From Mangrovibacterium diazotrophicum (GTDB lineage Bacteria > Bacteroidota > Bacteroidia > Bacteroidales > Prolixibacteraceae), in assembly GCF_003610535.1 (NCBI RefSeq), contig NZ_RAPN01000001.1:3335320-3399319 (forward strand): a DNA stretch of 64,000 bases, read 5' to 3'. The notes below the pieces were generated by a model. The model had not been told where the DNA came from. It saw only the letters and a list, made by a program, of their open reading frames with translations, and did no database searches. How positions within the stretch are numbered: the first letter of the stretch is position 1; every line of letters starts with the position of its first letter. Position numbers and translations under genes: made by a program. This document shows, piece by piece, positions 1 through 64,000 of this stretch.

Positions 1-1
1 T

Positions 2-1513
2 GCGATGTACGAAATGGGTACTTTGCATTACGCCAACAAAGATTTGACCAGTGCAGCGCTGTTGCTTGAAAAAGCGAACACAATCGAGCCTCAGAATAAG
101 TGGTATAAAATTTCGTTAGCTCAGGTATACCAGCAACGGCGCCAGTTTTCCGAAGCAGCTGCTATTTACGATCAGCTGGTCAAAATGGAGCCGGATAACA
201 TGGAATTCATGTACAGCAAAGCTGTTTTATACGGGATGGCTGAGAACTATCAGGAAGCAATTGACACCTACAACCAGCTTGAAAAACAGATTGGTTTGAA
301 TGATCAAATCTCAGTTGCCAAGCAGAATTTGTACCTTAAAATGAATCAGCCGGACAAGGCTTTTGAGGAAATTCAACGGTTAATTGATTCCAATCCGACT
401 GAGCCTCAGTATTACGGTTTGATGGCTGAAATGTACCAGAGTCAAGGAGATTCGGTGAACGCACTGAAATACTACCAGAAGATACTGGAAATTGATCCGG
501 GCAACGGCTTTGTACACTTTTCCTTGGCTGGTTATTATACAGAACAGGGTGATTTCGATAAAGCATTTGAGCATGCCAAACTGGCTTTCCAAAACGATGA
601 ACTGGATGCCGATACGAAGATTCAGTATTACATGATGCAAACTGCCCAAGCTGATAAGTCGGACTGGACAGATGCGCAAATTGATGAATTGCTGGATATT
701 TTACACGACAAATACCCGGATGATAACCGCATGTTTGCCATTTATGCTGATCATTTGGTTCGTCAAAATAAACTGGCCGAAGCTCGCGACTATTTGAAGA
801 AATACCTGGATTCGGACAAGAGCAGCTTCGAAATTTGGTGGCAATATTTGCTCATCAGTAACGATTTGCAAGATTGGAATGCGCTCTATTCCGACAGCAA
901 TGAAGCCATTGAGCTGTTTCCAAATCAGTCGGCGCTTTACGCTTTAAATGCCGTTGCAGCCCTTCAACTTGAAAAGTATGAAGAAGCGTTGAAGATTGTT
1001 GATGAGGGCGAAACTTATGCCGGCGACAACGTCAATTTAAAAATACAGCTGGCTATTTACAGAGCCGAGGCGAATTATAAATTGAAGCATATTGATGAAG
1101 CGCTTCAGGCTTATGAAGATGTCATCAAAATGGATCCTGAAAACTTCATGGCGATGAATAATCTGGCTTACTACTTATCGGTTCAAAACCGTAATTTGGA
1201 TAAGGCAGAGCGTTTTGGTAACAAAGTTGTTCAGGCAAATCCGAACAATCCAACCTATTTGGATACCTATGCTTGGGTACTTTTTAAGCGCAAAGACTAC
1301 AGTTTGGCCAAGTTCTACATTGAAAGTGCTTTGGAAAACGGCGGAAGCGACAATGCAGTTTTGGTAGAGCATTACGGCGACATTTTGTTTATGCTAGGTG
1401 AGAAAAACAAGGCTGTTGAAGAATGGAAAAAAGCGCTGGATCTGGGCGACGGATCAAGTGTTTTACCACAGAAAATTAAGGAATTACGCTACATTGAAAG
1501 TACCGACGAATAG
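2..1513 (+). CDS. Tetratricopeptide-repeat protein, 5'-truncated by the window edge
   Basis: The reading frame is open to the left edge, so the true start lies outside the window and the first ATG at 5 is probably internal. The visible 502 residues are a long run of degenerate TPR helices, with recurring patterns such as A-x-x-x-Y-x-x-x-L-x-x-x-P at spacings of about 34 residues. They include clear repeats near residues 15-70, 130-185 and 360-480. No catalytic domain is visible, so a protein-protein scaffold role is the family expectation. The signal peptide or lipobox that related Bacteroidota proteins often carry would lie upstream. The stop codon overlaps the GTG start of the DUF4292 gene by one base (TAGTG), indicating a shared transcript with that gene and the murein hydrolase activator. 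Confidence 0.85.
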   Translation, partial: AMYEMGTLHYANKDLTSAALLLEKANTIEPQNKWYKISLAQVYQQRRQFSEAAAIYDQLVKMEPDNMEFMYSKAVLYGMAENYQEAIDTYNQLEKQIGLNDQISVAKQNLYLKMNQPDKAFEEIQRLIDSNPTEPQYYGLMAEMYQSQGDSVNALKYYQKILEIDPGNGFVHFSLAGYYTEQGDFDKAFEHAKLAFQNDELDADTKIQYYMMQTAQADKSDWTDAQIDELLDILHDKYPDDNRMFAIYADHLVRQNKLAEARDYLKKYLDSDKSSFEIWWQYLLISNDLQDWNALYSDSNEAIELFPNQSALYALNAVAALQLEKYEEALKIVDEGETYAGDNVNLKIQLAIYRAEANYKLKHIDEALQAYEDVIKMDPENFMAMNNLAYYLSVQNRNLDKAERFGNKVVQANPNNPTYLDTYAWVLFKRKDYSLAKFYIESALENGGSDNAVLVEHYGDILFMLGEKNKAVEEWKKALDLGDGSSVLPQKIKELRYIESTDE

Positions 1514-2391
1514 TGAAAAGATCGATATTAAATACTCAAAACCTATTATTCTTTTTCGTTTTACTGTTATTGGCTTCGTGTAAAGCCACCAAAACAGTTA
1601 CCTCTTACGAAAAACTCAAACCGATCAGCACGAACCGGCTGATTAAAAATATTGAGGACAACGCCTTCGAGTACAAAGGACTCGACATTAAACGTATAGC
1701 CTGTGTTTACGAGACACCTGATAACAAAACCTCGTTTCGGGCGACCCTTTCATCCAAATTGGACGAACACATCCAGGTGACCATTAGCAAATTGAACTTG
1801 CCGGTTGCCCGCATTTTACTGACGCCCGACAGTGTGAAAATGATCAATTACCTGCAAAAGACATACTTCTTGGGCGACTACTCGTACATAGAAAAAATGC
1901 TTGGGGCCGCCGTCGATTTTCAGGTTGTTCAATCCATTTTAACAAACGATGTGTTTTCGTATCGGAAGGACGAAAAAGACAACGATTTTAAAGAATTCGT
2001 TTCGTACACTGATAGCGGGAATTATGTGCTGCAATCGGTTAAAAACCGGAAACTCGATAAAATAAGCCGCAAAGGGAAGGACGATAAAGTGGATCGGTAT
2101 CTGAAGAAGCTGGATGAAGAAAGTTTCATTGTTCAGTACTTGTATGTCGATCCCGTTACGTTTAAAGTGCGCAAGATTATCATGGATGATGTTACTGAAG
2201 GGCGAAAAGTATCGGTGAATTTTGATGAATTTACACCCGTTGAGAAGCAGCTCTACCCGGGAAGTATCGATATTCATTTCGTGAGCCAAGAAAATGACTT
2301 GAAAATGAAAATTAAACTCAGTAAATTTTCGCTGGATCCCGATCCAACCATTAATTTTAACATTCCGGAGAAATATAAATTGGCGAATTGA
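1513..2391 (+). CDS. DUF4292 family lipoprotein
   Basis: This 292-residue protein starts at a GTG overlapping the preceding stop codon. Residues 9-23 form a hydrophobic signal ending in L-A-S-C, a lipobox that would acylate Cys23. The mature part starts with the polar stretch KATKTVTSYEKL and continues as a beta-rich domain resembling the DUF4292 family, which is widespread in Bacteroidota and distantly similar to outer-membrane lipoprotein carriers such as LolA/LolB. The substrate is unknown. It sits between a TPR protein and an EnvC-like peptidoglycan factor, an arrangement consistent with an envelope-biogenesis operon. The family assignment rests on overall pattern; the lipoprotein call is direct. 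Confidence 0.8.
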   Translation: MKRSILNTQNLLFFFVLLLLASCKATKTVTSYEKLKPISTNRLIKNIEDNAFEYKGLDIKRIACVYETPDNKTSFRATLSSKLDEHIQVTISKLNLPVARILLTPDSVKMINYLQKTYFLGDYSYIEKMLGAAVDFQVVQSILTNDVFSYRKDEKDNDFKEFVSYTDSGNYVLQSVKNRKLDKISRKGKDDKVDRYLKKLDEESFIVQYLYVDPVTFKVRKIIMDDVTEGRKVSVNFDEFTPVEKQLYPGSIDIHFVSQENDLKMKIKLSKFSLDPDPTINFNIPEKYKLAN

Positions 2392-2402
2392 TAGCTTTGT
2401 GC

Positions 2403-3575
2403 ATGAAACGACTGCTCTTCATTTTCAGTTTTCTACTTGCAATCAGTAGTTTGCAGGCGCAATCAATTGCTGAGCTGAGAGCGAAGAAGTCGGATGCTGA
2501 AAAGCAAATTCGCCTGACCAACTCCTTGTTGGAAGAAGCTCAGAAGAATGAGAAGGCCTCACTTTCCAAACTGCAATTGCTGAAGTCGCAAATCGCCTAT
2601 CGTTCCGAAATCATTGAAAGTATCAACAGCGAGATTGAAGTGGTCGATTGGAGCATTGCAAACAACAACGAGATTATCGGCATGTTGCAATCCGACCTGG
2701 ATCGGTTGAAGAAGGAATATGCATCGATGATCCGGTTTGCTCAGAAGAACAAGAACAGTTATGACCTGTTGATTTTTCTGTTCTCAGCCGATAATGTCAA
2801 CCAGGCCTACAAAAGATGGCTTTACCTTCGTCAATATGCCAAGTACCGCCGCTCGCAGGCTGATATTATCCGCACTGTATCCGAGTCGCTGGATGAAAAT
2901 CTGGTCAAGTTGAATGAGAAAAAAGAACTGAAAACAGAATTGCTTCAAGTTAAAATTACTGAGTTCGAGACCTTGGAAAAGGAGAGAGGGCAGCAAAACA
3001 GCACGGTTGCCACGCTTCAGAAAAAGCAGCGGGAACTCCGAATTGAAATCAAAGAACAGCAGAAAATACAGGACGAGTTGGATCGTCAGATTCAAAAGAT
3101 ATTGGAAGAAGAAGCCAAGAAATCAGGCTATGCGCTGACGCCCGAGCAAAAATTGATTGCCAGTGATTTTGAGAAGAATAAAGGACGCATTCCCTGGCCG
3201 GTTGCACGTGGAATTATTACCGAACATTTTGGGGTTCACAGTCATCCGGTATTGAAGCAAATTCAGGTTCGCAGCAACGGGATTGATATCAGCACAGCTG
3301 CCGGATCAAAGGCTCGTGCAGTTTTTGAAGGAGAGGTGAGTCGGGTGTTTGCAATTTCCGGTGGTAACATGGCCGTTATTATTCGCCATGGGAGCTTTTT
3401 AAGCGTTTACTCCAACCTGCGGGAGGTAACGGTCAAGCCGGGGCAGAAAGTAGCGTTAAAGCAGGAAATAGGCACAATTTTCACCGATCCCGCCGACGGC
3501 AACACGACGGTAATGAAGTTCCAGATTTGGAAGGAGAGCCAGAAACTCGATCCGGAAGAATGGATCTCCAATTAA
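2403..3575 (+). CDS. EnvC-like murein hydrolase activator, degenerate LytM/M23 domain
   Basis: I start this 390-residue protein at the ATG at 2403, which gives a clean signal peptide (MKRLLFIFSFLLAISSLQAQ). A TTG at 2388 would add five residues before it. Residues about 20-240 are charged coiled coil, and the last 125 residues are an M23/LytM fold. The metalloprotease ligands are not intact. The usual H-x-G-x-D is SNGID, and the second histidine motif reads VYSNL instead of Y-A-H-L. This is the pattern of EnvC/NlpD-type proteins, which activate amidases at the division septum instead of cutting peptidoglycan. It is the last gene of its operon and is followed by a strong hairpin terminator. 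Confidence 0.87.
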   Translation: MKRLLFIFSFLLAISSLQAQSIAELRAKKSDAEKQIRLTNSLLEEAQKNEKASLSKLQLLKSQIAYRSEIIESINSEIEVVDWSIANNNEIIGMLQSDLDRLKKEYASMIRFAQKNKNSYDLLIFLFSADNVNQAYKRWLYLRQYAKYRRSQADIIRTVSESLDENLVKLNEKKELKTELLQVKITEFETLEKERGQQNSTVATLQKKQRELRIEIKEQQKIQDELDRQIQKILEEEAKKSGYALTPEQKLIASDFEKNKGRIPWPVARGIITEHFGVHSHPVLKQIQVRSNGIDISTAAGSKARAVFEGEVSRVFAISGGNMAVIIRHGSFLSVYSNLREVTVKPGQKVALKQEIGTIFTDPADGNTTVMKFQIWKESQKLDPEEWISN

Positions 3576-3582
3576 GGGGTAC

Positions 3583-3612
3583 AAAAAAACCCGCCTGCAG
3601 CGGGTCTGTTTT
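3583..3612. terminator. Bidirectional intrinsic terminator
   Basis: A stem ACCCGC/GCGGGT (3589-3594 with 3600-3605, loop CTGCA) is preceded by a seven-A run and followed by CTGTTTT. It lies between two convergent genes and can serve both strands. Confidence 0.8.
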
Positions 3613-4312
3613 ATAAGTTGGCGACTTTCGTCAATGCATTTACATCCAGGAGTTTAATTTTCCGCCCTTGCAACTCAATCAGCTTGTCTTGTTTAAATTC
3701 CGACAACAAACGAATAACACTTTCGGTAGCTGTACCAACAATGTTTGCCAGTTCTTCACGCGTCAACGAGATTTGGAGGGTATTCGAATTATCCAAGTCA
3801 AAGCTTTCTTTCAACAACAAAAGTACCTCCGCCAGTCGTTCGCGAACTGTTTTTTGTGCAATATCGGTGATGTAATCGTTCGCTTCGCGCAGCTCCTTGC
3901 AAACAATCTGCAGCATGTGGTGCGAGAATTCCCAGTTGTTCTGAATCAGGTAAAGCAGTGTTTGGTATGGAATATGGCACAACACAGCCTCTTCAATTAC
4001 TTTCGACGTGGTACAGGCCAGTTCCTGGCTCAACAGTGAACGGTAGGCTACAATTTCGCCTTTTTTAGCAAAACGAATAATCTGTTCCTTTCCGTCGATA
4101 CCGGTCTTGTATATTTTCAGAATACCTTTGGTAACACAGTAAAACCCTGTTAACCGGCTTCCTTCACGATAGATGATACTACCTTTCTTGTAAAGAGAGC
4201 AGGTTTTATCGTAGTTAAGCTGAACGAATTCTTGTTCTGTCAATTTTTTAAATAATTGAAATCCAGATAAATCACATTCTTCTTCTACTGGTCTTTTTAA
4301 AGAACTTTTCAT
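3611..4312 (-). CDS. Crp/Fnr family transcriptional regulator
   Basis: This 233-residue regulator has an N-terminal cyclic-nucleotide-binding-like beta-barrel at roughly residues 20-135. A C-terminal winged helix follows, with its helix-turn-helix near residues 180-212 (LTREELANIVGTATESVIR). The Cys cluster needed for an Fnr [4Fe-4S] centre is not visible: the cysteines at about 13, 37 and 58 do not form the usual C-x2-C-x5-C. It is divergent from the OsmC gene, and their candidate -7 boxes overlap, so it plausibly controls itself and that neighbour. The effector is unknown. Confidence 0.88.
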   Translation of the reverse strand: MKSSLKRPVEEECDLSGFQLFKKLTEQEFVQLNYDKTCSLYKKGSIIYREGSRLTGFYCVTKGILKIYKTGIDGKEQIIRFAKKGEIVAYRSLLSQELACTTSKVIEEAVLCHIPYQTLLYLIQNNWEFSHHMLQIVCKELREANDYITDIAQKTVRERLAEVLLLLKESFDLDNSNTLQISLTREELANIVGTATESVIRLLSEFKQDKLIELQGRKIKLLDVNALTKVANL

Positions 4313-4379
4313 TTACCCAATTGAATTAATTTTGATAAAGTATTCATTTTAAAATTAAACTAAATATGCATTCATACCT

Positions 4380-4400
4380 TATATTTGTAAAACAAATTTA
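4380..4400. promoter_or_regulatory. Overlapping divergent promoters (osmC-like / crp-like)
   Basis: TATATTTG at 4380-4387 (+) and TAAATTTG at 4400-4393 (-) both match the Bacteroidota -7 consensus TAnnTTTG. They are separated by only five bases and face in opposite directions, so the two predicted transcripts would start inside each other's promoter. No wet evidence; sequence match only. Confidence 0.5.
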
Positions 4401-4473
4401 GATAGATGGATATTTGAAATATCCGCAATTATGGGACAAAAATAGTTCAAATTAGAATATAAACCAGTTTGTT

Positions 4474-4890
4474 ATGAAACACGTTCTAGATTTAGCCTGG
4501 AAAGAGAATATGGCCTTTGAAACTGATATGGATGGGCATAAATTGGTTATCGATGCTGCGGAAGAGTCGGGAGGTGGCGATACAGGACCTCGTCCAAAGA
4601 AGTTGATGCTCGCGGCGCTGGCGGGTTGCACCGGCATGGATGTGATCATGATTCTGAAGAAAATGAAGGTTGAGCCCGAAGCTTTTAATGTGATTGTTGA
4701 AGGAGATGTAGCGGAAGATCACCCGAAAAAATATACCAAAATGAAGGTGATTTACCAGTTTAAAGGGCAAAATCTGCCAATGGATAAATTAGAAAAGGCG
4801 GTTAACCTGTCGGAAGAAAAGTACTGCGGTGTGAGCGCTGTTTACAAAGCAGCCTTGGATCTCACGACCGAGATTCGGATTGTTGAATAG
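4474..4890 (+). CDS. OsmC family protein
   Basis: This 138-residue protein matches the OsmC/Ohr fold. It has the segment GGDTGPRPKKLMLAALAGCTG with the first conserved Cys near residue 50 and a second Cys in EEKYCGVSAVY near residue 114. In the family these two cysteines reduce organic hydroperoxides at the expense of dithiols. Several OsmC members have other or unknown substrates, so the substrate here is not assigned. It is transcribed alone, divergent from a Crp/Fnr-type regulator, with a perfect hairpin terminator downstream. Its length is typical of the family. Confidence 0.88.
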   Translation: MKHVLDLAWKENMAFETDMDGHKLVIDAAEESGGGDTGPRPKKLMLAALAGCTGMDVIMILKKMKVEPEAFNVIVEGDVAEDHPKKYTKMKVIYQFKGQNLPMDKLEKAVNLSEEKYCGVSAVYKAALDLTTEIRIVE

Positions 4891-4915
4891 TCAAAATTCA
4901 TCCTAAAATAGATTG

Positions 4916-4945
4916 AAGGAGCCTTTGATAGGGCTCCTTTTTTGT
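4916..4945 (+). terminator. Intrinsic terminator of the OsmC gene
   Basis: An eight-base-pair stem AAGGAGCC/GGCTCCTT (4916-4923 with 4932-4939, loop TTTGATAG) is followed by a T run. Confidence 0.85.
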
Positions 4946-5051
4946 TCCCTGTAAATTCGTCTAATTTGATATGTTAGTAGGCATGTGTTGATTGGTATTC
5001 AGAAAGTTACTTTTAAATTGAAGGCCACTAACCACAATAATTACTAAACAT

Positions 5052-6458
5052 ATGAGAAATCTGGATCGTCGTCAGTTTTTAAACACAGCTGGAGTACTTA
5101 CGGCTGGCACTCTTCTATCCAACCCGCTTCAAACTTTCGGTAATAAATCGCAAACAAAAATGAAATTGGCTTTGGCTGGAACCGGTATTCGCGGCACGAG
5201 CTTTTGGGGAAAGGCGATCGTTGAACGCTATCCGGACGTGACCGAGTTCGTGGCTTTATTTGATCACAATCCGGGTCGGCTTGAGTTTGCCAAACAGTTC
5301 ATGGGAATCGAGTGTCCCGTGTTTTCTGATTTTGAGGCGATGATCAACCAAACAAAACCCGACTATGTCATTGTCACCACGGTTGACGCGACGCACCACT
5401 TGTTCATCATCAAGGCCTTGGAGATGGGCTGTAATGTGATTACGGAAAAGCCAATGACGACGGATGAAGGTAAATGTCAGGCAATTTTGGATGCCGAGCG
5501 AAAAACAGGGCGAAAGGTGATTGTCGGCTTCAATTATCGCTACGGTTTGCAGTTTACCAAATTAAAGGAATTGTTGGTGAAACAGGAAGCCGGGCGCCTG
5601 ACTTCCGTCGATTTTCACTGGTATCTGAATACTTATCACGGCGCATCGTATTTCCGTCGGTGGCATGGCGAGCGTGATAAAAGCGGCACTTTGTTGCTGC
5701 ACAAAGCCACCCATCATTTCGATTTGCTGAATTGGTGGATCGATTCTGATCCGATGGAAGTTGTGGCATTTGGTGCACTGGAACATTACGGAAAAAACAA
5801 CGCGTTTCGTGGTGAAAATTGTCGCTCATGCCCTCATACAAAAGAATGTAAATTTTACTGGGACATCATGGCCGAACCGCATATGGTAGATTTGTACGTG
5901 AAGAACGAAAAGTACGATGGCTACATTCGTGATAACTGTTTGTGGCGCGATCGGATCGACATTTACGATAAAATGGCTGTTCAGATTAAATATGCCAACA
6001 ACGTGCAGGTCAGTTATTCACTCACGACCTATTCACCTTACGAGGGATGGCGGATCGCGTTTAACGGAATGGACGGACGCATTGATTCCTGGGAAGGTAT
6101 TCCATGGGAAACTGAAAAATTGGTGAGCCAATCACAATTGCACGCAGCTGAAATGAGTCAAAAGGGAGCGGAAGAACCCGAAGAATACGACGAAATAATG
6201 GTGATGAAAAACTGGCAGGATTACAACCTGGTGAAAGTGCCGAGAGTCCGGTCGGGCCACGGAGGTGGTGATGTTCGCCTGCATGACAAAATTTTTAAAG
6301 ATCCGAATATGGCTGATCCGTACAAACACTCGGCCGGAACCCGTGATGGCGCGATGTCTATTCTGATTGGAATTGCGGCTCGTAAAAGTATTGAAGAAGG
6401 GCGAATGGTAAAAATTGAAGAATTAACAGATTTACCAATTCTTGCCGTCAGGCCGTAG
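5052..6458 (+). CDS. Tat-exported Gfo/Idh/MocA family oxidoreductase
   Basis: This 468-residue protein starts with a twin-arginine-type signal (NLDRRQFLNTAGVLTAGTLL), predicting export of a folded cofactor-loaded enzyme. A Rossmann domain follows near residues 38-160 with the GTGIRG nucleotide loop and the family motif EKPMTTDEGKC around residue 137, whose Lys is the usual catalytic residue. The C-terminal domain holds the substrate pocket (HKATHHFDLLNWW). A cysteine cluster C-x2-C-x4-C near residues 257-265 is unusual for the basic family and may bind metal. Members with Tat signals in Bacteroidota generally act on sugars or glycosides with bound NAD(P); the substrate here is unknown. Confidence 0.88.
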   Translation: MRNLDRRQFLNTAGVLTAGTLLSNPLQTFGNKSQTKMKLALAGTGIRGTSFWGKAIVERYPDVTEFVALFDHNPGRLEFAKQFMGIECPVFSDFEAMINQTKPDYVIVTTVDATHHLFIIKALEMGCNVITEKPMTTDEGKCQAILDAERKTGRKVIVGFNYRYGLQFTKLKELLVKQEAGRLTSVDFHWYLNTYHGASYFRRWHGERDKSGTLLLHKATHHFDLLNWWIDSDPMEVVAFGALEHYGKNNAFRGENCRSCPHTKECKFYWDIMAEPHMVDLYVKNEKYDGYIRDNCLWRDRIDIYDKMAVQIKYANNVQVSYSLTTYSPYEGWRIAFNGMDGRIDSWEGIPWETEKLVSQSQLHAAEMSQKGAEEPEEYDEIMVMKNWQDYNLVKVPRVRSGHGGGDVRLHDKIFKDPNMADPYKHSAGTRDGAMSILIGIAARKSIEEGRMVKIEELTDLPILAVRP

Positions 6459-6521
6459 CTATAAAACACACTGAAAGAGGATTTGCGACAGCAGGTCCTT
6501 TTTTTCATGCGGTTTTCCTGC

Positions 6522-6529
6522 TAAATTTG
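6522..6529 (+). promoter_or_regulatory. Candidate -7 box for the aldehyde dehydrogenase gene
   Basis: TAAATTTG matches TAnnTTTG and would place the start of transcription about 20 bases before the ATG at 6555. Confidence 0.45.
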
Positions 6530-6554
6530 ACTGTCTCATACAAAATTCAGGTTC

Positions 6555-7916
6555 ATGAAAGCTATTAATCCGTTTACAGGCAAGGTTTGTGGTATCTATC
6601 CGAAACACACAGAGAAGGAAGTTATTCAGATTATTGATAAGGTTGATTTGGCTTTTAAAAGCTGGAAAAGAGTTGCTTTTGCTGATCGTGCAAAATACAT
6701 GTTCCGATTGGGCGAGTTGCTTCTTGAGAAGAAGGATTGGCTGTCGGATCTGATCAGCACTGAAATGGGCAAGGTTAAAAAGGAAGCGGGTGGAGAAGTT
6801 GAAAAATGCGCGTGGGTGTGCCGGTACTACGCAGAGAATGCAGAGGCTTTTCTGAAGAATGAGACGATAAAAACCGAGGCCAGTCTGTCTTTTGTTAGCT
6901 TTCAGCCTGTAGGAACGATATTGGCCATCATGCCGTGGAATTTCCCGTTTTGGCAGGTTTTCCGCTTTTTGGCACCCAACCTGATGGCCGGAAATACAGG
7001 CTTGCTGAAACATGCGAGTAACGTACCCGGCTGTGCACTGGCCATCGAGCAACTGGTCGGAGAAGCTGGTTTTCCGGAAGATGTCTTTCGAGCGGTTTTG
7101 ATCAGCGGTTCTGAAACAAAGTCGGTTATTGAAAATGCCAAAATAAAAGGAGTTACCCTGACTGGCAGCACGCCTGCAGGTAAGGCCGTCGCCGCTGCGG
7201 CTGGTGCTGTACTGAAAAAGACGGTTTTGGAATTGGGCGGTAGCGACCCTTATGTGATTCTGGAAGACGCTGATATTGCTGAAGCGGCGGGTTTGTGTGC
7301 CAGCGGACGTTTGCTAAATGCCGGGCAGAGTTGTATTGGGGCGAAGCGTTTTATCGTGATGGATGCTGTTTACGATGAGTTTAAGGCCGAATTTTTGAAG
7401 CACATGCAGGCAGCTGTTTTTGGCGATCCGATGGATGATAAAACGACGATTGGTCCGATGGCGCGTACCGATTTGCGGGATGAATTGCACGAACAGGTGA
7501 CCAAAAGTGTGGAGAAAGGAGCAGCCATTTTGTGTGGAGGGTTTGTTCCCCAAGCAGAAGCAGCTTTTTATCCGGCAACGGTTCTCGAAAATGTAAAACC
7601 GGGAATGCCTGCTTATCACGAAGAGCTGTTTGGACCGGTGGCGTCGCTCTTTCGTGTTTACAATCTCGAAGAAGCCGTTTCGATAGCAAATGACACTGTT
7701 TTTGGCCTAGGAGCGGCGGTCTTCACACGAGACCATGAAAAAGGCCTGAAATTAGCTGAAACCGGCGTGGAATCGGGCTGTGTGTTTATCAACGATTTTG
7801 TGAAATCGGACCCACGTTTACCTTTTGGCGGTGTCAAGGAAAGTGGTTATGGACGCGAATTGTCGTTACTGGGTATTCGCGAATTTGTAAACGCGAAAAC
7901 AGTTGTGCTGAAATAG
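6555..7916 (+). CDS. NAD(P)-dependent aldehyde dehydrogenase, succinate-semialdehyde type
   Basis: This 453-residue soluble enzyme carries the aldehyde dehydrogenase signature. It has MPWNFPFWQVFR around residue 125, the general-base region LELGGSDPYVIL with Glu near 226, and the nucleophile in NAGQSCIGAKRF near residue 260. The C-terminal motif PFGGVKESGYGRE is intact. Length and motifs are closest to the short succinate-semialdehyde dehydrogenases (GabD/Sad group), which oxidise succinate semialdehyde to succinate. The substrate cannot be fixed from sequence, since relatives act on other aldehydes. The gene appears to be monocistronic. Confidence 0.87.
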   Translation: MKAINPFTGKVCGIYPKHTEKEVIQIIDKVDLAFKSWKRVAFADRAKYMFRLGELLLEKKDWLSDLISTEMGKVKKEAGGEVEKCAWVCRYYAENAEAFLKNETIKTEASLSFVSFQPVGTILAIMPWNFPFWQVFRFLAPNLMAGNTGLLKHASNVPGCALAIEQLVGEAGFPEDVFRAVLISGSETKSVIENAKIKGVTLTGSTPAGKAVAAAAGAVLKKTVLELGGSDPYVILEDADIAEAAGLCASGRLLNAGQSCIGAKRFIVMDAVYDEFKAEFLKHMQAAVFGDPMDDKTTIGPMARTDLRDELHEQVTKSVEKGAAILCGGFVPQAEAAFYPATVLENVKPGMPAYHEELFGPVASLFRVYNLEEAVSIANDTVFGLGAAVFTRDHEKGLKLAETGVESGCVFINDFVKSDPRLPFGGVKESGYGRELSLLGIREFVNAKTVVLK

Positions 7917-7968
7917 ATTGCAGCAATAAAAAAAGGAGTATTTCAGTCTGATCCGGAACTTTACATTT

Positions 7969-8259
7969 CTAAATGAAGTTTCTTGCAAACCATCCAAATG
8001 CAGCAATAAACAGCACGATTGAAAGTACCAACATACTTGCTTCAATGCGGTATCGTCGTTTCAGATCGGCTTTAATTTGTTGCTGAATTCGTTGCTTTTC
8101 AGCTTCTGTACCTTCTTTGAATTTTAACTCCAGATGTGATCCAAAATAGATAAATCCTTCTTCATCCTCTCCAAAATGTCTGCGCTTTTTTAATAGATCA
8201 CGGTTGAATTTTAATCGGCTAATCATATCCGCGATATGGCCAGCACCTGCTTCTAACAT
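7969..8259 (-). CDS. Small membrane-anchored protein of unknown function
   Basis: I do not recognise this 96-residue protein. Residues 1-70 are hydrophilic and rich in Lys, Arg and Glu, with a predicted amphipathic helical part (EGTEAEKQRIQQQIKADLKR). Residues 72-90 are a single hydrophobic helix (ASMLVLSIVLFIAAFGWFA) near the C-terminus, so it is a plausible tail-anchored cytoplasmic-face protein. It lies downstream of the SRPBCC gene on the same strand, 90 bases away. The intervening DNA holds an inverted repeat GTATAGTT/AACTATAC, so it may have its own control. Confidence 0.6.
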   Translation of the reverse strand: MLEAGAGHIADMISRLKFNRDLLKKRRHFGEDEEGFIYFGSHLELKFKEGTEAEKQRIQQQIKADLKRRYRIEASMLVLSIVLFIAAFGWFARNFI

Positions 8260-8349
8260 GATTTGTATAGTTTAAGTTTGAATCAAGTTACGACAACTAT
8301 ACTTAAATCACAATTATGTTTTGAAATTATTTGATAAAAAACAGGTGAT

Positions 8350-8856
8350 TTAATGTTGATCTGACTTATTTCGAACTGCAGGAGGAAATAATTTTTCCAA
8401 TGTTTTTTGTCGGTAGGAGAAGATGGCTTGGAGTTGTCCTTTAACGAAAAGGGCGTGAGCGAAATGCCCGAGAAACCCGAAAGGCAGTTTATAGGAAACC
8501 TTGTCAGTCATCAACACGCCATCCTTTATCGTTTTAAAACGGTGTTCGTGATGCCACATTTTGTAAGGTCCAAAACGTTGTTCATCAACGAAGTAATTGC
8601 CGATGTCAGCTACTGTAATCTCTGTTACCCAATTCGTTTTTGTTCCGGGAAATAGAGATAAGGTGTAACTAATGATCTGACCCACATACATTCTTTCGGG
8701 TTTTCCCGATGTGATCCTGAATTTCATGTGGGGCGGTGTCATCAGGCACAAATTCTCAGGCGATGAAAAAAATTCCCAGGCTTTGTCTATGGTAATGGGT
8801 ACGAATTGTTCGGTTTCTAAGGTGAACATACCCGAATGGCGGCGAAATTCAATCAT
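8350..8856 (-). CDS. SRPBCC (START/PYP1-like) family protein
   Basis: This 168-residue protein begins with the pattern of the polyketide-cyclase/START-like fold (LETEQFVPITIDKAWEFFSSPENLCLMTPP), in which a long beta-hairpin and the helix carrying W-x-F-F lead into a hydrophobic cavity. The later segments FGPYKMWHHEHRF and VSYKLPFGFLGHFAHALFV resemble the ligand-binding SRPBCC subgroup sometimes annotated as cell-division-inhibitor-like. The ligand is unknown. A -7-like box lies about 75 bases upstream. Confidence 0.8.
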   Translation of the reverse strand: MIEFRRHSGMFTLETEQFVPITIDKAWEFFSSPENLCLMTPPHMKFRITSGKPERMYVGQIISYTLSLFPGTKTNWVTEITVADIGNYFVDEQRFGPYKMWHHEHRFKTIKDGVLMTDKVSYKLPFGFLGHFAHALFVKGQLQAIFSYRQKTLEKLFPPAVRNKSDQH

Positions 8857-8930
8857 TGGACTTTACTTTAATTTCCATGATGAACAACGTTTAATTACAA
8901 TTTGTTTATAGTATTGCCCGTAATATTAAA

Positions 8931-8938
8931 CAAAAATA
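8931..8938 (-). promoter_or_regulatory. Candidate -7 box for the SRPBCC gene
   Basis: On the minus strand this reads TATTTTTG, matching TAnnTTTG, about 75 bases before the start at 8856. Confidence 0.4.
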
Positions 8939-9148
8939 ATGCTCGAAATAATCTGCGTTTACAAGAAAATAGAAAAAAAACAGATAAAAATTCATACCAG
9001 ATTTGAACCATCCCTGCAACATGTTGTTTTAATGTCAGAGTTCGATGTTCAGAAAGATGTTGAAGAGGTCGAGAGAAAAGGTAATGATCGTGGAGATGAA
9101 GTGAGGGAACGTCGAACTATTTTGAAAAAGATAAAGAAGATTTTCTAG
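8939..9148 (+). CDS. Possible small basic protein, doubtful
   Basis: A 69-codon frame encodes a Lys/Arg/Glu-rich peptide with no recognisable domain. A shorter form from the ATG at 9032 would be 38 residues. The only support is position: a perfect 10-bp hairpin terminator follows about 50 bases downstream, so something is transcribed on this strand. The DNA before that terminator (GGTTTAGTTTAGGTTTAG) resembles the tail of the carrier-like gene near 42070. It could equally be a noncoding RNA. Confidence 0.25.
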   Translation: MLEIICVYKKIEKKQIKIHTRFEPSLQHVVLMSEFDVQKDVEEVERKGNDRGDEVRERRTILKKIKKIF

Positions 9149-9195
9149 CAGATAGATTCAGGTTTAGTTTAGGTTTAGTTGGTTTATTAGTGTAA

Positions 9196-9228
9196 AAGGT
9201 TCGTTGAAGAAACGAACCTTTTTTTTAT
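9196..9228 (+). terminator. Intrinsic terminator, perfect 10-bp stem
   Basis: AAGGTTCGTT (9196-9205) pairs with AACGAACCTT (9211-9220) around loop GAAGA and is followed by a T run. It ends a plus-strand transcript from 8.9-9.2 kb. Confidence 0.85.
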
Positions 9229-9230
9229 GC

Positions 9231-9260
9231 AAAAAACCGCTCTTGCGTACAAAAGCGGTT
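9231..9260 (-). terminator. Intrinsic terminator for the GNAT/metG transcript
   Basis: On the minus strand the stem AACCGCT/AGCGGTT (9260-9254 with 9241-9235) is followed by six Ts. It lies about 90 bases after the acetyltransferase stop codon. Confidence 0.75.
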
Positions 9261-9351
9261 CAAAATATGTAGAGTAAGTTGCCGATCCGCAGTGCAGTAC
9301 TGCAACTTACGAAAGCGCCGCCAACAAGAGTTGGCAACGACTGTTTTTAAA

Positions 9352-9807
9352 TCATTTCCTCAGTACCTTTTCAAAACAAACACTGTCCAGAACACCTTCG
9401 TATTGACCGTAATTGGGAATACGATGGTAACTGTTTTTGGTGTACAGTGCGATGGCCTCCGGTTGTTTAACTCCGGTTTCCAAAATACACCTGGAATAGT
9501 GTAATTCGGCAGCCCAGCGTTCCAGTTCTTTCAAAACAGTAGAGGCGATTCCTTTACCCCGAAGCTCCGGGTTTGTGAACATCCGTTTCACTTCTGTAAC
9601 ACCTTCCGAGTACTCTTTAATGGCACCGCAACCGACCGGATTTTCGTCTAAATACGCGACAACCACATGTTTGATCAGATCAATCTTGTTGTATTGAGCG
9701 TAAAAAGCATGATCCTCGCCATCCCGGATTGCCAGATCGGCGTCCAGTTTTTTTACCAAACTAACAAAGTCGGCATTGGTGGAATCGGTGCGTGTTATCC
9801 GGATCAT
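9352..9807 (-). CDS. GNAT family N-acetyltransferase
   Basis: This 151-residue protein has the GNAT core. Residues 45-60 form the central beta strands (VVVAYLDENPVGCGAI), and the acetyl-CoA-binding loop follows as RMFTNPELRGKGIASTVL near residues 75-92 (the R/Q-x2-G-x-G/A signature). The C-terminal part contains E-A-I-A-L-Y with the usual tyrosine near residue 127. The acceptor substrate is unknown. It follows metG by 18 bases and is probably co-transcribed with it. Confidence 0.87.
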   Translation of the reverse strand: MIRITRTDSTNADFVSLVKKLDADLAIRDGEDHAFYAQYNKIDLIKHVVVAYLDENPVGCGAIKEYSEGVTEVKRMFTNPELRGKGIASTVLKELERWAAELHYSRCILETGVKQPEAIALYTKNSYHRIPNYGQYEGVLDSVCFEKVLRK

Positions 9808-9825
9808 TGTTTGTTTCCTCTTGAA

Positions 9826-11859
9826 TTAGCGTACTTCAGAACCGTTTTTAACCTTGTTCACCGGCGAAACGAATTTCAGCGTTCCGTCAGCATCTTCAGC
9901 CATCAGGATCATGCCTTGAGAGTCAATTCCGCGTAGTTTTCGAGGTTCCAGGTTCACCAGGATTGAAACTTGTTGTCCAATCACTTCTTCGGGCTTGTAG
10001 TATTCGGCAATACCCGAAACCACAGTGCGTTTGTCAATACCGGTATCAACCAGCAACTTCATCAGCTTTTTGGTTTTCGCTACCACTTCAGCTTCCAGAA
10101 TTGTTCCGGTACGGATATCCATTTTCATGAAATCGTCGAAGCTGCAGTTTTCTTTAGCCGGTTTAGCAACAGCAGCTGCCGCTTCATTGGCTTTTTTGGT
10201 ATCCAGCAATTTCTGAACCTGAGTGTCGATGGTTGCGTCCTCGATCTTCTCGAACAACAAATCGGGTTTGTTGGTCTGATGACCTGCAGCCAGCAAATCG
10301 GTACGACCTAGTTCGCTCCAGGGCAGTTGTTCCATGTTCAGGAAACCACGGAGTTTTTCCATACTGAATGGGAGGAACGGATCCAGCATAACGGTCAGGT
10401 TGGCGGTAATCTGCAAGCAGATATTCATCACCGTTTTCACACGTTCCGGATCGGTTTTAACCACTTTCCATGGTTCTTCGTCGGCCAGGTACTTGTTGCC
10501 CAAACGAGCCAAATCCATCGCCAGTTTCAGGGCTTCGCGAAAGCGGTAAGTTTCCAGGCTCTTTTCTACGTCAGCTTTCAATTTGGCAATCTCGGCCAAA
10601 GCAGCTTTGTCCACCTCGTTGGTTTCGCCTAAAGCCGGAACCTCGCCGTTGTAATATTTTTGTGTGAGCACCAAAGCACGGTTCACAAAGTTACCGAGCA
10701 CGGCAACCAGCTCATTGTTATTGCGGGCCTGAAAGTCTTTCCAGGTGAAGTCGTTATCTTTTGTTTCCGGTGCATTGGCAGTCAAGGTGTATTTCAACAC
10801 ATCTTCTTTTCCGGGGAATTCATCCAGGTATTCGTGGAGCCAAACTGCCCAGTTGCGCGAAGTTGAAATTTTATCGCCTTCGAGGTTCAGGAATTCGTTG
10901 GCCGGAACGTTTTCAGGCAGAATGTAACTTCCCTCAGCCTTCAGCATACTTGGGAAAATGATACAGTGGAAAACGATGTTGTCTTTTCCGATGAAGTGTA
11001 CCATTTTACACTCCGGATCTTTCCAGTATTTTTCCCATTCCGGTGTGCATTCTTTCGTAGCCGAAATGTAGCCGATTGGCGCGTCGAACCAAACGTAGAG
11101 CACTTTACCTTCTGCACCTTCAACCGGAACAGGCACACCCCAGTCGAGGTCGCGGGTCACGGCACGAGGCTGCAAACCACTGTCGATCCAGCTTTTGCAT
11201 TGTCCGTACACGTTCGATTTCCATTCTTTGTGGCCTTCCAGAATCCATTCTTTCAACCAGGGTTCGTACTGATCGAGCGGCAAGTACCAGTGCTTTGTTT
11301 CTTTCAATACCGGTGTGTTTCCGCTGATCATCGATTTCGGGTTGATCAGTTCTGTTGGGCTCAGCGAAGTACCGCAGCTTTCGCATTGGTCGCCGTAAGC
11401 TTTTTCGAACGAACATTTCGGGCAGGTACCCACAATGTATCGGTCGGCCAGGAATTGTTTGTTTTCCTCGTCGTAATATTGTTCCGAAGTTTGCTCTACA
11501 AACTTGCCGTTTTCGTACAGCGTTTTGAAGAATTCGGAAGCTGTTTCGTGATGAATCGGAGCGCTGGTACGCGAATACACATCGAAGGAGATGCCGAAGC
11601 GTGAAAACGCGTCTTTGATGATGTTGTGGTATTTATCGACAACATCCTGCGGGGTAATCCCTTCGTTTTTAGCTTTCAAAGTAATTGGCACACCATGCTC
11701 GTCGGATCCACCAATGAAAAGCACATCTTCGCCTTTCATGCGCAAATAGCGGGCATAAATATCGGCCGGAACGTAAACTCCGGCTAAGTGACCAATGTGT
11801 ACCGGCCCGTTGGCATAGGGAAGGGCCGAAGTAATCAGCGTACGTTTATACTGGCTCAT
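9826..11859 (-). CDS. metG: Methionine--tRNA ligase
   Basis: This 677-residue class I aminoacyl-tRNA synthetase charges tRNA-Met. Residues 10-26 hold the HIGH-type motif ([17 protein letters not shown]). A zinc knuckle follows with C-P-K-C and C-E-S-C near residues 145-161. The KMSKS loop appears as [10 protein letters not shown] near residue 333. The last 110 residues ([19 protein letters not shown] onward) are a Trbp111/EMAP-II-type tRNA-binding domain that dimerises the enzyme. The length is normal for the two-domain bacterial form. Confidence 0.97.
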
Positions 11860-11904
11860 TTTATCTTTTTTTCGTCGTTTCTGCGATTAATTTTTTACGG
11901 GCTA

Positions 11905-11912
11905 CAAAGATA
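11905..11912 (-). promoter_or_regulatory. Candidate -7 box for metG
   Basis: The minus strand reads TATCTTTG, a full match to TAnnTTTG, about 46 bases before the metG start. Confidence 0.5.
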
Positions 11913-12050
11913 GTTTTTTTCACGGATGCACACTTCGGCTTGTTTCGCTAATTCGTTGATTTTGTAATTCGTTGATATTGTTTTTAAAACGAATATGTAG
12001 TAACTTCTGATTTCAATAATTACCCTCTGTTTTAATTTAAATCGACATTT

Positions 12051-12470
12051 ATGAGTTTCATGAAAGAATTCAAGACTTTTGCCATGAAAGGCAATGTAGT
12101 CGACATGGCGGTTGGTATCATCATCGGTGGTGCTTTTGGTAAAATTGTCGCCTCGTTTGTGAATGATGTGCTAATGCCGCCAATTGGTTTATTGCTGGGT
12201 GGTTCGAACTTCGGAGCCTTTAAATTGGTGTTGAAGGACGAAGTGGTGGATGCAGCCGGAGAAGTGGTTCAGAAAGCTGTGAGTATCAACTACGGAACGT
12301 TTCTGCAAACGACCGTCGACTTCATCATCATTGCTTTCGCGATCTTTATGATGATTAAAGCAATGAACCAGCTGAAGAAGAAAGAAGAAGCGAAACCTGC
12401 TCCACCGCCAGCTCCAAGCAAAGAAGAAGTTTTGTTAACTGAAATCCGCGATCTATTGAAGCAAAAGTAG
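12051..12470 (+). CDS. mscL: Large-conductance mechanosensitive channel MscL
   Basis: This 139-residue inner-membrane protein is MscL, which opens under membrane tension during hypo-osmotic shock. The N-terminal amphipathic helix ([22 protein letters not shown]) leads into TM1 with the glycine/alanine-rich pore-lining face ([18 protein letters not shown]), near residues 18-42. TM2 is at about residues 83-103 ([19 protein letters not shown]). The C-terminal tail contains a Pro/Ala stretch and a charged bundle-forming helix. It is a single gene with its own terminator. A second, MscS-type channel lies at 42.2 kb. Confidence 0.96.
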
Positions 12471-12490
12471 ACAGACTACCGCATACGACA

Positions 12491-12520
12491 AGGCACTCCT
12501 GGAAACAGCGAGTGCTTTTT
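12491..12520 (+). terminator. Intrinsic terminator of mscL
   Basis: GCACTC (12493-12498) pairs with GAGTGC (12510-12515) and is followed by TTTTTG. Confidence 0.75.
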
Positions 12521-12714
12521 GTTTCTGAAAGTAACTGATTAAAAGTGCTTCCTACTGGTTGCATTTGGTTTTGCCATTCTCTGAAATTATCCTTTGAATA
12601 GTATTTATTATTCAGATAAATCGATCTGTATATTAAAAATATTTCGTTTAGAAGGCCGATTCAGTGTGAAACCACAAAAAGCTTTGTATCTTGGTGTTAA
12701 CAAACAAGAAAACT

Positions 12715-13530
12715 ATGATCGGATTTAATAATGGTGTCTTTCAAGACCTATCCCAAATCAATATACCAATTACCAGTCTGTCGATAAACCGCGGTTACGG
12801 AGGCTTCGAGTTCTTCGAGATTATCCACGGGAGGCCTTTTTATGGCGATCGGCATTTAAACCGGTTTCGGCATACCCTGGAGCTGCTGAAACTAAAAATT
12901 TCCTACGACGATCAGTTGGACGAAATTGTGGGCGACCTGATTCGACGGAATCATTTGGAACATGCGTACATGAAGCTTTTTGCCTTGCCTCATGCAACTG
13001 CAGGCAAAGGTTTCCGCGATGCCAGTTTGTATGTTTTTCCGACGGATATGCCCGCTTTCGACCCGGTGTTGTACGAGGAAGGAGCCAGGCTGGCCTTAAA
13101 GAACTTTCGGCGGTTTATGCCCGAAGCCAAGTCGACTAGTTACCTGGCGGGGCAATTTTGGATGGACGAACAGACGGATGATCGGGTGGTGGATGTGCTG
13201 TTTCACAACGGGTATTCGGTGCAGGAAACCTCGCGGGGAAATGTTTTTGTGGTGAAGGACAATACGGTGATTACGCCGGCCGATGACGTATTAATGGGAG
13301 TTACCCGTGGGCTGGTCATCGAGTTGTTGGCACATCACGGTTTGTTGCATGCCGAGGCGGAAGTGAGCCTGGCATTGCTCAACGGCGCCGACGAGGTGTT
13401 TCTTTCGAGCACGACCAAACATATTCTTCCGATCGTTCAGATTGACGGACGAAAGGTGGGTAAAGGCACCCCCGGGCCGGTGACCAGAGAACTAATCCTA
13501 GCTTTTCAGGCTTTAAAGGATGCGTTTTGA
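12715..13530 (+). CDS. Class IV aminotransferase (BCAT / aminodeoxychorismate lyase-like)
   Basis: I start this 271-residue protein at the ATG at 12715 (MIGFNNG); an in-frame TTG at 12691 would add eight residues unlike the family. It shows the class IV PLP fold: RGYGGFEFFEIIHGRPFYGDRHLNR near residues 25-50, the Schiff-base lysine region AKSTSYLAGQF near 140, and QETSRGNVFVV with D-x-V-L-M-G-V-T-R near 165-195 for phosphate binding. Such enzymes are branched-chain or D-amino-acid aminotransferases or aminodeoxychorismate lyases. The motifs do not decide between them. Given the short length, PabC-like or another aminotransferase is as likely as IlvE. Confidence 0.82.
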   Translation: MIGFNNGVFQDLSQINIPITSLSINRGYGGFEFFEIIHGRPFYGDRHLNRFRHTLELLKLKISYDDQLDEIVGDLIRRNHLEHAYMKLFALPHATAGKGFRDASLYVFPTDMPAFDPVLYEEGARLALKNFRRFMPEAKSTSYLAGQFWMDEQTDDRVVDVLFHNGYSVQETSRGNVFVVKDNTVITPADDVLMGVTRGLVIELLAHHGLLHAEAEVSLALLNGADEVFLSSTTKHILPIVQIDGRKVGKGTPGPVTRELILAFQALKDAF

Positions 13531-13555
13531 TAGAACACTTTTGTTCGTTTTAGGC

Positions 13556-13563
13556 TAAATTTG
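13556..13563 (+). promoter_or_regulatory. Candidate -7 box for the DsrE-like gene
   Basis: TAAATTTG matches TAnnTTTG and lies 15 bases before the ATG at 13579, giving a very short leader. Confidence 0.45.
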
Positions 13564-13578
13564 CCGAAAAACAAAATC

Positions 13579-13926
13579 ATGGAAAACTTCAGGAATACCC
13601 TCATTCAGATTACCCAAAAAGGAATGGGACAGGGAGATGATGAACTTGGTCTCGTACTGCTCAAAAACTATTTGACATTGTTGGCCGAAGAAAGCGAAAT
13701 GCCCCGCGTAATTGCTTTTTACAATGGCGGCGTGCAGCTCATTTGCAGTGGATCGCCGGTGATTGAACAGCTGAAAGTTCTGGAGAAAAAAGGTGTCCGT
13801 TTGCTGGCCTGTAAAACCTGCCTGAAATACTACGACCTGTTGGAAAAAAGGGAAACCGGTATTGAAGGGACCATGATGGACATTATTGAACTTCAGAAAG
13901 TAGCCGAAAAAGTCATCAACCTCTAG
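13579..13926 (+). CDS. DsrE/YedF-like sulfurtransferase-fold protein
   Basis: This 115-residue protein starts at the ATG at 13579; an upstream TTG lies inside the predicted promoter. It resembles the C-terminal DsrE-like domain of YedF. Matching features are GMGQGDDELGLVLLKNYL near the start, the VIAFYNGGVQL strand, and LLACKTCLKYYDLL with the pair of cysteines near residues 77-80. Full YedF proteins carry an N-terminal TusA domain that is absent here, and no selenium-metabolism gene is adjacent. A persulfide-carrier role is the family guess; the partner is unknown. Confidence 0.72.
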   Translation: MENFRNTLIQITQKGMGQGDDELGLVLLKNYLTLLAEESEMPRVIAFYNGGVQLICSGSPVIEQLKVLEKKGVRLLACKTCLKYYDLLEKRETGIEGTMMDIIELQKVAEKVINL

Positions 13927-13950
13927 CACGTGTAAAACGCAGATTTCGTG

Positions 13951-13958
13951 TATCTTTG
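13951..13958 (+). promoter_or_regulatory. Candidate -7 box for the DUF3667 gene
   Basis: TATCTTTG fully matches TAnnTTTG, about 36 bases before the ATG at 13994. Confidence 0.45.
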
Positions 13959-13993
13959 ATTGAAACCGCCCATTTTCAAAACAAGTGAAGCGC

Positions 13994-14719
13994 ATGCAGC
14001 AAACCTGTAAAAACTGCGACAATCAATTTGAAGGAAACTTCTGCAACCAATGCGGGCAGGAAGCCGGTGTTCAGAAAATAAACCTGCGCTTTATTGGTTA
14101 CGATTTGCAGCAAGGCCTGTTGAATTTCGATTCGGGTATGCTTTATACGATCAAAGAGCTGTTTACCCGCCCGGGCCATTCCATCCGGGAGTTTATCGAG
14201 GGAAAGCGCGTACATCATTTTAAGCCTGTTTCGCTGGTGGTGATCCTGGCTACCATTTATGCTTTTGTTCATCATTATTTCGGCATGCATTTGTTTACCG
14301 ATTTAAGTGCCAATCAGGATGAAATTGCCCATGGAACGCTGTTGATTTACAATTTTTTCGAGGATCAATATTCGCTTTTTATCTTGTTATCGATCCCCTT
14401 TTTGGCGGTCTGCACCTTTGTTTTGATTCGAAGCCGGGGCTACAGTTTTGCCGAGAATTTGGTGATTATCACCTTTGTTTCAGCACAACGACTGGTGGTT
14501 AGTCTGGCAATGTTCCCCTTGTTATATATTTTTGAGGGGGATTACCCCGGCAAGACCGCGATTTCAAGTTTAATATCGATCGGTTTGTATTGCTGGGTTT
14601 TTGTGCAGTTGTTTTGGCAAATGAAAAAGTGGAAGGTCATTTTTCTGGCCCTGGCATCATATTGTTTGGGAATTCTTCTGTTCACACTCATTTTTGTGCT
14701 GGTCGTTTTCGCGATTTGA
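13994..14719 (+). CDS. DUF3667 family membrane protein with zinc ribbon
   Basis: The 241-residue protein opens with a zinc-ribbon-like C-x2-C...C-x2-C (CKNCDNQFEGNFCNQCGQ). It is followed by a conserved segment typical of DUF3667 (LFTRPGHSIREFIEGKRVHHFKPVSL). At least five hydrophobic segments follow, including around residues 76-92, 120-142, 160-182 and 210-240. I use ATG 13994; a GTG at 13985 would add three residues. It is an integral membrane protein of unknown function, and no neighbour suggests a role. Confidence 0.8.
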   Translation: MQQTCKNCDNQFEGNFCNQCGQEAGVQKINLRFIGYDLQQGLLNFDSGMLYTIKELFTRPGHSIREFIEGKRVHHFKPVSLVVILATIYAFVHHYFGMHLFTDLSANQDEIAHGTLLIYNFFEDQYSLFILLSIPFLAVCTFVLIRSRGYSFAENLVIITFVSAQRLVVSLAMFPLLYIFEGDYPGKTAISSLISIGLYCWVFVQLFWQMKKWKVIFLALASYCLGILLFTLIFVLVVFAI

Positions 14720-14817
14720 AGCGAATGTTCAACCCTTTCAGCGATCATTTGTTAAAATGCTAGTATCGTTTCGCTTTAATTGGATAATTTTAGTCGTTCG
14801 TTGGATAGAGAAAATAA

Positions 14818-15318
14818 ATGAGAACAGCCATGAGTTTTAGTGCAGATTTATACAACCAGGAGTTTATCGACAAGTATTTCAAAGGATGGATCGGCGTTTC
14901 GGTAGATGTACCGGATGATCCCGACATGGAACCTTTGGTGTTTTACCTCGAAATTGAGTCAAAGTGCAATGCTTCCGGTACGCTCGTGTTTTTACATCGC
15001 TGGCAAACCTTCAGTGGTGATAAAAAGCTGCGTTTAAACCTTATTGAAGAGCCCGACGGGCACCTATCCTGCTATTTCTTTACGCCCGGCTACCCTTACT
15101 TCAAGCTGGGACGTTTCAAAAATCATGTGAATTGGGATAAGATTCGACGGTTTGTGGAACTGCAGAAAAAATATTCGGCTTACCAGGTAGTTACCCGCTA
15201 CGCCGACCAAAATTACGACGTGCAGGAAGCCGAATCTCAAAACATCATCGTTTTCCTCGACAACCTCGGATTCCGCCAACGTGAAAAAGTAAAAAGCGGC
15301 GAGCTGGAATTCGAATAA
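14818..15318 (+). CDS. Hypothetical soluble protein
   Basis: I do not recognise this 166-residue protein. It has no signal peptide or membrane segment and a balanced, mostly beta-patterned composition with many aromatic residues (YCFFTPGYPYFKLGRF region near 85-100). The start at 14818 is the first of two close ATGs (second at 14830). It lies alone between two plus-strand genes and ahead of a terminator shared with the convergent small membrane gene. Composition is like its neighbours, so it looks like a resident gene. Confidence 0.65.
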   Translation: MRTAMSFSADLYNQEFIDKYFKGWIGVSVDVPDDPDMEPLVFYLEIESKCNASGTLVFLHRWQTFSGDKKLRLNLIEEPDGHLSCYFFTPGYPYFKLGRFKNHVNWDKIRRFVELQKKYSAYQVVTRYADQNYDVQEAESQNIIVFLDNLGFRQREKVKSGELEFE

Positions 15319-15330
15319 GCACAAACGGTA

Positions 15331-15372
15331 AAAAAAAGAAAAGCCGTCCTGAGTGGCAGGAGCGGCTTTCGA
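15331..15372. terminator. Bidirectional intrinsic terminator
   Basis: AAAGCCG (15340-15346) pairs with CGGCTTT (15363-15369), with an inner CCT/AGG pair. An A-rich run to its left gives a long T tract on the minus strand, so it serves the small convergent gene best. Confidence 0.75.
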
Positions 15373-15424
15373 CTTGTTTAACGCAATTATTCGAGGTAAG
15401 GGATATCTTTGTTCTTTTCAGAAT

Positions 15425-15565
15425 TCAAACTTCAATGGGCTTTGCCTGTACCCTGCTGTAAGGGCTCGAAAAAATGGCATAGAGCATAAAATAAACTCCG
15501 CCGGCAATTACAGCAAGTAACATGGCTAAAGCGATAAATATGTTGCTGACATGTTTTCTGATCAT
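15425..15565 (-). CDS. 46-residue single-pass membrane protein
   Basis: A short frame on the minus strand encodes 46 residues from an ATG at 15565. The sequence has a basic start (MIRKHV), one hydrophobic helix at residues 9-33 (IFIALAMLLAVIAGGVYFML within it) and a polar tail containing SSPYSRVQAKPIEV. It ends 53 bases before a terminator with a minus-strand T tract, which supports its being transcribed. I recognise no family. Small Bacteroidota membrane proteins of this form are usually unannotated; the coding call is inferred from composition and context. Confidence 0.55.
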   Translation of the reverse strand: MIRKHVSNIFIALAMLLAVIAGGVYFMLYAIFSSPYSRVQAKPIEV

Positions 15566-15968
15566 GGCTTAATCTTTCTAAACTTTATTCAATCTTGTTT
15601 CCTTTTCTCTTCTCGTTCGAAGATCTCATGCTATGTTGCAACTGTCCTTTTAAAACCAATTTGTGTGCCGAAAAGTAGCATCATGCGTAAGTCGCACATA
15701 ATCAGTAGATGTTTGTTTTGGCATCATCGCTTCTGTTTCTCAGTTTGATAAAACGATCTCAAAATCGATAATCATTTTGCGCAACGGAGGAATATCCGGA
15801 AAGTTTGAGATGTCATTCTGAATTCATTTCGGAATTTTTTGAAATCTTGGAATAGGGTTCAAAGCCGTCAATTGTTGACCGAAAACTGTCCACGTCAGAT
15901 TGAACACTGTTTACTGTAACTGATCACTTAATTGAACGGCACTTTCGACATTCTTCCACTAATTTTCC
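15566..15968. other. Intergenic stretch, nothing recognised
   Basis: About 400 bases before the first cobalamin riboswitch promoter. I see no credible frame, tRNA or repeat. It is AT-rich and contains TTG/TTTC words that could belong to promoters of either flank. Confidence 0.5.
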
Positions 15969-15976
15969 TACTTTTG
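15969..15976 (+). promoter_or_regulatory. Candidate -7 box of the first cobalamin riboswitch operon
   Basis: TACTTTTG matches TAnnTTTG. The same eight bases stand before the second riboswitch at 21249. Transcription would begin just ahead of the aptamer. Confidence 0.55.
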
Positions 15977-15984
15977 AGCCAGTT

Positions 15985-16164
15985 TTCGGTGGCTTTGCTG
16001 CTTTCATTTAGCAAGAAGCAGCTGCCTTAATAAGGGAATCCGGTGCGAATCCGGAGCAGTCCCCGCTGCTGTAAACCTCGTAATACTTTCTGTACCATCG
16101 CCACTGTTCCGATTGCAATCGGGATGGGAAGGCCGCAGAAAGGAGGTGAGCCAGAAGACCTGCC
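15985..16164 (+). ncRNA. Cobalamin riboswitch 1
   Basis: The conserved aptamer words appear in order. GGGAATCCGGTG and AATCCGG are followed by CCCCGCTGCTGTAAACCTC, then GGGAAGG, and finally the B12 box GAGCCAGAAGACCTGCC at 16148-16164. This element represses downstream genes when adenosyl- or other cobalamins bind. A conserved hairpin follows at 16186-16205, which likely belongs to the expression platform. The next gene, a DUF71 ATPase, begins at 16262, followed by transport genes. Confidence 0.93.
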
Positions 16165-16173
16165 GCAAACAAC

Positions 16174-16205
16174 AAGTATTAACCGGATCTTCGGGGAACA
16201 AGATC
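16174..16205 (+). promoter_or_regulatory. Conserved post-aptamer element of riboswitch 1
   Basis: AAGTATTAAC (16174-16183) is followed by the stem GATCTT/AAGATC around loop CGGGGAAC. The same word and loop, with a different but still paired stem, stand after riboswitch 2, so this is a shared expression-platform module. Confidence 0.6.
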
Positions 16206-16261
16206 GTTGGAATACACATTCCATCTCTATCTATCCCCGGATCATAATCGATTCAAGCGAA

Positions 16262-16909
16262 ATGAATGTATTTGTTTCATGGAGCGGCGGCAAGGACTGT
16301 ATGTTGGCTTTGCATCGTACGCTCAAATCAGGAAGCCACCGGGTGATGGGCTTGCTGAACATGTGCGACCGCGATTCGCAGTTATCCCGTTCACACGGGC
16401 TGAAAAAAGAACTCATCCAGCGGCAGGCCGATGCTTTGGGTTTGCGTCTCATCCAACCCGAAACGCGCAACGGCGAGTACGAAAAAGATTTCAAAGCAGC
16501 CATTGCCGAACTGAAAGCTGAGCGTCTGGAAGGTGTTGTTTTTGGGGACATCTACCTGATGGAGCATCGAACCTGGATTGAACGTGTTTGCAGCGAAATG
16601 GGTATCGCAGCCATTTTCCCGATTTGGGGTAACACGACCAATGGTTTGGCACGCGAACTGTTATTGGAAGGCTATCAGCCGCTGGTGGTTGCTGTGCGGA
16701 ATGAACCGCTGCCGCAATCATATCTGGGCCGAATTTTCGACGCGCAGATGATTGCTGAGCTGGAGGCGATGGAGGGCGTGGACATTTGTGCCGAGAATGG
16801 CGAGTTTCACAGCTTTGTGATCGACGGTCCAATCTTTCGGCATCGTGTATCCGTAAAACACGGACAGTCTTATTTCGATAAAAACCACTGGTATTTACCC
16901 TTGAATTAA
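16262..16909 (+). CDS. DUF71/COG2102 PP-loop ATPase (diphthine-ammonia-ligase-like), B12 context
   Basis: I start at the ATG at 16262, directly after the riboswitch, giving 215 residues. The PP-loop S-W-S-G-G-K-D-C at residues 6-13 binds ATP for adenylation, and the C-terminal signature EFHSFVIDGPIF near 182-193 is typical of the DUF71 family. Eukaryotic and archaeal members amidate diphthine, a modification bacteria lack. I recall a comparative-genomics proposal that a bacterial subgroup acts in B12 salvage, and the riboswitch and BtuFCD-like neighbours here fit that. The stop codon overlaps the next start (TAATG), so it is translationally linked to the BtuF-like gene. The exact reaction is not established. 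Confidence 0.85.
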   Translation: MNVFVSWSGGKDCMLALHRTLKSGSHRVMGLLNMCDRDSQLSRSHGLKKELIQRQADALGLRLIQPETRNGEYEKDFKAAIAELKAERLEGVVFGDIYLMEHRTWIERVCSEMGIAAIFPIWGNTTNGLARELLLEGYQPLVVAVRNEPLPQSYLGRIFDAQMIAELEAMEGVDICAENGEFHSFVIDGPIFRHRVSVKHGQSYFDKNHWYLPLN

Positions 16910-17727
16910 TGAAGAAATTGAAATTTTATTTATCCCTGTTATTTGCCCTTTTGGTGTTGTCGGGGCAGGCGCAGACGCCTAAGCGCATTATCTCGCTGGC
17001 TCCCTCGCTGACCAAAAGTCTGTACATGTTGGGCGCCGAAGATCTGTTGGTAGGCTGTACCAGTTTCTGCACCTTGCAGGATCCGGATGATGCTGAAGTG
17101 GTGGCCTCGGCCGTAAAAGTGAACCTGGAGAAAGCCATGATGCTTAAGCCGGACTTGGTATTGACCAGTTCGCTGACCAGCCCCGAAACGACACGGACTT
17201 TTGAGAAACTTGGCGTAGAAACCATGTATTTCCCTTATCCGAAATCGTACGAGGAGATGTGTCAATATTTACTTCGTTTGGGTGAAAAGATAGGCCGAAA
17301 AGAACTGGCTGAAAAGTTGGTGAAAGAGTCGCGGGCACGCTTGGCAAAGGTGATGGCTACAGTTCCAAAGACTGATCACAAGCCACGGGTGTTTATGCAG
17401 ATTGGTGCCAATCCGCTGTTTACGGTGGTTCCAAATACCTTTATGCAGGACTTTATCGACTTCTCGGCTTGCGAGAACATTGCCGGTGACCTGGAAATAG
17501 GAAGCATCACCCGCGAAGGTGTGTTGGTACGCAATCCTGATGTCATTTTTGTCATTCTGATGGGCTCACTCAGCGCCGATGAGAAGGACAAGTGGGAGAG
17601 CTACAAGAGCCTCAATGCGGTGAAAAACAAGAAAATTTTTGTACTCGATTCTGAAAAAACATGCAGCCCCACGCCGCTCGATTTCGTTGATGCGCTGGAG
17701 CAAATGATTGGACTGATTTATAATTAA
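16909..17727 (+). CDS. btuF: BtuF-like cobalamin ABC transporter substrate-binding protein
   Basis: The 272-residue protein has a cleavable signal (MKKLKFYLSLLFALLVLSGQAQ) and then the type III periplasmic-binding fold. That fold has KRIISLAPSLTKSLYMLGAEDLLVGCT near residues 24-50 and the C-lobe word NPDVIFVILMG near 204. The family binds metallo-chelates or vitamin B12 in the periplasm and passes them to a FecCD-type permease. B12 specificity is inferred from the riboswitch and from the cobO gene directly downstream. The permease and ATPase follow after cobO. Confidence 0.86.
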   Translation: MKKLKFYLSLLFALLVLSGQAQTPKRIISLAPSLTKSLYMLGAEDLLVGCTSFCTLQDPDDAEVVASAVKVNLEKAMMLKPDLVLTSSLTSPETTRTFEKLGVETMYFPYPKSYEEMCQYLLRLGEKIGRKELAEKLVKESRARLAKVMATVPKTDHKPRVFMQIGANPLFTVVPNTFMQDFIDFSACENIAGDLEIGSITREGVLVRNPDVIFVILMGSLSADEKDKWESYKSLNAVKNKKIFVLDSEKTCSPTPLDFVDALEQMIGLIYN

Positions 17728-17729
17728 AA

Positions 17730-17856
17730 AGTCGTGAGACACGAGTATTGAGTCGTGAGTGAGAAAGTCGCAGTTTCAGTGGTCGTTTCACTTCAACGCA
17801 TTGGATACTCTGTGTTTAAATGAGAAAAGAAGTCTTATTACTCGTGTCTCACGACT
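17730..17856. repeat. Intergenic element with 18-bp inverted repeat (cob repeat family)
   Basis: AGTCGTGAGACACGAGTA at 17730-17747 is the perfect reverse complement of 17839-17856, separated by 91 bases. Inside is AGTCGCAGTTTCAGTGGTC, a relative of the head of the repeats at 25.05 and 30.23 kb. It lies in the gap between the BtuF-like gene and cobO. Confidence 0.75.
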
Positions 17857-17876
17857 CAACACTAAATAAATTAAGA

Positions 17877-18404
17877 ATGAAAAAAGGACTTGTTCACATA
17901 TACACCGGAACTGGGAAGGGGAAAACGACCTGCTCGGTTGGTTTGGGTGCTCGGGCGTTGGGGCAGGGGTTTAAAGTGACCTATTGCCACTTTATGAAAC
18001 GCCCTGAATTGTACGGCTATCACGAGATTGACAGCCTGAAAGCCTTGGGTGCAACCATTTTCGGATTTACCGATGGCCACCCGCATTTCAACAAGGAAGT
18101 GACGCCCGAAATGTTGCAAAAACAGGTGGCCGAAGCTTTGGTGTTTTTGTCGGGCTACCTGCAAACGGCAAAGCCTGATTTGATGATCATGGACGAAATT
18201 CTGATCACTGTTCGCGACGGTTTTCTGGAAGAAGATGTACTTTTGGACTTCGTGAATCAGAAACCGGAAGGAACTGAGCTTGTATTGACTGGTCGCGGTG
18301 CCACGGCAAAGCTGATTGAACGGGCCGATTACGTCAGCGAAATCAACATGGTTAAACATCCCTACCAGCAAGGTATTCCGAGCCGGAAAGGGATCGAGTT
18401 TTAG
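17877..18404 (+). CDS. cobO: Cob(I)yrinic acid a,c-diamide adenosyltransferase
   Basis: The 175-residue enzyme (start ATG 17877; an upstream in-frame ATG at 17820 would translate the repeat sequence) is of the CobA/CobO/BtuR type. It contains the P-loop GTGKGKTTC near residues 10-18 and FMKRPELYGYHEI near 39-51. Further on are DLMIMDEI near 101-108 and TELVLTGRGA near 132-141. It attaches the 5'-deoxyadenosyl group from ATP to cob(I)alamin or cobinamides, making the coenzyme form. Its place in a transport operon suggests adenosylation of imported corrinoids. Confidence 0.93.
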   Translation: MKKGLVHIYTGTGKGKTTCSVGLGARALGQGFKVTYCHFMKRPELYGYHEIDSLKALGATIFGFTDGHPHFNKEVTPEMLQKQVAEALVFLSGYLQTAKPDLMIMDEILITVRDGFLEEDVLLDFVNQKPEGTELVLTGRGATAKLIERADYVSEINMVKHPYQQGIPSRKGIEF

Positions 18405-18524
18405 CAATTACCTTTTCGCTGAGGTCAATCTGAATGATTGTGAGTGCTGGGAGGGTATGAAAAGGAGAGAAGAAAGCTAGCTGAGGCTCTTAGAATTTGG
18501 AATTTAAAACTTGGAATTTGCATA

Positions 18525-19544
18525 TTGAAAAATAACCCGAAATACCTGAAATGGTTGCTAGCCGTGATTGGACTGGCAGCTTTGCTGCTTTTTGCGGTGC
18601 TGCTGTCGTTAAGCTCAGGTGAAATGAAAATCGGCCTCGGCGACGCGCTGAAAATGCTTTTTGCCGGAGGTGATCACACGAGCATTGAATACATGCTGGT
18701 TCGGCAGGTTCGCTTGCCGCGTATTATTTTGGGTTTGGCAGTTGGCGGTGCTTTGAGTCTGGCAGGTGTTATTCTGCAGGGTATTTACCGCAACCCGCTG
18801 GTCGAGCCATTCACACTGGGAATTTCCGGCGGTGCTTCCCTGGGGGTGGCCATAACCATCGTGTTTGGCTTGCAGCTGTCGCTCGGCTCTTTCATGTTGC
18901 CGGTCTCGGGTTTTATCGGCGCTTTCCTGATTATTTTCCTTGTTTATACCATCAGTTCCCGTCGCGGAACAATCGATATTCAACGCATGCTGCTAACCGG
19001 TGTCATGGTGAGTTTTGTGGCTTCGTCAGCCATGATGTTCCTCATGTCCATCAGCACCAGTGAAAACCTTCACGGTATTATTTTCTGGATCATGGGCTCG
19101 CTGGACGAACCGGACACTTTCCTGATCTGGCTCACGCTGATTACAAGTTTGATTGTGCTGGTGCTGTCGTACTTCTTCGTTCAACCTTTAAATGCTTTGC
19201 GTTTGGGTGAAGAAAAAGCAATGCATCTGGGAATCAATACCAATGTGGCAGTCAGGGTGCTCTTTATTTTGGCCTCTTTGCTGGCGGGTATTTGTGTAGC
19301 AGTTGCCGGTGTGATCGGCTTTGTGGGCCTCATTATTCCGCACCTGTTGCGATTGGTTTTCGGATCTGACTACCGCATTCTGCTGATCAGTTCGTTTCTG
19401 TTTGGCGGGTCGTTTTTGGTTCTCTCGGATGTGGTTGCCCGAACCATTATTGCGCCCAACGAACTGCCGATTGGCGTTATTACCGGTATCATCGGCGGGG
19501 TGGTGTTTATTTTGATGATGAGCCGTAAAAAGAACCTGGTATGA
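18525..19544 (+). CDS. btuC: BtuC-like FecCD family ABC permease
   Basis: I start this 339-residue protein at the TTG at 18525 (MKNNPKYLKW), because the longer frame from 18444 begins with sequence unlike the family. About ten hydrophobic segments are present, with the family words RQVRLPRIILGLAVGGALSLAGVILQGIYRNPL near residue 60-90 and GVIGFVGLIIPHLLR near 260. They form the transmembrane channel of a BtuCDF-type importer. The 3' end overlaps the ATPase start by four bases (ATGA). B12 as substrate is inferred from context. The start codon choice is the least certain part. Confidence 0.87.
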   Translation: MKNNPKYLKWLLAVIGLAALLLFAVLLSLSSGEMKIGLGDALKMLFAGGDHTSIEYMLVRQVRLPRIILGLAVGGALSLAGVILQGIYRNPLVEPFTLGISGGASLGVAITIVFGLQLSLGSFMLPVSGFIGAFLIIFLVYTISSRRGTIDIQRMLLTGVMVSFVASSAMMFLMSISTSENLHGIIFWIMGSLDEPDTFLIWLTLITSLIVLVLSYFFVQPLNALRLGEEKAMHLGINTNVAVRVLFILASLLAGICVAVAGVIGFVGLIIPHLLRLVFGSDYRILLISSFLFGGSFLVLSDVVARTIIAPNELPIGVITGIIGGVVFILMMSRKKNLV

Positions 19545-20341
19545 GCGCAAACTTCTTCGAAATAAAGCAATTCTCCTGTGGCTATCCGTCCTTCCATTTG
19601 TCGGATATCAGCTTCAGTTTGGAGCGGGGAACTTTTGCCGGCATCATCGGCCCGAACGGATCGGGCAAAACGACCTTGTTCCGGGGCATCACCGGGACAC
19701 TTTCAACCTTGGCGGGAGAAGTTCGCCTGCAGGGTAAAAATCTGAAAGAACTCTCGCTGCAAAAACGCGCGCAAAATATTGCCATTGTTACGCAAACGGT
19801 TGATGCCGGGCAAATCACTGTCGAGGATTACGTGCTGATGGGGCGCATGCCGTATCATTCACGATTTCAGTTTTTCGAGACGAAACGAGACTACGAGCTG
19901 GCTCAAAAATACATGGAGTTGACCGGTGTTTTGAAGCACAAAGACAAGCTGATGACCGAGCTCAGTGGCGGTGAGCAACAACGTGCAGCCATTGCCCGGG
20001 CATTAACACAGGAACCGGAGTTGCTTTTGCTTGATGAACCAACATCCCACCTCGATATTACCCACCAGGTACGCATTCTGAATTTGCTTCAACGGTTGAA
20101 TGACGAAATGGGATTAACAGTTTTGATGGTTGTTCACGATCTCAATTTGGCTTCCGAGTACTGCGATCAGTTAATTATGTTCCGGGAGGGGAAAATATTT
20201 CTGCAAGGAAAACCGGAAAATGTACTTACTTTCGAAACGATCGAAGAGGTTTACAAGACCCCGGTAATCACCCGAATCAACCCGTATTCCAATAAACCGG
20301 TGATCTTTTTGGTTAGCGAGAAAATGATGAAGAATCGTTAA
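19541..20341 (+). CDS. btuD: BtuD-like ABC transporter ATP-binding protein
   Basis: This 266-residue ATPase has a complete nucleotide-binding domain: Walker [10 protein letters not shown] near residue 36, Q-loop in VTQTVD, signature [15 protein letters not shown] near 140, Walker [13 protein letters not shown] near 162, and the H-loop in VVHDLN. Its closest type is the FecE/BtuD group that powers FecCD permeases. It overlaps the permease gene by ATGA and ends the first riboswitch-controlled unit. Confidence 0.9.
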
Positions 20342-20414
20342 ATGATGTTTCAGTGACACAATCTTTGAGAAGTCTGCTGAAAATGTTTAATTTGAGCTAA
20401 ATTATTTAACTAGC

Positions 20415-21182
20415 ATGACTATCAAAAGCGAAATCAACCTGAATTCTCCTTCTTCAGAATACCTGTCTCATTTATCGATTGACTGTGTGGTTTTCGGATT
20501 TCACGAAAACCAGTTGAAAGTGTTGTTGCTCGAGTCAAACTTCTTCGAAGAGTGGGCATTACCGGGCGGATTTGTTCGCCACAAAGAAACACTTGAGGAG
20601 GCAGCTACCCGCATTCTGCAGGAACGAACCGGAGTCGACGAAATCTTCCTGACACAATTCCGTGTATTCAGCGATCCGGAGCGGAAAAACCCCGGCTTCA
20701 AACCCGATTCGATGCAGAAAGCAGGCATCAGCATGGAGAACTTCGATTGGTTAAATCAACGCTTTTTGTCGGTTGGTTTTTATGCATTGATCGAGTTTTC
20801 GAAAGTCAACCCGCAGCCTGATTTGTATTCGTCGAAATGCGAATGGAAGAACGTTGAGGAAGTTTGCTCACTGATGATGGATCACAACGAAATTTTGGAA
20901 GCGGCATTGGAAACGCTTCGTTTGCAGTTGCGCTATCAACCAATTGGTTACAACTTGCTGCCCGAGAAATTTACCATGCCCGAGCTGCAAAAGCTCTACG
21001 AAACGATTTTGGGACGTGAACTCGATCGTCGCAACTTCCAACGTAAAATATTAAGCTACAAAATTGTGAAGCGATTGCCCGAACGCCGGACAGGTGTTGC
21101 CTACAAGGCACCTTATCTATACAGCTTCGATTTGGATGTTTACAACAGAGCACTGACGGATGGTCTTTCCGGTGATTGGTGA
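20415..21182 (+). CDS. NUDIX-domain transcriptional regulator (NrtR/AraR-like)
   Basis: The 255-residue protein has an N-terminal Nudix fold (residues 20-155) and a C-terminal winged helix (about 170-245, with RELDRRNFQRKILSYKIVKRL). The Nudix box reads GGFVRHKETLEEAATRILQE-R-T-G. The central R-E-U-x-E-E is degenerate (RILQER), so hydrolysis is unlikely and a ligand-sensing role fits. Family relatives regulate NAD or sugar genes by sensing ADP-ribose or sugars. It lies between the two cobalamin units with its own leader. A perfect 16-base palindrome stands just downstream, in the promoter of the second unit. Confidence 0.82.
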   Translation: MTIKSEINLNSPSSEYLSHLSIDCVVFGFHENQLKVLLLESNFFEEWALPGGFVRHKETLEEAATRILQERTGVDEIFLTQFRVFSDPERKNPGFKPDSMQKAGISMENFDWLNQRFLSVGFYALIEFSKVNPQPDLYSSKCEWKNVEEVCSLMMDHNEILEAALETLRLQLRYQPIGYNLLPEKFTMPELQKLYETILGRELDRRNFQRKILSYKIVKRLPERRTGVAYKAPYLYSFDLDVYNRALTDGLSGDW

Positions 21183-21217
21183 TCGTTAGCAGAACTTGAA
21201 TTTTTAAGGAATTTTAA

Positions 21218-21233
21218 GGACTTCATGAAGTCC
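21218..21233. promoter_or_regulatory. Perfect 16-bp palindrome, candidate operator
   Basis: GGACTTCATGAAGTCC is self-complementary over all 16 bases. Its centre is about 23 bases before the -7 box at 21249, in the -33 zone of the riboswitch 2 operon promoter. A regulator bound here would be expected to affect that promoter. Confidence 0.45.
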
Positions 21234-21248
21234 GACAAAAATAATTCC

Positions 21249-21256
21249 TACTTTTG
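21249..21256 (+). promoter_or_regulatory. Candidate -7 box of the second cobalamin riboswitch operon
   Basis: TACTTTTG, identical to the box before riboswitch 1, just upstream of the aptamer. Confidence 0.55.
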
Positions 21257-21257
21257 T

Positions 21258-21437
21258 CGCGGATTTGGTTCCAGCGATCCGGCAGTTGTCGGATCCGGAT
21301 GAAAAGGGAATCCGGTGTAAATCCGGAGCTGTACCCGCAGCTGTAAACCTCGGTAATCTTTCTGAAACCCCTGCCACTGTTTCCAAACAAGCGAGACGGG
21401 AAGGCATCAGAAAGAGAGGTGAGCCAGAAGACCTGCC
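21258..21437 (+). ncRNA. Cobalamin riboswitch 2
   Basis: The aptamer words GGGAATCCGGTG, AATCCGG, CCCGCAGCTGTAAACCTC and GGGAAGG are followed by the B12 box GAGCCAGAAGACCTGCC at 21421-21437. It precedes the BtuB-like receptor gene at 21544. It shares the promoter box and the downstream hairpin with riboswitch 1, suggesting the two units respond together. Confidence 0.93.
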
Positions 21438-21448
21438 ATAATCTTTTT

Positions 21449-21479
21449 AAGTATTAACAATAGCTTCGGGAATAAAGCT
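21449..21479 (+). promoter_or_regulatory. Conserved post-aptamer element of riboswitch 2
   Basis: AAGTATTAAC (21449-21458) is followed by AGCTT (21462-21466) pairing with AAGCT (21475-21479) around CGGGAATA. It corresponds to the element at 16174-16205. Confidence 0.6.
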
Positions 21480-21543
21480 GGTGAAATAGTATAATCAGGT
21501 ATTTTTCACAATTTTATCCTAAGCTCATATTCTGAAAAAAGAA

Positions 21544-23478
21544 ATGAGAAGGTTTGTTCTATCTTTTGGTTTGTTGGCTTTTTTATCGGGTAGTTTGTTT
21601 GCCCAGGAAGAGCAATTGGCCGATTCTGTTCTCTTACACGAGGTGGCGACCTATGCCCCTTACAAAAAGTACCAGGCTGGTGCAAAGGTGGAGTCCATCC
21701 CCACTGATCAAATTGAAACTGCCCAATCGGGGGCCCTCGATCAATTATTGATGCAATTCACGCCGATTTATCTGAAGTCAAATGCAGGTGGTTTGTCAAC
21801 AATCCGGATTCGCGGAACTGCTGCGGATCACACCTCAGTGAACTTTGGGGGTATCAACATCAACTCACTGACGCTGGGGCATTCCGATTTTTCGAGTGTG
21901 CCGGTCTACTTGTTCGATGGTATTGATTTGCAGTACGGATCATCCTCGGCGGTGAACGGTTCCGGTTCGATTGGTGGTGCTGTTTACCTGGGCCTGAGCA
22001 ACGATTGGACGGATGGTGCCCGCGTAAAAGCAACTGTTTCGCAAGGATCGTTTGGTGAGCAATTGTATGGGGCCAAGGTGTTTGTTGGAAATGGCAAGTT
22101 TGAGTCGGTTACACGGTTGTACTATCACATGCTAAAGAACGACTTTCCGTTTACACGGCCTAGCGATGGGAAAAAGTTTGACCAGCAAAATGCGATGATC
22201 GAGAACATGGGAATGATACAGGAACTGAATTACCGGTTTAATGCGAAAGAATGGTGGAAAACGGCGGTTTGGCTGGAACACGACTGGCACCAGGTACAGG
22301 CCCTGATGAGTGAACATCCATTAAATGCAGCAGGAGAGACGCTGGATAATAAACACATCCGCATCTGGTCGGAATATGAGAACCGGAAACACGCCCTTCA
22401 ATATAAAGGAGGCTTGGGTTTTGTGCATGACATGCAGCTGTACAATTCAAATGAATTGCAGAAAATCGGAACAAATCGGCTGATCGCAGAGGTGGAGGCC
22501 AAACAGGATGTGCAGGCTAACTTTGGCTACAAGTTTGGTGCAAAATATACCTACATCAAACCGAATGTATATGCTTACTCGTCGGATGATATCGACTATG
22601 AACAGCGAGCATCTTTCTACCTATCGTCTTTTTACCTGCCTTTGAATACCTTGAAGCTGACCTTGAACCTGCGTCAGGAGTTGGTGACTGATTTCAAAGC
22701 GCCTCTAACACCTTCTTTTGGAGCCGAGTACCGGTTGTTGCTTACGGATGTTTCGGCGTTTAAACTAACCGGTAATCTGGCGAAAAGCTATCGCATACCC
22801 ACCTTTAACGACCGATTTTGGCCTGAAGTTGGTAACGCTGACTTGAAGCCGGAAAAAGGAATGAATTATGAGCTGGCACTCCAGTATCAATATTGCTCGG
22901 CTTCATTCCAGTCAGACATCAAAGTCAGTGGTTTTTATATGGATGTGAAAGATTGGATTGAATGGCGACCAGGAAGTGTGGGTTGGGAACCTGAAAACCG
23001 CTCTCGGGTGATTAGTAAAGGGATAGAATTTACTTCGAATAGCGATATTTTCCTGAATAAAACGACAATGAACTTTCGACTAAACTACACCTTCAACCCA
23101 ACTGAAATAAAAGAAGACGAAGTTTCGAGTTTGGTTGGGACCGAGCTGATTTATACGCCTAAACACATGGGGAATGCGTACCTGATGGCGAAACGGGGAC
23201 TTTGGTCGGCTTTTGCGGATGCCGTATACACGGGCGAGCGTTTGGCAGATCATACCGGTAACGCTTTATCACCTGATGGAACGGTTTTGGATGCTTATGT
23301 TCTGATGAATTGTGGCGTGTCACGCGGGCTGAAAATAAAAGGTCAGGATTTTAAACTGAGTTTTGCGATCAATAACCTGTTGGATAAAGATTATCAAAAT
23401 CAGCCAGACTATGCTATGTGGGGGCGAAACTATCGTTTCACCCTTTCTACGGATTTAAATTTCAATAAAAACAAATAG
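21544..23478 (+). CDS. btuB: BtuB-like TonB-dependent outer-membrane receptor
   Basis: The 644-residue protein has a signal peptide (MRRFVLSFGLLAFLSGSLFAQ) and a plug domain near residues 40-150 (STIRIRGTAADHTSVNFGGININ and YGSSSAVNGSGSIGGAVYL). A 22-strand-type barrel with a periodic aromatic pattern follows. The final conserved part includes FAINNLLDKDYQNQPDYAMWGRNYRF. It imports a TonB-energised substrate; cobalamin is inferred from the riboswitch and from the BtuG-like lipoprotein ten bases downstream, the pairing known from Bacteroides B12 loci. No carboxypeptidase-like N-terminal extension of the SusC type is present. Confidence 0.9.
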   Translation: MRRFVLSFGLLAFLSGSLFAQEEQLADSVLLHEVATYAPYKKYQAGAKVESIPTDQIETAQSGALDQLLMQFTPIYLKSNAGGLSTIRIRGTAADHTSVNFGGININSLTLGHSDFSSVPVYLFDGIDLQYGSSSAVNGSGSIGGAVYLGLSNDWTDGARVKATVSQGSFGEQLYGAKVFVGNGKFESVTRLYYHMLKNDFPFTRPSDGKKFDQQNAMIENMGMIQELNYRFNAKEWWKTAVWLEHDWHQVQALMSEHPLNAAGETLDNKHIRIWSEYENRKHALQYKGGLGFVHDMQLYNSNELQKIGTNRLIAEVEAKQDVQANFGYKFGAKYTYIKPNVYAYSSDDIDYEQRASFYLSSFYLPLNTLKLTLNLRQELVTDFKAPLTPSFGAEYRLLLTDVSAFKLTGNLAKSYRIPTFNDRFWPEVGNADLKPEKGMNYELALQYQYCSASFQSDIKVSGFYMDVKDWIEWRPGSVGWEPENRSRVISKGIEFTSNSDIFLNKTTMNFRLNYTFNPTEIKEDEVSSLVGTELIYTPKHMGNAYLMAKRGLWSAFADAVYTGERLADHTGNALSPDGTVLDAYVLMNCGVSRGLKIKGQDFKLSFAINNLLDKDYQNQPDYAMWGRNYRFTLSTDLNFNKNK

Positions 23479-23487
23479 AGATACATC

Positions 23488-24585
23488 ATGAAAAAATTAC
23501 TTAAACTTTTACCTTTCTTTTTGGCCTCAGTAGCTTTGTTTAGCTCATGTTCCGACGACGATGATGACAACGGAGATTCATCATACAGCGATCAGATTGA
23601 AGGTGCTTACATTGTGAACTATGGTGGCTACGGAGTTGGATCTTCGTCAATCACAAAGTACAATTATACCGATGACGAAGTAACGCAGTACTATTACCAA
23701 CTTCAGAATGATTATTCACCAATTACTTCAGCTCCTCAATTTGCGTACAATTACGATGGGACAATTTATTTAATGAATAATGAGCCTGACAATATTATTT
23801 TAGTAAATGAGCTTTTCGTTATCCAGGACACCATCACAACATCAATCGTGAAACCACGTGCCTGTGCAGGATACGGTGACTACCTGTACATTTCTTGCTG
23901 GGGAGCAAATCCGGATTGGGTTGATTTGCCAGACAGTTACATCGTAAAATACAACGTACTGACGGGCAACGTAGAAGAAACAATCAGTTTGCCGGGAGGT
24001 CCAGAAGGACTTCAAATCTCGAACGGGAAACTGTATGCGGCACTGAACTACAGCCAATCGGTTGCAGTTATAGATTTGACGACAGAAGCTATCAGTTACA
24101 TCGAAACTCCGGCAGTTGCAAGCAGCTTAATAAAAGATGACAGTGGAAACCTTTACGTTGCTTTGATTAGTTCATATACACACGCTGCAACACAAACTGG
24201 TTTGGGTTACATCAATACTACAACAGATGTATTAACGGTTTATGATTTGGATAATGTGAGCACTGCTTACGCTTCGGTTATTGCGTTAAGCAAGGATGAG
24301 ACGAAAGTATACGTTGTAGCTGCGAGCTATGATGCCAGCTGGAATTTGGTTGGAGGAGTGCAAATTTTCGATGTTGCTTCGGGTGCTTTTGAATCAACAG
24401 CCTTATTGAGTGATGTTACTGGTATCAACGGTGTATCTGTGAATCCAGAAAACGGAGATATTTATGTGTTTGTAAGCAACGGTAGCACCACAAAGGGTAC
24501 AATGCAAATTTACAGTGCAGACGGAACTTACGAGGATACGAAGACAGTCGGTGCAGCGCCAGCTATGGCTTTGTTTTTAGACTAG
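23488..24585 (+). CDS. BtuG-like surface lipoprotein, beta-propeller (DUF5074/YncE-like)
   Basis: This 365-residue lipoprotein has the signal MKKLLKLLPFFLASVALFSSC. Cys21 is followed by an acidic stretch (SDDDDDNGDSS) of the kind that marks surface export in Bacteroidota. The rest shows propeller-like repeats about 45-50 residues apart (for example GAYIVNYGGYG, YDGTIYLMNN, GPEGLQISNGKLYAALNYSQSVAVID). In Bacteroides, BtuG is such a propeller, sits on BtuB and binds B12 with very high affinity. Assignment rests on fold pattern and position directly after the receptor gene. Binding residues cannot be checked by eye. Confidence 0.82.
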   Translation: MKKLLKLLPFFLASVALFSSCSDDDDDNGDSSYSDQIEGAYIVNYGGYGVGSSSITKYNYTDDEVTQYYYQLQNDYSPITSAPQFAYNYDGTIYLMNNEPDNIILVNELFVIQDTITTSIVKPRACAGYGDYLYISCWGANPDWVDLPDSYIVKYNVLTGNVEETISLPGGPEGLQISNGKLYAALNYSQSVAVIDLTTEAISYIETPAVASSLIKDDSGNLYVALISSYTHAATQTGLGYINTTTDVLTVYDLDNVSTAYASVIALSKDETKVYVVAASYDASWNLVGGVQIFDVASGAFESTALLSDVTGINGVSVNPENGDIYVFVSNGSTTKGTMQIYSADGTYEDTKTVGAAPAMALFLD

Positions 24586-24604
24586 TATAAATTGACTATA
24601 AATG

Positions 24605-24639
24605 CGAATGCTACCCTTGTTTTGCAGGGGTAGTGTTCG
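24605..24639 (+). other. Stable hairpin in the leader of the DUF4430 gene
   Basis: A 12-bp stem (24605-24616 with 24628-24639, two G-T wobbles) closes an 11-base loop, 19 bases after the BtuG-like stop codon. It lacks a clear T run, so it may be an mRNA processing or stability element, not a full terminator. Confidence 0.5.
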
Positions 24640-24670
24640 TGTTTCAATAAAAAACCAAAACAAACCCAAA

Positions 24671-25057
24671 ATGAGACTAACCGCATTTTTATCAACCGTT
24701 GTGCTGATGTTGACCATCAGCCTGGCAGCAGTGGCCGGTAAATCCCGGTTCGTGACAGTTGAAATTAACTACGGCGAGCAAAAGAAAACAGAAACAGTTC
24801 AGGTTGAATGTCAGGAGAAAATGACTGCTCTCGAAGCCTTGCAATATGCCGCCGATGTTAAAACGCACCCGGTCAGCCAGTATGTTTTTGTAACCGGTAT
24901 TAATGGCGTGAATGGTGTCCGTGGTGAAATGGCCTGGTACTACACCGTTAATGGGGAGAAGCCGAAACTGGCCATCAGCCAAATCGTAAAACCCGGCGAT
25001 ACCATCAGCTGGCGCTACGTGGAGGATGTTTGCTCCTGCACGGTTGATAAGAAGTGA
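24671..25057 (+). CDS. DUF4430 (transcobalamin C-terminal-like) secreted protein
   Basis: I start at ATG 24671, which begins a clean signal peptide (MRLTAFLSTVVLMLTISLAAVAG). The earlier ATG at 24602 would translate the leader hairpin. The mature part of about 100 residues matches DUF4430: TALEALQYAADV near 55-66, then GVRGEMAWYYTVNGEKP near 88-104 and KPGDTISWRYVED near 110-122. That domain resembles the small C-terminal domain of animal intrinsic factor and transcobalamin, which covers bound B12. Position after the receptor and BtuG-like genes supports corrinoid binding, but this is inference. Its last codons, Lys-stop, are the first bases of a repeat. Confidence 0.8.
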   Translation: MRLTAFLSTVVLMLTISLAAVAGKSRFVTVEINYGEQKKTETVQVECQEKMTALEALQYAADVKTHPVSQYVFVTGINGVNGVRGEMAWYYTVNGEKPKLAISQIVKPGDTISWRYVEDVCSCTVDKK

Positions 25058-25315
25058 TCAGTCGCAGTGTTCAGTTTTTACCTTGTGAAAATCATTACCC
25101 GCTGTGGTTAAAAGAAGTCATGAGTCATGAGATGCGAGTCGCGAGTTGAAACGGTCATTTGTGGTCATTCAATTGTCATTGAGTAGTCATTAATGGTCAT
25201 TAGTTGTTGTACCCTGTGCAACTCGTTAGTTAAAAGAAACTAACGAGACTCGAGTAACAAGTATAGAATTTTTTTCTCATATCTCACGACTCATGACTAG
25301 CGACTCAAGACTACT
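25052..25315. repeat. Cob-locus intergenic repeat, copy 1
   Basis: It begins with AAGTGATCAGT, which contains the last codon and stop of the DUF4430 gene. It then carries TCGCAGTGTTCAGT, several GTCATT words about 12 bases apart, TACCCTGTGCAAC and the CTCGTTAGTT/AACTAACGAG hairpin (25222-25247). It ends in ATCTCACGACTCATGACTA. The same order of words occurs at 30223 in the same orientation and inverted at 28346-28594. Confidence 0.8.
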
Positions 25316-25352
25316 TTTGGGAACTTTAAACTCGAAACTTTGAACTAAAGGT

Positions 25353-25862
25353 ATGGCAAAAATCACACTCGTAACCGGAGGTGCCCGATCGGGTAAAAGC
25401 AGCTTCGCCCAGGAAATGGCGGAGCAAAAAAGCGAACGGCCCGTTTACCTGGCAACGGCCCGTATTTGGGACGAGGACTTTGCGCAACGGGTGAAACGGC
25501 ACCAGGACGATCGCGATGAGCGTTGGGAGAACGTGGAGGAAGAAAAACAGCTTTCGAAACATGATTTCTGTGGCAAGGTGGTCCTGATGGATTGTGTGAC
25601 CTTGTGGCTTACCAATTTTTTTCACGACAGCGGTTACAAACTTGATGAAGCGCTGGATGCAGCGAAAACCGAATGGGAACAATTTATTCAGCTGGATATG
25701 GAGCTGATTGTGGTGACCAACGAGTTGGGCATGGGCGTTCATCCGGAGCACGAAGTGGCTCGTAAGTTCGCCGATTTGCAGGGCTGGATGAACCAACATA
25801 TTGCCAAAGGAGCGGATGCCGTTTACTTACTCGTTTCCGGAATCCCGGTGAAGATAAAGTAG
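25353..25862 (+). CDS. cobU: Adenosylcobinamide kinase / adenosylcobinamide-phosphate guanylyltransferase
   Basis: The 169-residue bifunctional enzyme phosphorylates adenosylcobinamide and then transfers GMP to it, the first step of nucleotide-loop assembly. It has the P-loop GGARSGKSS near residue 9-17 and the histidine region VKRHQDDRDERW near 46-57. Also present are VVLMDCVTLWLTNFF near 74-88 and NELGMGVHPEHEVARKFAD near 127-145. All are typical of CobU/CobP. It is separated from the DUF4430 gene by a repeat and from cobT by 42 bases. The order cobU-cobT-cobS-cobC is a classical nucleotide-loop cluster. Confidence 0.93.
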   Translation: MAKITLVTGGARSGKSSFAQEMAEQKSERPVYLATARIWDEDFAQRVKRHQDDRDERWENVEEEKQLSKHDFCGKVVLMDCVTLWLTNFFHDSGYKLDEALDAAKTEWEQFIQLDMELIVVTNELGMGVHPEHEVARKFADLQGWMNQHIAKGADAVYLLVSGIPVKIK

Positions 25863-25904
25863 CGAATAATGAGTTGTGAGAAACGAGACGAAAAATGACT
25901 AACA
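25863..25904. repeat. Short fragment of the cob-locus repeat
   Basis: The gap between cobU and cobT holds GAGTTGTGAGAAACGAGACG and AATGACTAACAATGACAAC, which match words of the longer copies in degenerate form. Confidence 0.45.
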
Positions 25905-26936
25905 ATGACAACAAATAACCAGATAATGACAGCTTCTTTAAAAGACCAATTACAACAAAAGATTGATTTGAAAACTAAGCCAACTGGCTCCTTGGGGCAA
26001 TTGGAACGGATTGCACTTCAAATCGGAGAAATTCAGGATACGTTGACACCTGAATTGAAAAATCCGGCTATGCTGGTATTTGCCGGCGACCATGGCTTGG
26101 CTGATGCCGGAGTCAGTCCGTATCCGAAGGAAGTAACCTGGCAAATGGTGATGAATTTTTGCGCCGGTGGAGCGGCCATCAATGTTTTTTGTAAGCAAAA
26201 CGGGATTGACCTAAAAGTGGTTGATGCTGGTGTTGATTTCCAATTCCCGGTTGATCTGCCGGTGGTGAATCGTAAAGTTGCCAACGGTACCAAAAATATG
26301 CTGGAAGAACCTGCGATGACGATTGCTCAGTGTCGTGATGCCCTTGAACGTGGAGCCGAACTGGTTAAAGCTGAAGCTGCCGGCGGATGTAACATCATTG
26401 GTTTTGGGGAGATGGGAATCGCGAATACTTCAGCGTCGTCACTGCTGATGCACCGCTTTTTGAACTTGCCGATTGAGCAGTGTACCGGCCGTGGTACGGG
26501 CATGGTGGGCGATAAGCTCGATTACAAAATTTCGGTGCTGAAGACCGTTTCTGAGAAATATACACCCGAATCAGTTGAGGAAACTTTGGCTACCTTCGGT
26601 GGATTCGAAATTGCCATGATGACGGGTGCCATGTTGGAAGCCAAAAAGCAAAACATGATTATTTTGGTTGATGGCTTCATTACAACAGCGGCTTGCCTGA
26701 CCGCCATTCAGTTTGATGCATCGGTTCGCGAGAACTGTATCTTCTGCCATTCTTCTGAAGAACAGGGGCACCGACTGGTTTTGGAGCACTTGAAGGCAGA
26801 GCCGGTTTTGTCACTGGGCATGCGTTTGGGCGAAGGATCAGGTGCAGCAGTTGCCTATCCGGTTATCAAATCGGCGGTGACATTCCTGAATGAAATGTCG
26901 AGCTTCGAAGCTGCCGGCGTTTCGAATAAAGAGTAA
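25905..26936 (+). CDS. cobT: Nicotinate-nucleotide--dimethylbenzimidazole phosphoribosyltransferase, copy 1
   Basis: This 343-residue enzyme activates the lower-ligand base by moving ribose-phosphate from nicotinate mononucleotide. It has the family segments KPTGSLGQLERIALQIGEIQ near residue 25 and FAGDHGLADAGVSPYPKEVTWQM near 67. NIIGFGEMGIANTSAS near 165 and the catalytic-glutamate loop RLGEGSGAA near 310 also match. The second motif has ANTS where GNTT is usual. ATG 25926 is an alternative start. A second, divergent paralogue lies at 29155. It is upstream of cobS and cobC on the same strand. Confidence 0.92.
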   Translation: MTTNNQIMTASLKDQLQQKIDLKTKPTGSLGQLERIALQIGEIQDTLTPELKNPAMLVFAGDHGLADAGVSPYPKEVTWQMVMNFCAGGAAINVFCKQNGIDLKVVDAGVDFQFPVDLPVVNRKVANGTKNMLEEPAMTIAQCRDALERGAELVKAEAAGGCNIIGFGEMGIANTSASSLLMHRFLNLPIEQCTGRGTGMVGDKLDYKISVLKTVSEKYTPESVEETLATFGGFEIAMMTGAMLEAKKQNMIILVDGFITTAACLTAIQFDASVRENCIFCHSSEEQGHRLVLEHLKAEPVLSLGMRLGEGSGAAVAYPVIKSAVTFLNEMSSFEAAGVSNKE

Positions 26937-26954
26937 AAACTGATTGTCGGATCG

Positions 26955-27007
26955 TTAGATTATCAGATCTTCTGACTGTCTGACAATCCGACTCTCTGAT
27001 AATCTAA
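26955..27007. repeat. 13-bp inverted repeat before cobS
   Basis: TTAGATTATCAGA (26955-26967) pairs perfectly with TCTGATAATCTAA (26995-27007) around 27 bases. There is no T run, so it is likely an intercistronic mRNA structure. Confidence 0.6.
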
Positions 27008-27020
27008 TAATCCAAATATC

Positions 27021-27773
27021 TTGAAAACACAACTCAACCTCTTTCTGACAGCGCTGATGTTTTACACGCGCATTCCGGTGCCGAAAACACTGGAGTATTC
27101 GCCGGAACGTTTGAACCGGTCAACGCGCTATTTGCCGCTGATTGGCTGGATTGTCGGGGGAGTTGGAGCTGCTGTTTTCTATGGATTGGTGCAGATCTTC
27201 CCTGTTTCGTTGAGTGTGTTTCTGAGTATGCTCGCAACCATTCTGCTGACCGGTTCGTTTCATGAAGACGGTTTTGCCGACTTTTGCGATGGTTTTGGCG
27301 GTGGGTACACCCGCGAAAAGATCTTCACAATTATGAAGGATAGCCGGATCGGCACTTATGGTTCCGTTGGGCTAATCGGCATGTTGGGAACAAAGTTTCT
27401 TTCGCTTCAGTCGCTGCCGGTTTATGTCATTCCGTTAACCATGGTTGCTGCACATGGCTTCAGCCGCCTGATGCCGGTCATGATCATCTTTACAAGTCGC
27501 TATTCACGCGAGGACGAACTCAGTAAATCCAAGCCCATCGGGAAACGGGGAAAGCAGTCTGATCTCTTCTTGGCTATCCTTTTTGCATTGGTGCCAACGG
27601 CTTTTCTGCCCTGGCAAATGATGGCGGTGGTATTGCCTTTGGGATTGCTGTTAACCTTCGGATTCAAAAAATACATCGAACGCAAAATCGACGGATACAC
27701 CGGTGATTGCCTTGGTGCTTTGCAGCAAATGGTTGAGGTGCTGTTTTATCTGTGTTTACTAGCCATCTCATGA
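27021..27773 (+). CDS. cobS: Adenosylcobinamide-GDP ribazoletransferase
   Basis: The 250-residue integral membrane enzyme joins GDP-cobinamide with alpha-ribazole (or its phosphate) to make cobalamin. It starts at a TTG (MKTQLNLFLTALMFYTRIPVP). The metal-binding motif region HEDGFADFCDGFGGG lies near residues 75-89 and KDSRIGTYGSVGLI near 100-113, with about six membrane helices. All are characteristic of CobS/CobV. It overlaps cobC by ATGA, so the two are translationally coupled. Confidence 0.93.
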   Translation: MKTQLNLFLTALMFYTRIPVPKTLEYSPERLNRSTRYLPLIGWIVGGVGAAVFYGLVQIFPVSLSVFLSMLATILLTGSFHEDGFADFCDGFGGGYTREKIFTIMKDSRIGTYGSVGLIGMLGTKFLSLQSLPVYVIPLTMVAAHGFSRLMPVMIIFTSRYSREDELSKSKPIGKRGKQSDLFLAILFALVPTAFLPWQMMAVVLPLGLLLTFGFKKYIERKIDGYTGDCLGALQQMVEVLFYLCLLAIS

Positions 27774-28309
27774 AAATCATAGCTATCCGACATACCCGGG
27801 TTGATGTGCCGTCTGGCGTTTGTTACGGCCAATCGGATGTTTGTTTAGCCAAAACATACGACGAAGAAATGGCTGCTGTAAAGGCGCAAGCCGATTGGTA
27901 TCAGTATGATGCGGTGTATAGTAGCCCGTTGACGCGTTGCCGGAGGCTAGCTGAAGATTTGTTTCCACGTGAAACGATCGTGTTTGATGACCGGTTGATG
28001 GAGCTGAATTTCGGCAGTTGGGAAATGCAGAAATGGAATGATATTGACGACAGCCCCGAAGCGCAGGCTTGGTTTGCTGACTTCGTTCGTGTGAGAACAC
28101 CGAATGGCGAGTCGTTTCAGGATCAGATTAACCGGACAAAGGATTTTTTGGACGAGCTGCGGCAACACCCTTTTCAAAGCGTGACCATCGTAGCTCATGG
28201 TGGTATTCTTCGGGCTTTGGATTGCCTGATTAACGGCACTTCTCCGTTGGATGCCTTTCAAAATAAAGTGGATTACGGGCAGGTACTGGAGTTTAGTATT
28301 GAGTCTTGA
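27770..28309 (+). CDS. cobC: Alpha-ribazole phosphatase, histidine phosphatase family
   Basis: I start at ATG 27770, overlapping the cobS stop codon. The 179-residue protein has the phosphohistidine motif as IRHTRVD at residues 5-11 (the usual R-H-G has Thr for Gly). It also has YSSPLTRCRRLAE near 50-62, ELNFGSWE near 80 and the second catalytic histidine in VAHGGILRAL near 140. With its position after cobS, removal of the phosphate from alpha-ribazole-5'-phosphate or adenosylcobalamin-5'-phosphate is the expected reaction. Confidence 0.88.
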   Translation: MKIIAIRHTRVDVPSGVCYGQSDVCLAKTYDEEMAAVKAQADWYQYDAVYSSPLTRCRRLAEDLFPRETIVFDDRLMELNFGSWEMQKWNDIDDSPEAQAWFADFVRVRTPNGESFQDQINRTKDFLDELRQHPFQSVTIVAHGGILRALDCLINGTSPLDAFQNKVDYGQVLEFSIES

Positions 28310-28345
28310 GACAATCTACTCAATACATTTCAAGATTTGGTACAC

Positions 28346-28594
28346 TTCGCCATGTAGTCCTTGTTTGGTTCTCCCTTTAGGGAGTCAGATGGTAAAAACA
28401 AGGACGAGCATACCACATTTCTTTTTCTTTTAACCACAGAGTATAATGAGTTTTGCACAGAGTGGCACGGAGTAGTCGTAAGTAATAAGGCAAAAACTCG
28501 ATACTCGTATCTCGCGACTCATTTCTCTTTTCATCAATGACAACCGAATGACACTAAATGACCTCTTCCAAATGAACACTGAAACTGATCACTT
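28346..28594. repeat. Cob-locus intergenic repeat, copy 2 (inverted)
   Basis: This is the reverse complement of the repeat at 30223-30560. Shared words are TGTAGTCCTTGTTT, CCCTTTAGGGAGTCAGA, GGTAAAAACAAGGACGAGC, AGTATAATG with TTGCACAGAG, and ACTGATCACTT at the far end. The last of these contains the Lys-stop of the small minus-strand gene at 28589. With the copy at 30.2 kb it brackets about 1.6 kb including the second cobT. Confidence 0.8.
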
Positions 28595-28858
28595 TTTCCC
28601 CTCTTCCTCTGCGGGTGCAAGCTCATCCAGATCGGGCGTGGCGAATACCGGTGTAATAAATTTCACGAAGCCCTGGGCGTAGATGGATTTGAAGACAATT
28701 ACTCCAAACCAGACAGCCCCCAAAAAGAGCAGCGAAGCCACAATAATTCCGGTAATTGATTGGAGTTGGTTGTATATTAGAATACAGAACATTCCGGCAC
28801 CAGTGATTGGAAGAAGGGCGGTTAATATTCCGGCCACAATGCGGATGACGCGTTTCAT
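28589..28858 (-). CDS. Small two-helix membrane protein
   Basis: I do not recognise this 89-residue protein. It starts with a basic residue pair and a hydrophobic helix (residues 7-30), has a second helix at about 35-58 (GIIVASLLFLGAVWFGVIVF within it), and ends in an acidic tail (DLDELAPAEEEGKK). It is on the opposite strand from the cobalamin genes. It lies inside the segment bracketed by inverted repeats, which suggests it moved with, or was interrupted by, that segment. Its last Lys and stop are the first bases of the repeat. Confidence 0.6.
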   Translation of the reverse strand: MKRVIRIVAGILTALLPITGAGMFCILIYNQLQSITGIIVASLLFLGAVWFGVIVFKSIYAQGFVKFITPVFATPDLDELAPAEEEGKK

Positions 28859-29075
28859 AATGGTTTCATTTAGTTAGGACTTTTAAAAGTAGCAATAATT
28901 ATGCTTGGTTATTCAGGTTCGGCGAATAAGTTTTTTGGACGTTTTTTTCGGATCGGATAAAGTCAGTTTTTAAGAGTTGCTTTTATAAGAAAAATCGGTT
29001 TATTGGTCTTGTTAAATCCAGTTAAAACAGCAGGATTCCTATTGGTATTTCAAAATTTTTTCGGGTTGAAAAGCC

Positions 29076-29083
29076 TATCTTTG
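29076..29083 (+). promoter_or_regulatory. Candidate -7 box for the second cobT
   Basis: TATCTTTG matches TAnnTTTG, about 70 bases before the ATG at 29155. It suggests this cobT has its own promoter and is not read only from the upstream cob genes. Confidence 0.5.
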
Positions 29084-29154
29084 GACGCACTTTCAGGATT
29101 GTATTTTGAGATTGGAGCAACGAGTATTTTTCTGAAAAAATCAATAAAAAACCA

Positions 29155-30228
29155 ATGCAACAAAACGAATTTGAAGTCCCTGAAATAAACGAGGGATTAC
29201 GCGAAGCCATTCAGCATAAACTCGACAACAAGGCCAAGCCAGTAGGTTCGCTTGGACGCCTGGAGTCGCTGGCCATGCAAGTGGCGCTCATTCAAAATAC
29301 ACTGACACCGGAATTGCATAAACCGGTGATGTTGACGGTGGCATCGGACCACCTGATTTGTGCCGAGGGCGTGAGTGCCTGCCCGGTGGAAATAACCTGG
29401 CAACAGGTGCTCAATTTCCTTCAGGGCGGTGGAGGCATCGGCCTGCTGTCGCGGGTGTACGGCATGGATCTGCACGTGGTGGATGCCGGGGTGAATTTTG
29501 ATTTCGACCCGCACCCGAAACTGATTGATGCCAAGGTTCGAAAAGGAACGCGCAACTTTTTATTTGAGCCGGCCATGACCATGGAAGAATGCATGGCGGC
29601 CTTTAACAACGGGCGTCACATTGTGGCGAAGTTTAACTACGAAGGTACCAACATCATCGGCTTTGGCGAAATGGGAATTGGCAACACAACGCCTGCTTCG
29701 GCACTAATGTCGATTATCTGCGGGCTCCCGGTGAAGGACTGTGTTGGTCCGGGCGCGGGCTTGGATAAAGATGGCGTGTCGAACAAAGGACGTGTGATTG
29801 AACAAGCCCTTGCAAAGCACGGGGTGTCGGATAATGTGATGGAGAACTTGGCTCGTTTTGGTGGCCTGGAAATTGCCACGATTGCCGGGGGCATGTTCGA
29901 AGCAGCTGTCCGTCGCATGGTGATCCTGGTTGACGGTTTTATTACCACCGCCGGGATGCTGGTGGCACAGGAACTGAACAAACGCGTGCTTGATTATGCC
30001 GTGTTTGCGCATGTTTCGGACGAGCAGGGACACCATAAGATGTTGGAATATATGAACGCTGATCCGGTACTGGCTTTTGGTCTCCGCTTGGGTGAAGGAA
30101 CCGGTGGTGCACTGGCTTACCCTATGATGCAAGGTGCGGTAGCCGTGCTTTCGGAGATGACTTCGTTTGAAGAAGGTCAGGTGACAAACACCAGCCATAT
30201 TCGGTTTGAAGAAGAGGCGGAGAAGTGA
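29155..30228 (+). CDS. cobT: Nicotinate-nucleotide--dimethylbenzimidazole phosphoribosyltransferase, copy 2 (divergent)
   Basis: A 357-residue CobT-family protein with its own candidate promoter. KPVGSLGRLESLAMQVALIQ near residue 25, NIIGFGEMGIGNTTPAS near 165 and the catalytic loop RLGEGTGGA near 317 are intact. The substrate-region segment differs from copy 1: ASDHLICAEGVSACPVEITW instead of the usual G-D-H-G. The two copies are clearly paralogues, not a recent duplication. In some anaerobes tandem CobT homologues (ArsA/ArsB) together activate phenolic bases, so a different lower ligand is one possibility. Its final Lys-stop is the start of a repeat. Confidence 0.88.
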   Translation: MQQNEFEVPEINEGLREAIQHKLDNKAKPVGSLGRLESLAMQVALIQNTLTPELHKPVMLTVASDHLICAEGVSACPVEITWQQVLNFLQGGGGIGLLSRVYGMDLHVVDAGVNFDFDPHPKLIDAKVRKGTRNFLFEPAMTMEECMAAFNNGRHIVAKFNYEGTNIIGFGEMGIGNTTPASALMSIICGLPVKDCVGPGAGLDKDGVSNKGRVIEQALAKHGVSDNVMENLARFGGLEIATIAGGMFEAAVRRMVILVDGFITTAGMLVAQELNKRVLDYAVFAHVSDEQGHHKMLEYMNADPVLAFGLRLGEGTGGALAYPMMQGAVAVLSEMTSFEEGQVTNTSHIRFEEEAEK

Positions 30229-30560
30229 TCAGTGGTCAGTGATCAGTCGCAGTATTCAGTTGGATGAGGTCATTGATAGTCATTGTTGGTCATTGGGTTG
30301 TCATTGAGTAGTCATTAGTGGTCAATAATTGATGTACCCGGTGCAACTTTTAGTTAAAAGAAAGTAACGAGATGCGAGTAACGAGTATTGAGGTTTTGTC
30401 TCATGTCTCAATACTCATGACTACTCTGCGAAACTCTGTGCAAAGCACATTATACTCAGTGGTTAAAAAAGAACACCGAGATGCAGTACGCTCGTCCTTG
30501 TTTTTACCCTCTGACTCCCTAAAGGGGGAATAAACAAGGACTACATTGGCGACGCGAAAT
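30223..30560. repeat. Cob-locus intergenic repeat, copy 3
   Basis: It begins AAGTGATCAGTGGTC, including the stop codon of the second cobT. TCGCAGTATTCAGT follows, then repeated GTCATT words, TACCCGGTGCAAC, the hairpin GAGTATTGAG/CTCAATACTC (30383-30416), TTGCACAGAG in reverse, and TGACTCCCTAAAGGG. It is the direct counterpart of 25052-25315 over its first 200 bases and the inverted counterpart of 28346-28594 over its whole length. Confidence 0.8.
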
Positions 30561-30660
30561 ATGATTTGAAAAGCTTGAGCTAAGTCCCCTTTAGGGGGTA
30601 AAATGGTAACGAGTTCTTGTCTGAAGACTCATTACTCAAGTCTCACGACTAAAAAAGAAG
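30561..30660. repeat. Further cob-locus repeat words before cobQ
   Basis: The last 100 bases before cobQ hold AAGTCCCCTTTAGGGGGTAA and ACTCATTACTCAAGTCTCAC, additional degenerate modules of the same family. Confidence 0.5.
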
Positions 30661-32178
30661 ATGAACGATAAAACACATAACACACAACACGCAACGCATA
30701 ACTCGAAACTGAAACCCATCATGTTTGTGGGTACGGGTTCCGACGTGGGCAAGTCGGTGATTAACGCTGCTTTTTGCCGCATCTTTAAGCAGGACGGTTA
30801 CCAGCCGGCACCTTTTAAGGCGCAGAATATGTCGCTGAACTCATTTGCCAGTGCCGAAGGATTGGAGCTGGGACGGGCGCAGGCAGTTCAAGCTGAAGCC
30901 TGTGGTATACCTTGCCTCAGCGCCATGAACCCGATTTTGTTGAAACCAACCAGCCATACCAAGTCGCAGGTGGTATTGAACGGTAAGCCGCTGGGCGACC
31001 AATCGGCGCAGGAATATTTCCTGAAAACCGACCGTCAGTTTCTGTTCGACGAAGCGATGAAGGCCTGGCGCTCGCTGGATGCGAAATACAACCCGATTGT
31101 GATGGAAGGGGCGGGAAGTATCTCGGAAGTGAACCTGTGGGATAAGGATATTACCAATATGCGTATTTCGCTGGCAACCGGTGCGCCAACCATCCTCGTG
31201 GCCGACATCGACCGTGGAGGCGTGTTTGGCAGTGTTTACGGCACCATCAAACTGCTGCCAGAGGCCGAACGAAAGCTGATTAAAGGAATTCTCATCAATA
31301 AGTTTCGGGGCGATATTGCGCTGTTTCACGATGGCCGCAAAATGCTGGAGGAGCTGACCAGTGTTCCGGTGATTGGCGTGGTTCCGTATTTCAGTGACAT
31401 TCACATTGAGCAGGAAGACAGCGTGGTGATCGACTACAAACGCGGCAGTGTAAAGGACGATGGCAAGGTGAATGTGGCGGTGGTTTTGCTGAAGCACATG
31501 AGCAACTTTACCGACTTCAACATGTTGGAGCGTATGCCCGATGTTAACCTGTATTACTCGGCTAACCCGGCAGAAATTGACAAAGCTGATCTGGTGCTGG
31601 TTCCGGGTTCCAAGAACACGATTTCCGACCTGATGTATTTGCGCGAGCGTGGTCTGGCGAAAGCGATTTTGCAGGCTGCCGAAGCGGGCAAAGGCGTGTA
31701 CGGTATTTGCGGCGGTTACCAGATTTTGGGCGAAGAAATTCGCGATCCTTATCATGTGGAAGGCGATGTGGAAGCTATCCCCGGACTCGGTTTGTTGCCG
31801 GTAGTTACAACACTCACCAAAGACAAACGCACGGTGCAGACCGCATTCAAATTTGCCGGTCGCGACGAAGATTGCTCAGGGTACGAGATCCACATGGGAA
31901 CTACTGATCTGCAAGGTGGGCAACCCTTGTGTACCCTGCACGAGGGTGGCACCGACGGTTGTCTGGTTTCGCCGAAATTGTGGGGAAGCTATCTGCACGG
32001 AATCCTCGATAACAAAGCAGTAGTTGAAGAAATGTTGAAGGCCAACCAGCTGAAGGCTGAAGTGACCGAATTCGACTACGCGAAATTTAAAGAAGAACAG
32101 TACAACAAACTGGCCGATCACGTTCGTGCCCATGTGGACATGGATTACGTGTACTCGGTGATGAAAATAGAAGAATAA
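30661..32178 (+). CDS. cobQ: Cobyric acid synthase
   Basis: The 505-residue glutamine-dependent amidotransferase amidates four side chains of adenosylcobyrinic acid a,c-diamide. It has the ATP-binding domain with FVGTGSDVGKSVINAAFCR near residues 22-40, and FKAQNMSLNS and VMEGAGSISEVNL further on. The C-terminal triad-type GATase domain has the nucleophile in GVYGICGGYQILG near 350 and the histidine in GSYLHGILDN near 440. The first 19 residues (NDKTHNTQHATHNSKLK) are low-complexity and resemble translated repeat sequence, so the start may have been extended by the repeat. Confidence 0.94.
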   Translation: MNDKTHNTQHATHNSKLKPIMFVGTGSDVGKSVINAAFCRIFKQDGYQPAPFKAQNMSLNSFASAEGLELGRAQAVQAEACGIPCLSAMNPILLKPTSHTKSQVVLNGKPLGDQSAQEYFLKTDRQFLFDEAMKAWRSLDAKYNPIVMEGAGSISEVNLWDKDITNMRISLATGAPTILVADIDRGGVFGSVYGTIKLLPEAERKLIKGILINKFRGDIALFHDGRKMLEELTSVPVIGVVPYFSDIHIEQEDSVVIDYKRGSVKDDGKVNVAVVLLKHMSNFTDFNMLERMPDVNLYYSANPAEIDKADLVLVPGSKNTISDLMYLRERGLAKAILQAAEAGKGVYGICGGYQILGEEIRDPYHVEGDVEAIPGLGLLPVVTTLTKDKRTVQTAFKFAGRDEDCSGYEIHMGTTDLQGGQPLCTLHEGGTDGCLVSPKLWGSYLHGILDNKAVVEEMLKANQLKAEVTEFDYAKFKEEQYNKLADHVRAHVDMDYVYSVMKIEE

Positions 32179-32190
32179 ATAGATTGCCAA

Positions 32191-32221
32191 TTGAGGGCTT
32201 CACTTTGAGTGAAACCCTCAA
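32191..32221 (+). other. Intercistronic hairpin between cobQ and cbiB
   Basis: TTGAGGGCTTCAC (32191-32203) pairs with GTGAAACCCTCAA (32209-32221), 12 of 13 positions, around TTTGA. There is no T run, so it is more likely a stability or processing structure than a terminator. Confidence 0.55.
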
Positions 32222-32233
32222 TAAGAAAAACTC

Positions 32234-33160
32234 ATGGAACTCTTCATACTCCCCTTAATAATTGGTTTTGCACTGGATTGCCTGTTGGGCGACCCGCGTT
32301 GGTTGCCGCACCCCATCCGGTTGTTTGGCTGGCTGATCAGTTGGTTTGAAAAGCGATTTAATCAGGGTAACTACCGCAAATTGAAAGGTGCGCTGACATC
32401 TGTTCTGTTAGTGGGCGGTACCTGGTTGGTGCTGTTCCTGTCGTTTGGGTGGTTGGAACAATTCCCGATCATTTACATCGTGATCGCTTCGGGTGGCGTG
32501 TTCTTTGGTTTGGCCAATCGCAGCCTGATCTACGAATCGTGGCTGGTGATTCGGGCACTGAAGAGCGACGGTCTGGAAGCAGGTCGTAAACAATTGAGCT
32601 TCATTGTTGGTCGGGATACAACGAAGCTCAATGAGCAGCAAATCCGCACAGCAGTGCTCGAAACCATGGCCGAAAACCTGAGCGACGGGGTGATCGCTCC
32701 CCTGTTTTTTTATGCTTTAGGAGGCGTTCCCGGGCTTTTCGCTTTTAAAATGGTCAGCACCCTCGATTCGATGATTGCGTACAAAAATGAGCGCTTTAAA
32801 AGCTATGGCTGGTTTGCCGCCCGTTTGGATGATGTGCTCAACCTGATCCCTGCCCGACTGACTGCTTTGTTGATGGTTTTGGTTAGCCTGAGCTGGAGCG
32901 GGCTAACGCATATTTTCCGTTACGGACATCAACACGCCAGCCCCAACGCCGGTTACCCTGAGTCTGCTTTGGCTGGTATTTTGAAATGCCGTTTCGGTGG
33001 CCCGAACGTTTATCATGGGAAGTTGGTCGAGAAGCCCTACATCGGCCATCATGAAAAGCAAATCACCACCCGTGATTTTTGGTTTGCGGCTTATGTGAAT
33101 ACTGCTACGACTGTGGTGATGGTGGTGGTGATCGTGTTGGGGTACTTGTTCCTGATCTAG
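32234..33160 (+). CDS. cbiB: Adenosylcobinamide-phosphate synthase
   Basis: This 308-residue membrane enzyme attaches aminopropanol phosphate to adenosylcobyric acid. Typical CbiB/CobD segments are LDCLLGDPRWLPHPIRLFGWLI at residues 14-35, RDTTKLNEQQIRTAVLETMAENLSDGVIAPLFFYALGG near 127-165 and RYGHQHASPNAGYPESALAG near 231-250. Several hydrophobic helices are present. It is the last gene of the cobalamin locus. The partner enzyme that makes aminopropanol phosphate, threonine-phosphate decarboxylase, is not in the window. Confidence 0.94.
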   Translation: MELFILPLIIGFALDCLLGDPRWLPHPIRLFGWLISWFEKRFNQGNYRKLKGALTSVLLVGGTWLVLFLSFGWLEQFPIIYIVIASGGVFFGLANRSLIYESWLVIRALKSDGLEAGRKQLSFIVGRDTTKLNEQQIRTAVLETMAENLSDGVIAPLFFYALGGVPGLFAFKMVSTLDSMIAYKNERFKSYGWFAARLDDVLNLIPARLTALLMVLVSLSWSGLTHIFRYGHQHASPNAGYPESALAGILKCRFGGPNVYHGKLVEKPYIGHHEKQITTRDFWFAAYVNTATTVVMVVVIVLGYLFLI

Positions 33161-33177
33161 TTCAGTATCTCAATAGC

Positions 33178-33207
33178 AAAAAAAATCCCGAACTTGCTTC
33201 GGGATGA
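33178..33207. terminator. Bidirectional intrinsic terminator ending the cobalamin locus
   Basis: TCCCGAA (33186-33192) pairs with TTCGGGA (33198-33204). Eight As to its left give a T run on the minus strand for the convergent gene. The plus-strand side is T-rich but interrupted. Confidence 0.8.
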
Positions 33208-33246
33208 TTCTATCTTTTTACTCGTGTCTCCTATTTTCAAGACTCG

Positions 33247-34131
33247 CTACTCAATCAGCTTCTTTCCAACCGCAATAATCTCCTTAGCCAGTTTCTCGCT
33301 AGTTGCATAAACCACACCACGGTGGTTCATAAAGGTTGAATAGGCGCGGTTCAGATCGAGTGGATTGCCGTAGATGTCGCTGATCCAGGCACCGGCTTCC
33401 TTGAAAATACAGGCACTGGCGGCAAAATCCCAAATGCTTCCGCCACCTTCAATTTTCTTTGGTAAATAGAAGTAACAGGCTGGGGCTTTTTCTAGAACCC
33501 AGCAGGCAATCAGTGCCGCGCCGCCCTGAAACTGGGTGGTCATTCCTGTGTAGCCCAGTTTTTGGCTCACCGTTTCCATCTCACTCAGGATGGTGTCTTT
33601 TAACGGATAGTCCAGCATGCTTTTACCGTTGAGGAAGCTCAATGGCGCATCGGTTTGTTCTTCAACCTTCCAGGGTAGGCCGCAGAAAAAAGCACCCTGT
33701 CCTTTCACGGCGTAATACAGATTGCCGGTCATGGGATCGAGAATGACCCCGATAACCGGTTCGCCTTCTTTTGAAACCAGGGCGATAGAGGTCGAATAAC
33801 CGTGTTCACGATTGATAAACGGCAGCGTTCCATCGATGGGATCGATAGCCCAGAAATAGTCCTTCTCGAAGCGTTCGCGGTTGTCCTCACTTTCTTCTCC
33901 CAATGTACCCAAATCGTAAATTTTCGTCACTTTTTCGAGCATTCCGAGGATGATCTCTTGTGCCATCACGTCAACTTCGGTTACCACGTCGGAAGCCAGC
34001 GAATCGCCGGTTCCTTTCCGTTTTACATCGAGCTCTTTAGTGGCGTAAGAGGAAATCAGGTTTCCGGCTTTCAGGGCCGCAGAAGTGGCTGCTTCGCGCA
34101 GCATTTGCAAATCGTGATCGGTTAATTGCAT
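33247..34131 (-). CDS. Inositol monophosphatase / 3'(2'),5'-bisphosphate nucleotidase family protein
   Basis: The 294-residue protein has the metal-dependent IMPase fold. SDVVTEVDVMAQEII lies near residue 46-60 and GEESEDN near 98. The signature WAIDPIDGTLPFINREHGYSTSIAL spans 113-137 and ends in the usual D-P-I-D-G-T. The C-terminal motif is GGSIWDFAASACIFKEAGAW near 228-247. Family members hydrolyse inositol phosphates, fructose-1,6-bisphosphate or PAP. CysQ-like activity on 3'-phosphoadenosine 5'-phosphate is the guess closest in length, but the substrate is not decided. It follows a kinase-fold gene by nine bases, so the two are co-transcribed. Confidence 0.85.
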   Translation of the reverse strand: MQLTDHDLQMLREAATSAALKAGNLISSYATKELDVKRKGTGDSLASDVVTEVDVMAQEIILGMLEKVTKIYDLGTLGEESEDNRERFEKDYFWAIDPIDGTLPFINREHGYSTSIALVSKEGEPVIGVILDPMTGNLYYAVKGQGAFFCGLPWKVEEQTDAPLSFLNGKSMLDYPLKDTILSEMETVSQKLGYTGMTTQFQGGAALIACWVLEKAPACYFYLPKKIEGGGSIWDFAASACIFKEAGAWISDIYGNPLDLNRAYSTFMNHRGVVYATSEKLAKEIIAVGKKLIE

Positions 34132-34140
34132 TATTTTCAG

Positions 34141-35121
34141 TTAGAGGGTGGTCAATTCAGAAATCACTTTCCGGCTGATTCGTTCGCTGTAGCTGTTGAT
34201 TTTCCAATGGCCGGGACTCCAACCTTTCAGGAAGCGGTGGAAATCGGTCCAGGCAACATAGTACAATGCCCGCCAATCCTTTTCCAGAGCAACGAAATCA
34301 ACCTGTTTCTCCAACCTGGTCAAAGCCTGTTGCAAGGCGATGAAGTAGGTATTCAAAATTTGACTTTCCAACACTTCGCAGTCTTCTTCGAGCATGCAAC
34401 TGCCGATAAAGTAGGCAACATCCTTCATGCCGCAGCCACCGCCAACATATTGGAAATCGACTGCTGCAACCGATTTACCATCGGCTGAAAAACAAAAGTT
34501 GGCCAGTTTGGCATCACCATGAACGAAAGTCGGGAAGGCCGTTTCACTCAGTTTTTGATCGATTATTTCTGCAGCTTCTTTTAGCTCCAGGTCCTTGAGC
34601 ACCTCCAGTTCTTCATGACGGGTTTCCAAGTGCCAATAGGTACCGGTTTCCCACAATCCCTCCGGTTTTTCACCCAGAAAAGTAGCATGGAAGTTGGCCA
34701 GCCATTCCAGGCAAATCTCCACTTCGTTCCAGGTAACCCGATCCTTGCGTTTCGGAAATCCGGCGTCGTCCAAGTCTTCCAAAACCATCAGTACCTCGTC
34801 GCCGTAATGCTCTACGGCCAGACAATTGGCAACGCGACAATGTTCGTCACATTTCTTACTGTAGTTTTGGTACCAGTAACTTTCAACCCGGTACGATTTT
34901 AACTTGCGCTCGTGTGAGAGATCGCTGTTCCATTCGCGGGGGTTTTTACTGCCATCCAATAGTCGCACGTGTTTGACGACGACCGACTTCTCCGGAGCAT
35001 TTTTCAAATTGTACCGGATGATTTTTCCGTAACCACTCCAAAGATTCTGAATGTTCTCAGTTCGTCCCAAATCTTCGGTCCCTGTTACCTGCTTGAGTGT
35101 TGAGAGAAAATGATCGTTCAT
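34141..35121 (-). CDS. Aminoglycoside-phosphotransferase-fold kinase
   Basis: This 326-residue protein is a protein-kinase-like small-molecule kinase. Residues 45-50 hold the ATP-site lysine (SVVVKHVRL). The catalytic loop is [13 protein letters not shown] near residue 202-214, with the H-G-D-x3-N pattern, and the metal aspartate is in [19 protein letters not shown] near 223-241. The N-terminal extension and the early segment rich in Trp and Tyr resemble the ecdysteroid-kinase-like/DUF1679 subgroup. The phosphate acceptor is unknown. It is paired with a phosphatase of the IMPase family, an arrangement that could mean linked metabolism of one phosphorylated compound. Confidence 0.8.
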
Positions 35122-35544
35122 GAATAATTGCTTTTAAAATAGGTTTTCGTATGTCTGTAAAGTTATATTTCCAATTGTATTTTACTGATAAACACCTGTA
35201 AAATTTTTGTTTCATAACCTCGAAGTTACATTGCTGTATCGAAGCCTTGAAGAAATCTGCTTTGAGCGTTGGAAAATACGTATTGGGTAGAGGTTAGGTT
35301 GAGATTGTCGTTGTTTTTGTCTCTGATTGTTAGACTAAACGAACTTGTGGCTTGCAGTATTGTGCGTCTGGATTCGATTAATGTGAGTTTTGTTAATTGT
35401 TTCGTTTGAAATGATTTGATGATTTTCATTTTTGGCCTTTGCAGATGCTGAATCTCCAATACAAAAGCGATTATTTGGGAAAGAGTGTGAGTTTCGTTTT
35501 ACGGAGAGCAATTTTTCCATTTTCTTTGTCTGAAAGATTTGCAC
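35122..35544. other. Intergenic stretch, no supported gene
   Basis: 423 bases between a minus-strand kinase gene and a plus-strand phosphatase gene. Short frames on the minus strand here encode no recognisable protein and have poor composition. The region is AT-rich and probably holds both promoters. No repeat or RNA structure was found. Confidence 0.5.
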
Positions 35545-36195
35545 ATGGCCAATTTCACACATCTTATTTTCGATCTCGACGGTACATTGATAAACTCAAA
35601 ACCGGGTTTGCTGAATGCACTTCGCTTTGTTTTAAAGCAGATGGGACTGGATCACGACCCGGATGAAATTATCGATCGGTTAATTGGTCCGCCTATTCAG
35701 CAAGGGATGAAGGAGGTTTTGGGCTTCAACGAAAAGCAAATCGAAATTAGTTCACGTTTGTTTCGTGAATACTACGGTGAACGCGGAATGTATGAAGGTG
35801 AAGTTTATGCCGGGCTTAAACTTTTGCTGGAAGAGTTGGTGGAGCAGGGGGTAAAATTATATGTTGCCACCTCGAAACACGAGGTTTTCCTGTCGACGAT
35901 TTTAAGGCATTTTGAATTGGACCGATACTTCGACGATACAGAGGGTGCCGAAGGTAGTGAGCTGCAAACCAAGGCCGAGTTAATCACAAACCTCATGGAT
36001 CGAAACCGGTTGAAATCGTCGCATGCGATTGCGATGATCGGTGATACCAAATTTGATGTTGTTGGCGGGAAAGCCAACGAGCTGACCACGATTGCCGTTG
36101 ATTACGGATTTGGCGATTCAGCAGAGCTGAAACAAATGGAGCCCGACTATTTTGCAGACGACGTGGATGATCTAACTGAAATACTGTTGGGTTAA
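35545..36195 (+). CDS. HAD-superfamily phosphatase (phosphoglycolate-phosphatase-like)
   Basis: I start at ATG 35545 (MANFTHLIFDLDGTLINS), giving 216 residues; a TTG two codons upstream is possible. Motif I is FDLDGTLINS at residues 8-17 and motif II is YVATSKHE near 107-114. Motif III/IV is AMIGDTKFDVVGGKANELTTIAVDYGFG near 170-197. This subfamily I cap arrangement fits Gph-type phosphatases acting on 2-phosphoglycolate, though substrates vary. The 3' end overlaps the convergent membrane-protein gene by four bases. Confidence 0.88.
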   Translation: MANFTHLIFDLDGTLINSKPGLLNALRFVLKQMGLDHDPDEIIDRLIGPPIQQGMKEVLGFNEKQIEISSRLFREYYGERGMYEGEVYAGLKLLLEELVEQGVKLYVATSKHEVFLSTILRHFELDRYFDDTEGAEGSELQTKAELITNLMDRNRLKSSHAIAMIGDTKFDVVGGKANELTTIAVDYGFGDSAELKQMEPDYFADDVDDLTEILLG

Positions 36196-36686
36196 GCGCT
36201 TTCTTTCAATCGCAATTGCTGCACAAAGAAGTCTGACGCTTCTTTTTCCTCCATCTGAAGGCGATTTTCGAAATGAACCGATTGTTCCTCCAAATCGCGA
36301 ATAATCTTCTGTAGATAGGTTGTAGAATTGGCCGGAGGCAGAAACTGGCGGATTGTATTTTTCAGGAACAAAACACCGAGCAGGGTTAAAAACGGAATGT
36401 ACCATTCGAATAATAGCGCTCCAACCAAAAACAGGGGGAAATTCAAGGAAAAACGGAAGTACCATTTCAATTTTTGGCGCCTGGTGGTGATCGCCTTCTG
36501 CAAGCCATTCACATTAATGGTTTGCATGTAATGGTTGATTTTGTCATTAGCCACCAAGTTATCGATGGTCGATTTGGTGTACGTCAACTTTAAACCCCAA
36601 TACTGAGTTGCTGCAAAATACGCAGAGGTGTACGCAGCAAAAATGCTGTAAAGTACAGCGGTCCCAAAATAGAAAACTACTTCCAT
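36192..36686 (-). CDS. Membrane protein of unknown function
   Basis: I do not recognise this 164-residue protein. Residues 2-22 are a first hydrophobic helix and residues about 83-108 a second, longer hydrophobic stretch (LVGALLFEWYIPFLTLLGVLF within it). A charged C-terminal helical region rich in Glu, Gln and Arg (LQKIIRDLEEQ) follows. It may be a helical-tail membrane protein with a coiled-coil end. It is convergent with the HAD gene and 137 bases downstream of pheS, which runs the same way. Confidence 0.6.
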   Translation of the reverse strand: MEVVFYFGTAVLYSIFAAYTSAYFAATQYWGLKLTYTKSTIDNLVANDKINHYMQTINVNGLQKAITTRRQKLKWYFRFSLNFPLFLVGALLFEWYIPFLTLLGVLFLKNTIRQFLPPANSTTYLQKIIRDLEEQSVHFENRLQMEEKEASDFFVQQLRLKESA

Positions 36687-36823
36687 ACCGTTATTTCATA
36701 AGTCACAAAAACATTCCTGCTGCAATTAACAAAAAAGTTTAAATACCGCAAATTTGCAGCGCAGAATTCTCTCTTTCAGAGATTAGTAACGGCCGTTTTT
36801 CTCGAATGTTGTGAAGCGCTATT

Positions 36824-37843
36824 CTAAATTGTAGATTGGAATTGACGCAGGAAACGGACATCGTTTTCGAAGAAGTGGCGAATGTCTTTGATTCCGTATT
36901 TCAGCATGGTAATCCGTTCGATACCCATTCCGAATGCAAATCCGGTGTATTTTTTTGAGTCGATACCGCAAAGATCCAAAACATTCGGATCGACCATACC
37001 GCAACCCAAAATTTCGAGCCAGCCGGTGTATTTACACACGTTACAGCCTTTTCCGCCACAGATCGAGCAGCTCACATCCATTTCGGCAGATGGCTCGGTG
37101 AACGGGAAGTAGGAAGGGCGCAGACGGATTTGTGTTTTTTCGCCAAACAGCTCGCGTGAGAAATAAAGCAAGGTTTGTTTCAGGTCGGCAAACGATACGT
37201 TTTCGTCAACATACAAACCTTCAATTTGGTGGAAAATACAGTGCGCACGGGCTGAAATGGCTTCGTTGCGGAAAACGCGTCCCGGGAAAATAGCGCGGAT
37301 TGGCGGCTGTGTTTTCTCCATCACGCGAACCTGCACACTCGAAGTGTGGGTGCGCAACAAAACATCCGGATCTTTCTGAATGAAGAAAGTATCCTGCATA
37401 TCGCGGGCCGGGTGTTCCGGCGGGAAGTTCAAAGCAGAAAATACGTGCCAGTCGTCTTCAATTTCAGGTCCTTCAGCAACCGTGAAACCTAGGCGGGCAA
37501 AGATCTCGATGATCTCGTTACGAACGATTGAAAGGGGATGACGGGAACCAACACGCAATGGCTCGGCAGGCATGGTCAAATCGGTTTTTCCACCGGTTTG
37601 TTCCGCCGCTTCGAAATTCTCTTTCAGTTCGTTTATCTTGTTTAAAGCAAATTCTTTCAGTTCGTTAATCGCTTGTCCAACAGCCTTTTTTTGCTCAGCT
37701 TCCACGTTTTTGAAATCAGCAAAAAGTTGACTGATCAACCCTTTTTTACTGATGTATTTGATGCGAAGTTCTTCAACTTCCTGTTTCGCAGAAACGCTGA
37801 TATTCTCGATTTCTTCCTTTAATTGCTTGATTTTGTCTAACAT
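36824..37843 (-). CDS. pheS: Phenylalanine--tRNA ligase alpha subunit
   Basis: The 339-residue catalytic subunit has an N-terminal coiled coil (residues 1-85, LKEEIENISVSAKQEVEELR) that binds tRNA. The class II motif 2 region follows as GRVFRNEAISARAHCIFHQIEGLYVDE near 185-211. A cysteine motif CSICGGKGCNVCKYTGWLEILG near 280-301 is typical of the family, and motif 3 is FAFGMGIERITMLKYGI near 314-330. The length is normal. No pheT is present in the window, so the beta subunit is encoded elsewhere, as is common in Bacteroidota. Confidence 0.96.
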   Translation of the reverse strand: MLDKIKQLKEEIENISVSAKQEVEELRIKYISKKGLISQLFADFKNVEAEQKKAVGQAINELKEFALNKINELKENFEAAEQTGGKTDLTMPAEPLRVGSRHPLSIVRNEIIEIFARLGFTVAEGPEIEDDWHVFSALNFPPEHPARDMQDTFFIQKDPDVLLRTHTSSVQVRVMEKTQPPIRAIFPGRVFRNEAISARAHCIFHQIEGLYVDENVSFADLKQTLLYFSRELFGEKTQIRLRPSYFPFTEPSAEMDVSCSICGGKGCNVCKYTGWLEILGCGMVDPNVLDLCGIDSKKYTGFAFGMGIERITMLKYGIKDIRHFFENDVRFLRQFQSTI

Positions 37844-37868
37844 CTTCGTATGCTGTTGAATGAAGGCG

Positions 37869-37876
37869 CAAAGATA
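37869..37876 (-). promoter_or_regulatory. Candidate -7 box for pheS
   Basis: The minus strand reads TATCTTTG, a full match to TAnnTTTG, about 26 bases before the pheS start. Confidence 0.5.
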
Positions 37877-37911
37877 ATTATTGAAGTTAGAATAATTAAA
37901 CGATTGCTGAT

Positions 37912-39240
37912 TTATTTGATGATTGTGATTCGACGCACGCGAATGTCTTCGAGTGGCCGGAAGTCGCTATCGACGGCGACTGCATTAATTTTGTCGGCTA
38001 CATCCATTCCTTCGGTCACTTCGCCGAAAATGGTATAACTGCCATCAATGTGTGGCGCACCGCCAATGGTTTTGTACATCCGGCGTTGTTCTGGAGTGAA
38101 TTTGTAACCCGTTTCTTTGGATATTTCATCCAGTTCGAGGTCGGAATATTTTCGGCCGGTTACGATGTAGAATTGAGAGCCATCGGAGCGGCGCTTGCTG
38201 TTCCCGCGATCCGGTTTTCGAGGAGAACCAATCACACCCCGTTTGTGAAACAAGCCGGACACAACATGGGCCGGGAGTGTGTAGCCGGGGCCTTTCCACC
38301 CGACGACATCGGTTTTACCGGCATAGCGCGTGTCGGCGGCACCACTTTGGATGCAGAATCCTTTGATCACGCGATGGATGAGCAGGCTGTCGTAATAGTT
38401 TTCTTTTACCAGGGCGATGAAATTATCACGGTACTCCGGAGTTTCGTTGTAGAGGCGGATCCTGATGTTGCCCATGTCAGTTTCAATCAGCAAGCCCTTT
38501 ATTTTTTTATTCGCCTCGCTTGTTGCCCGGTCAGCCGAAGATTTCAGCTGATCCAATGGTTGCGGTGTAGTGTTGGCTTTCGCCATCATTGCGAGGACGA
38601 GGTCGGAGGGAATCACGAGGTTCTGGTTTTCGTAATCAATCACGTCGGCGTAACCCAACCCGATGCATTTTTCACCGATAAAAACAGGCGTACCGTAAGT
38701 TTTGGAGCGGAATTGGTTTGTAACCAGGTAGCGCATGGAGCCAGCAACATTGCCGTGTTTGGTGACTTTTCCGTTGTGCAGCGGAAGCGCATTTCCCTGC
38801 GGCTTGGTGAGGTAGATGCTTTTTTGCAGGCTCGGAGCAGTGTTATTTTCGAGCGGAATTGCGGCCCGATGGATTCCCTTCACTTTCAGCAAAACCAGGT
38901 CGTTGATCCGGTCGACGGCAACAAAGCCCTCAATCTTGTATTTCTTTTCTTCATCCCAGGGAACAATAACTGCGTTCGTGGCTTCAATGACGGGAGTAAG
39001 CCGACTGGCGATCAGGTTGCTATCCACGAAGAAAGCAGTTTCACTTTCGAGGAACCGTGATTGGTCGAAGCTTTCAATTTGAACAATCGAAGGAACATAC
39101 TGCAGGTAGTCGACCTGGCTCTTGGTTTTTGTGGCTGGTGTTTCCGGATTCGCCTTTTCATCTGCCTTTTGAGGGCCTGAAGAGCAGGCGGCGAGCGTTG
39201 CCAGTGCAATAAGAACATATATTCTTTTCAAAACGATCAT
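37912..39240 (-). CDS. Lipoprotein: degenerate trypsin-like domain fused to a cyclophilin
   Basis: The 442-residue protein has a lipobox signal (IALATLAAC, Cys19). Residues about 55-225 resemble the HtrA/trypsin fold (FFVDSNLIASRLTPVIEAT, EGFVAVDRINDLVLLKV, GTPVFIGEKCIGLGYADVI). The catalytic residues are not intact. The usual H-V is replaced in ASRLTP, the aspartate is kept in R-I-N-D, and G-N-S-G is S-K-T-Y-G. Residues 248-442 are a cyclophilin with IHRVIKGFCIQSG near 290 and GSQFYIVTG near 355. It probably binds or isomerises prolines in periplasmic or outer-membrane proteins. It is the third gene of a four-base-overlapping cyclophilin operon. Confidence 0.82.
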   Translation of the reverse strand: MIVLKRIYVLIALATLAACSSGPQKADEKANPETPATKTKSQVDYLQYVPSIVQIESFDQSRFLESETAFFVDSNLIASRLTPVIEATNAVIVPWDEEKKYKIEGFVAVDRINDLVLLKVKGIHRAAIPLENNTAPSLQKSIYLTKPQGNALPLHNGKVTKHGNVAGSMRYLVTNQFRSKTYGTPVFIGEKCIGLGYADVIDYENQNLVIPSDLVLAMMAKANTTPQPLDQLKSSADRATSEANKKIKGLLIETDMGNIRIRLYNETPEYRDNFIALVKENYYDSLLIHRVIKGFCIQSGAADTRYAGKTDVVGWKGPGYTLPAHVVSGLFHKRGVIGSPRKPDRGNSKRRSDGSQFYIVTGRKYSDLELDEISKETGYKFTPEQRRMYKTIGGAPHIDGSYTIFGEVTEGMDVADKINAVAVDSDFRPLEDIRVRRITIIK

Positions 39241-40049
39241 TGGATGATTTTAACGGTGATTTTCACGTCGGTCAGTGGGCGATTGTTTTCGTCAACTTTC
39301 AGTTCGGCAATTTTATCAATCACATCGAAACCAGAGATGCATTCTCCAAAGATGGTGTATTTGCCATCCAGATCGGGGTAACCACCAACGGTTGTATAGG
39401 CCTTTCGTTGTTGCTCGTTGAATTCCAATACATTTGGGTTGAGCGCCATTTTAGCATTGATGTCGCTTTTCACCCGGTCGGCAATTTCACGAAACTCGTC
39501 AACCTTGTTTTCCTCCTTCAGTTGTTTAAGCTGCGCCTTGATTTCGGGCGTGTAAACTTCTTTGATAATTTTTTTCCGGATGGGACGATTCACGGCCATT
39601 TCCATGGTGTCCAGTTCACCTTCAGTAAAAACCTGGCCTTTCACAACGTAAAACTGCGAAATATCCGACTGTTTAAACGGATTGACTTCATCGGGCTGAC
39701 GAGGGGCGCAGAGGGCTCCTTTTTTGTGAATATGTCCAGGTACAATTTCATCATCTACCGTGTGATCGGGTGACCCGTAACCAATTCGTTTTCCGGGAGG
39801 TGCGTTGCGTGACGATCTGGATCCACCTTGAATCAGGAAATTCTGAATAACCCGGTAGAAAAGTGTTTCGTTGTAGTAGCCTTCGCGTGCCAGCTGCATA
39901 AAAGCGTCGCGGTGTTTTGGGGTGTCGTTGTAAAGGCGAAAACGCATCGTCCCAAAGTTCGTTTGTATTTCTACAAGGTGGTCAACCTGGTTTTGCGCAA
40001 TGGCCGAATGGAAAAAGAAAAAGCTTACAGCTATCAGGAAATACTTCAT
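39237..40049 (-). CDS. Secreted cyclophilin-type peptidyl-prolyl isomerase
   Basis: The 270-residue protein has a signal (MKYFLIAVSFFFFHSAIAQ) and a cyclophilin fold. TNFGTMRFRLYNDTPKHRD is at residues 30-48, FYRVIQNFLIQGGS at about 63-76 and DISQFYVVKGQ near 130. Phe-Tyr-Arg, where F-H-R is common, keeps the catalytic arginine. About 80 residues rich in Lys and Glu are inserted between the Q-F-Y strand and the C-terminal GGYPDLDGKYTIFGE segment. It overlaps both neighbouring genes by ATGA, so all three are co-translated. Confidence 0.88.
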   Translation of the reverse strand: MKYFLIAVSFFFFHSAIAQNQVDHLVEIQTNFGTMRFRLYNDTPKHRDAFMQLAREGYYNETLFYRVIQNFLIQGGSRSSRNAPPGKRIGYGSPDHTVDDEIVPGHIHKKGALCAPRQPDEVNPFKQSDISQFYVVKGQVFTEGELDTMEMAVNRPIRKKIIKEVYTPEIKAQLKQLKEENKVDEFREIADRVKSDINAKMALNPNVLEFNEQQRKAYTTVGGYPDLDGKYTIFGECISGFDVIDKIAELKVDENNRPLTDVKITVKIIQ

Positions 40050-40867
40050 TTTAAAACTTTCACTTTCATGGTTACGTTTTGCACTGGTCGGTCGAATTGG
40101 TCTGTTTCAACCGCAGCAATTTTATCCAACACATCAAACCCTTCTATCAACTCGCCAAAAACAGTGTAGCCGCCGTCGAGCGACGGGTAGCCCCCAATTG
40201 TCTTGTATACCTCCCGTTTCTCGGGCGAAATTTTGTAAGGGGCGGCTTCGGCAGCCTTTTGAGCAGCCAATTCTTTGATCTCAGCAATCCGAACATCAAA
40301 ACTATCGCGCTGACCAGCTTGCATCAGTTTATTCAGTTCTGCCTTGTGTTCGTTAAAAACAGCCTGGTTGATTTGCTGAGCCTGTCGATTATTCATTTCA
40401 ATCTCAAGTGAGTCCAATCCGGCATCGGTAAATGTTTTTCCCTGGACGATGTAGAATTGAGAGCCGGAAGATCGTTTTTCGGGATTTACATTGTCGCCTT
40501 TTCGGGCTGCAGCCAACACTCCTTTTTTGTGGAAGAATGCCAGATTGATTTCAGCTGGGATCGTGTAATCAGGGCCACCGTTTCCCAAACGTTGACCGGA
40601 CGGTGCATTTTTTGACTGCGGGTCGCCACCTTGGATCATAAAATGATTGATAACCCGGTGGAACAGCAAATCATCGAAATAGCCTTCCTGTGCCAATTTG
40701 ATGAAATTATCACGGTGCTGAGGTGTTTCATCATACAGCAGAAAAACCATCTTCCCGAAATTAGTATCGATTTCTATTTTTTGTCCTTCTTTTTTGTCGG
40801 CACCACCGGCGCACGAAACCTGAAATAACAGGAGAATCAGAAGAATTGAGTTAAAAATTTTTGTCAT
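40046..40867 (-). CDS. Lipoprotein cyclophilin-type peptidyl-prolyl isomerase
   Basis: The first gene of the operon encodes 273 residues with lipobox LFQVSC (Cys19). The cyclophilin core is intact: LLFHRVINHFMIQGGDPQSKN near residues 64-84 (catalytic Arg), SSGSQFYIVQGKTF near 130 and GGYTVFGELIEGFDVLDKIAAV near 235-256. An insertion of about 80 helical, charged residues (for example RQAQQINQAVFNEHKAELNK) is shared with the next gene. These insertions could be chaperone-like arms, as in periplasmic PpiD or SurA-like folders; that is inference. Confidence 0.88.
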   Translation of the reverse strand: MTKIFNSILLILLLFQVSCAGGADKKEGQKIEIDTNFGKMVFLLYDETPQHRDNFIKLAQEGYFDDLLFHRVINHFMIQGGDPQSKNAPSGQRLGNGGPDYTIPAEINLAFFHKKGVLAAARKGDNVNPEKRSSGSQFYIVQGKTFTDAGLDSLEIEMNNRQAQQINQAVFNEHKAELNKLMQAGQRDSFDVRIAEIKELAAQKAAEAAPYKISPEKREVYKTIGGYPSLDGGYTVFGELIEGFDVLDKIAAVETDQFDRPVQNVTMKVKVLK

Positions 40868-40918
40868 GTTTGATTTCTATGATCTATGAATTTTTGCAAC
40901 AGCTAGTTGTGTGAGTCA

Positions 40919-40926
40919 CAAATATA
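40919..40926 (-). promoter_or_regulatory. Candidate -7 box of the cyclophilin operon
   Basis: The minus strand reads TATATTTG, matching TAnnTTTG, about 50 bases before the first start codon. Confidence 0.45.
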
Positions 40927-40994
40927 ATGATTCCGCTTCGGCGAAAAAATCCCTGTTTCAATCATCGCGGGTAGTAGTTAATTCGGGAAAACTC

Positions 40995-41002
40995 TATTTT
41001 TG
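40995..41002 (+). promoter_or_regulatory. Candidate -7 box for the RimJ/RimL-type gene
   Basis: TATTTTTG matches TAnnTTTG and is 20 bases before the ATG at 41022. Confidence 0.45.
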
Positions 41003-41021
41003 TTGAAATTGCAATTTCAAT

Positions 41022-41567
41022 ATGCAAACACTCGTAGTGAATGATTCTATTCGGCTTGAAAAACTCAGGTATTCACATGCTTTTCAGATTTTTCAGGCTA
41101 TTGATACCAATCGCAAATTTCTTTCGCCGTGGTTGCCCTTTGTTCAGCAAACGCACTCACAGGATGACACTGAATCCTTTATCCGCTCCATTTTGGCTGA
41201 TGGAGATACCCGGGGAGACGATGTTTTTGTGATTTGGTACAAGTCTAATTTTGCGGGTCTCATCGGTTTAAAGGAGACTGACTACATCAACCAAAAAACA
41301 GAAATTGGTTACTGGTTGATTGAAAAAATGACAGGATTGGGCATAGCCACAAGATCAGTAAAAGCGTTAATCGAGTTTCTTTTTGAAGCGATGAAATTGA
41401 ATCGGATTCAAATTAAATGTGGTGTTGGAAATTCCAAAAGTTCTGCGGTTCCAAAGCGCTTGGGCTTTGTTTTTGAAGGAATTGAGCGCCAGGGGGAGAA
41501 GCACCAGACTGAATTTATCGACCTGGAAGTTTACAGTCTGTTAAAAAAAGAATACAAAAGATTGTGA
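41022..41567 (+). CDS. GNAT acetyltransferase, RimJ/RimL type
   Basis: The 181-residue enzyme matches the RimJ/RimL/YdaF branch of GNAT. RLEKLRYSHAFQIFQAIDTN near residues 11-30 is the N-terminal part, and SPWLPFVQQTHSQDDTESFI follows. The acetyl-CoA pyrophosphate loop is IEKMTGLGIATRSVKALIEF near 107-126. The late motif NSKSSAVPKRLGFVFEGIER near 139-158 fits the N-S-x2-S/V-x3-LGF of the group. These enzymes modify protein N-termini or small molecules. The substrate here is unknown. Confidence 0.88.
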   Translation: MQTLVVNDSIRLEKLRYSHAFQIFQAIDTNRKFLSPWLPFVQQTHSQDDTESFIRSILADGDTRGDDVFVIWYKSNFAGLIGLKETDYINQKTEIGYWLIEKMTGLGIATRSVKALIEFLFEAMKLNRIQIKCGVGNSKSSAVPKRLGFVFEGIERQGEKHQTEFIDLEVYSLLKKEYKRL

Positions 41568-41758
41568 AAAAATTACATTCTCATTTGCTTGAAAAGACAT
41601 CATTATAAAACCAAAAAGATTTTGTTTGGCGCCTTTATATATCAAATGGATTAATATTTGATTTCTTTTGTTTGTTTGTGTATTCCGTTTGTCTCATGCT
41701 GTCAAGTTGTTAAAAACAATTTTAAAGTTAGAATCGTTTAATAAATTGTTCGATTTTT

Positions 41759-41766
41759 TAATTTTG
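41759..41766 (+). promoter_or_regulatory. Candidate -7 box for the carrier-like gene
   Basis: TAATTTTG matches TAnnTTTG and lies 53 bases before the ATG at 41820. Confidence 0.45.
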
Positions 41767-41819
41767 GCCCGGAAATTGGTAACTGATACAGCCAGTTAGT
41801 TATCGAAAAAACGAGAAAA

Positions 41820-42056
41820 ATGGAAAATAAGACAGCTAGAAGAACCCTGTACAAAGTTCTGAGAAAGACGGGGGTTTCGAGGAATGACATCGAGCTGGAA
41901 GCTTCATTTCAGGAAGACCTGAAATTTGACCAGTTGGATTGGACCTTGTTCTTGTTTTATCTTGAAGAATCAATTAATGCCAGCATCGAGGACGATCAGG
42001 CATCGGAACTTTACCAGGTTAAAGATTCATTGAAGTTATTAGAAAAGATTGCCTAG
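41820..42056 (+). CDS. Acyl-carrier-protein-like small protein without the attachment serine
   Basis: The 78-residue acidic protein aligns with acyl carrier proteins in helix pattern. At residues 29-60 the segment EDLKFDQLDWTLFLFYLEE corresponds to the D-L-x-x-D-S-L-D-x-V-E-L region with the helix-II sequence, then INASIEDDQASE. The Ser that would receive 4'-phosphopantetheine is Gln here (F-D-Q-L-D). It cannot carry an acyl chain in the normal way and may instead be a protein-binding or regulatory relative. It is monocistronic with a strong terminator, and no fatty-acid or polyketide gene is near. Confidence 0.65.
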   Translation: MENKTARRTLYKVLRKTGVSRNDIELEASFQEDLKFDQLDWTLFLFYLEESINASIEDDQASELYQVKDSLKLLEKIA

Positions 42057-42085
42057 AGAGGTATATTTAGTTTAGTTAGTTTTAG

Positions 42086-42118
42086 AAAGGGGTGTTTCGT
42101 TTGAAATATCCCTTTTTT
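42086..42118 (+). terminator. Intrinsic terminator of the carrier-like gene
   Basis: A 13-bp stem AAAGGGGTGTTTC/GAAATATCCCTTT (42086-42098 with 42103-42115, G-T wobbles) with loop GTTT is followed by Ts. Confidence 0.85.
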
Positions 42119-42164
42119 AATACAATCACCGCCGATTTAAACCAGATTCAATAACTTGTGTTTG

Positions 42165-42172
42165 TATCTTTG
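42165..42172 (+). promoter_or_regulatory. Candidate -7 box for the MscS-family gene
   Basis: TATCTTTG matches TAnnTTTG, about 38 bases before the ATG at 42210. Confidence 0.5.
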
Positions 42173-42209
42173 AGTTAAGAAATTTAATCAATCAAATTAA
42201 TTTATAGTT

Positions 42210-43022
42210 ATGGAAATGTTCGATACTTTTTCCCAATTTATAAAAGGGATAGCGCTGACTTATGGTCTCAAGGCAATTGCCGCAGTGATTACTTTAGTTA
42301 TAGGTCTTTGGGTTATTAAGGCAATTGTTCGTGCGCTGGCGAAAATAATGGAGAAAAAGTCTGTAGATCCTTCTCTTCGCGGGTTTATCAACAGTTTGGC
42401 CGGAATCTTATTGAAGGTAATGTTGGTCATCACCGTAATTGGAATGCTGGGTATTCAGATGACCTCCTTTGTGGCGATTCTTGGTGCTGCCGGTTTGGCC
42501 GTTGGTATGGCCTTGTCGGGAACCCTTCAGAATTTTGCCGGTGGGGTGATGATATTGATATTCAAACCCTTTAAGGTTGGAGATTTCATTGAAGCACAGG
42601 GCTACGCAGGTGTTGTGTCTGAGATCCAGATTTTCATTACCGTTTTGAAAACACCGGATAACAAAACAATCATAATTCCAAATGGTGGCCTGTCAACGGG
42701 ATCGCTTATCAACTATTCTACCGAAGAAACCCGTCGTGTTGACTTTTCTTTTGGCATCGCTTACGGAGACAGTTATGACGATGCAAAAGCTTTGTTGTTA
42801 AAATTGATTGCTGCGGATGAGCGAATCATGTCTACTCCGGAACCTTTTATTGTATTGGGGGCACTGGCCGACAGTTCGGTAAATATTACCGTTCGTGTTT
42901 GGGTGAAAGCATCAGATTATTGGGGTGTTTTCTTCGACATGAACGAAAAGGTATATAAAGAGTTTGATAAAAACGGTCTTCACATCCCATTCCCTCAATT
43001 GGATGTTCATTTGGATAAATAA
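42210..43022 (+). CDS. MscS-type small-conductance mechanosensitive channel
   Basis: The 270-residue protein has three membrane helices in the first 110 residues. TM3 carries the glycine/alanine pattern MTSFVAILGAAGLAVGMALSG at residues 83-103, the pore helix. LQNFAGGVMILIFKPFKVGDFIEAQG follows near 105-130, then a beta domain and the C-terminal HIPFPQLDVHL. It is the MscS family type that opens under tension. It is followed by the DUF3078 gene six bases downstream, and both precede the small-RNA array. The MscS paralogue and MscL at 12 kb give two channel classes in the window. Confidence 0.93.
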   Translation: MEMFDTFSQFIKGIALTYGLKAIAAVITLVIGLWVIKAIVRALAKIMEKKSVDPSLRGFINSLAGILLKVMLVITVIGMLGIQMTSFVAILGAAGLAVGMALSGTLQNFAGGVMILIFKPFKVGDFIEAQGYAGVVSEIQIFITVLKTPDNKTIIIPNGGLSTGSLINYSTEETRRVDFSFGIAYGDSYDDAKALLLKLIAADERIMSTPEPFIVLGALADSSVNITVRVWVKASDYWGVFFDMNEKVYKEFDKNGLHIPFPQLDVHLDK

Positions 43023-43028
43023 CAATCT

Positions 43029-43895
43029 ATGAAAAAATTACTGTTAATCTTGTGTCTGTTACCTCTGATAGGTGTAGCACAAGAAGCCGCAGATTCAACT
43101 AAAGTTTGGAAGAGCGGTGGAAATATTTCTCTTAACTTCAGTCAGGTGTCTTTGTCGAACTGGGTTGCCGGAGGTAAGAGTTCTGCGTCTGGAACCTTCT
43201 TGGTCAACTTGTTTGGCAATTACGAAAAAGGAAAAGTAAGCTGGGAGAATAGCCTGGATTTAGGTTACGGTCTTTTAAAAGAATCAGACAGCAAGCTGGT
43301 TAAATCAGATGATAAGATTGACTTCAGCTCCAAATACGGATACAAAGCCTCGGGTCATCTTTATTATTCAGCGTTATTTAATTTTAAATCTCAATTTACC
43401 GACGGGTATAAGTATCCGGATCGCGATAATCCGATTTCTCGTTTTCTGGCGCCTGCTTACCTGACTTTAGCCTTGGGTCTCGATTACAAACCAGATGATC
43501 ATTTTTCATTGTTCTTTTCTCCCTTAACCGGAAAACTTACAGTTGTTGCAGACGATAGCTTGTCGACTGCAGGAGCTTTTGGTGTTGATCCCGGAAGTAA
43601 AACAAGATGGGAGCTCGGTGCCTATGTGAAAACAGCGGTAAAATATGAGGTCTGGAAGAATGTGACTTTCGAGTCAAAATTTGATATTTTCTCGAACTAT
43701 CTGGATCAGCCCCAGAATATGGATGTCAACTGGGATGTTACCATTAATATGAAGGTAAATGACTACTTGTCTGCAAATCTCATCACAAATTTAATCTACG
43801 ACAACGACATCAAAATAGAGGATAGTGATGGTTCGATGGGGCCAAGAGTTCAATTTAAAGAATTATTTGGGGTTGGATTGAACGTAAAATTCTAA
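43029..43895 (+). CDS. DUF3078 outer-membrane protein
   Basis: The 288-residue protein has a signal peptide (MKKLLLILCLLPLIGVAQ). The DUF3078 start is WKSGGNISLNFSQVSLSNWVAGGKSSASG near residues 27-55. A beta-rich pattern of alternating hydrophobic residues ending in aromatic-rich strands (LFGVGLNVKF) is consistent with an outer-membrane beta-barrel. Function is unknown. It is co-transcribed with the MscS-type gene. The 1.56 kb downstream hold the five-unit RNA array. Confidence 0.83.
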   Translation: MKKLLLILCLLPLIGVAQEAADSTKVWKSGGNISLNFSQVSLSNWVAGGKSSASGTFLVNLFGNYEKGKVSWENSLDLGYGLLKESDSKLVKSDDKIDFSSKYGYKASGHLYYSALFNFKSQFTDGYKYPDRDNPISRFLAPAYLTLALGLDYKPDDHFSLFFSPLTGKLTVVADDSLSTAGAFGVDPGSKTRWELGAYVKTAVKYEVWKNVTFESKFDIFSNYLDQPQNMDVNWDVTINMKVNDYLSANLITNLIYDNDIKIEDSDGSMGPRVQFKELFGVGLNVKF

Positions 43896-43940
43896 AATTT
43901 GATCATTAAAATAAGTCATTCGGTTCCTGAAATAGCTTAT

Positions 43941-44016
43941 TTGTACAGTAGAGTTTGCTGTTTGCACAATGGCATTGGCTTTGGCTTGACAGGTTTCGTT
44001 TCGTTACTTAAATTTG
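43941..44016 (+). promoter_or_regulatory. Control region of RNA unit 1: dyad, -33 and -7
   Basis: TTGTAC (43941-43946) and GCACAA (43964-43969) are 17 bases apart. TTG (43986-43988) is the -33 word and TAAATTTG (44009-44016) is the -7 box. Although this is the most diverged promoter of the five, the -7 consensus and the dyad spacing are kept. Confidence 0.7.
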
Positions 44017-44018
44017 AA

Positions 44019-44129
44019 ATGCTTTTAGAATATACCACGTATAGTTAAACCAGTTTTATTTTTCTCTTTCATTCCACTCTTAAGCGCACAAGCATTCCAA
44101 GCCGGTATCCCTTACCGGCTTATTTTTTT
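44019..44129 (+). ncRNA. Small RNA, unit 1
   Basis: The core begins ATGCTTTTAGAATATACC and is followed by a pyrimidine-rich stretch (TTTTTCTCTTTCATTCCA). The 5' hexamer ATGCTT can pair with AAGCAT near 44090. The terminator stem is GCCGGTA/TACCGGC (44101-44107 with 44113-44119, AA/TT extension) followed by a T run. The first ATG opens a nine-codon frame (MLLEYTTYS). Start of transcription is estimated, not measured. Confidence 0.75.
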
Positions 44130-44286
44130 TCCAAAATTTAAGGTTTTCAACACAATCTTTTTCATCTCAAGTGATATTTCTAAAGAAAGTTATGGAGGTG
44201 ATTTTACCTGTTTCCCATTGTTTTCGGGCTATACAACAGGATGCCGAATAGTCAAAAGTGCTATTTTGTGTGCTGAAACCGTTCGT

Positions 44287-44362
44287 TTGAACAGTAGAAT
44301 AAATGATTCGTACAATGAGGGGAAATCGTGTTGACTTGAATGGAGGCGATTACTTAACTTTG
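44287..44362 (+). promoter_or_regulatory. Control region of RNA unit 2: dyad, -33 and -7
   Basis: TTGAAC (44287-44292) and GTACAA (44310-44315), 17 bases apart, then TTG (44331-44333) and TAACTTTG (44355-44362). The dyad ends 39 bases before the -7 box, as in units 1 and 3. Confidence 0.75.
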
Positions 44363-44364
44363 TT

Positions 44365-44475
44365 ATGCTTTTAGAATATACCACGTATAGTTAAACCAGT
44401 TTTATTTTTCTCTTTCATTCCACTCTTAAGCGCACAAGCATTCCAAGCCGGTATCCCTTACCGGCTTATTTTTTT
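44365..44475 (+). ncRNA. Small RNA, unit 2
   Basis: Core identical to unit 1. Terminator stem GCCGGTA/TACCGGC, hairpin 44445-44467 including the AA/TT ends, followed by a long T run. The nine-codon frame is retained. Confidence 0.78.
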
Positions 44476-44638
44476 GTCCAAATTTCAGGCTTTTCAAAAC
44501 AATTATTTTAATGGCAAGTGATATAAAAATTTTCACGAGAGGTTGCCTGACAATTCAATCAATTCCCCTTTGTTTTCGGACGATTCAGCGCTTTTTCCAA
44601 TAGCTGAAACAATCGTTCTACCTGTTCAGATTTGTGGT

Positions 44639-44714
44639 TTGAACAGCGGAATGGATGATTCGTACAATAGGGTGAAATCGTGTTGACTTGAATGGTAGTG
44701 ATTACTTAACTTTG
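44639..44714 (+). promoter_or_regulatory. Control region of RNA unit 3: dyad, -33 and -7
   Basis: TTGAAC (44639-44644) and GTACAA (44662-44667), 17 bases apart, TTG (44683-44685) and TAACTTTG (44707-44714). Confidence 0.75.
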
Positions 44715-44716
44715 AA

Positions 44717-44824
44717 ATGCTTTTAGAATATACCACGTATAGTTAAACCAGTTTTATTTTTCTCTTTCATTCCACTCTTAAGCGCACAAGCATTCCAAGC
44801 CGGTAGTCCTTACCGGCTTTTTTC
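44717..44824 (+). ncRNA. Small RNA, unit 3
   Basis: Same core. Terminator stem GCCGGTA/TACCGGC with a changed loop (GTCCT instead of TCCCT), hairpin 44797-44819. Confidence 0.78.
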
Positions 44825-44982
44825 TTGCCTTTTTCCCAGTTGTTGCTCACGGTTCACTTTCTTTTAGTCTTGCAAAGAGAATTTGAGGAGTTGAACGGAT
44901 TTGCGTAGACAATGCTTCTTTGGCAAGTTTTTATAGGGATTTAATCACTGATAGTTGCTCTCCGAGTTGCGAGAGGTGTTGT

Positions 44983-45059
44983 TTGTACAGCGGATATGGT
45001 AGTTCGTACAATCAGTGGGAAATCGTGTTGACTTGAATGGTAGTGGTTGCTTAACTTTG
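44983..45059 (+). promoter_or_regulatory. Control region of RNA unit 4: dyad, -33 and -7
   Basis: TTGTAC (44983-44988) and GTACAA (45006-45011), 17 bases apart and a perfect inverted repeat; TTG (45028-45030) and TAACTTTG (45052-45059). The dyad is 40 bases before the -7 box. Confidence 0.75.
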
Positions 45060-45061
45060 TT

Positions 45062-45171
45062 ATGCTTTTAGAATATACCACGTATAGTTAAACCAGTTTT
45101 ATTTTTCTCTTTCATTCCACTCTTAAGCGCACAAGCATTCAAGCCGACAGATTCCTGTCGGCTTCTTTTTT
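45062..45171 (+). ncRNA. Small RNA, unit 4
   Basis: Same core with one C missing before the terminator. The stem has changed to GCCGACAG/CTGTCGGC (45143-45150 with 45155-45162). Both strands changed together, so pairing is preserved. Confidence 0.78.
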
Positions 45172-45316
45172 GTCTAAAAAATTCGTTTCAAGGATCTTAG
45201 AAGTTTCGATTTTACTCCATTTTTCGGGAAATAGTGATTTTGAACTTGAACTCATGTCTTGAGATTTATGATTCATGGTTCAAAAGTTAGCCTTCATCCA
45301 ATTAATTAAAGTTTGC

Positions 45317-45348
45317 TTGACTTGAATGGTAGTGGTTGCTTAACTTTG
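45317..45348 (+). promoter_or_regulatory. Promoter of RNA unit 5, lacking the dyad
   Basis: TTG (45317-45319) and TAACTTTG (45341-45348) are present with the conserved sequence TTGACTTGAATGGTAGTGGT in between. The TTGWAC/GYACAA dyad is absent at the expected position, so this copy may be controlled differently. Confidence 0.7.
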
Positions 45349-45350
45349 TT

Positions 45351-45460
45351 ATGCTTTTAGAATATACCACGTATAGTTAAACCAGTTTTATTTTTTCTCT
45401 TTCATTCCACTCTTAAGCGCACAAGCATTCCAAGCCGGCAGATTCCTGCCGGCTTTCTTC
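45351..45460 (+). ncRNA. Small RNA, unit 5
   Basis: Same core with one extra T in the T run. The stem is GCCGGCAG/CTGCCGGC (45434-45441 with 45446-45453), again compensated on both sides. Its 3' end abuts the stop codon of the convergent S4-domain gene. Confidence 0.75.
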
Positions 45461-45665
45461 ATTTTATAAGAATTTGTTGGCCGTCAAAATCAACGATGTC
45501 GCCAGCGCGTATTTTGGCTCTTTTCCGAAATTCGACCTCTCCGTTGAGCTTGACAAATCCATCGTCAACAACAAGTTTCGCCTGCCCTCCGGATTCAACC
45601 AGGTTTAAGAGCTTAAGTAGTTTTATGAGTTCTATATATTCTGAGGTCAATTCAAATTCAATCAT
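45459..45665 (-). CDS. S4-domain RNA-binding protein (YbcJ-like)
   Basis: The 68-residue protein is a stand-alone S4 domain: YIELIKLLKLLNLVESGGQAK near residues 10-30, then VDDGFVKLNGEVEFRKRAKIRAGDIVDFDG near 33-62. It is the form of S4-like RNA-binding proteins such as YbcJ and RlbA. It probably binds structured RNA. It is the last of three minus-strand genes and ends against RNA unit 5. Confidence 0.87.
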   Translation of the reverse strand: MIEFELTSEYIELIKLLKLLNLVESGGQAKLVVDDGFVKLNGEVEFRKRAKIRAGDIVDFDGQQILIK

Positions 45666-45674
45666 GATTTTCCA

Positions 45675-46028
45675 TTAAAGTTTTTCTAATTCTGTCTTTT
45701 GTTTCTTCGTTAGTTTAGAGACAACCAGGTCGTAAGAGTGATCGATCCATTCGTGTATCTGTTCGTCTGAAACGCTTCCGTCAATGCGTATCGTGTTCCA
45801 ATGCACTTTGCTCATATGATAGCCCGGAAGTACGCAGGCGTATTGTTCACGTAACTCTATTGCTTTGTCCGGATCACATTTTAGATTGACACTCAATTCG
45901 CTTTCGAGATCGGTTAGGGCATACATTTTCCCCATTACTTTAAAAACCAAGGTGGTTTCGTCGAAAGGAAAATCTTCGGTTGTTCCTTTTCTCGACAAGC
46001 AGTATTCGCGGAGCTCTTCGATGTTCAT
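45675..46028 (-). CDS. MmcQ/YjbR family DNA-binding-fold protein
   Basis: The 117-residue protein resembles MmcQ/YjbR proteins. MNIEELREYCLSRKG starts it, FPFDETTLVFKVMGKMYAL is near residues 20-38 and NLKCDPDKAIELREQY near 48-63. GYHMSKVHWNTIRID is near 69-83. The fold is cyaY-like with a two-layer alpha/beta structure. A DNA-binding role is named for the family but not demonstrated for this protein. It lies nine bases upstream of the S4-domain gene in the same transcript. Confidence 0.85.
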   Translation of the reverse strand: MNIEELREYCLSRKGTTEDFPFDETTLVFKVMGKMYALTDLESELSVNLKCDPDKAIELREQYACVLPGYHMSKVHWNTIRIDGSVSDEQIHEWIDHSYDLVVSKLTKKQKTELEKL

Positions 46029-46049
46029 GGTGCAAAATTAGGGTTTATT

Positions 46050-46412
46050 TCAGGCCGTCGGATAAAATGCATCTTTGAAGTGTTCCAATTCGTATTTTTC
46101 ACCCAAGAAAATGATTGTGATTACATCGAATCGGGTATCTGATCGGCTATTGGTTTTGAAGATGTACGCCTCTGTGGCTTCTACAAGAAAACGGATTTTG
46201 CGAGGACCAATTGCTTCGCTGGGATGCTCGAAAGCTGTACCCGTTCTTGCTTTGACTTCAACAATGACCAGTTCATCTCCATCCCGGGCAATAATATCAA
46301 TTTCATAATGGTGAAACCTCCAATTGGTCTCCAATATTTGATAACCCAACTTCTTTAAATATTGCACAGCGATCTCTTCGCCTTTGTCGCCTATCTCTTT
46401 CTGTTTCGGCAT
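46050..46412 (-). CDS. yraN: YraN/UPF0102 family endonuclease-fold protein
   Basis: The 120-residue protein has the UPF0102 pattern. GEEIAVQYLKKLGYQILETNWRF lies near residues 11-33. The nuclease-like motif HYEIDIIARDGDELVIVEVKART is near 35-57 with the D/E-x-K catalytic arrangement (D-x-n-E-V-K), and FDVITIIFLGE is near 98-108. It resembles Holliday-junction-resolvase-like nucleases. The function is not established. It heads the small three-gene transcript. Confidence 0.88.
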   Translation of the reverse strand: MPKQKEIGDKGEEIAVQYLKKLGYQILETNWRFHHYEIDIIARDGDELVIVEVKARTGTAFEHPSEAIGPRKIRFLVEATEAYIFKTNSRSDTRFDVITIIFLGEKYELEHFKDAFYPTA

Positions 46413-46532
46413 TTTTCCTTTTTATTTTGAAAGTTATAGCATTTTAATAAACAATCAAATGTTGTAAATTTAATAGTGAACTTTCGGAGTTCTGAATTGT
46501 CTGTTAATAAACATTTGCTCTAAAAAACCGCT

Positions 46533-47768
46533 ATGATAAAACGACTAACCTTTATTCTGCTGCTAATACCTGTTTGTTCATTTGCACAAGAAAAACTCTT
46601 GACACTTCAGGCCTCAGTCGATTCCGCATTTGCCAATAATGCCGTGTTGAATGAAGCCAATGCCATCATGGAGCAAAAACGCAATGAATGGCGTACGATG
46701 ACGGGAATAGAGGCGCCCGAAATCAGCTATTTTGAAGAAGGTCGTAACAGTTCGGCAACCAAACCCTTTGAAGAGCGCAGGTGGACCGTTTCTCAAACCA
46801 TCGATTTCCCTTTAACAACAGTCTATCGGTTAAAGGCGATTGGTGATGAAGCAAAAGCTCTGGAATACCAAATCCAGGCTCAGCGAAACAATATTCGCGC
46901 AGAAGTAAAATCGCGTTATATCGATATTCTGTACGCTTCGCGGTTGCAGGATTTGGCTGAAAAGCAAAAGCAACTGGCTGACGAACTCTATAAAGCGGTT
47001 TATACCAAGTTTGAAACCGGGATGGGAAACGGAATTGACCTGACAAAAGCTGAGCTGCAGGTTGCCGAGGCGGAGAATTTTCAGAGTGAGGCAGAACGAA
47101 TGCTGCACATGGGGAGATACAGCCTGTTTCGGTTGATGGGGATGGAGATTGCAGATATCAGCTACAGCATTCAGTTTGTCGATACATTGAGTAGCCGCGA
47201 AGTGGTTGTTAGTCAGATTACCGCTTTGTCGGTATTGCATGAACAACCGGAATACCTGGCGGCAATGGCGGCCTACGAAGCCAGTCAAAATAAAATCCGT
47301 GAGGCTAGGAGTAACATTCTGCCTGATATTCGATTCAACTTGTACAAACAGAATTACGGAGATGGTTTTAAGTACAATGGCTTTGAGGTCGGTTTGAGTA
47401 TTCCGATTTGGCTACCGTTTGAGCAAAGCGGAAAGATTAGGATGGCCAAGGCGTACCAGGATGAGATTGAATGGCAGCAGAAAGGCATTGAGCAGGAAAT
47501 GAAGGAGCGGATCGAACACGCCTGGCACAGCTACAGCTCCAGTAAGCAGATTATCGATCGCTATAACCAAACGATGAGCGCCAAATCAGCCCGTTTGCAG
47601 CAGTTGAGTATTGATGCTTACCGTTTGGGTGAGATTGACCTGATGAACCTGATTTTAGCCCAGCAAACTTATTTGGATAACCAGCGACGTTACCTTGATG
47701 CCCTTCACGATTTCTATTTGCAGCTTACCCAGCTGGAGAAATATTTAAACCTTGAATTAGTTTATTAA
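46533..47768 (+). CDS. TolC-family outer-membrane efflux protein (CusC/CzcC type)
   Basis: The 411-residue protein has a signal peptide (MIKRLTFILLLIPVCSFAQ). It has the duplicated coiled-coil/beta pattern of the outer-membrane efflux family (OEP), for example QKQLADELYKAVYTKFETGMG near residue 150 and RLQQLSIDAYRLGEIDLMNLILAQQTYLDNQRRYLDALHDFY near 350-390. It forms the exit duct for a tripartite efflux pump. It is the first gene of an operon with an adaptor and an RND pump of the heavy-metal type. Confidence 0.9.
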   Translation: MIKRLTFILLLIPVCSFAQEKLLTLQASVDSAFANNAVLNEANAIMEQKRNEWRTMTGIEAPEISYFEEGRNSSATKPFEERRWTVSQTIDFPLTTVYRLKAIGDEAKALEYQIQAQRNNIRAEVKSRYIDILYASRLQDLAEKQKQLADELYKAVYTKFETGMGNGIDLTKAELQVAEAENFQSEAERMLHMGRYSLFRLMGMEIADISYSIQFVDTLSSREVVVSQITALSVLHEQPEYLAAMAAYEASQNKIREARSNILPDIRFNLYKQNYGDGFKYNGFEVGLSIPIWLPFEQSGKIRMAKAYQDEIEWQQKGIEQEMKERIEHAWHSYSSSKQIIDRYNQTMSAKSARLQQLSIDAYRLGEIDLMNLILAQQTYLDNQRRYLDALHDFYLQLTQLEKYLNLELVY

Positions 47769-47773
47769 TCACA

Positions 47774-48976
47774 ATGCATATGATTTACAGTAAATTAACC
47801 AGCCTCAGCGCTTGTTTTTTGTTCGCTATCGCTCTCTCCTGTTCGTCGGGTGAGAAGTCTCCGCAAGCGACTGTTGATGTTCGCGAAACACCCCCGTCTG
47901 TCTCCGGAACAGAAACAGGAAAACTTTTAATTCGCTTAAGTGATAAAGAGAAAAAAGAGTTGACCATCGAAACGCAGCGGGTTTCGACCGACATCAAAAA
48001 CTACAGTTTGATGGCCTCGGGGGTTGTTTTTCCGGCAACCAATCATGTTAGTGTAATCAGTACGCCTGTTGACGGTCGGGTAAGTGCCATCATGGTCCGC
48101 GATGGACAACTGGTGAAAAAAGGGCAGGAGTTGTTCAAGCTTGAAAGCCTTGTGTTTGGAAATTTGGTTGCCGAATACCTTCAGGCTGCAGCAGAGGAAA
48201 AGTTTCAGACAACCCGTTTGGAGCGGGTGAAGCAATTGGTGGATCAAACCATCAGCTCAAAGTCGGAATTGGATCGCGCACAGTCTGATTATGAACGGGC
48301 GAGAACTGCCTCGATCGCTTCTGTTGCAAAGCTGAAAGCCATCGGTTTTCCGGATCACGAGGTTGAGGCACTGAAAAATGCCGATCAAATTGATCCTAGC
48401 TTGAAGATCCATGCGCCGATAGCTGGCAGTTTTGACCAGTTGCAGGTGGAGTTGGGGCAGTCGGTGAATGCGCTCGACAAGTTGGGGCGAATTATCGATC
48501 TCCAAAAAGTGTTGGTCAGAGGATATTTGAGTCCCGAGGATGCCCGCTTTGTGCAAACCGGTGATACCGTTCGGATTTCGCGTCGTGATGATGACAGCAA
48601 AAAGATATTAGCCTACATTTCCTCTGTGAATCCCGGCTTGGACGAGGATAACCGATCGGTTGTCGTCAATGTGGAGGTGGCGCCGGAAAACGAGTGGCCG
48701 AAGCCGGGCGAAAATGTTCGATTGGCGATCAGTGCCATTTCGAGCGGAGAAGTGTTCGCTGTCCCGTTAAAAGCGGTGACGTATGACGGTAACCAGGCTG
48801 TGGTTTTTGTGAAAAAAGACGATGGTGTTTTTGAAAAACGTTTTGTCGATGTTGCCGAAATCCGCGATCAGTTTGCCATTGTGAAAAGTGGCATGCAGGA
48901 AAATGAAGAGGTGGCCGTTTCGCAAATATTCAGTCTGAAAGCTCTTTCCCGTTACGAGTTGATTTCCGAAGAATAA
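47774..48976 (+). CDS. Periplasmic adaptor (membrane fusion) lipoprotein, CusB/CzcB type
   Basis: The 400-residue lipoprotein has the lipobox FAIALSC (Cys23), then the HlyD fold. The lipoyl halves are VSVISTPVDGRVSAIMVRDGQLVKKGQELF near residues 92-121 and IDPSLKIHAPIAGSFDQLQVELGQSVN near 205-231. A coiled-coil hairpin is between them, and beta-barrel domains follow. There is no Met-rich metal-binding N-terminal extension as in E. coli CusB. It links the inner-membrane RND pump to the TolC-type duct. It starts six bases after the previous stop; an alternative ATG lies at 47780. Confidence 0.9.
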   Translation: MHMIYSKLTSLSACFLFAIALSCSSGEKSPQATVDVRETPPSVSGTETGKLLIRLSDKEKKELTIETQRVSTDIKNYSLMASGVVFPATNHVSVISTPVDGRVSAIMVRDGQLVKKGQELFKLESLVFGNLVAEYLQAAAEEKFQTTRLERVKQLVDQTISSKSELDRAQSDYERARTASIASVAKLKAIGFPDHEVEALKNADQIDPSLKIHAPIAGSFDQLQVELGQSVNALDKLGRIIDLQKVLVRGYLSPEDARFVQTGDTVRISRRDDDSKKILAYISSVNPGLDEDNRSVVVNVEVAPENEWPKPGENVRLAISAISSGEVFAVPLKAVTYDGNQAVVFVKKDDGVFEKRFVDVAEIRDQFAIVKSGMQENEEVAVSQIFSLKALSRYELISEE

Positions 48977-48991
48977 CCCAAAATCATCAAG

Positions 48992-51900
48992 ATGCTCAAT
49001 CAAATTGTCGTTTTTTCGGTTCGCCAAAAGTTTGTTGCCCTTTCGCTGGTTGTGTTAATGGCTGCCGCCGGTGTGTATTCGTTGATGCAGATTCCGATCA
49101 ACTCGTTACCTGATGTGACTCCGGTTCAGGTTTTGGTGATCACCAAGGCAGGCCGCTACTCGCCGTTCGATGTGGAAAAGCTGGTCAGTTATCCGATTGA
49201 GACAGCTATGAATGGTTTACCCGATGTAAAAGAGGTTCGTTCCATTTCGCAGTTCGGTCTTTCTGCTGTTACCGTGGAATTTGAAGAAAATACGGATATC
49301 TATTTTGCACGCCAAATGGTTAGTCAGCGGCTTCAGTCCATATCCGACGAATTGCCGCCTGATGTTTCCGCTCCCCAATTGGGGCCGATTTCCACAGCCC
49401 TGGGTGAAATCTACCAGTACCAGGTCAAAGGTGAAGGTTATTCGCTCACCGAGCTTCGGGAGATTCAGGACTGGTTGATTGCACCGCAGTTAAAGGTTGT
49501 GAAAGGAGTCACTGAGATCAATTCTTTTGGAGGCTTTGTAAAAGAATACAACGTTCTGATTCAGCCGGGCAAAATGCGCATGTACAGTATCAATATTCAG
49601 GATATTATTGATGCTATTGCCAGTAACAACTCCGTTTCCGGCGGAAATTACCTGGTGCACAATCGTGAACAGTACATTGTTCGGGGCTTCGGGCAAATCA
49701 ACAAGAAAGAAGACATTCTGAATATTGTCGTTGCCAAACGCGACAACACCCCTGTTTTTATCAAAGATGTGGCTGATGTTGAAATCGGAACGCAGATTAG
49801 GCAGGGCGGCGTTACCCGCGACGGAAAGGGTGAGGTTGTGACAGGTATCGTGATGATGTTGCGCGGAGGAAACGGGCGCGAAGTGATCTCGGATATTGAA
49901 GCAAAAATTGAATCCATCAATAAAAATCTGCCGGAGGGTGTGCAGGTCGAAAAATTCTACGATCAGTCGGATCTGATCAACCGGACAACGGGAACCATTA
50001 AAACAAACCTGATGGAAGGTGGATTCCTGGTTATTGTTGTTTTACTCTTGCTGCTCGGTGAAATTTCGGGTGCATTGATCGTGGCCATGGTTATTCCGCT
50101 TTCCATGCTGTTTGCATTTATTGGCATGCGCGAGTTTGGTTTGGCTGCCAACCTGATGAGTTTAGGAGCGATTGACTTTGGTATGGTGGTCGACGGTTCG
50201 GTGGTGATGGTTGAAAACATTGTGCATCGCCTGCAGGGACGAAAGGATGATGAGGTGCCCGATGAGACGATTATTTCGGCTGCGAAACAGGTGGTTCGGC
50301 CTATCTTTTTTGGCGTCCTGATCATTCTGATGGTTTATGTGCCGATTATGACTTTCAGCGGCATGGAAGGAATTTTGTACCGGCCGATGGCCATTACCGT
50401 TGCAGCTGCCGTGCTGGGTTCACTGTTGCTGGCACTGGTTTTTATTCCCTCCATCTCTTCTATTATATTTCGGAAAGGGGTGAAAGTGCGGCGCAATTAC
50501 CTAATCGATTGGTTAAAGCCGATGTACCTGAAGACCTTGGAATGGCATATGCAGAAGCGCTTTTTAGTGTTGACTTCAGCCTTACTCCTTTTTGTATTTT
50601 CTATAATTGTCATGGTTCGGCTCGGGAGCGAGTTTTTGCCCGAGTTGGAAGAAGGTTCCATTTTGGTGGAACAGGTTCGGATGCCATCGGTGACCTTGGA
50701 AGAGTCGATTGAAAATGCCAATTGGCTGGGAGGTCAGTTGATGAAAAATATTCCGGAGATTAAAACAGTCGTCCCCAAAACCGGACGCTCAGATTTGGCA
50801 AACGACTGGATGGGCGTTCACCAAACCGATGTTTGGGTGGTGCTGAAAGATCCGAAGGAATGGCGAAAAGGCATCGAAAAGGAAGATATTATTGCTGAGA
50901 TTGAACCTTATTTGAAGACAGAACCTGGTTTGGCTTACAACTTTACGCAGCCAATTGCCATGCGTGTTGATGAATTAACCAGTGGGGTGAAATCAGATTT
51001 GGCTGTTAAAATTTATGGTGAAGATTTGGACGAGTTGAACCGTATTGGTGAAGCGATTTCGAAAATTGCTGTTGGAATGGAGGGGACGGATAACTATTTC
51101 GTTGAGCAGCCAATCGGGCAACCTTACTTGACGATTGAGATTGACCGGGAGGCCGTTGCCTCGTTTGGGTTGAATGTGGATGATGTGCAGCAGGTGATTG
51201 AAGCCGGTATCGGCGGACAGGTTGCAGGACAAGTCTACGAAGGACAGCGCCGTTTCGATATTTTGGTGCGTTATCCGAAAGATATCCGGGAGCAGTTGCA
51301 GCAGATTCAGGAAATCCCGGTCTATTTGGCCAATGGGCAGTTTATTCCGCTGAAACGGGTCAGTAAAATCGTTGCGCAGGAAGGGCCCCGAGAAATTCAG
51401 CGCGAAAATGGCTGGCGGCGCTTGATTGTCGGCGTCAACATTAAAAATATCGATATCGGAACTTATGTAACCAATCTTCAGCAAGCTATCGATGAGAAGG
51501 CGAATGTGCCGCCTGGCTACTTTCTCGAATACGGTGGTACCTTCGAGAACCAGCGTCGTGCCATGAACCACCTGTTGTTGGTCGTTCCGTTGTCGCTGTT
51601 CATCATTATTGGCCTGCTGTATCTCAACTTCGGCAGCATGCGTTTTGCGATGATTATTCTTTTGAATCTTCCTTTTGCGCTCTCCGGTGGGGTGTTCTTG
51701 CTTTGGATGCGCGGCATGTATTTGTCGGTTTCGGCCAGTATCGGCTTTGTAGCCTTGTTCGGGGTGGCGGTGCTGAACGGTATCGTGTTGCTCGATCACA
51801 TCAACGAACTGCGAAAAGAGAGCTCACTGCCCTTGCGGAAATTGGTAATTGAGGGTGCCGGCGACCGGCTTCGCCCGGTGCTGATGACGGCTTTGGTGGC

Positions 51901-52093
51901 CAGTTTGGGTTTCATTCCCATGGCGTTCAATTCAGGCCCGGGTTCCGAGGTCCAGCGTCCTTTGGCCACAGTTGTAATTGGTGGATTGATCACGTCGACT
52001 TTCCTGACTTTGTTGGTTTTGCCAACGATTTACCTTTGGGTTGAAGGACGTAGCCGGAAGAATGGGAAGTCGGGTTCCCCGGAAACGCTTTAA
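48992..52093 (+). CDS. cusA: CusA/CzcA family heavy-metal efflux RND transporter
   Basis: The 1033-residue proton-driven pump has the HME-RND motif AIDFGMVVDGSVVMVENIVH near residues 400-419. This D-F-G-x3-D-G-S/A-x4-E-N motif marks proton relay in this branch. Twelve membrane helices and two large periplasmic loops are present (for example YDQSDLINRTTGTIKTNLMEGG and SDVAGQVYEGQRRFDILVR-like regions). The metal exported is not decided by these motifs; Cu, Ag, Co, Zn or Cd are options. It forms a tripartite pump with the two genes upstream. No metal-responsive regulator is adjacent. Confidence 0.93.
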   Translation: MLNQIVVFSVRQKFVALSLVVLMAAAGVYSLMQIPINSLPDVTPVQVLVITKAGRYSPFDVEKLVSYPIETAMNGLPDVKEVRSISQFGLSAVTVEFEENTDIYFARQMVSQRLQSISDELPPDVSAPQLGPISTALGEIYQYQVKGEGYSLTELREIQDWLIAPQLKVVKGVTEINSFGGFVKEYNVLIQPGKMRMYSINIQDIIDAIASNNSVSGGNYLVHNREQYIVRGFGQINKKEDILNIVVAKRDNTPVFIKDVADVEIGTQIRQGGVTRDGKGEVVTGIVMMLRGGNGREVISDIEAKIESINKNLPEGVQVEKFYDQSDLINRTTGTIKTNLMEGGFLVIVVLLLLLGEISGALIVAMVIPLSMLFAFIGMREFGLAANLMSLGAIDFGMVVDGSVVMVENIVHRLQGRKDDEVPDETIISAAKQVVRPIFFGVLIILMVYVPIMTFSGMEGILYRPMAITVAAAVLGSLLLALVFIPSISSIIFRKGVKVRRNYLIDWLKPMYLKTLEWHMQKRFLVLTSALLLFVFSIIVMVRLGSEFLPELEEGSILVEQVRMPSVTLEESIENANWLGGQLMKNIPEIKTVVPKTGRSDLANDWMGVHQTDVWVVLKDPKEWRKGIEKEDIIAEIEPYLKTEPGLAYNFTQPIAMRVDELTSGVKSDLAVKIYGEDLDELNRIGEAISKIAVGMEGTDNYFVEQPIGQPYLTIEIDREAVASFGLNVDDVQQVIEAGIGGQVAGQVYEGQRRFDILVRYPKDIREQLQQIQEIPVYLANGQFIPLKRVSKIVAQEGPREIQRENGWRRLIVGVNIKNIDIGTYVTNLQQAIDEKANVPPGYFLEYGGTFENQRRAMNHLLLVVPLSLFIIIGLLYLNFGSMRFAMIILLNLPFALSGGVFLLWMRGMYLSVSASIGFVALFGVAVLNGIVLLDHINELRKESSLPLRKLVIEGAGDRLRPVLMTALVASLGFIPMAFNSGPGSEVQRPLATVVIGGLITSTFLTLLVLPTIYLWVEGRSRKNGKSGSPETL

Positions 52094-52224
52094 ATTAAGA
52101 ACCTTTAACCTTTATATGCTGTCAAATTAACCGGACTGTAACCCAAACGCGGAGCTTTTTTGGTAACTTGAATTTCACATTTTGACAAGACATACAAGAA
52201 CTTTTTGGAAGGAAATCCGCGATT

Positions 52225-53193
52225 ATGGGGAGAAGCATATCAAATTCAAATACAGTAAAAAGACATACGATATTAGGAGCCGGAGGGTCAATTGGCAATA
52301 GCCTCGCAGAAGAATTACTGCAGCACAATCAGATCGTAAAACTGGTTTCGCGCAGCGGGTTTACCATGTCCGGCGCCAGTTCAGAGAAGGCTGATCTCAC
52401 CTCCTATCCGGCGACACTGAAAGCCGTTAAAAATTCAGATGTAGTGCACCTGTGTGCCGGCCTGCCTTATCGTTATGAGATTTGGGAAAAACAGTGGCCG
52501 CGCATTATGGATTACGTTATCGAAGCCTGCATCAAGGAAAATGTCCAACTGATATTTTTCGATAATGTGTACATGTACGGGCGAGTTGAAGGTAAAATGA
52601 CCGAATCGACGCCTTATAATCCCTTTAGTAAAAAGGGAGAAGTTCGGGCTAAGATTGCTTTGGAACTGGAAGAGGAAATGCATCGGGGGAATATCAATGC
52701 GATCATTGCCCGTTCAGCGGATTTATACGGACCTCATTCAGTCGAGACGAGTATGTTGTATCTGATGATGATGAAAAACCTCAAAAGCGGTAAAAAAGCG
52801 CAGTGGATGGGGAGTATGACGCAGCCTCATTCGTTCACCTACACCATTGATTGCGCCAAAGCGATGCGGCTTTTGGCCGACGACAGTAAAGCGCGGAATC
52901 AGGTGTGGCATTTACCAACGACGAATCCGGGATTGACGGCAGAACAATGGGTGAAGCTGATCGCGGATGAGTACAAAACGGATCCCAAGCTCATGCTGAT
53001 TCCAAAGTGGATGGTTAAGTTGATGGGTTATTTTGACAAAACTATTTCGGAGGTGTATGAAATGCTGTATCAGCAGGAAATGGATTATCACTTCGATTCA
53101 ACGAAATTCAACAGCTATTTCGACTTTACCCCAACGTCGTACGAACAAGGTATCCGGGAAACAATTCAGTATTTAGATAAAACTGGTCGCTAG
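52225..53193 (+). CDS. NAD-dependent epimerase/dehydratase-family protein
   Basis: The 322-residue protein has an extended-SDR Rossmann motif (ILGAGGSIGNSLAEELL, residues 17-33). DVVHLCAGLPYRYEIW is near 72-87 and NVQLIFFDNVYMYG near 108-121. RSADLYGPHSVETSMLYLMM is near 164-183 and SFTYTIDCAKAM near 201-212. The usual Y-x3-K catalytic pair is not obvious: the segment reads TPYNPFSKKGEVR. It may be a binding or reductase relative, not a true epimerase. Its start is the first ATG after a 130-base gap. The neighbours do not indicate a pathway. Confidence 0.8.
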   Translation: MGRSISNSNTVKRHTILGAGGSIGNSLAEELLQHNQIVKLVSRSGFTMSGASSEKADLTSYPATLKAVKNSDVVHLCAGLPYRYEIWEKQWPRIMDYVIEACIKENVQLIFFDNVYMYGRVEGKMTESTPYNPFSKKGEVRAKIALELEEEMHRGNINAIIARSADLYGPHSVETSMLYLMMMKNLKSGKKAQWMGSMTQPHSFTYTIDCAKAMRLLADDSKARNQVWHLPTTNPGLTAEQWVKLIADEYKTDPKLMLIPKWMVKLMGYFDKTISEVYEMLYQQEMDYHFDSTKFNSYFDFTPTSYEQGIRETIQYLDKTGR

Positions 53194-53204
53194 TATCCTT
53201 CTGG

Positions 53205-54131
53205 TTACATTGACTTTGGGGTAAGAATAACTTGTCCGTTTTGTGCAGTCAGCGAATATTGGCCCCCGAATAGTAGCGGCATATTTTCGTCGATGTGACC
53301 GGAGGGACAATCGAAATAAACCGGAAAATCGTAGTCCCTTACAGCTTCAAAAATAATTTCTTCGACGCTTTGCCCGAACGGCGAGTCGTTATCTTTCATC
53401 TCGGTGAAACTTCCAACCAGTAATGCACTCAGATCCTTCAGTTTTCCGGCCATTTTCAAGCCGTGCATCATCCGGTCCAAATGATACAGGTATTCAGTGA
53501 GGTCTTCAATAAATAAGATTTTGCCAGCTGTGTCTGGTGCCAATGCAGTGCCCAACAAGCTGTAAACAATCGACAGGTTGCCGCCGCAAAGCTCGCCCTC
53601 TGCATGGCCGCCCCGGTTCAGTTGGTGAGCGTCGAAAGTGTCAGTTGAAAAGTTTCCCCGAACCATTTGCATCAGTTTCCGGTAGCTTTCAGTTTGCACT
53701 CCGTCTTTCAGATAAAAAGCTGTCATCGGGCCATGGATACTGCAAAAACCTTCCTGTTGAAACCTGGCGTGTAAAACAGTAATGTCGCTAAAGCCAACCA
53801 GCCATTTGGGAGATCGGCGGAAGCGTTCAAAATTCAATTCATCCACCAGTCTTATGGCTCCGTAGCCTCCTCGTGAGCAGATAATTGCGCGGCAGTCCGG
53901 ATCATCCAGTGCTTCTTGAAAGTCGTTGAGGCGGTCTGCATCGGTTCCCGCAAACTGAAAATGTCGGTCGAAGGTATGTTGTCCAAGCAGAACTTCAAAT
54001 CCTTCCTGTTTCAAGAGTTCTACTGCAGGCATTACTTTCTCGGCGTCTATTTTCCCAGCTGGCGATACAATCCGGATTCGGTCTCCGGGCTTTAAAAAGG
54101 CAGGTTGATGCATGAATTTTGAATTTGGCAT
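53205..54131 (-). CDS. LD-carboxypeptidase (peptidase S66), muramoyltetrapeptide recycling
   Basis: The 308-residue protein matches LdcA-type serine peptidases. FLKPGDRIRIVSPAGKID lies near residues 11-28. The nucleophile elbow ICSRGGYGAIRLVDELN is near 94-110 with Ser96 the likely nucleophile. GHAEGELCGGNLSIVYSLLGT is near 168-188. The histidine is in CPSGHIDENMPLLFGG near 276-291. It releases terminal D-Ala from the tetrapeptide in the cytoplasm during peptidoglycan recycling. Met7 (54113) is an alternative start. Confidence 0.9.
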   Translation of the reverse strand: MPNSKFMHQPAFLKPGDRIRIVSPAGKIDAEKVMPAVELLKQEGFEVLLGQHTFDRHFQFAGTDADRLNDFQEALDDPDCRAIICSRGGYGAIRLVDELNFERFRRSPKWLVGFSDITVLHARFQQEGFCSIHGPMTAFYLKDGVQTESYRKLMQMVRGNFSTDTFDAHQLNRGGHAEGELCGGNLSIVYSLLGTALAPDTAGKILFIEDLTEYLYHLDRMMHGLKMAGKLKDLSALLVGSFTEMKDNDSPFGQSVEEIIFEAVRDYDFPVYFDCPSGHIDENMPLLFGGQYSLTAQNGQVILTPKSM

Positions 54132-54234
54132 GAAGATACAAATCTTCAGAATACGCCGGCTTTAACTAAAGACCCAAATTATCGTAAAATCGGTTGACAG
54201 CGTTCTATGTCAAACAATTAAAAAATAAAAAGCG

Positions 54235-54885
54235 ATGAGAAATCGTGTCGGTGTGCTGGGATCCGGAATTGTTGGCCGGGTTTTGGCGGATGGTTTCCTG
54301 AAACATGGTTACCAGGTAATGGTTGGGACACGCCAACCGGGAAATTTGCGGGATTGGTTGAAGGAAGGAGGAGAAAATGCTTCGTTGGGCTCTTTTGAGG
54401 AAGCAGCCCGCTTTGGAGATGTGGTTGTGCTGGCTGTAAAGGGCAGTGCCGCCGAGTTTGTGCTCGACTTAGCGGGAGCTGCCAATTTGCACGAAAAAAC
54501 GGTCATCGATACCTGTAATCCAATCAGCAGCGATGCGCCCGACAATGGCGTGCTTCGTTATTTCACGCCGCAAAACTCATCGTTGATGGAGCAATTGCAA
54601 GCAAAGTACACGCGGATTCATTTTGTGAAAGCCTTTAACAGCGTCGGGAATGCCATAATGGTCAATCCGAAATTGAAGGGCGGCACGCCAACTATGTTTA
54701 TCTGTGGTAACAGTGATAAGGCGAAAGAAGAGGTAGCCGGAATTTTGACTCAGTTTGGTTGGGAGACTGCCGATATGGGAGGCGTTGAAGCGGCGCGACC
54801 AATTGAGATGCTGGCGGTGCTTTGGTGTATCCCCGGATTATTAGAGCACCAATGGGGACATGCTTTCAAACTAATTCGGTCGTAG
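54235..54885 (+). CDS. F420-dependent-reductase-like NAD(P)-binding oxidoreductase
   Basis: The 216-residue protein has the dinucleotide loop GVLGSGIVGRVLADG near residues 6-20 and the NADPH-type second strand VMVGTRQPGN near 29-38. AVKGSAAEFVLDLAG and DTCNPIS follow, and then FVKAFNSVGN near 126-135, in which the N-x2-G segment fits the family. The family includes F420:NADP oxidoreductases, but F420 is not generally present in this phylum. NADP-dependent oxidoreductase with unknown substrate is the safe call. Confidence 0.82.
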   Translation: MRNRVGVLGSGIVGRVLADGFLKHGYQVMVGTRQPGNLRDWLKEGGENASLGSFEEAARFGDVVVLAVKGSAAEFVLDLAGAANLHEKTVIDTCNPISSDAPDNGVLRYFTPQNSSLMEQLQAKYTRIHFVKAFNSVGNAIMVNPKLKGGTPTMFICGNSDKAKEEVAGILTQFGWETADMGGVEAARPIEMLAVLWCIPGLLEHQWGHAFKLIRS

Positions 54886-54897
54886 GAAAGTTGTATA

Positions 54898-54925
54898 ATA
54901 AAAAAGCCCCTGAGAAGGGGCTTGG
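54898..54925. terminator. Bidirectional intrinsic terminator
   Basis: AAGCCCC (54903-54909) pairs with GGGGCTT (54916-54922), with an A run upstream giving Ts on the minus strand. It lies between convergent genes. Confidence 0.8.
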
Positions 54926-54930
54926 CACAT

Positions 54931-55878
54931 TTAGTTTAGCTTTTTATAGATCCAGGATCCCGATCCTGTTTGCTTTTCCCAATTTGTTCTGGCCGAAAGC
55001 GCGTCGTCGATGGTGACGTAAGCTCCCAGCGAAATGTAATGTAGTCCTTTAATGACACCCAAGTCGGTTCCCTGGTATCCTTTCTTGTCCAGTTGACCGA
55101 TAAAGGTTTGTGCGTTTTCCTCAGCGCGGAAACTTCCGACAATCAGGAAATAGCGGGCAGGTGTTTCTTCTATCATTTCTTCAGCCTGCGCTGCTTCAGC
55201 AACTTCTTCTGCATCAGCAGTAATCGTTTCTTCAGCTGCCGGTGTTTCTTCCGCGACAGCAGGTGTTGCTGTTGGCATCATCATTTCACGAATGCTGCCC
55301 AAATCAGATTTTTGGATGTGCGTGGTGTTGTTTTTCAATGGAATAACAGCCAATGCAAACAACAACGGAACAGCCAGCAAAACTTTTTTCAAGCTGCGTT
55401 TCTGGAAAATTACTTCTACGACCTGACGATCTTGTTGCGAGATAGCTTTGCGGGCTACCTGGCGAGAGAACAAACTTTCGTAGCTGAAAGCATCCAATCC
55501 GAACGCATCGATATTCAGGTTTCCTTCAATTTTAGGAGTGAATACCAGATGTTGTTGTTCGTCGTAGTGCAGATCACCCAATCCCGGGATGTTGATATCT
55601 TCTCCGTCAGTCAGGCGGTAGTTTAGTTCCTGAACCATCAAATCAACCTTTTTACGGGCAGCGATATAATTCAGTCCTTCTTCCGAAGCAACGTGATTAA
55701 CCAGCAGCCCATCGTTGAAGTTCAGTTTCTTGTTAAAACTGACCGATTTTGCGGGAGGCGTAAACTGCGATGCATGTAATCCGGCTTGTTTGTAGTTGGT
55801 TACAAAACCGCCAAAGCCCGGAATAATCACGCAATCATTCAGCAATAATAGTTCTTTGATGTAGGCTAATAATTCCAC
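54931..55878 (-). CDS. HU-CCDC81 and SPOR domain protein
   Basis: The 315-residue protein begins with the bacterial HU-CCDC81-type domains (LAYIKELLLLNDCVIIPGFGGFVTNY at residues 4-29, NFNDGLLVNHVASEEGLNY near 53-71). A single hydrophobic segment lies near residues 163-179 (KKVLLAVPLLFALAVIPL). An Ala/Glu-rich periplasmic linker leads to a C-terminal SPOR domain of about 75 residues (RYFLIVGSFRAEENAQTFIGQL). SPOR binds denuded peptidoglycan at division septa, so this is a cytoplasm-to-periplasm envelope protein likely linked to division. Confidence 0.88.
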   Translation of the reverse strand: MELLAYIKELLLLNDCVIIPGFGGFVTNYKQAGLHASQFTPPAKSVSFNKKLNFNDGLLVNHVASEEGLNYIAARKKVDLMVQELNYRLTDGEDINIPGLGDLHYDEQQHLVFTPKIEGNLNIDAFGLDAFSYESLFSRQVARKAISQQDRQVVEVIFQKRSLKKVLLAVPLLFALAVIPLKNNTTHIQKSDLGSIREMMMPTATPAVAEETPAAEETITADAEEVAEAAQAEEMIEETPARYFLIVGSFRAEENAQTFIGQLDKKGYQGTDLGVIKGLHYISLGAYVTIDDALSARTNWEKQTGSGSWIYKKLN

Positions 55879-55897
55879 AGATTCTCGTGTTTGAAAT

Positions 55898-55905
55898 CAA
55901 AAATA
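55898..55905 (-). promoter_or_regulatory. Candidate -7 box for the HU-CCDC81/SPOR gene
   Basis: The minus strand reads TATTTTTG, matching TAnnTTTG, about 20 bases before the start. Confidence 0.45.
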
Positions 55906-56046
55906 AAGAAAAATTAATGGCCCGCCAACTGAAAGTTTTCAACATATTAAGTGTTTTTTGAACCTTGGTTGTATTAACCTTCACAAGTTGAAAGGAGTAG
56001 GATGCTTCAATTATGCTTATTTTTACGAAAAATTTAAAACCAACTT

Positions 56047-57075
56047 ATGACTGCAAAAATATTGGTGACCGGCGGAACCGGTTACATTGGCTCCCACACG
56101 GTAGTTGAATTACAGCAATCAGGCTACGATGTTGTGGTTGTTGACGACTTGTCAAACTCGAGCATTGAAGTTCTGGATAATATCGAGAAAATCACGGGTA
56201 TCAAGCCAGCTTTCGAGCAATTGAATCTTTCTGATGCTGCCAAAACCGACGAGTTCTTCGGAAAGAACACCGATATTGCTGCGATCATCCACTTCGCGGC
56301 GTCCAAAGCTGTGGGTGAATCGGTTCAAATTCCGCTGCACTATTACAGAAACAACCTGGTTTCGTTGATGAACATTCTCGACTGCCAGTTGAAATACAAC
56401 ATCCCGAATATCGTTTTTTCTTCGTCTTGTACTGTTTACGGACAACCGGATAAGCTGCCGGTGACGGAGACCACACCTCGTAAAGATGCCGAGTCGCCTT
56501 ACGGAAACACGAAGCGTGTGAACGAAGATATTCTGAACGACGCGATTAAGGCTTATCCGCAATTGAAGGGCATCGCTTTGCGCTATTTCAACCCGATTGG
56601 CGCACACCCGACAGCTTTAATCGGCGAATTGCCGCTGGGCGTTCCGCAAAACCTGGTGCCTTTCATTACACAGGCGGCTGCTGGTTTACGCGATGAGCTG
56701 AAAGTTTTCGGCGACGATTACGATACAACTGATGGTTCTGCTGTTCGCGATTACATCAACGTGGTGGATTTGGCGAAAGCACACGTGGTTGCGATTGAGC
56801 GCTTGCTGCAAGCGAAAAACAAGTCTGGTTACGAAATCTTCAACCTGGGAACCGGAAACGGCTACTCCGTTTTGGAAATCGTGAAAGGTTTCGAGAAATC
56901 GACAGGTGTGAAGTTGAATTACAAAATTGTAGCCCGTCGTGCCGGTGATATCGAAAAAATCTGGGCCGATACAACCTATGCCAACGAAGAATTGGGTTGG
57001 AAAGCGGAAACCGGTTTGGAAGAAACGCTGCTTTCAGCCTGGAACTGGGAGAAACGCGTTCGCGGCATCCAATAA
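56047..57075 (+). CDS. galE: UDP-glucose 4-epimerase
   Basis: The 342-residue enzyme has the Rossmann loop VTGGTGYIGSHT at residues 6-17, VVDDLSNSS near 31-39 and SSSCTVYGQP near 124-133. The catalytic Y-x3-K is in SPYGNTKRVNED near 149-160. Later segments RYFNPIGAHP and GSAVRDYINVVDLAKAHV are typical of GalE. It interconverts UDP-glucose and UDP-galactose for the Leloir pathway and surface polysaccharides. It is a single gene with its own terminator. Confidence 0.95.
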   Translation: MTAKILVTGGTGYIGSHTVVELQQSGYDVVVVDDLSNSSIEVLDNIEKITGIKPAFEQLNLSDAAKTDEFFGKNTDIAAIIHFAASKAVGESVQIPLHYYRNNLVSLMNILDCQLKYNIPNIVFSSSCTVYGQPDKLPVTETTPRKDAESPYGNTKRVNEDILNDAIKAYPQLKGIALRYFNPIGAHPTALIGELPLGVPQNLVPFITQAAAGLRDELKVFGDDYDTTDGSAVRDYINVVDLAKAHVVAIERLLQAKNKSGYEIFNLGTGNGYSVLEIVKGFEKSTGVKLNYKIVARRAGDIEKIWADTTYANEELGWKAETGLEETLLSAWNWEKRVRGIQ

Positions 57076-57102
57076 TTCCGAAATAAATTGCAATAGATAT
57101 CA

Positions 57103-57137
57103 ACGGATTCGGCCAATGGTCGGGTCCGTTTTTCTTT
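57103..57137 (+). terminator. Intrinsic terminator of galE
   Basis: A 12-bp stem with G-T wobbles spans 57103-57129 (ACGGATTCGGCC with GGTCGGGTCCGT, loop AAT) and is followed by TTTTCTTTTTC. Confidence 0.75.
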
Positions 57138-57195
57138 TTCCGGGGCTTCGCTTTCAGCTTAAAAATTAATAGGCTGAAAAAATAGAGAATAGCTT

Positions 57196-57203
57196 TATCT
57201 TTG
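57196..57203 (+). promoter_or_regulatory. Candidate -7 box for the pseudouridine synthase gene
   Basis: TATCTTTG matches TAnnTTTG, 49 bases before the ATG at 57252. Confidence 0.45.
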
Positions 57204-57251
57204 TCCCCGTAAACCGACCTGATTATTTGTCGGTTCGTGCAAAATTACAAC

Positions 57252-58172
57252 ATGAAGAACAAAGGCGAGAATAAAGGAAAAGATAAGAATCCAAAGCGTG
57301 AAAAACCGCAAACGACTCAGTTTAAAGTGAAGCAGGAAGCTGAACTGATGAAGTTTTTGATTGAGAACATGCCTCACAAAAACCGGAATAACATTAAAAC
57401 GATGTTGAAAAAGCGGCAGGTGGTTGTGAACGGAACTGCTATCAGCCAGTTTAATCACGTTTTAAAACCTGGTGATTCTATTGAGTTGAGCCGCAGACCT
57501 GCGGATAGTGCTTTGAAGATGCCCGGCGTGGTTATCGTACATGAGGATGACCAAGTGATTGTGGTGAATAAAAACGCGGGTTTGTTGACCATTGCGACCG
57601 ACAAAGAAAAACGCGACACGGTTTACAGCATGCTCAGTAGCTATGTGAAAGTACAGGACCGGGGTAACAAAATTTTTATCGTGCACCGACTTGATCGTGA
57701 GACGAGTGGCTTGATGCTTTTTGCGAAGTCGAAGGAAGTAAAGGAATTGCTGCAGGAAACATGGACCGAAACAGTCGGTGAAAGAACCTATTTGGCTGTG
57801 ATCGATGGTCAATTGGATCCGACGGAAGGAACGCACAGTTCTTATCTGTTCGAGAGCAAAGCATTTATCGTTTATTCTTCGCAGGATCCCGAACGCGGGC
57901 AGCATGCGGTTACGAATTACTCGACCTTAAAATCAAACGACGAATTCTCGCTGTTGAAAGTGAACCTGGAAACAGGTCGCAAGAACCAAATTCGCGTTCA
58001 CATGAAGGATTTAGGTCATCCGATCGTTGGTGACAAGAAATATGGTTCCACCTCGAATCCGATCAGACGTTTAGGTTTGCATGCCTGGGTATTGGCTTTT
58101 ACACACCCAACAACCGGTAAAAAGTTTCGTTTTGAGACGTCCATTCCCGGAAGCTTCCTGAAATTATTCTAG
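57252..58172 (+). CDS. RluA-family pseudouridine synthase
   Basis: I use ATG 57252, giving 306 residues; a GTG five codons earlier would add a short basic tail. The N-terminal Lys-rich part leads to an S4 RNA-binding domain (KFLIENMPHKNRNNIKTMLKKRQVVVNG, near residues 33-60). The catalytic core has the nucleophile aspartate in IVHRLDRETSGLMLFAKS near 144-161, and GRKNQIRVHMKDLGHPIVGDKKYG near 240-263. It converts uridines in 23S rRNA or tRNA. The target sites are not assigned. Confidence 0.9.
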   Translation: MKNKGENKGKDKNPKREKPQTTQFKVKQEAELMKFLIENMPHKNRNNIKTMLKKRQVVVNGTAISQFNHVLKPGDSIELSRRPADSALKMPGVVIVHEDDQVIVVNKNAGLLTIATDKEKRDTVYSMLSSYVKVQDRGNKIFIVHRLDRETSGLMLFAKSKEVKELLQETWTETVGERTYLAVIDGQLDPTEGTHSSYLFESKAFIVYSSQDPERGQHAVTNYSTLKSNDEFSLLKVNLETGRKNQIRVHMKDLGHPIVGDKKYGSTSNPIRRLGLHAWVLAFTHPTTGKKFRFETSIPGSFLKLF

Positions 58173-58230
58173 TAGAAAGCGCAGCTAATAAACGCAATTT
58201 AGAATCGTAGATTCATAAAATTAAATATAG

Positions 58231-58256
58231 AAAAGGGGCTTTTTAGCCTCTTTTTT
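58231..58256 (+). terminator. Intrinsic terminator
   Basis: AAAAGGGGCT (58231-58240) pairs with AGCCTCTTTT (58245-58254), one G-T wobble, loop TTTT, followed by Ts. Confidence 0.75.
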
Positions 58257-58312
58257 CGTTTTGTAAATCAAGGGCTAATTGCTAATTTAGGATTTGTAAA
58301 CATTGAAATCCT

Positions 58313-59926
58313 ATGAAACGCCGCAACTTCGTAAAATCCGCTATCGCGGGCGGTTCTGCTTTGTCAATAGCGGGAATCAGTGCCTGCTCACCTGAAACAA
58401 AACAACCGGTAGATGATCAGGAAAGTGTCGATTTGGCTGCTTTCGATTTGAACGAATTCACAGTCGGCCAGTTTCAGCAATTCATGGCTGACGGTGAACT
58501 GAGTTCGGTTGAGCTTTGCCGGAAATATCTGGCCCGAATTGAACTGGTCGATCCGTTTTTGAAATCAGTGATTGAATTGAATCCGGACGCTTTGGAAATT
58601 GCAAAGCAAATGGACGACGAGCGGGCGAAAGGACAAGTTCGCGGACCTCTTCACGGGATTCCGATTTTGATTAAAGACAATATTGACACCGGCGATAAAA
58701 TGATGACCACAGCCGGTTCGCTGGCTTTGGCCGGAACCTCGGCGCCGGACGACGCATTCATCGTAAAAAAATTGCGCGCTGCCGGAGCGGTACTTCTGGG
58801 AAAGACAAACCTCAGCGAATGGGCCAATATTCGTTCCACCATATCATCGAGTGGCTGGAGCGGGCGAGGCGGGCAAGTGCGCAATCCCTTTTGCCTCGAC
58901 CGAAGTCCCTGCGGCTCAAGTTCGGGTACGGGTGCTGCCATTTCCGCGAACCTATGCGCGATTGGTATTGGTTCGGAAACGGATGGTTCCATTGTTTGTC
59001 CTTCGGGAATCAACGGTATTGTTGGTGTAAAACCAACACTCGGGATGTGGAGCCGTGATGGTATTATCCCGATTTCGCATAGTCAGGACACTGCTGGACC
59101 GATGTGCCGTACGGTGAAAGATGCAGCTATTTTGCTGGGTGCTTTGGCTGAATTTGATCCGAATGACGCAGAAACCCATTTGGAGAAAGGTCCAATTTAT
59201 TCTGATTACACCCAGTTTCTAAAAAGAGATGGTCTCAAAGGTTCCCGAATTGGAGTGGTTCGGAATATGTTTCCGGCGAATCGGGAAGTGGCTGGTTTGG
59301 CGGAGCAAGCGATTGCCGACTTGCGAAGAGCCGGCGCTGAAATCGTTGACAAGTTGGAGTTGACGGCGCGTAGCGAATGGGAAGCGGCGGAGTGGACCGT
59401 GCTGATTACAGAGCTTAAAGCTGATATGGCCTCATATTTGGAGAGTCGCACGGATCAAAATATGCGGACGCTGGCCGATCTGATTGTTTTCAATAAAACA
59501 CATGCGGAAGAGGAGATGCCTTGGTTTGGGCAGGAAATTTTTGAGCAAGCCGAGCAAACAAAAGGCCTGAATGATCCGGAATACCTGGAAGCATTGAAAA
59601 ATTCGAAGGAGAAATCGCGTAATGAAGGAATTGATCGTTTAATGGATGAACACCAGCTTGACGCCTTGATTGCTCCAACCAACGGGCCATCGTGGCCGAT
59701 CGATTGGGTGAATGGCGATAATTATACCGGGGGAAGCAGCGATGCAGGCGCCGTAGCCGGATATCCCAGTGTGACTGTTCCGGCTGGATTTCTGAAGGGA
59801 TTGCCAATTGGGATTTCTTTCTTCGGACGGGCTTGGAGTGAGCCGGTTTTATTGAAGTTGGCTTTCGCCTACGAGCAAAGTACGATGCACCGTCAATCAC
59901 CGGATTTTAAACGAACGATCAGCTAA
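58313..59926 (+). CDS. Exported amidase-signature-family enzyme
   Basis: The 537-residue protein has a twin-arginine/lipoprotein-like start (MKRRNFVKSAIAGGSALSI then GISAC). The amidase-signature domain is complete, with the catalytic lysine in GIPILIKDNIDTGDK near residue 118 and the cis-serine loop CGSSSGTGAAIS near 200. The nucleophile is in GSETDGSIVCPSGINGIVGVKPT near 221-243. Members hydrolyse amides in many substrates, and relatives in this phylum act outside the cytoplasm. It is not GatA, which lacks a signal and pairs with gatB and gatC. The substrate is unknown. Confidence 0.88.
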   Translation: MKRRNFVKSAIAGGSALSIAGISACSPETKQPVDDQESVDLAAFDLNEFTVGQFQQFMADGELSSVELCRKYLARIELVDPFLKSVIELNPDALEIAKQMDDERAKGQVRGPLHGIPILIKDNIDTGDKMMTTAGSLALAGTSAPDDAFIVKKLRAAGAVLLGKTNLSEWANIRSTISSSGWSGRGGQVRNPFCLDRSPCGSSSGTGAAISANLCAIGIGSETDGSIVCPSGINGIVGVKPTLGMWSRDGIIPISHSQDTAGPMCRTVKDAAILLGALAEFDPNDAETHLEKGPIYSDYTQFLKRDGLKGSRIGVVRNMFPANREVAGLAEQAIADLRRAGAEIVDKLELTARSEWEAAEWTVLITELKADMASYLESRTDQNMRTLADLIVFNKTHAEEEMPWFGQEIFEQAEQTKGLNDPEYLEALKNSKEKSRNEGIDRLMDEHQLDALIAPTNGPSWPIDWVNGDNYTGGSSDAGAVAGYPSVTVPAGFLKGLPIGISFFGRAWSEPVLLKLAFAYEQSTMHRQSPDFKRTIS

Positions 59927-60013
59927 GCAGTTGAAAGTCGGTTTTAAAGCGAATGAATATTTTCGGGATTGCCTGCTTTTCGGTAAATTCGCCCAAATTA
60001 AAAATCAATTAGC

Positions 60014-60622
60014 ATGTTTTCAGGAATAGTTGAAGAGTATGGCGTTGTAAAAGCCATTGAACGGGAACAGGAAAATTACCATTTCTCGCTGACCTGTTCA
60101 TTTGTGAATGAGTTGAAGATCGATCAGAGTTTGTCGCACAACGGCGTTTGTTTGACGGTTGTAAAGATTGATCTGGAAGCCAAAACTTATACGGTAACAG
60201 CCATTAAAGAAACCATTTTGAAAACAAACCTGGGATATCTCGAAGTTGGTTCGAAAGTAAACCTGGAGCGCAGCATGATGATGAACGGACGTTTGGACGG
60301 CCACATCGTTCAGGGTCATGTTGACCAAACTGCTGTTTGCAAAAAGGTGGAAGAAGCGGACGGTAGCTGGTATTTCACCTTCGAATACGAATTCGACAAG
60401 TCGAAAGCGCAACAAGGTTACATGACTGTTGAAAAAGGGTCGGTGACCGTGAACGGAGTCAGCCTGACCGTTGTCAACTCGAAAGACAATTCTTTCCAGG
60501 TTGCCATTATTCCTTACACTTACAAAGAGACCAACTTCCATACCTTTAAGGAAGGTTCGGTTATCAATTTGGAATTCGACATTATTGGAAAGTACCTAGC
60601 CAAACTGGCGACGTTTAAATAG
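60014..60622 (+). CDS. ribE: Riboflavin synthase, alpha subunit
   Basis: The 202-residue protein starts with the MFSGIVEE signature and has two homologous lumazine-binding halves. The first contains LSHNGVCLTVVKID near residues 40-53 and the second VEKGSVTVNGVSLTVVNSKDN near 139-159. It makes riboflavin from two 6,7-dimethyl-8-ribityllumazine molecules. Other riboflavin genes are not adjacent. Naming as ribE follows the common usage for this enzyme; some databases use ribC. Confidence 0.95.
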   Translation: MFSGIVEEYGVVKAIEREQENYHFSLTCSFVNELKIDQSLSHNGVCLTVVKIDLEAKTYTVTAIKETILKTNLGYLEVGSKVNLERSMMMNGRLDGHIVQGHVDQTAVCKKVEEADGSWYFTFEYEFDKSKAQQGYMTVEKGSVTVNGVSLTVVNSKDNSFQVAIIPYTYKETNFHTFKEGSVINLEFDIIGKYLAKLATFK

Positions 60623-60646
60623 CAGATCACCTTTCAAGATAAAACG

Positions 60647-60680
60647 AAGATCCGGCCAATTGACCGGATCTTGTGCTTTT
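60647..60680. terminator. Intrinsic terminator, shared by convergent genes
   Basis: AAGATCCGG (60647-60655) pairs with CCGGATCTT (60664-60672) around CCAATTGA. T-rich DNA follows on the plus strand. Confidence 0.7.
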
Positions 60681-61780
60681 TAAGAGTGAAATACCAACAG
60701 GGGCGTTTTCACATGAAATACCATCTTCCGCGCAATACTGGGATTAAATATTCTTGTAATCATGTTTCGCTTGTGGGTGGTGAGCGAAAGAATATCGATG
60801 TCGTTTTCTTCAATAAAACTCTCCAAATCCTGCAAAATGTTAGCACCCGGTTTTACAATACACTCAATGGGGGTGTCCGGATATTTATTGGCAAGTAAGT
60901 TGTGCAGGCTTTCCAGCTTGGCTTCGTCCCATTCACGGGCGGCGTCCGGTCCAACGTGCAGACAGCAGAGCTTGGCGTTGAACGGTTTCAGCAAGCCCAA
61001 AAGTTTATCCAGGGAAACGATGTCTTTTTCATCGAAGTTGGTCGCGTAAACGATTTTCTTCATCGAGGCCAGGTTCAACAGGGGCGCTTTTTCCGGAATA
61101 ACAAGTACCGGAACAGCCGATTTGTAGATGACGCCGGCAGTCGTACTTCCCATAATATCCAAATCATCTTCTTTTGGCCCTTTGATGCCCATGACGATGA
61201 GCCTTGGCGGGTGTTTTTCGGTAAAATACAGGATATCGTCTTCCGGGTAACCCAATTTGATCATGTGCTCCGATTCAACTTTTTCCCAGGTTTTCACCCC
61301 GATGTAATCTGTCAGCTTGTTCAAAAACTTAACAAACTCTTCGTTGGCAAATTCCTCGCGTTCTTTCAAATGGTCGTATAGTCCGGTGTTGAAGGCCATA
61401 ACATCGGAGTAGGGCATGCTGAAGAAGTCGGGTTGTTGAATCACGTGGTAAAAGATCAGTTTTGATTCCAGCTTTTGAGCAATTTCAAAAGCCATTAAAG
61501 CTGCTTTAAATGAGTAGTTTGAAAAATCAACCGGCACCAGGATGGTATCTTCGGTCTTCATTTTATCTTTATCTTCTTTGCCCAGTAATTCGTCAACAAT
61601 TGGCCAGGCTTTCTTCACATCTTTCTCATAAATCCGAACTTTAACACCGGAAGCAACAGCTCCCTGGATCAGATTTATGTTCTCGAGGCTACATTCAATA
61701 CCTTCTGATTCCAACATTGAACGCAGTATTTCAGCTTTGGAATAAGGTAGAAGGGCGATCGTGATTAGTTTCTCATCCAT
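60680..61780 (-). CDS. DUF2007-like plus tandem universal stress protein domains
   Basis: The 366-residue protein begins with about 70 residues resembling DUF2007 (TIALLPYSKAEILRSMLESEGIECSLENIN, a small alpha/beta domain with a ligand-like fold). Two UspA domains follow. The first starts at TILVPVDFSNYSFKAALMAFEIA near residue 78, and its nucleotide-loop region is MGIKGPKEDDLDIMGSTTAGVIY near 196-218. The second runs from KKIVYATNFDEKDIV near 242 to the C-terminus and is more degenerate. Such tandem Usp proteins are cytoplasmic stress-response factors. It is transcribed alone, convergent with riboflavin synthase. Confidence 0.85.
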   Translation of the reverse strand: MDEKLITIALLPYSKAEILRSMLESEGIECSLENINLIQGAVASGVKVRIYEKDVKKAWPIVDELLGKEDKDKMKTEDTILVPVDFSNYSFKAALMAFEIAQKLESKLIFYHVIQQPDFFSMPYSDVMAFNTGLYDHLKEREEFANEEFVKFLNKLTDYIGVKTWEKVESEHMIKLGYPEDDILYFTEKHPPRLIVMGIKGPKEDDLDIMGSTTAGVIYKSAVPVLVIPEKAPLLNLASMKKIVYATNFDEKDIVSLDKLLGLLKPFNAKLCCLHVGPDAAREWDEAKLESLHNLLANKYPDTPIECIVKPGANILQDLESFIEENDIDILSLTTHKRNMITRIFNPSIARKMVFHVKTPLLVFHS

Positions 61781-62080
61781 AGCTTCAGGTTTTTAATGAA
61801 CAGTTTTATTTATTATTTCGAATTTAACAGCTCTTTGGTTTCAAACAATTGCCTGTTTCTTTGTTAAAATGTTTTTTAAGTTATTTTGGCGACACTAATT
61901 TTGGTGAAAACACAATTCCGGCTCGACGATACCGTTTAATTAAATGAAATTCGTTATCTTTTTTCGATAGAAAACTGATGGAATGAAATATTCTTCAAAC
62001 AAGAAGAACATGATCTGGTGGAATTGAAAAGGTTCTGCTATTTTCGTTTTCCAAAACTAAAAGCCACAGAAATTCAGTAG
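61781..62080. other. Intergenic stretch, no supported gene
   Basis: About 300 bases between the Usp gene and the SDR gene. No tRNA, repeat or credible frame was found. It is AT-rich and likely contains both divergent promoters, but no full TAnnTTTG match stood out. Confidence 0.5.
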
Positions 62081-62809
62081 ATGGGACAAACAGCATTAAT
62101 TACCGGAGCCGCGAAGCGAGTGGGACGCGAAGTAGCGCTTCACCTGGCAGCCAAAGGATGGAACCTGGCGTTGCACTACAATAGCTCAGAAAAAGCTGCA
62201 AACAAACTGATTACAGAACTACAGAAGAGTTATCCCGAGCAAAACTTTGTGTTGTTCCAGTCGAACATGCAAAACCCGTTTGCGGTGGAAAGCCTGGTGC
62301 CGGAAGTACTTCGGGTATTTGGTCAGCTCGACTTGCTGGTGAATAATGCCGCTGTTTTCGAAGGGGCATCGATTTTCGAAACACACTTCGACCTTTTGGA
62401 TCGTTTGATGATGATTAATTACCGGGCGCCGTTTTTGTTAATCCGCGACTTTGCGCGCCAAATAGGCAAGGGATTAATCGTGAATTTCGTGGATACCCGC
62501 ATTACCAACAGTAAGACAGATTATGCTGCTTACAGCCTGTCGAAAAAGGCACTTTGGGAGTTAACCAAAATGGCTGCACTGGAATTTGCGCCGTATATCC
62601 GGGTCAATGCAATTGCGCCAGGAGCAACACTTCCTCCGGAAGACAAAGACGAATCGTACCTGTGGTTGATCGCAAAAAAAACGCCGATGCAAAAGCCCAG
62701 CGGCATTGAGCCGATCCTGAAAAGTCTGGATTACATTTTGGAAAACGATCACCTTACAGGCCAGTTGCTTTTCTGCGACGGAGGCGAAAATCTGGGACAA
62801 ACTATTTAG
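62081..62809 (+). CDS. Pteridine-reductase-like short-chain dehydrogenase
   Basis: The 242-residue SDR has ITGAAKRVGREVALHLA near residues 6-22 for NADPH and VNNAAVF near 87-93. The catalytic Y-x3-K is in YAAYSLSKKALWELTKMAALEFAP near 147-170. In place of the usual serine the strand reads VNFVDTRI, with Asp 13 residues before the tyrosine, the arrangement of pteridine reductases such as PTR1. With folB and folK following, a reductase of dihydropterin or dihydrofolate type (FolM-like) is likely. It is separated from folB by 94 bases. Confidence 0.82.
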   Translation: MGQTALITGAAKRVGREVALHLAAKGWNLALHYNSSEKAANKLITELQKSYPEQNFVLFQSNMQNPFAVESLVPEVLRVFGQLDLLVNNAAVFEGASIFETHFDLLDRLMMINYRAPFLLIRDFARQIGKGLIVNFVDTRITNSKTDYAAYSLSKKALWELTKMAALEFAPYIRVNAIAPGATLPPEDKDESYLWLIAKKTPMQKPSGIEPILKSLDYILENDHLTGQLLFCDGGENLGQTI

Positions 62810-62903
62810 TCAGAGGGAACATTCTGAAAAGCTCAATGTTATCTAAACAAACCACTTCGCTGGTTTAATTTTTATAAACAGGTCGAAGCTCCAAATAGAT
62901 GTT

Positions 62904-63257
62904 ATGGCAAAAATTCGTGTAAAAAATCTGTTGTTACGAACTTACATCGGTTTTAACCCGGATGAATTGGTAAACAAACAGGATGTAGTTATCAATGTTG
63001 AAATTGAGGCGACCGTGCCCGATTCAGCCTTGCAGGAAGATGAACCCGACGGTATTTACGATTATAAATTGATCACCAAAAAGATAATTGCACATGTTCA
63101 GGACGGGCAGTTTAAGTTACTGGAGGTGTTGACCTCGAACCTGTTGAATATGATTATGGAAGACGAGCGTGTTACCTATGCGAAGGTTGAGGTTGATAAG
63201 CCCCATGCGCTGCGTTTCGCCGAATCGGTGTCTTTTGAGATGGAGGCTCGCCGTTGA
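62904..63257 (+). CDS. folB: Dihydroneopterin aldolase
   Basis: The 117-residue enzyme cleaves 7,8-dihydroneopterin in folate synthesis. It matches FolB: KIRVKNLLLRTYIGFNPDELVNKQDVVINVEIE at residues 3-35, DYKLITKKIIAHVQDGQFKLLEVLTSNL near 53-80 and the C-terminal EVDKPHALRFAESVSFEMEAR. Glu72 in LLEVLT is in the position of the catalytic-site Glu. It overlaps folK by four bases. Confidence 0.93.
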   Translation: MAKIRVKNLLLRTYIGFNPDELVNKQDVVINVEIEATVPDSALQEDEPDGIYDYKLITKKIIAHVQDGQFKLLEVLTSNLLNMIMEDERVTYAKVEVDKPHALRFAESVSFEMEARR

Positions 63258-63634
63258 ATTCGGCGATCATATCCATTGGTTCCAACATCGATCCGGAACA
63301 AAATATTGCAAAAATGCTGGCTCTCATGGAAAAGGATTGTCGTGTTTTGATGGTGTCAGAGCTCGTTCGCACGAAGCCAATCGGGATTGAAGATCAGCCC
63401 GATTTCGTAAACGGAGCTGCATTGGTAGAAACGGAATTGACCCAAGTCGATTTTAAGCAGTATCTGAAATCGGTTGAGGATGCGCTGGGACGCGATCGCA
63501 GCCTGCCGAAATTCGGCCCGCGAACCATGGATTTGGATATCGTGGTTTGGAATGGAGAGATTGTAGACGAAGATTACTATACGCGTGACTTTTTGCGGGA
63601 TGCTGCGGAAAGTCTCGGATTTAAGAAAGAATAG
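63254..63634 (+). CDS. folK: 2-amino-4-hydroxy-6-hydroxymethyldihydropteridine diphosphokinase, short form
   Basis: Starting at a TTG within the folB stop (TTGA), the 126-residue protein has AIISIGSNIDPEQNIAKMLALM near residues 4-25. VRTKPIGIEDQPDFVNGAALVET is near 38-60. The signature ALGRDRSLPKFGPRTMDLDIVVWNGEIVDE is near 77-106, including R-x5-FGPR-x2-D-x-D-I. It transfers pyrophosphate from ATP to the pterin. It is about 30 residues shorter than E. coli FolK, missing the C-terminal part, which is usual in Bacteroidota forms. It is coupled to folB. Confidence 0.9.
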   Translation: MNSAIISIGSNIDPEQNIAKMLALMEKDCRVLMVSELVRTKPIGIEDQPDFVNGAALVETELTQVDFKQYLKSVEDALGRDRSLPKFGPRTMDLDIVVWNGEIVDEDYYTRDFLRDAAESLGFKKE

Positions 63635-63657
63635 TTAACGCTGAAATAAACAAGCTT

Positions 63658-64000
63658 ATGAAAATGCTGAAGCAGATTTCCTGGTCGCTGTTACTTGTAC
63701 TTTTTGTTGGATTTACGGCCTGCCATAAAGATGGCAATGACGATAAAACAGAAACAACCGATGAGGTCCTTGTATCCAGTACTCTGGCCACGAGTTTGTC
63801 GCAGTCATTTATTCAAAGCGCCTTGACTCTTCTGGAAAACCAGTACCCTGATGCTTCAGGATTGACTTCTTTTGTACAGTCGGGAGTCAATGTTTACAAA
63901 GTCACTTATAAAACTACTTTTGAAGGGGAAGAATTGATTGCATCAGGCCTGATCGCTGTGCCCGCAGCTTCCGGGGAGTACCCGCTTCTTTCATTTCAAA
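63658..64000 (+). CDS. Lipoprotein with alpha/beta-hydrolase-like sequence, 3'-truncated
   Basis: The frame runs off the right edge; 114 codons are visible. It begins with a lipoprotein signal (MKMLKQISWSLLLVLFVGFTAC, Cys22). About 45 residues later it shows VYKVTYKTTFEGEELIASGLIAVPAASGEYPLLSFQ, the opening of secreted alpha/beta hydrolases of the lipase/prolyl-oligopeptidase-like type that hydrolyse esters at the cell surface. The catalytic Ser, Asp and His lie beyond the window. It is 24 bases after folK. Confidence 0.7.
   Translation, partial: MKMLKQISWSLLLVLFVGFTACHKDGNDDKTETTDEVLVSSTLATSLSQSFIQSALTLLENQYPDASGLTSFVQSGVNVYKVTYKTTFEGEELIASGLIAVPAASGEYPLLSFQ

Follow-up and report, generated by a model that had tools for sequence, protein, structure and literature searches.

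The genome of Mangrovibacterium diazotrophicum, a marine member of the Bacteroidota, carries a tandem array of five copies of a core of about 79 nt, located at positions 44021-45463 of the window (the whole 64,000-nucleotide stretch of DNA that was analysed). Read from its sequence, the array is a set of near-identical genes, each with its own promoter and terminator, of the multi-copy sibling small RNA (sRNA) kind. The RNA, kept almost unchanged, is probably an undescribed gene-regulating RNA, and most likely represents a new family of a known kind, the sibling sRNAs. We give a probability of roughly 0.7 to the reading in which five sibling genes encode one trans-acting, regulator-controlled, Hfq-independent base-pairing sRNA, its transcription, regulator and targets being predicted. 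Compared with the preliminary description of this DNA, the upstream direct repeats, a sixth copy and the relatives are new.

Arrangement of the array

The five units follow each other at start-to-start distances of 346, 352, 345 and 289/290 nt. The core is bounded as ATGCTTTTAG...AAGCATTC, and the five cores are the same except for one additional T in the T-run of unit 5; in unit 4 one C is absent just 3' of the core, before the terminator. The five copies, their spacing and these two differences are as the preliminary description had them. In units 1-4 the upstream and promoter stretch is repeated together with the core, forming a 190-nt family with 75-92% identity.

All five promoters lie on the plus strand and contain TAnnTTTG (TAAATTTG once, TAACTTTG four times), with a TTG 20-21 nt further up. 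The promoter of unit 1 (43986-44016) reads TTG-N20-TAAATTTG, and those of units 2 (44331-44362), 3 (44683-44714), 4 (45028-45059) and 5 (45317-45348) read TTG-N21-TAACTTTG. Placement of TAnnTTTG at -12 to -5, as described for Flavobacterium psychrophilum (PMC9723704), gives predicted starts at 44021, 44367, 44719, 45064 and 45353, within 2 nt of those proposed earlier. The predicted plus-strand transcripts, with both ends deduced, are 107-111 nt long with the conserved segment internal, and extend over 44021-44129 (unit 1, terminator stem 44099-44121), 44367-44475 (unit 2, stem 44445-44467), 44719-44825 (unit 3, stem 44797-44819), 45064-45171 (unit 4, with the missing C, stem 45141-45164) and 45353-45463 (unit 5, with the extra T, stem 45432-45455). 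The region holds six terminator-like sites, five of which are the array terminators, against 1.2 expected in shuffled sequence. Thus the box before each copy and the intrinsic terminator after it, both claimed previously, are found at all five units. A single longer transcript lacking internal starts was considered on the sequence alone, in which every unit has a promoter and a terminator.

The array directly follows a DUF3078 gene (43029-43895, plus strand), and the tail of unit 5 overlaps the stop end of a convergent S4-domain gene (45459-45665, minus strand) that consistently accompanies the sRNA locus in relatives. Between the end of the former at 43895 and the latter there is no frame of at least 60 aa, in agreement with the gene-free stretch reported before. 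Each promoter and terminator could together form a cis-acting leader or attenuator for a downstream gene, but the next gene is the convergent S4 gene and the next plus-strand gene starts only at 46533, so that a riboswitch or attenuator was rejected as very improbable. Elsewhere in the window, three adjacent minus-strand frames (37912-40867) resemble peptidyl-prolyl isomerases, being cyclophilin-like by eye.

A sixth, solo copy is present in the M. diazotrophicum genome (C1:1951010-1951118, minus strand), with a katG-type peroxidase gene on one side and a Na/H exchanger on the other. It has its own promoter and upstream repeats, and its core reads like the array core. The surroundings of the solo copy also include a LytS-type kinase about 5 kb away and a LytTR regulator gene about 6 kb away (L171:12372-14147).

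Distribution and synteny

Homologues were accepted in 19 genomes of the family, representing seven genera and nearly always adjoining the same S4-domain gene. A degenerate core pattern finds five stretches in named genomes, belonging to Mangrovibacterium marinum, M. lignilyticum, Sunxiuqinia indica, S. elliptica and a Sunxiuqinia sp. MAG; M. marinum (G001), M. lignilyticum (G002) and the MAG (G003) were placed in the genus of the window, Mangrovibacterium, which NCBI files under Prolixibacteraceae. With at most eight candidates scored per genome, blastn matches 7 of 100 genomes, the own genome included. A covariance model (R1), built from 17 sequences with the terminator stem as its only structure and run with stricter filters, reaches E <= 0.001 in 22 of 140 family genomes, again counting the own one, and in 2 of 295 genomes of the order, namely the own genome and a weak half-match in G311 that was dropped on reading. 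On reading, 17 of the 22 family genomes were accepted, made up of four genomes from the own genus, six from g21, five from g16 and one each from g23 and g4. The search of relatives with a covariance model, suggested in the preliminary description, did yield homologues in the family. The R1 hits in G005, G009, G015, G040 and G053 have no shared core, do not lie beside the S4 gene and were dropped. Inspection of 22 S4-gene flanks with the filters off recovered G006 and G018 and added G024 (g22) and G022 (g20); weaker candidates in the flanks of g3, g7 and g11 are uncounted, as are possible S4-adjoining members at L132 (G005), L134/L135 (G040/G009) and L137 (G013).

The number of copies is 5+1 in the own genome, four in M. 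lignilyticum, two in the MAG and two, on two contigs, in M. marinum. Each other accepted R1 genome has one copy, and in G022 and G024 a single locus was seen; more than one copy was observed exclusively in the genus of the window. In 17 of the 19 genomes the locus also contains the S4 gene; in G046 this gene lies on the same contig, 1.7 kb away, and in G177 it was not seen in the locus, which ends with the contig. The upstream DUF3078 gene also occurs in those g1, g21 and g23 loci that cover that side, and was not found in the g16 and g4 loci. The earlier claim of independent small-RNA units gains support from these homologues, which at one syntenic place in seven genera keep a promoter, an unpaired core and a compensated terminator, and from the solo copy, which is dispersed and carries a promoter of its own.

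Six near-identical copies in one genome might also be conserved DNA repeats or a mobile element (MITE/REP-like) devoid of RNA function. Against this, the place adjoining the S4 gene is the same across genera, and the promoter and a compensated terminator are kept. Moreover, unit 2 has no blastn match in phage or plasmid records at E 1e-5, and the exact core pattern is absent from viral contigs. Given the fixed synteny and the empty phage, plasmid and viral searches, the mobile repeat was rejected as highly improbable.

Conservation of the RNA

Between the own genome and M. lignilyticum, the MscS, DUF3078 and S4 genes are 78.9, 72.3 and 75.4% identical at the DNA level. By contrast, in the 79-nt core of the five array copies and the four M. 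lignilyticum copies the sole difference from base 2 onwards is the extra T of unit 5, and the chance of no change in 78 nt at the rates of the flanking genes is 1e-11 to 9e-9. The spacers of the two genomes, compared in 12 pairs, are within -4.1 to +3.4 points of shuffled sequence, and the six pairs within the array are 59-73% identical, versus 58-66% in shuffles; the array spacers have thus diverged strongly, though not wholly. The argument made previously, that spacers diverged further than cores and so point to selection on the RNA, is borne out by near-chance spacers beside a near-unchanged core in this comparison. Because both species share one core form, purifying selection appears to explain the identity of the cores better than homogenisation within each genome.

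The terminator stem is paired in 100% of 131 cells, 11 of which are changed on both sides, whereas slid controls are 16-53% paired; the structure was read from the same sequences as those tested. Across genera, the most constant parts are the unpaired CU-rich run and a CACAAGC stretch. The 5' part of the RNA varies freely, other members having unrelated sequence there. A 5' hairpin was considered as a defining element and rejected, being mostly not significant among the 12 members folded (shuffles as good: 5/500 for M. marinum, 27/500 for G25 and at least 83/500 for the rest).

The array might instead encode a small peptide, since ATGCTTTTAGAATATACCACGTATAGTTAA can be read as a 9-aa frame and a 15-aa frame starting with ATGAAAGAG is present on the reverse strand (both by eye). 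Yet the forward ATG precedes the predicted start by 2 nt, and two M. lignilyticum copies have GTG or TTG in its place; other members have unrelated sequence instead of this 5' part; and in relatives the reverse frame is altered by substitutions and length differences (by eye). A peptide on either strand was rejected on these grounds and is very improbable.

Promoters and upstream direct repeats

Of 26 promoters, 24 have an exact -7 box TAnnTTTG and 24 have TTG at N19-21; the later-added members of g22 and g20 have the exact box and no TTG at that distance. Upstream of the promoters are direct repeats with a 21-nt period, composed of two boxes of about 10 nt and sometimes, by eye, of three. In the array they lie on the plus strand at 43940-43970 (unit 1, one mismatch to TTYRWACARN12TTYRTACAAT) and, with no mismatches, at 44286-44316 (unit 2), 44638-44668 (unit 3) and 44982-45012 (unit 4). 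The repeat of unit 5 (45272-45301) is degenerate, agreeing at 13 of 18 positions and falling outside the matches with 0-1 mismatch.

The periodicity is also seen with a consensus-free score, which over 23 promoters is 155 at spacing 21, compared with 105-137 at 24 other spacings (11-35) and 134 in the best of 500 mononucleotide shuffles. These 23 were taken from 30 collected promoters, omitting the near-duplicates u1, u3-u5, G2c, G2d and g16e and including the uncounted g3 and g7 loci. At spacing 21, 13 of the 23 have a repeat matching at 7/9 or better, as against 0-7 at other spacings. Restriction to accepted members (21 promoters) gives 142 at spacing 21 versus 97-128 elsewhere (best of 500 shuffles 124), and one promoter per genus, picked after inspection, gives 53 versus 31-45 (best shuffle 43); kinship among promoters is controlled by the other spacings alone. 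The Mangrovibacterium consensus scores 366 at spacing 21 over 26 promoters, against 284-326, this consensus being partly drawn from the same promoters. Low repeat scores (11-12 of 18) occur in six of the 26 (G177, G48, G58, g16a, g16d and g16e), and in some promoters the best 9-mers differ from the TTYRTA boxes.

This layout resembles the operators of LytTR regulators, which consist of 9-11-nt repeats with 11-13-nt spacers, as described for YpdB (PMC4847170) and RcoM/CoxC (PMC11347149). LytTR sites share no common consensus (PMC4847170), RcoM uses triplets TTCNNGCA (PMC11347149), and the proximal repeat of AgrA is centred near -60 (PMC4227749), compared with about -56 for unit 1, counted from its predicted start. 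The boxes upstream of the sRNA vary between genera. The sRNA promoters display repeats of LytTR-type length, spacing and upstream position (9-11-nt repeats, 11-13-nt spacer), which would suit a putative regulator of this class.

Throughout the M. diazotrophicum genome, the repeat pattern has 143 matches with at most three mismatches, against 97 for a reversed control. Every one of the five matches with 0-1 mismatch belongs to an sRNA copy, and the pattern was itself drawn from these copies. The genome contains 15 LytTR matches. None of these 15 loci has repeats at 15/18 or better, a level reached by five of the six sRNA promoters of the genome, and at 14/18 the LytTR loci hold seven matches, or 0.14 per kb versus a background of 0.17 per kb.

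Candidate targets

The conserved unpaired segment, UUUUUCUCUUUCAUUCCACUCUUAAGCGCACAAGCAUUC, would be placed between a weak, variable 5' hairpin and the intrinsic terminator. Within it, UCUUUCAUUCC is the complement of GGAAUGAAAGA and could thus address AUGAAA starts; g16, g4 and g22 lack the CAU of this presumed anti-start segment. A CU-rich target-binding segment, as put forward in the preliminary description, is plausible, with one strong complementarity in its favour: a 34-nt, 91% match on the opposite strand in M. lignilyticum, the only non-copy match among the candidates scored, which lies between a sigma54-like element and the start of a Cbp1-family adhesin gene. Pairing with this leader is predicted at -44.4 kcal/mol (0/300 shuffles as good), and with the adhesin leader of the own genome at -32.0 kcal/mol (4/300).

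In the other genomes the pairing with the adhesin leader is not significant, with 85 (G003), 248 (G001), 25 (G025), 177 (G023), 103 (G037), 278 (G058) and 279 (G048) of 300 shuffles as good. The pairing site is not conserved and is common to only two genomes. Upstream of all nine orthologs of the Cbp1-type adhesin gene, the sequence TGGCAC or TGGCAT, N5, TTG is found (L018/L019, G002:C9:1764086-1765043; L020-L027), which is presumably a sigma54-type element, and an NtrC-like frame lies upstream of the adhesin in M. lignilyticum (by eye).

Gene starts were ranked (n=328) against a background of 327 starts from 20 stretches of contig C1 and the window, with energies that ignore accessibility. 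The M. lignilyticum adhesin leader ranks 1, and the own leader 9 with the whole RNA and 4 with the segment, within the top 1-3% of the sampled starts. The start of a DUF4272 gene ranks 20 (whole RNA) and 1 (segment) in the own genome, above the adhesin leader on the segment, with 0/200 shuffles as good; the protein was found in none of seven relatives, in a search run without a positive control. FecR starts, whose pairing is present in two species, rank 34 and 18 in the own genome and 33 and 5 in M. lignilyticum (whole RNA and segment, respectively), and are not significant (25/200 and 18/200 shuffles as good). Allowing up to three mismatches, there are 13 non-copy sites complementary to the segment in the own genome and seven in M. 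lignilyticum (reversed control one and four), of which 2/13 and 1/7 are on the first ATG of a frame of more than 200 codons. A 24-nt antisense match to the sRNA also lies before a frame that we take to be RteC-like in S. indica (L015, G037:C33:62510-62533). By complementarity, the 5'UTR of the Cbp1-type adhesin gene is the best candidate target. Since its site is found in two genomes only and DUF4272 outranks it in the own genome, confidence has been lowered both in the overall reading and in that of an adhesin switch.

The RNA might act mainly by binding and titrating a protein rather than by pairing with mRNA. A candidate partner would be an RRM protein, by analogy with RbpB of Bacteroides, which binds and counteracts FopS (PMC11697453). 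In favour of this are the multiple gene copies, as would suit titration, the length of the conserved segment and its lack of pairing, the RRM proteins present in all four genomes of the genus that were examined, and a target pairing that is at best weakly conserved. However, the 34-nt near-complement in the M. lignilyticum adhesin leader is on the right strand, and the single copy in R1-scored genomes outside the genus suits titration less. We regard this mode of action as unlikely and prefer base pairing.

Relation to known small RNAs

Among the 4227 families of Rfam, none reaches its gathering score in the array, the best being MicC (29.2 bits, gathering 90, E 0.078), in keeping with the earlier statement that no recognised family fits. 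The only Rfam matches of the window are two cobalamin riboswitches well above the gathering score (15970-16181 and 21249-21454, plus strand). No description of the RNA appears among the papers listed for Mangrovibacterium/Sunxiuqinia, for Prolixibacteraceae/Marinilabiliales or for Bacteroides, multicopy and sibling sRNAs, subscription papers and preprints lying outside this coverage; the first group makes no mention of small RNA, and the second names neither taxon. To our knowledge, little work has been done on base-pairing sRNAs of Bacteroidota other than those of Bacteroides and Flavobacterium.

LhrC of Listeria is CU-rich and controls an adhesin, and Qrr of Vibrio is sigma54-driven and Hfq-bound. 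Both are named in PMC11697453, where the control of an adhesin by LhrC also appears in a reference title, and like the array they are sibling sRNAs from several genes. Unlike them, the array has no Rfam family match at the gathering score.

We know of no sequence relation between the array sRNA and the csRNAs of Streptococcus. The latter are five highly similar sRNAs with a direct repeat for the response regulator CiaR (PMC3091779), and share with the array RNA an unpaired conserved region between two stem-loops that is complementary to start regions. They belong to a different phylum, and the CiaR repeat is TTTAAG-N5-TTTAAG with period 11, whereas the array has boxes of about 10 nt with period 21. 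Closer in phylogeny are FopS and GibS of Bacteroides, which are likewise multi-copy paralogous Bacteroidota sRNAs with canonical sigma-ABfr promoters and pairing near start codons (PMC11697453). FopS has 14 members of about 65-70 nt at several loci, with the seed at the 5' end (PMC11697453). Compared by description, the array RNA differs in being tandem, longer (107-111 nt predicted), with an internal conserved segment and a direct-repeat operator.

Proposed mechanism and implications

In the proposed mechanism, a LytTR-type or similar regulator would bind the upstream direct repeats, whose 21-nt period resembles such an operator. Each gene would be transcribed from its sigma-A promoter (TTG-N20/21-TAnnTTTG), the copies firing together once the regulator is active, and copy number would raise dose and speed. 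The unpaired segment would then pair with mRNA leaders or start regions, most likely blocking translation, and would do so without Hfq. An Hfq match (PF17209) was found in 0 of 41 genomes, the own one included, while 5 of 14 control genomes matched.

A more speculative extension, which we consider doubtful, is that a LytTR-type system in Hfq-less marine Bacteroidota drives tandem identical sRNAs to silence a sigma54-driven surface adhesin, as a lifestyle switch of the Qrr/csRNA kind that evolved independently. For the family as a whole, the fixed synteny, the graded copy number (6, 4, 2, 2 and, as scored, 1 elsewhere) and the recognisable operator would offer a handle on why sRNA genes multiply, and this sRNA family would also let one ask how pairing works without Hfq.
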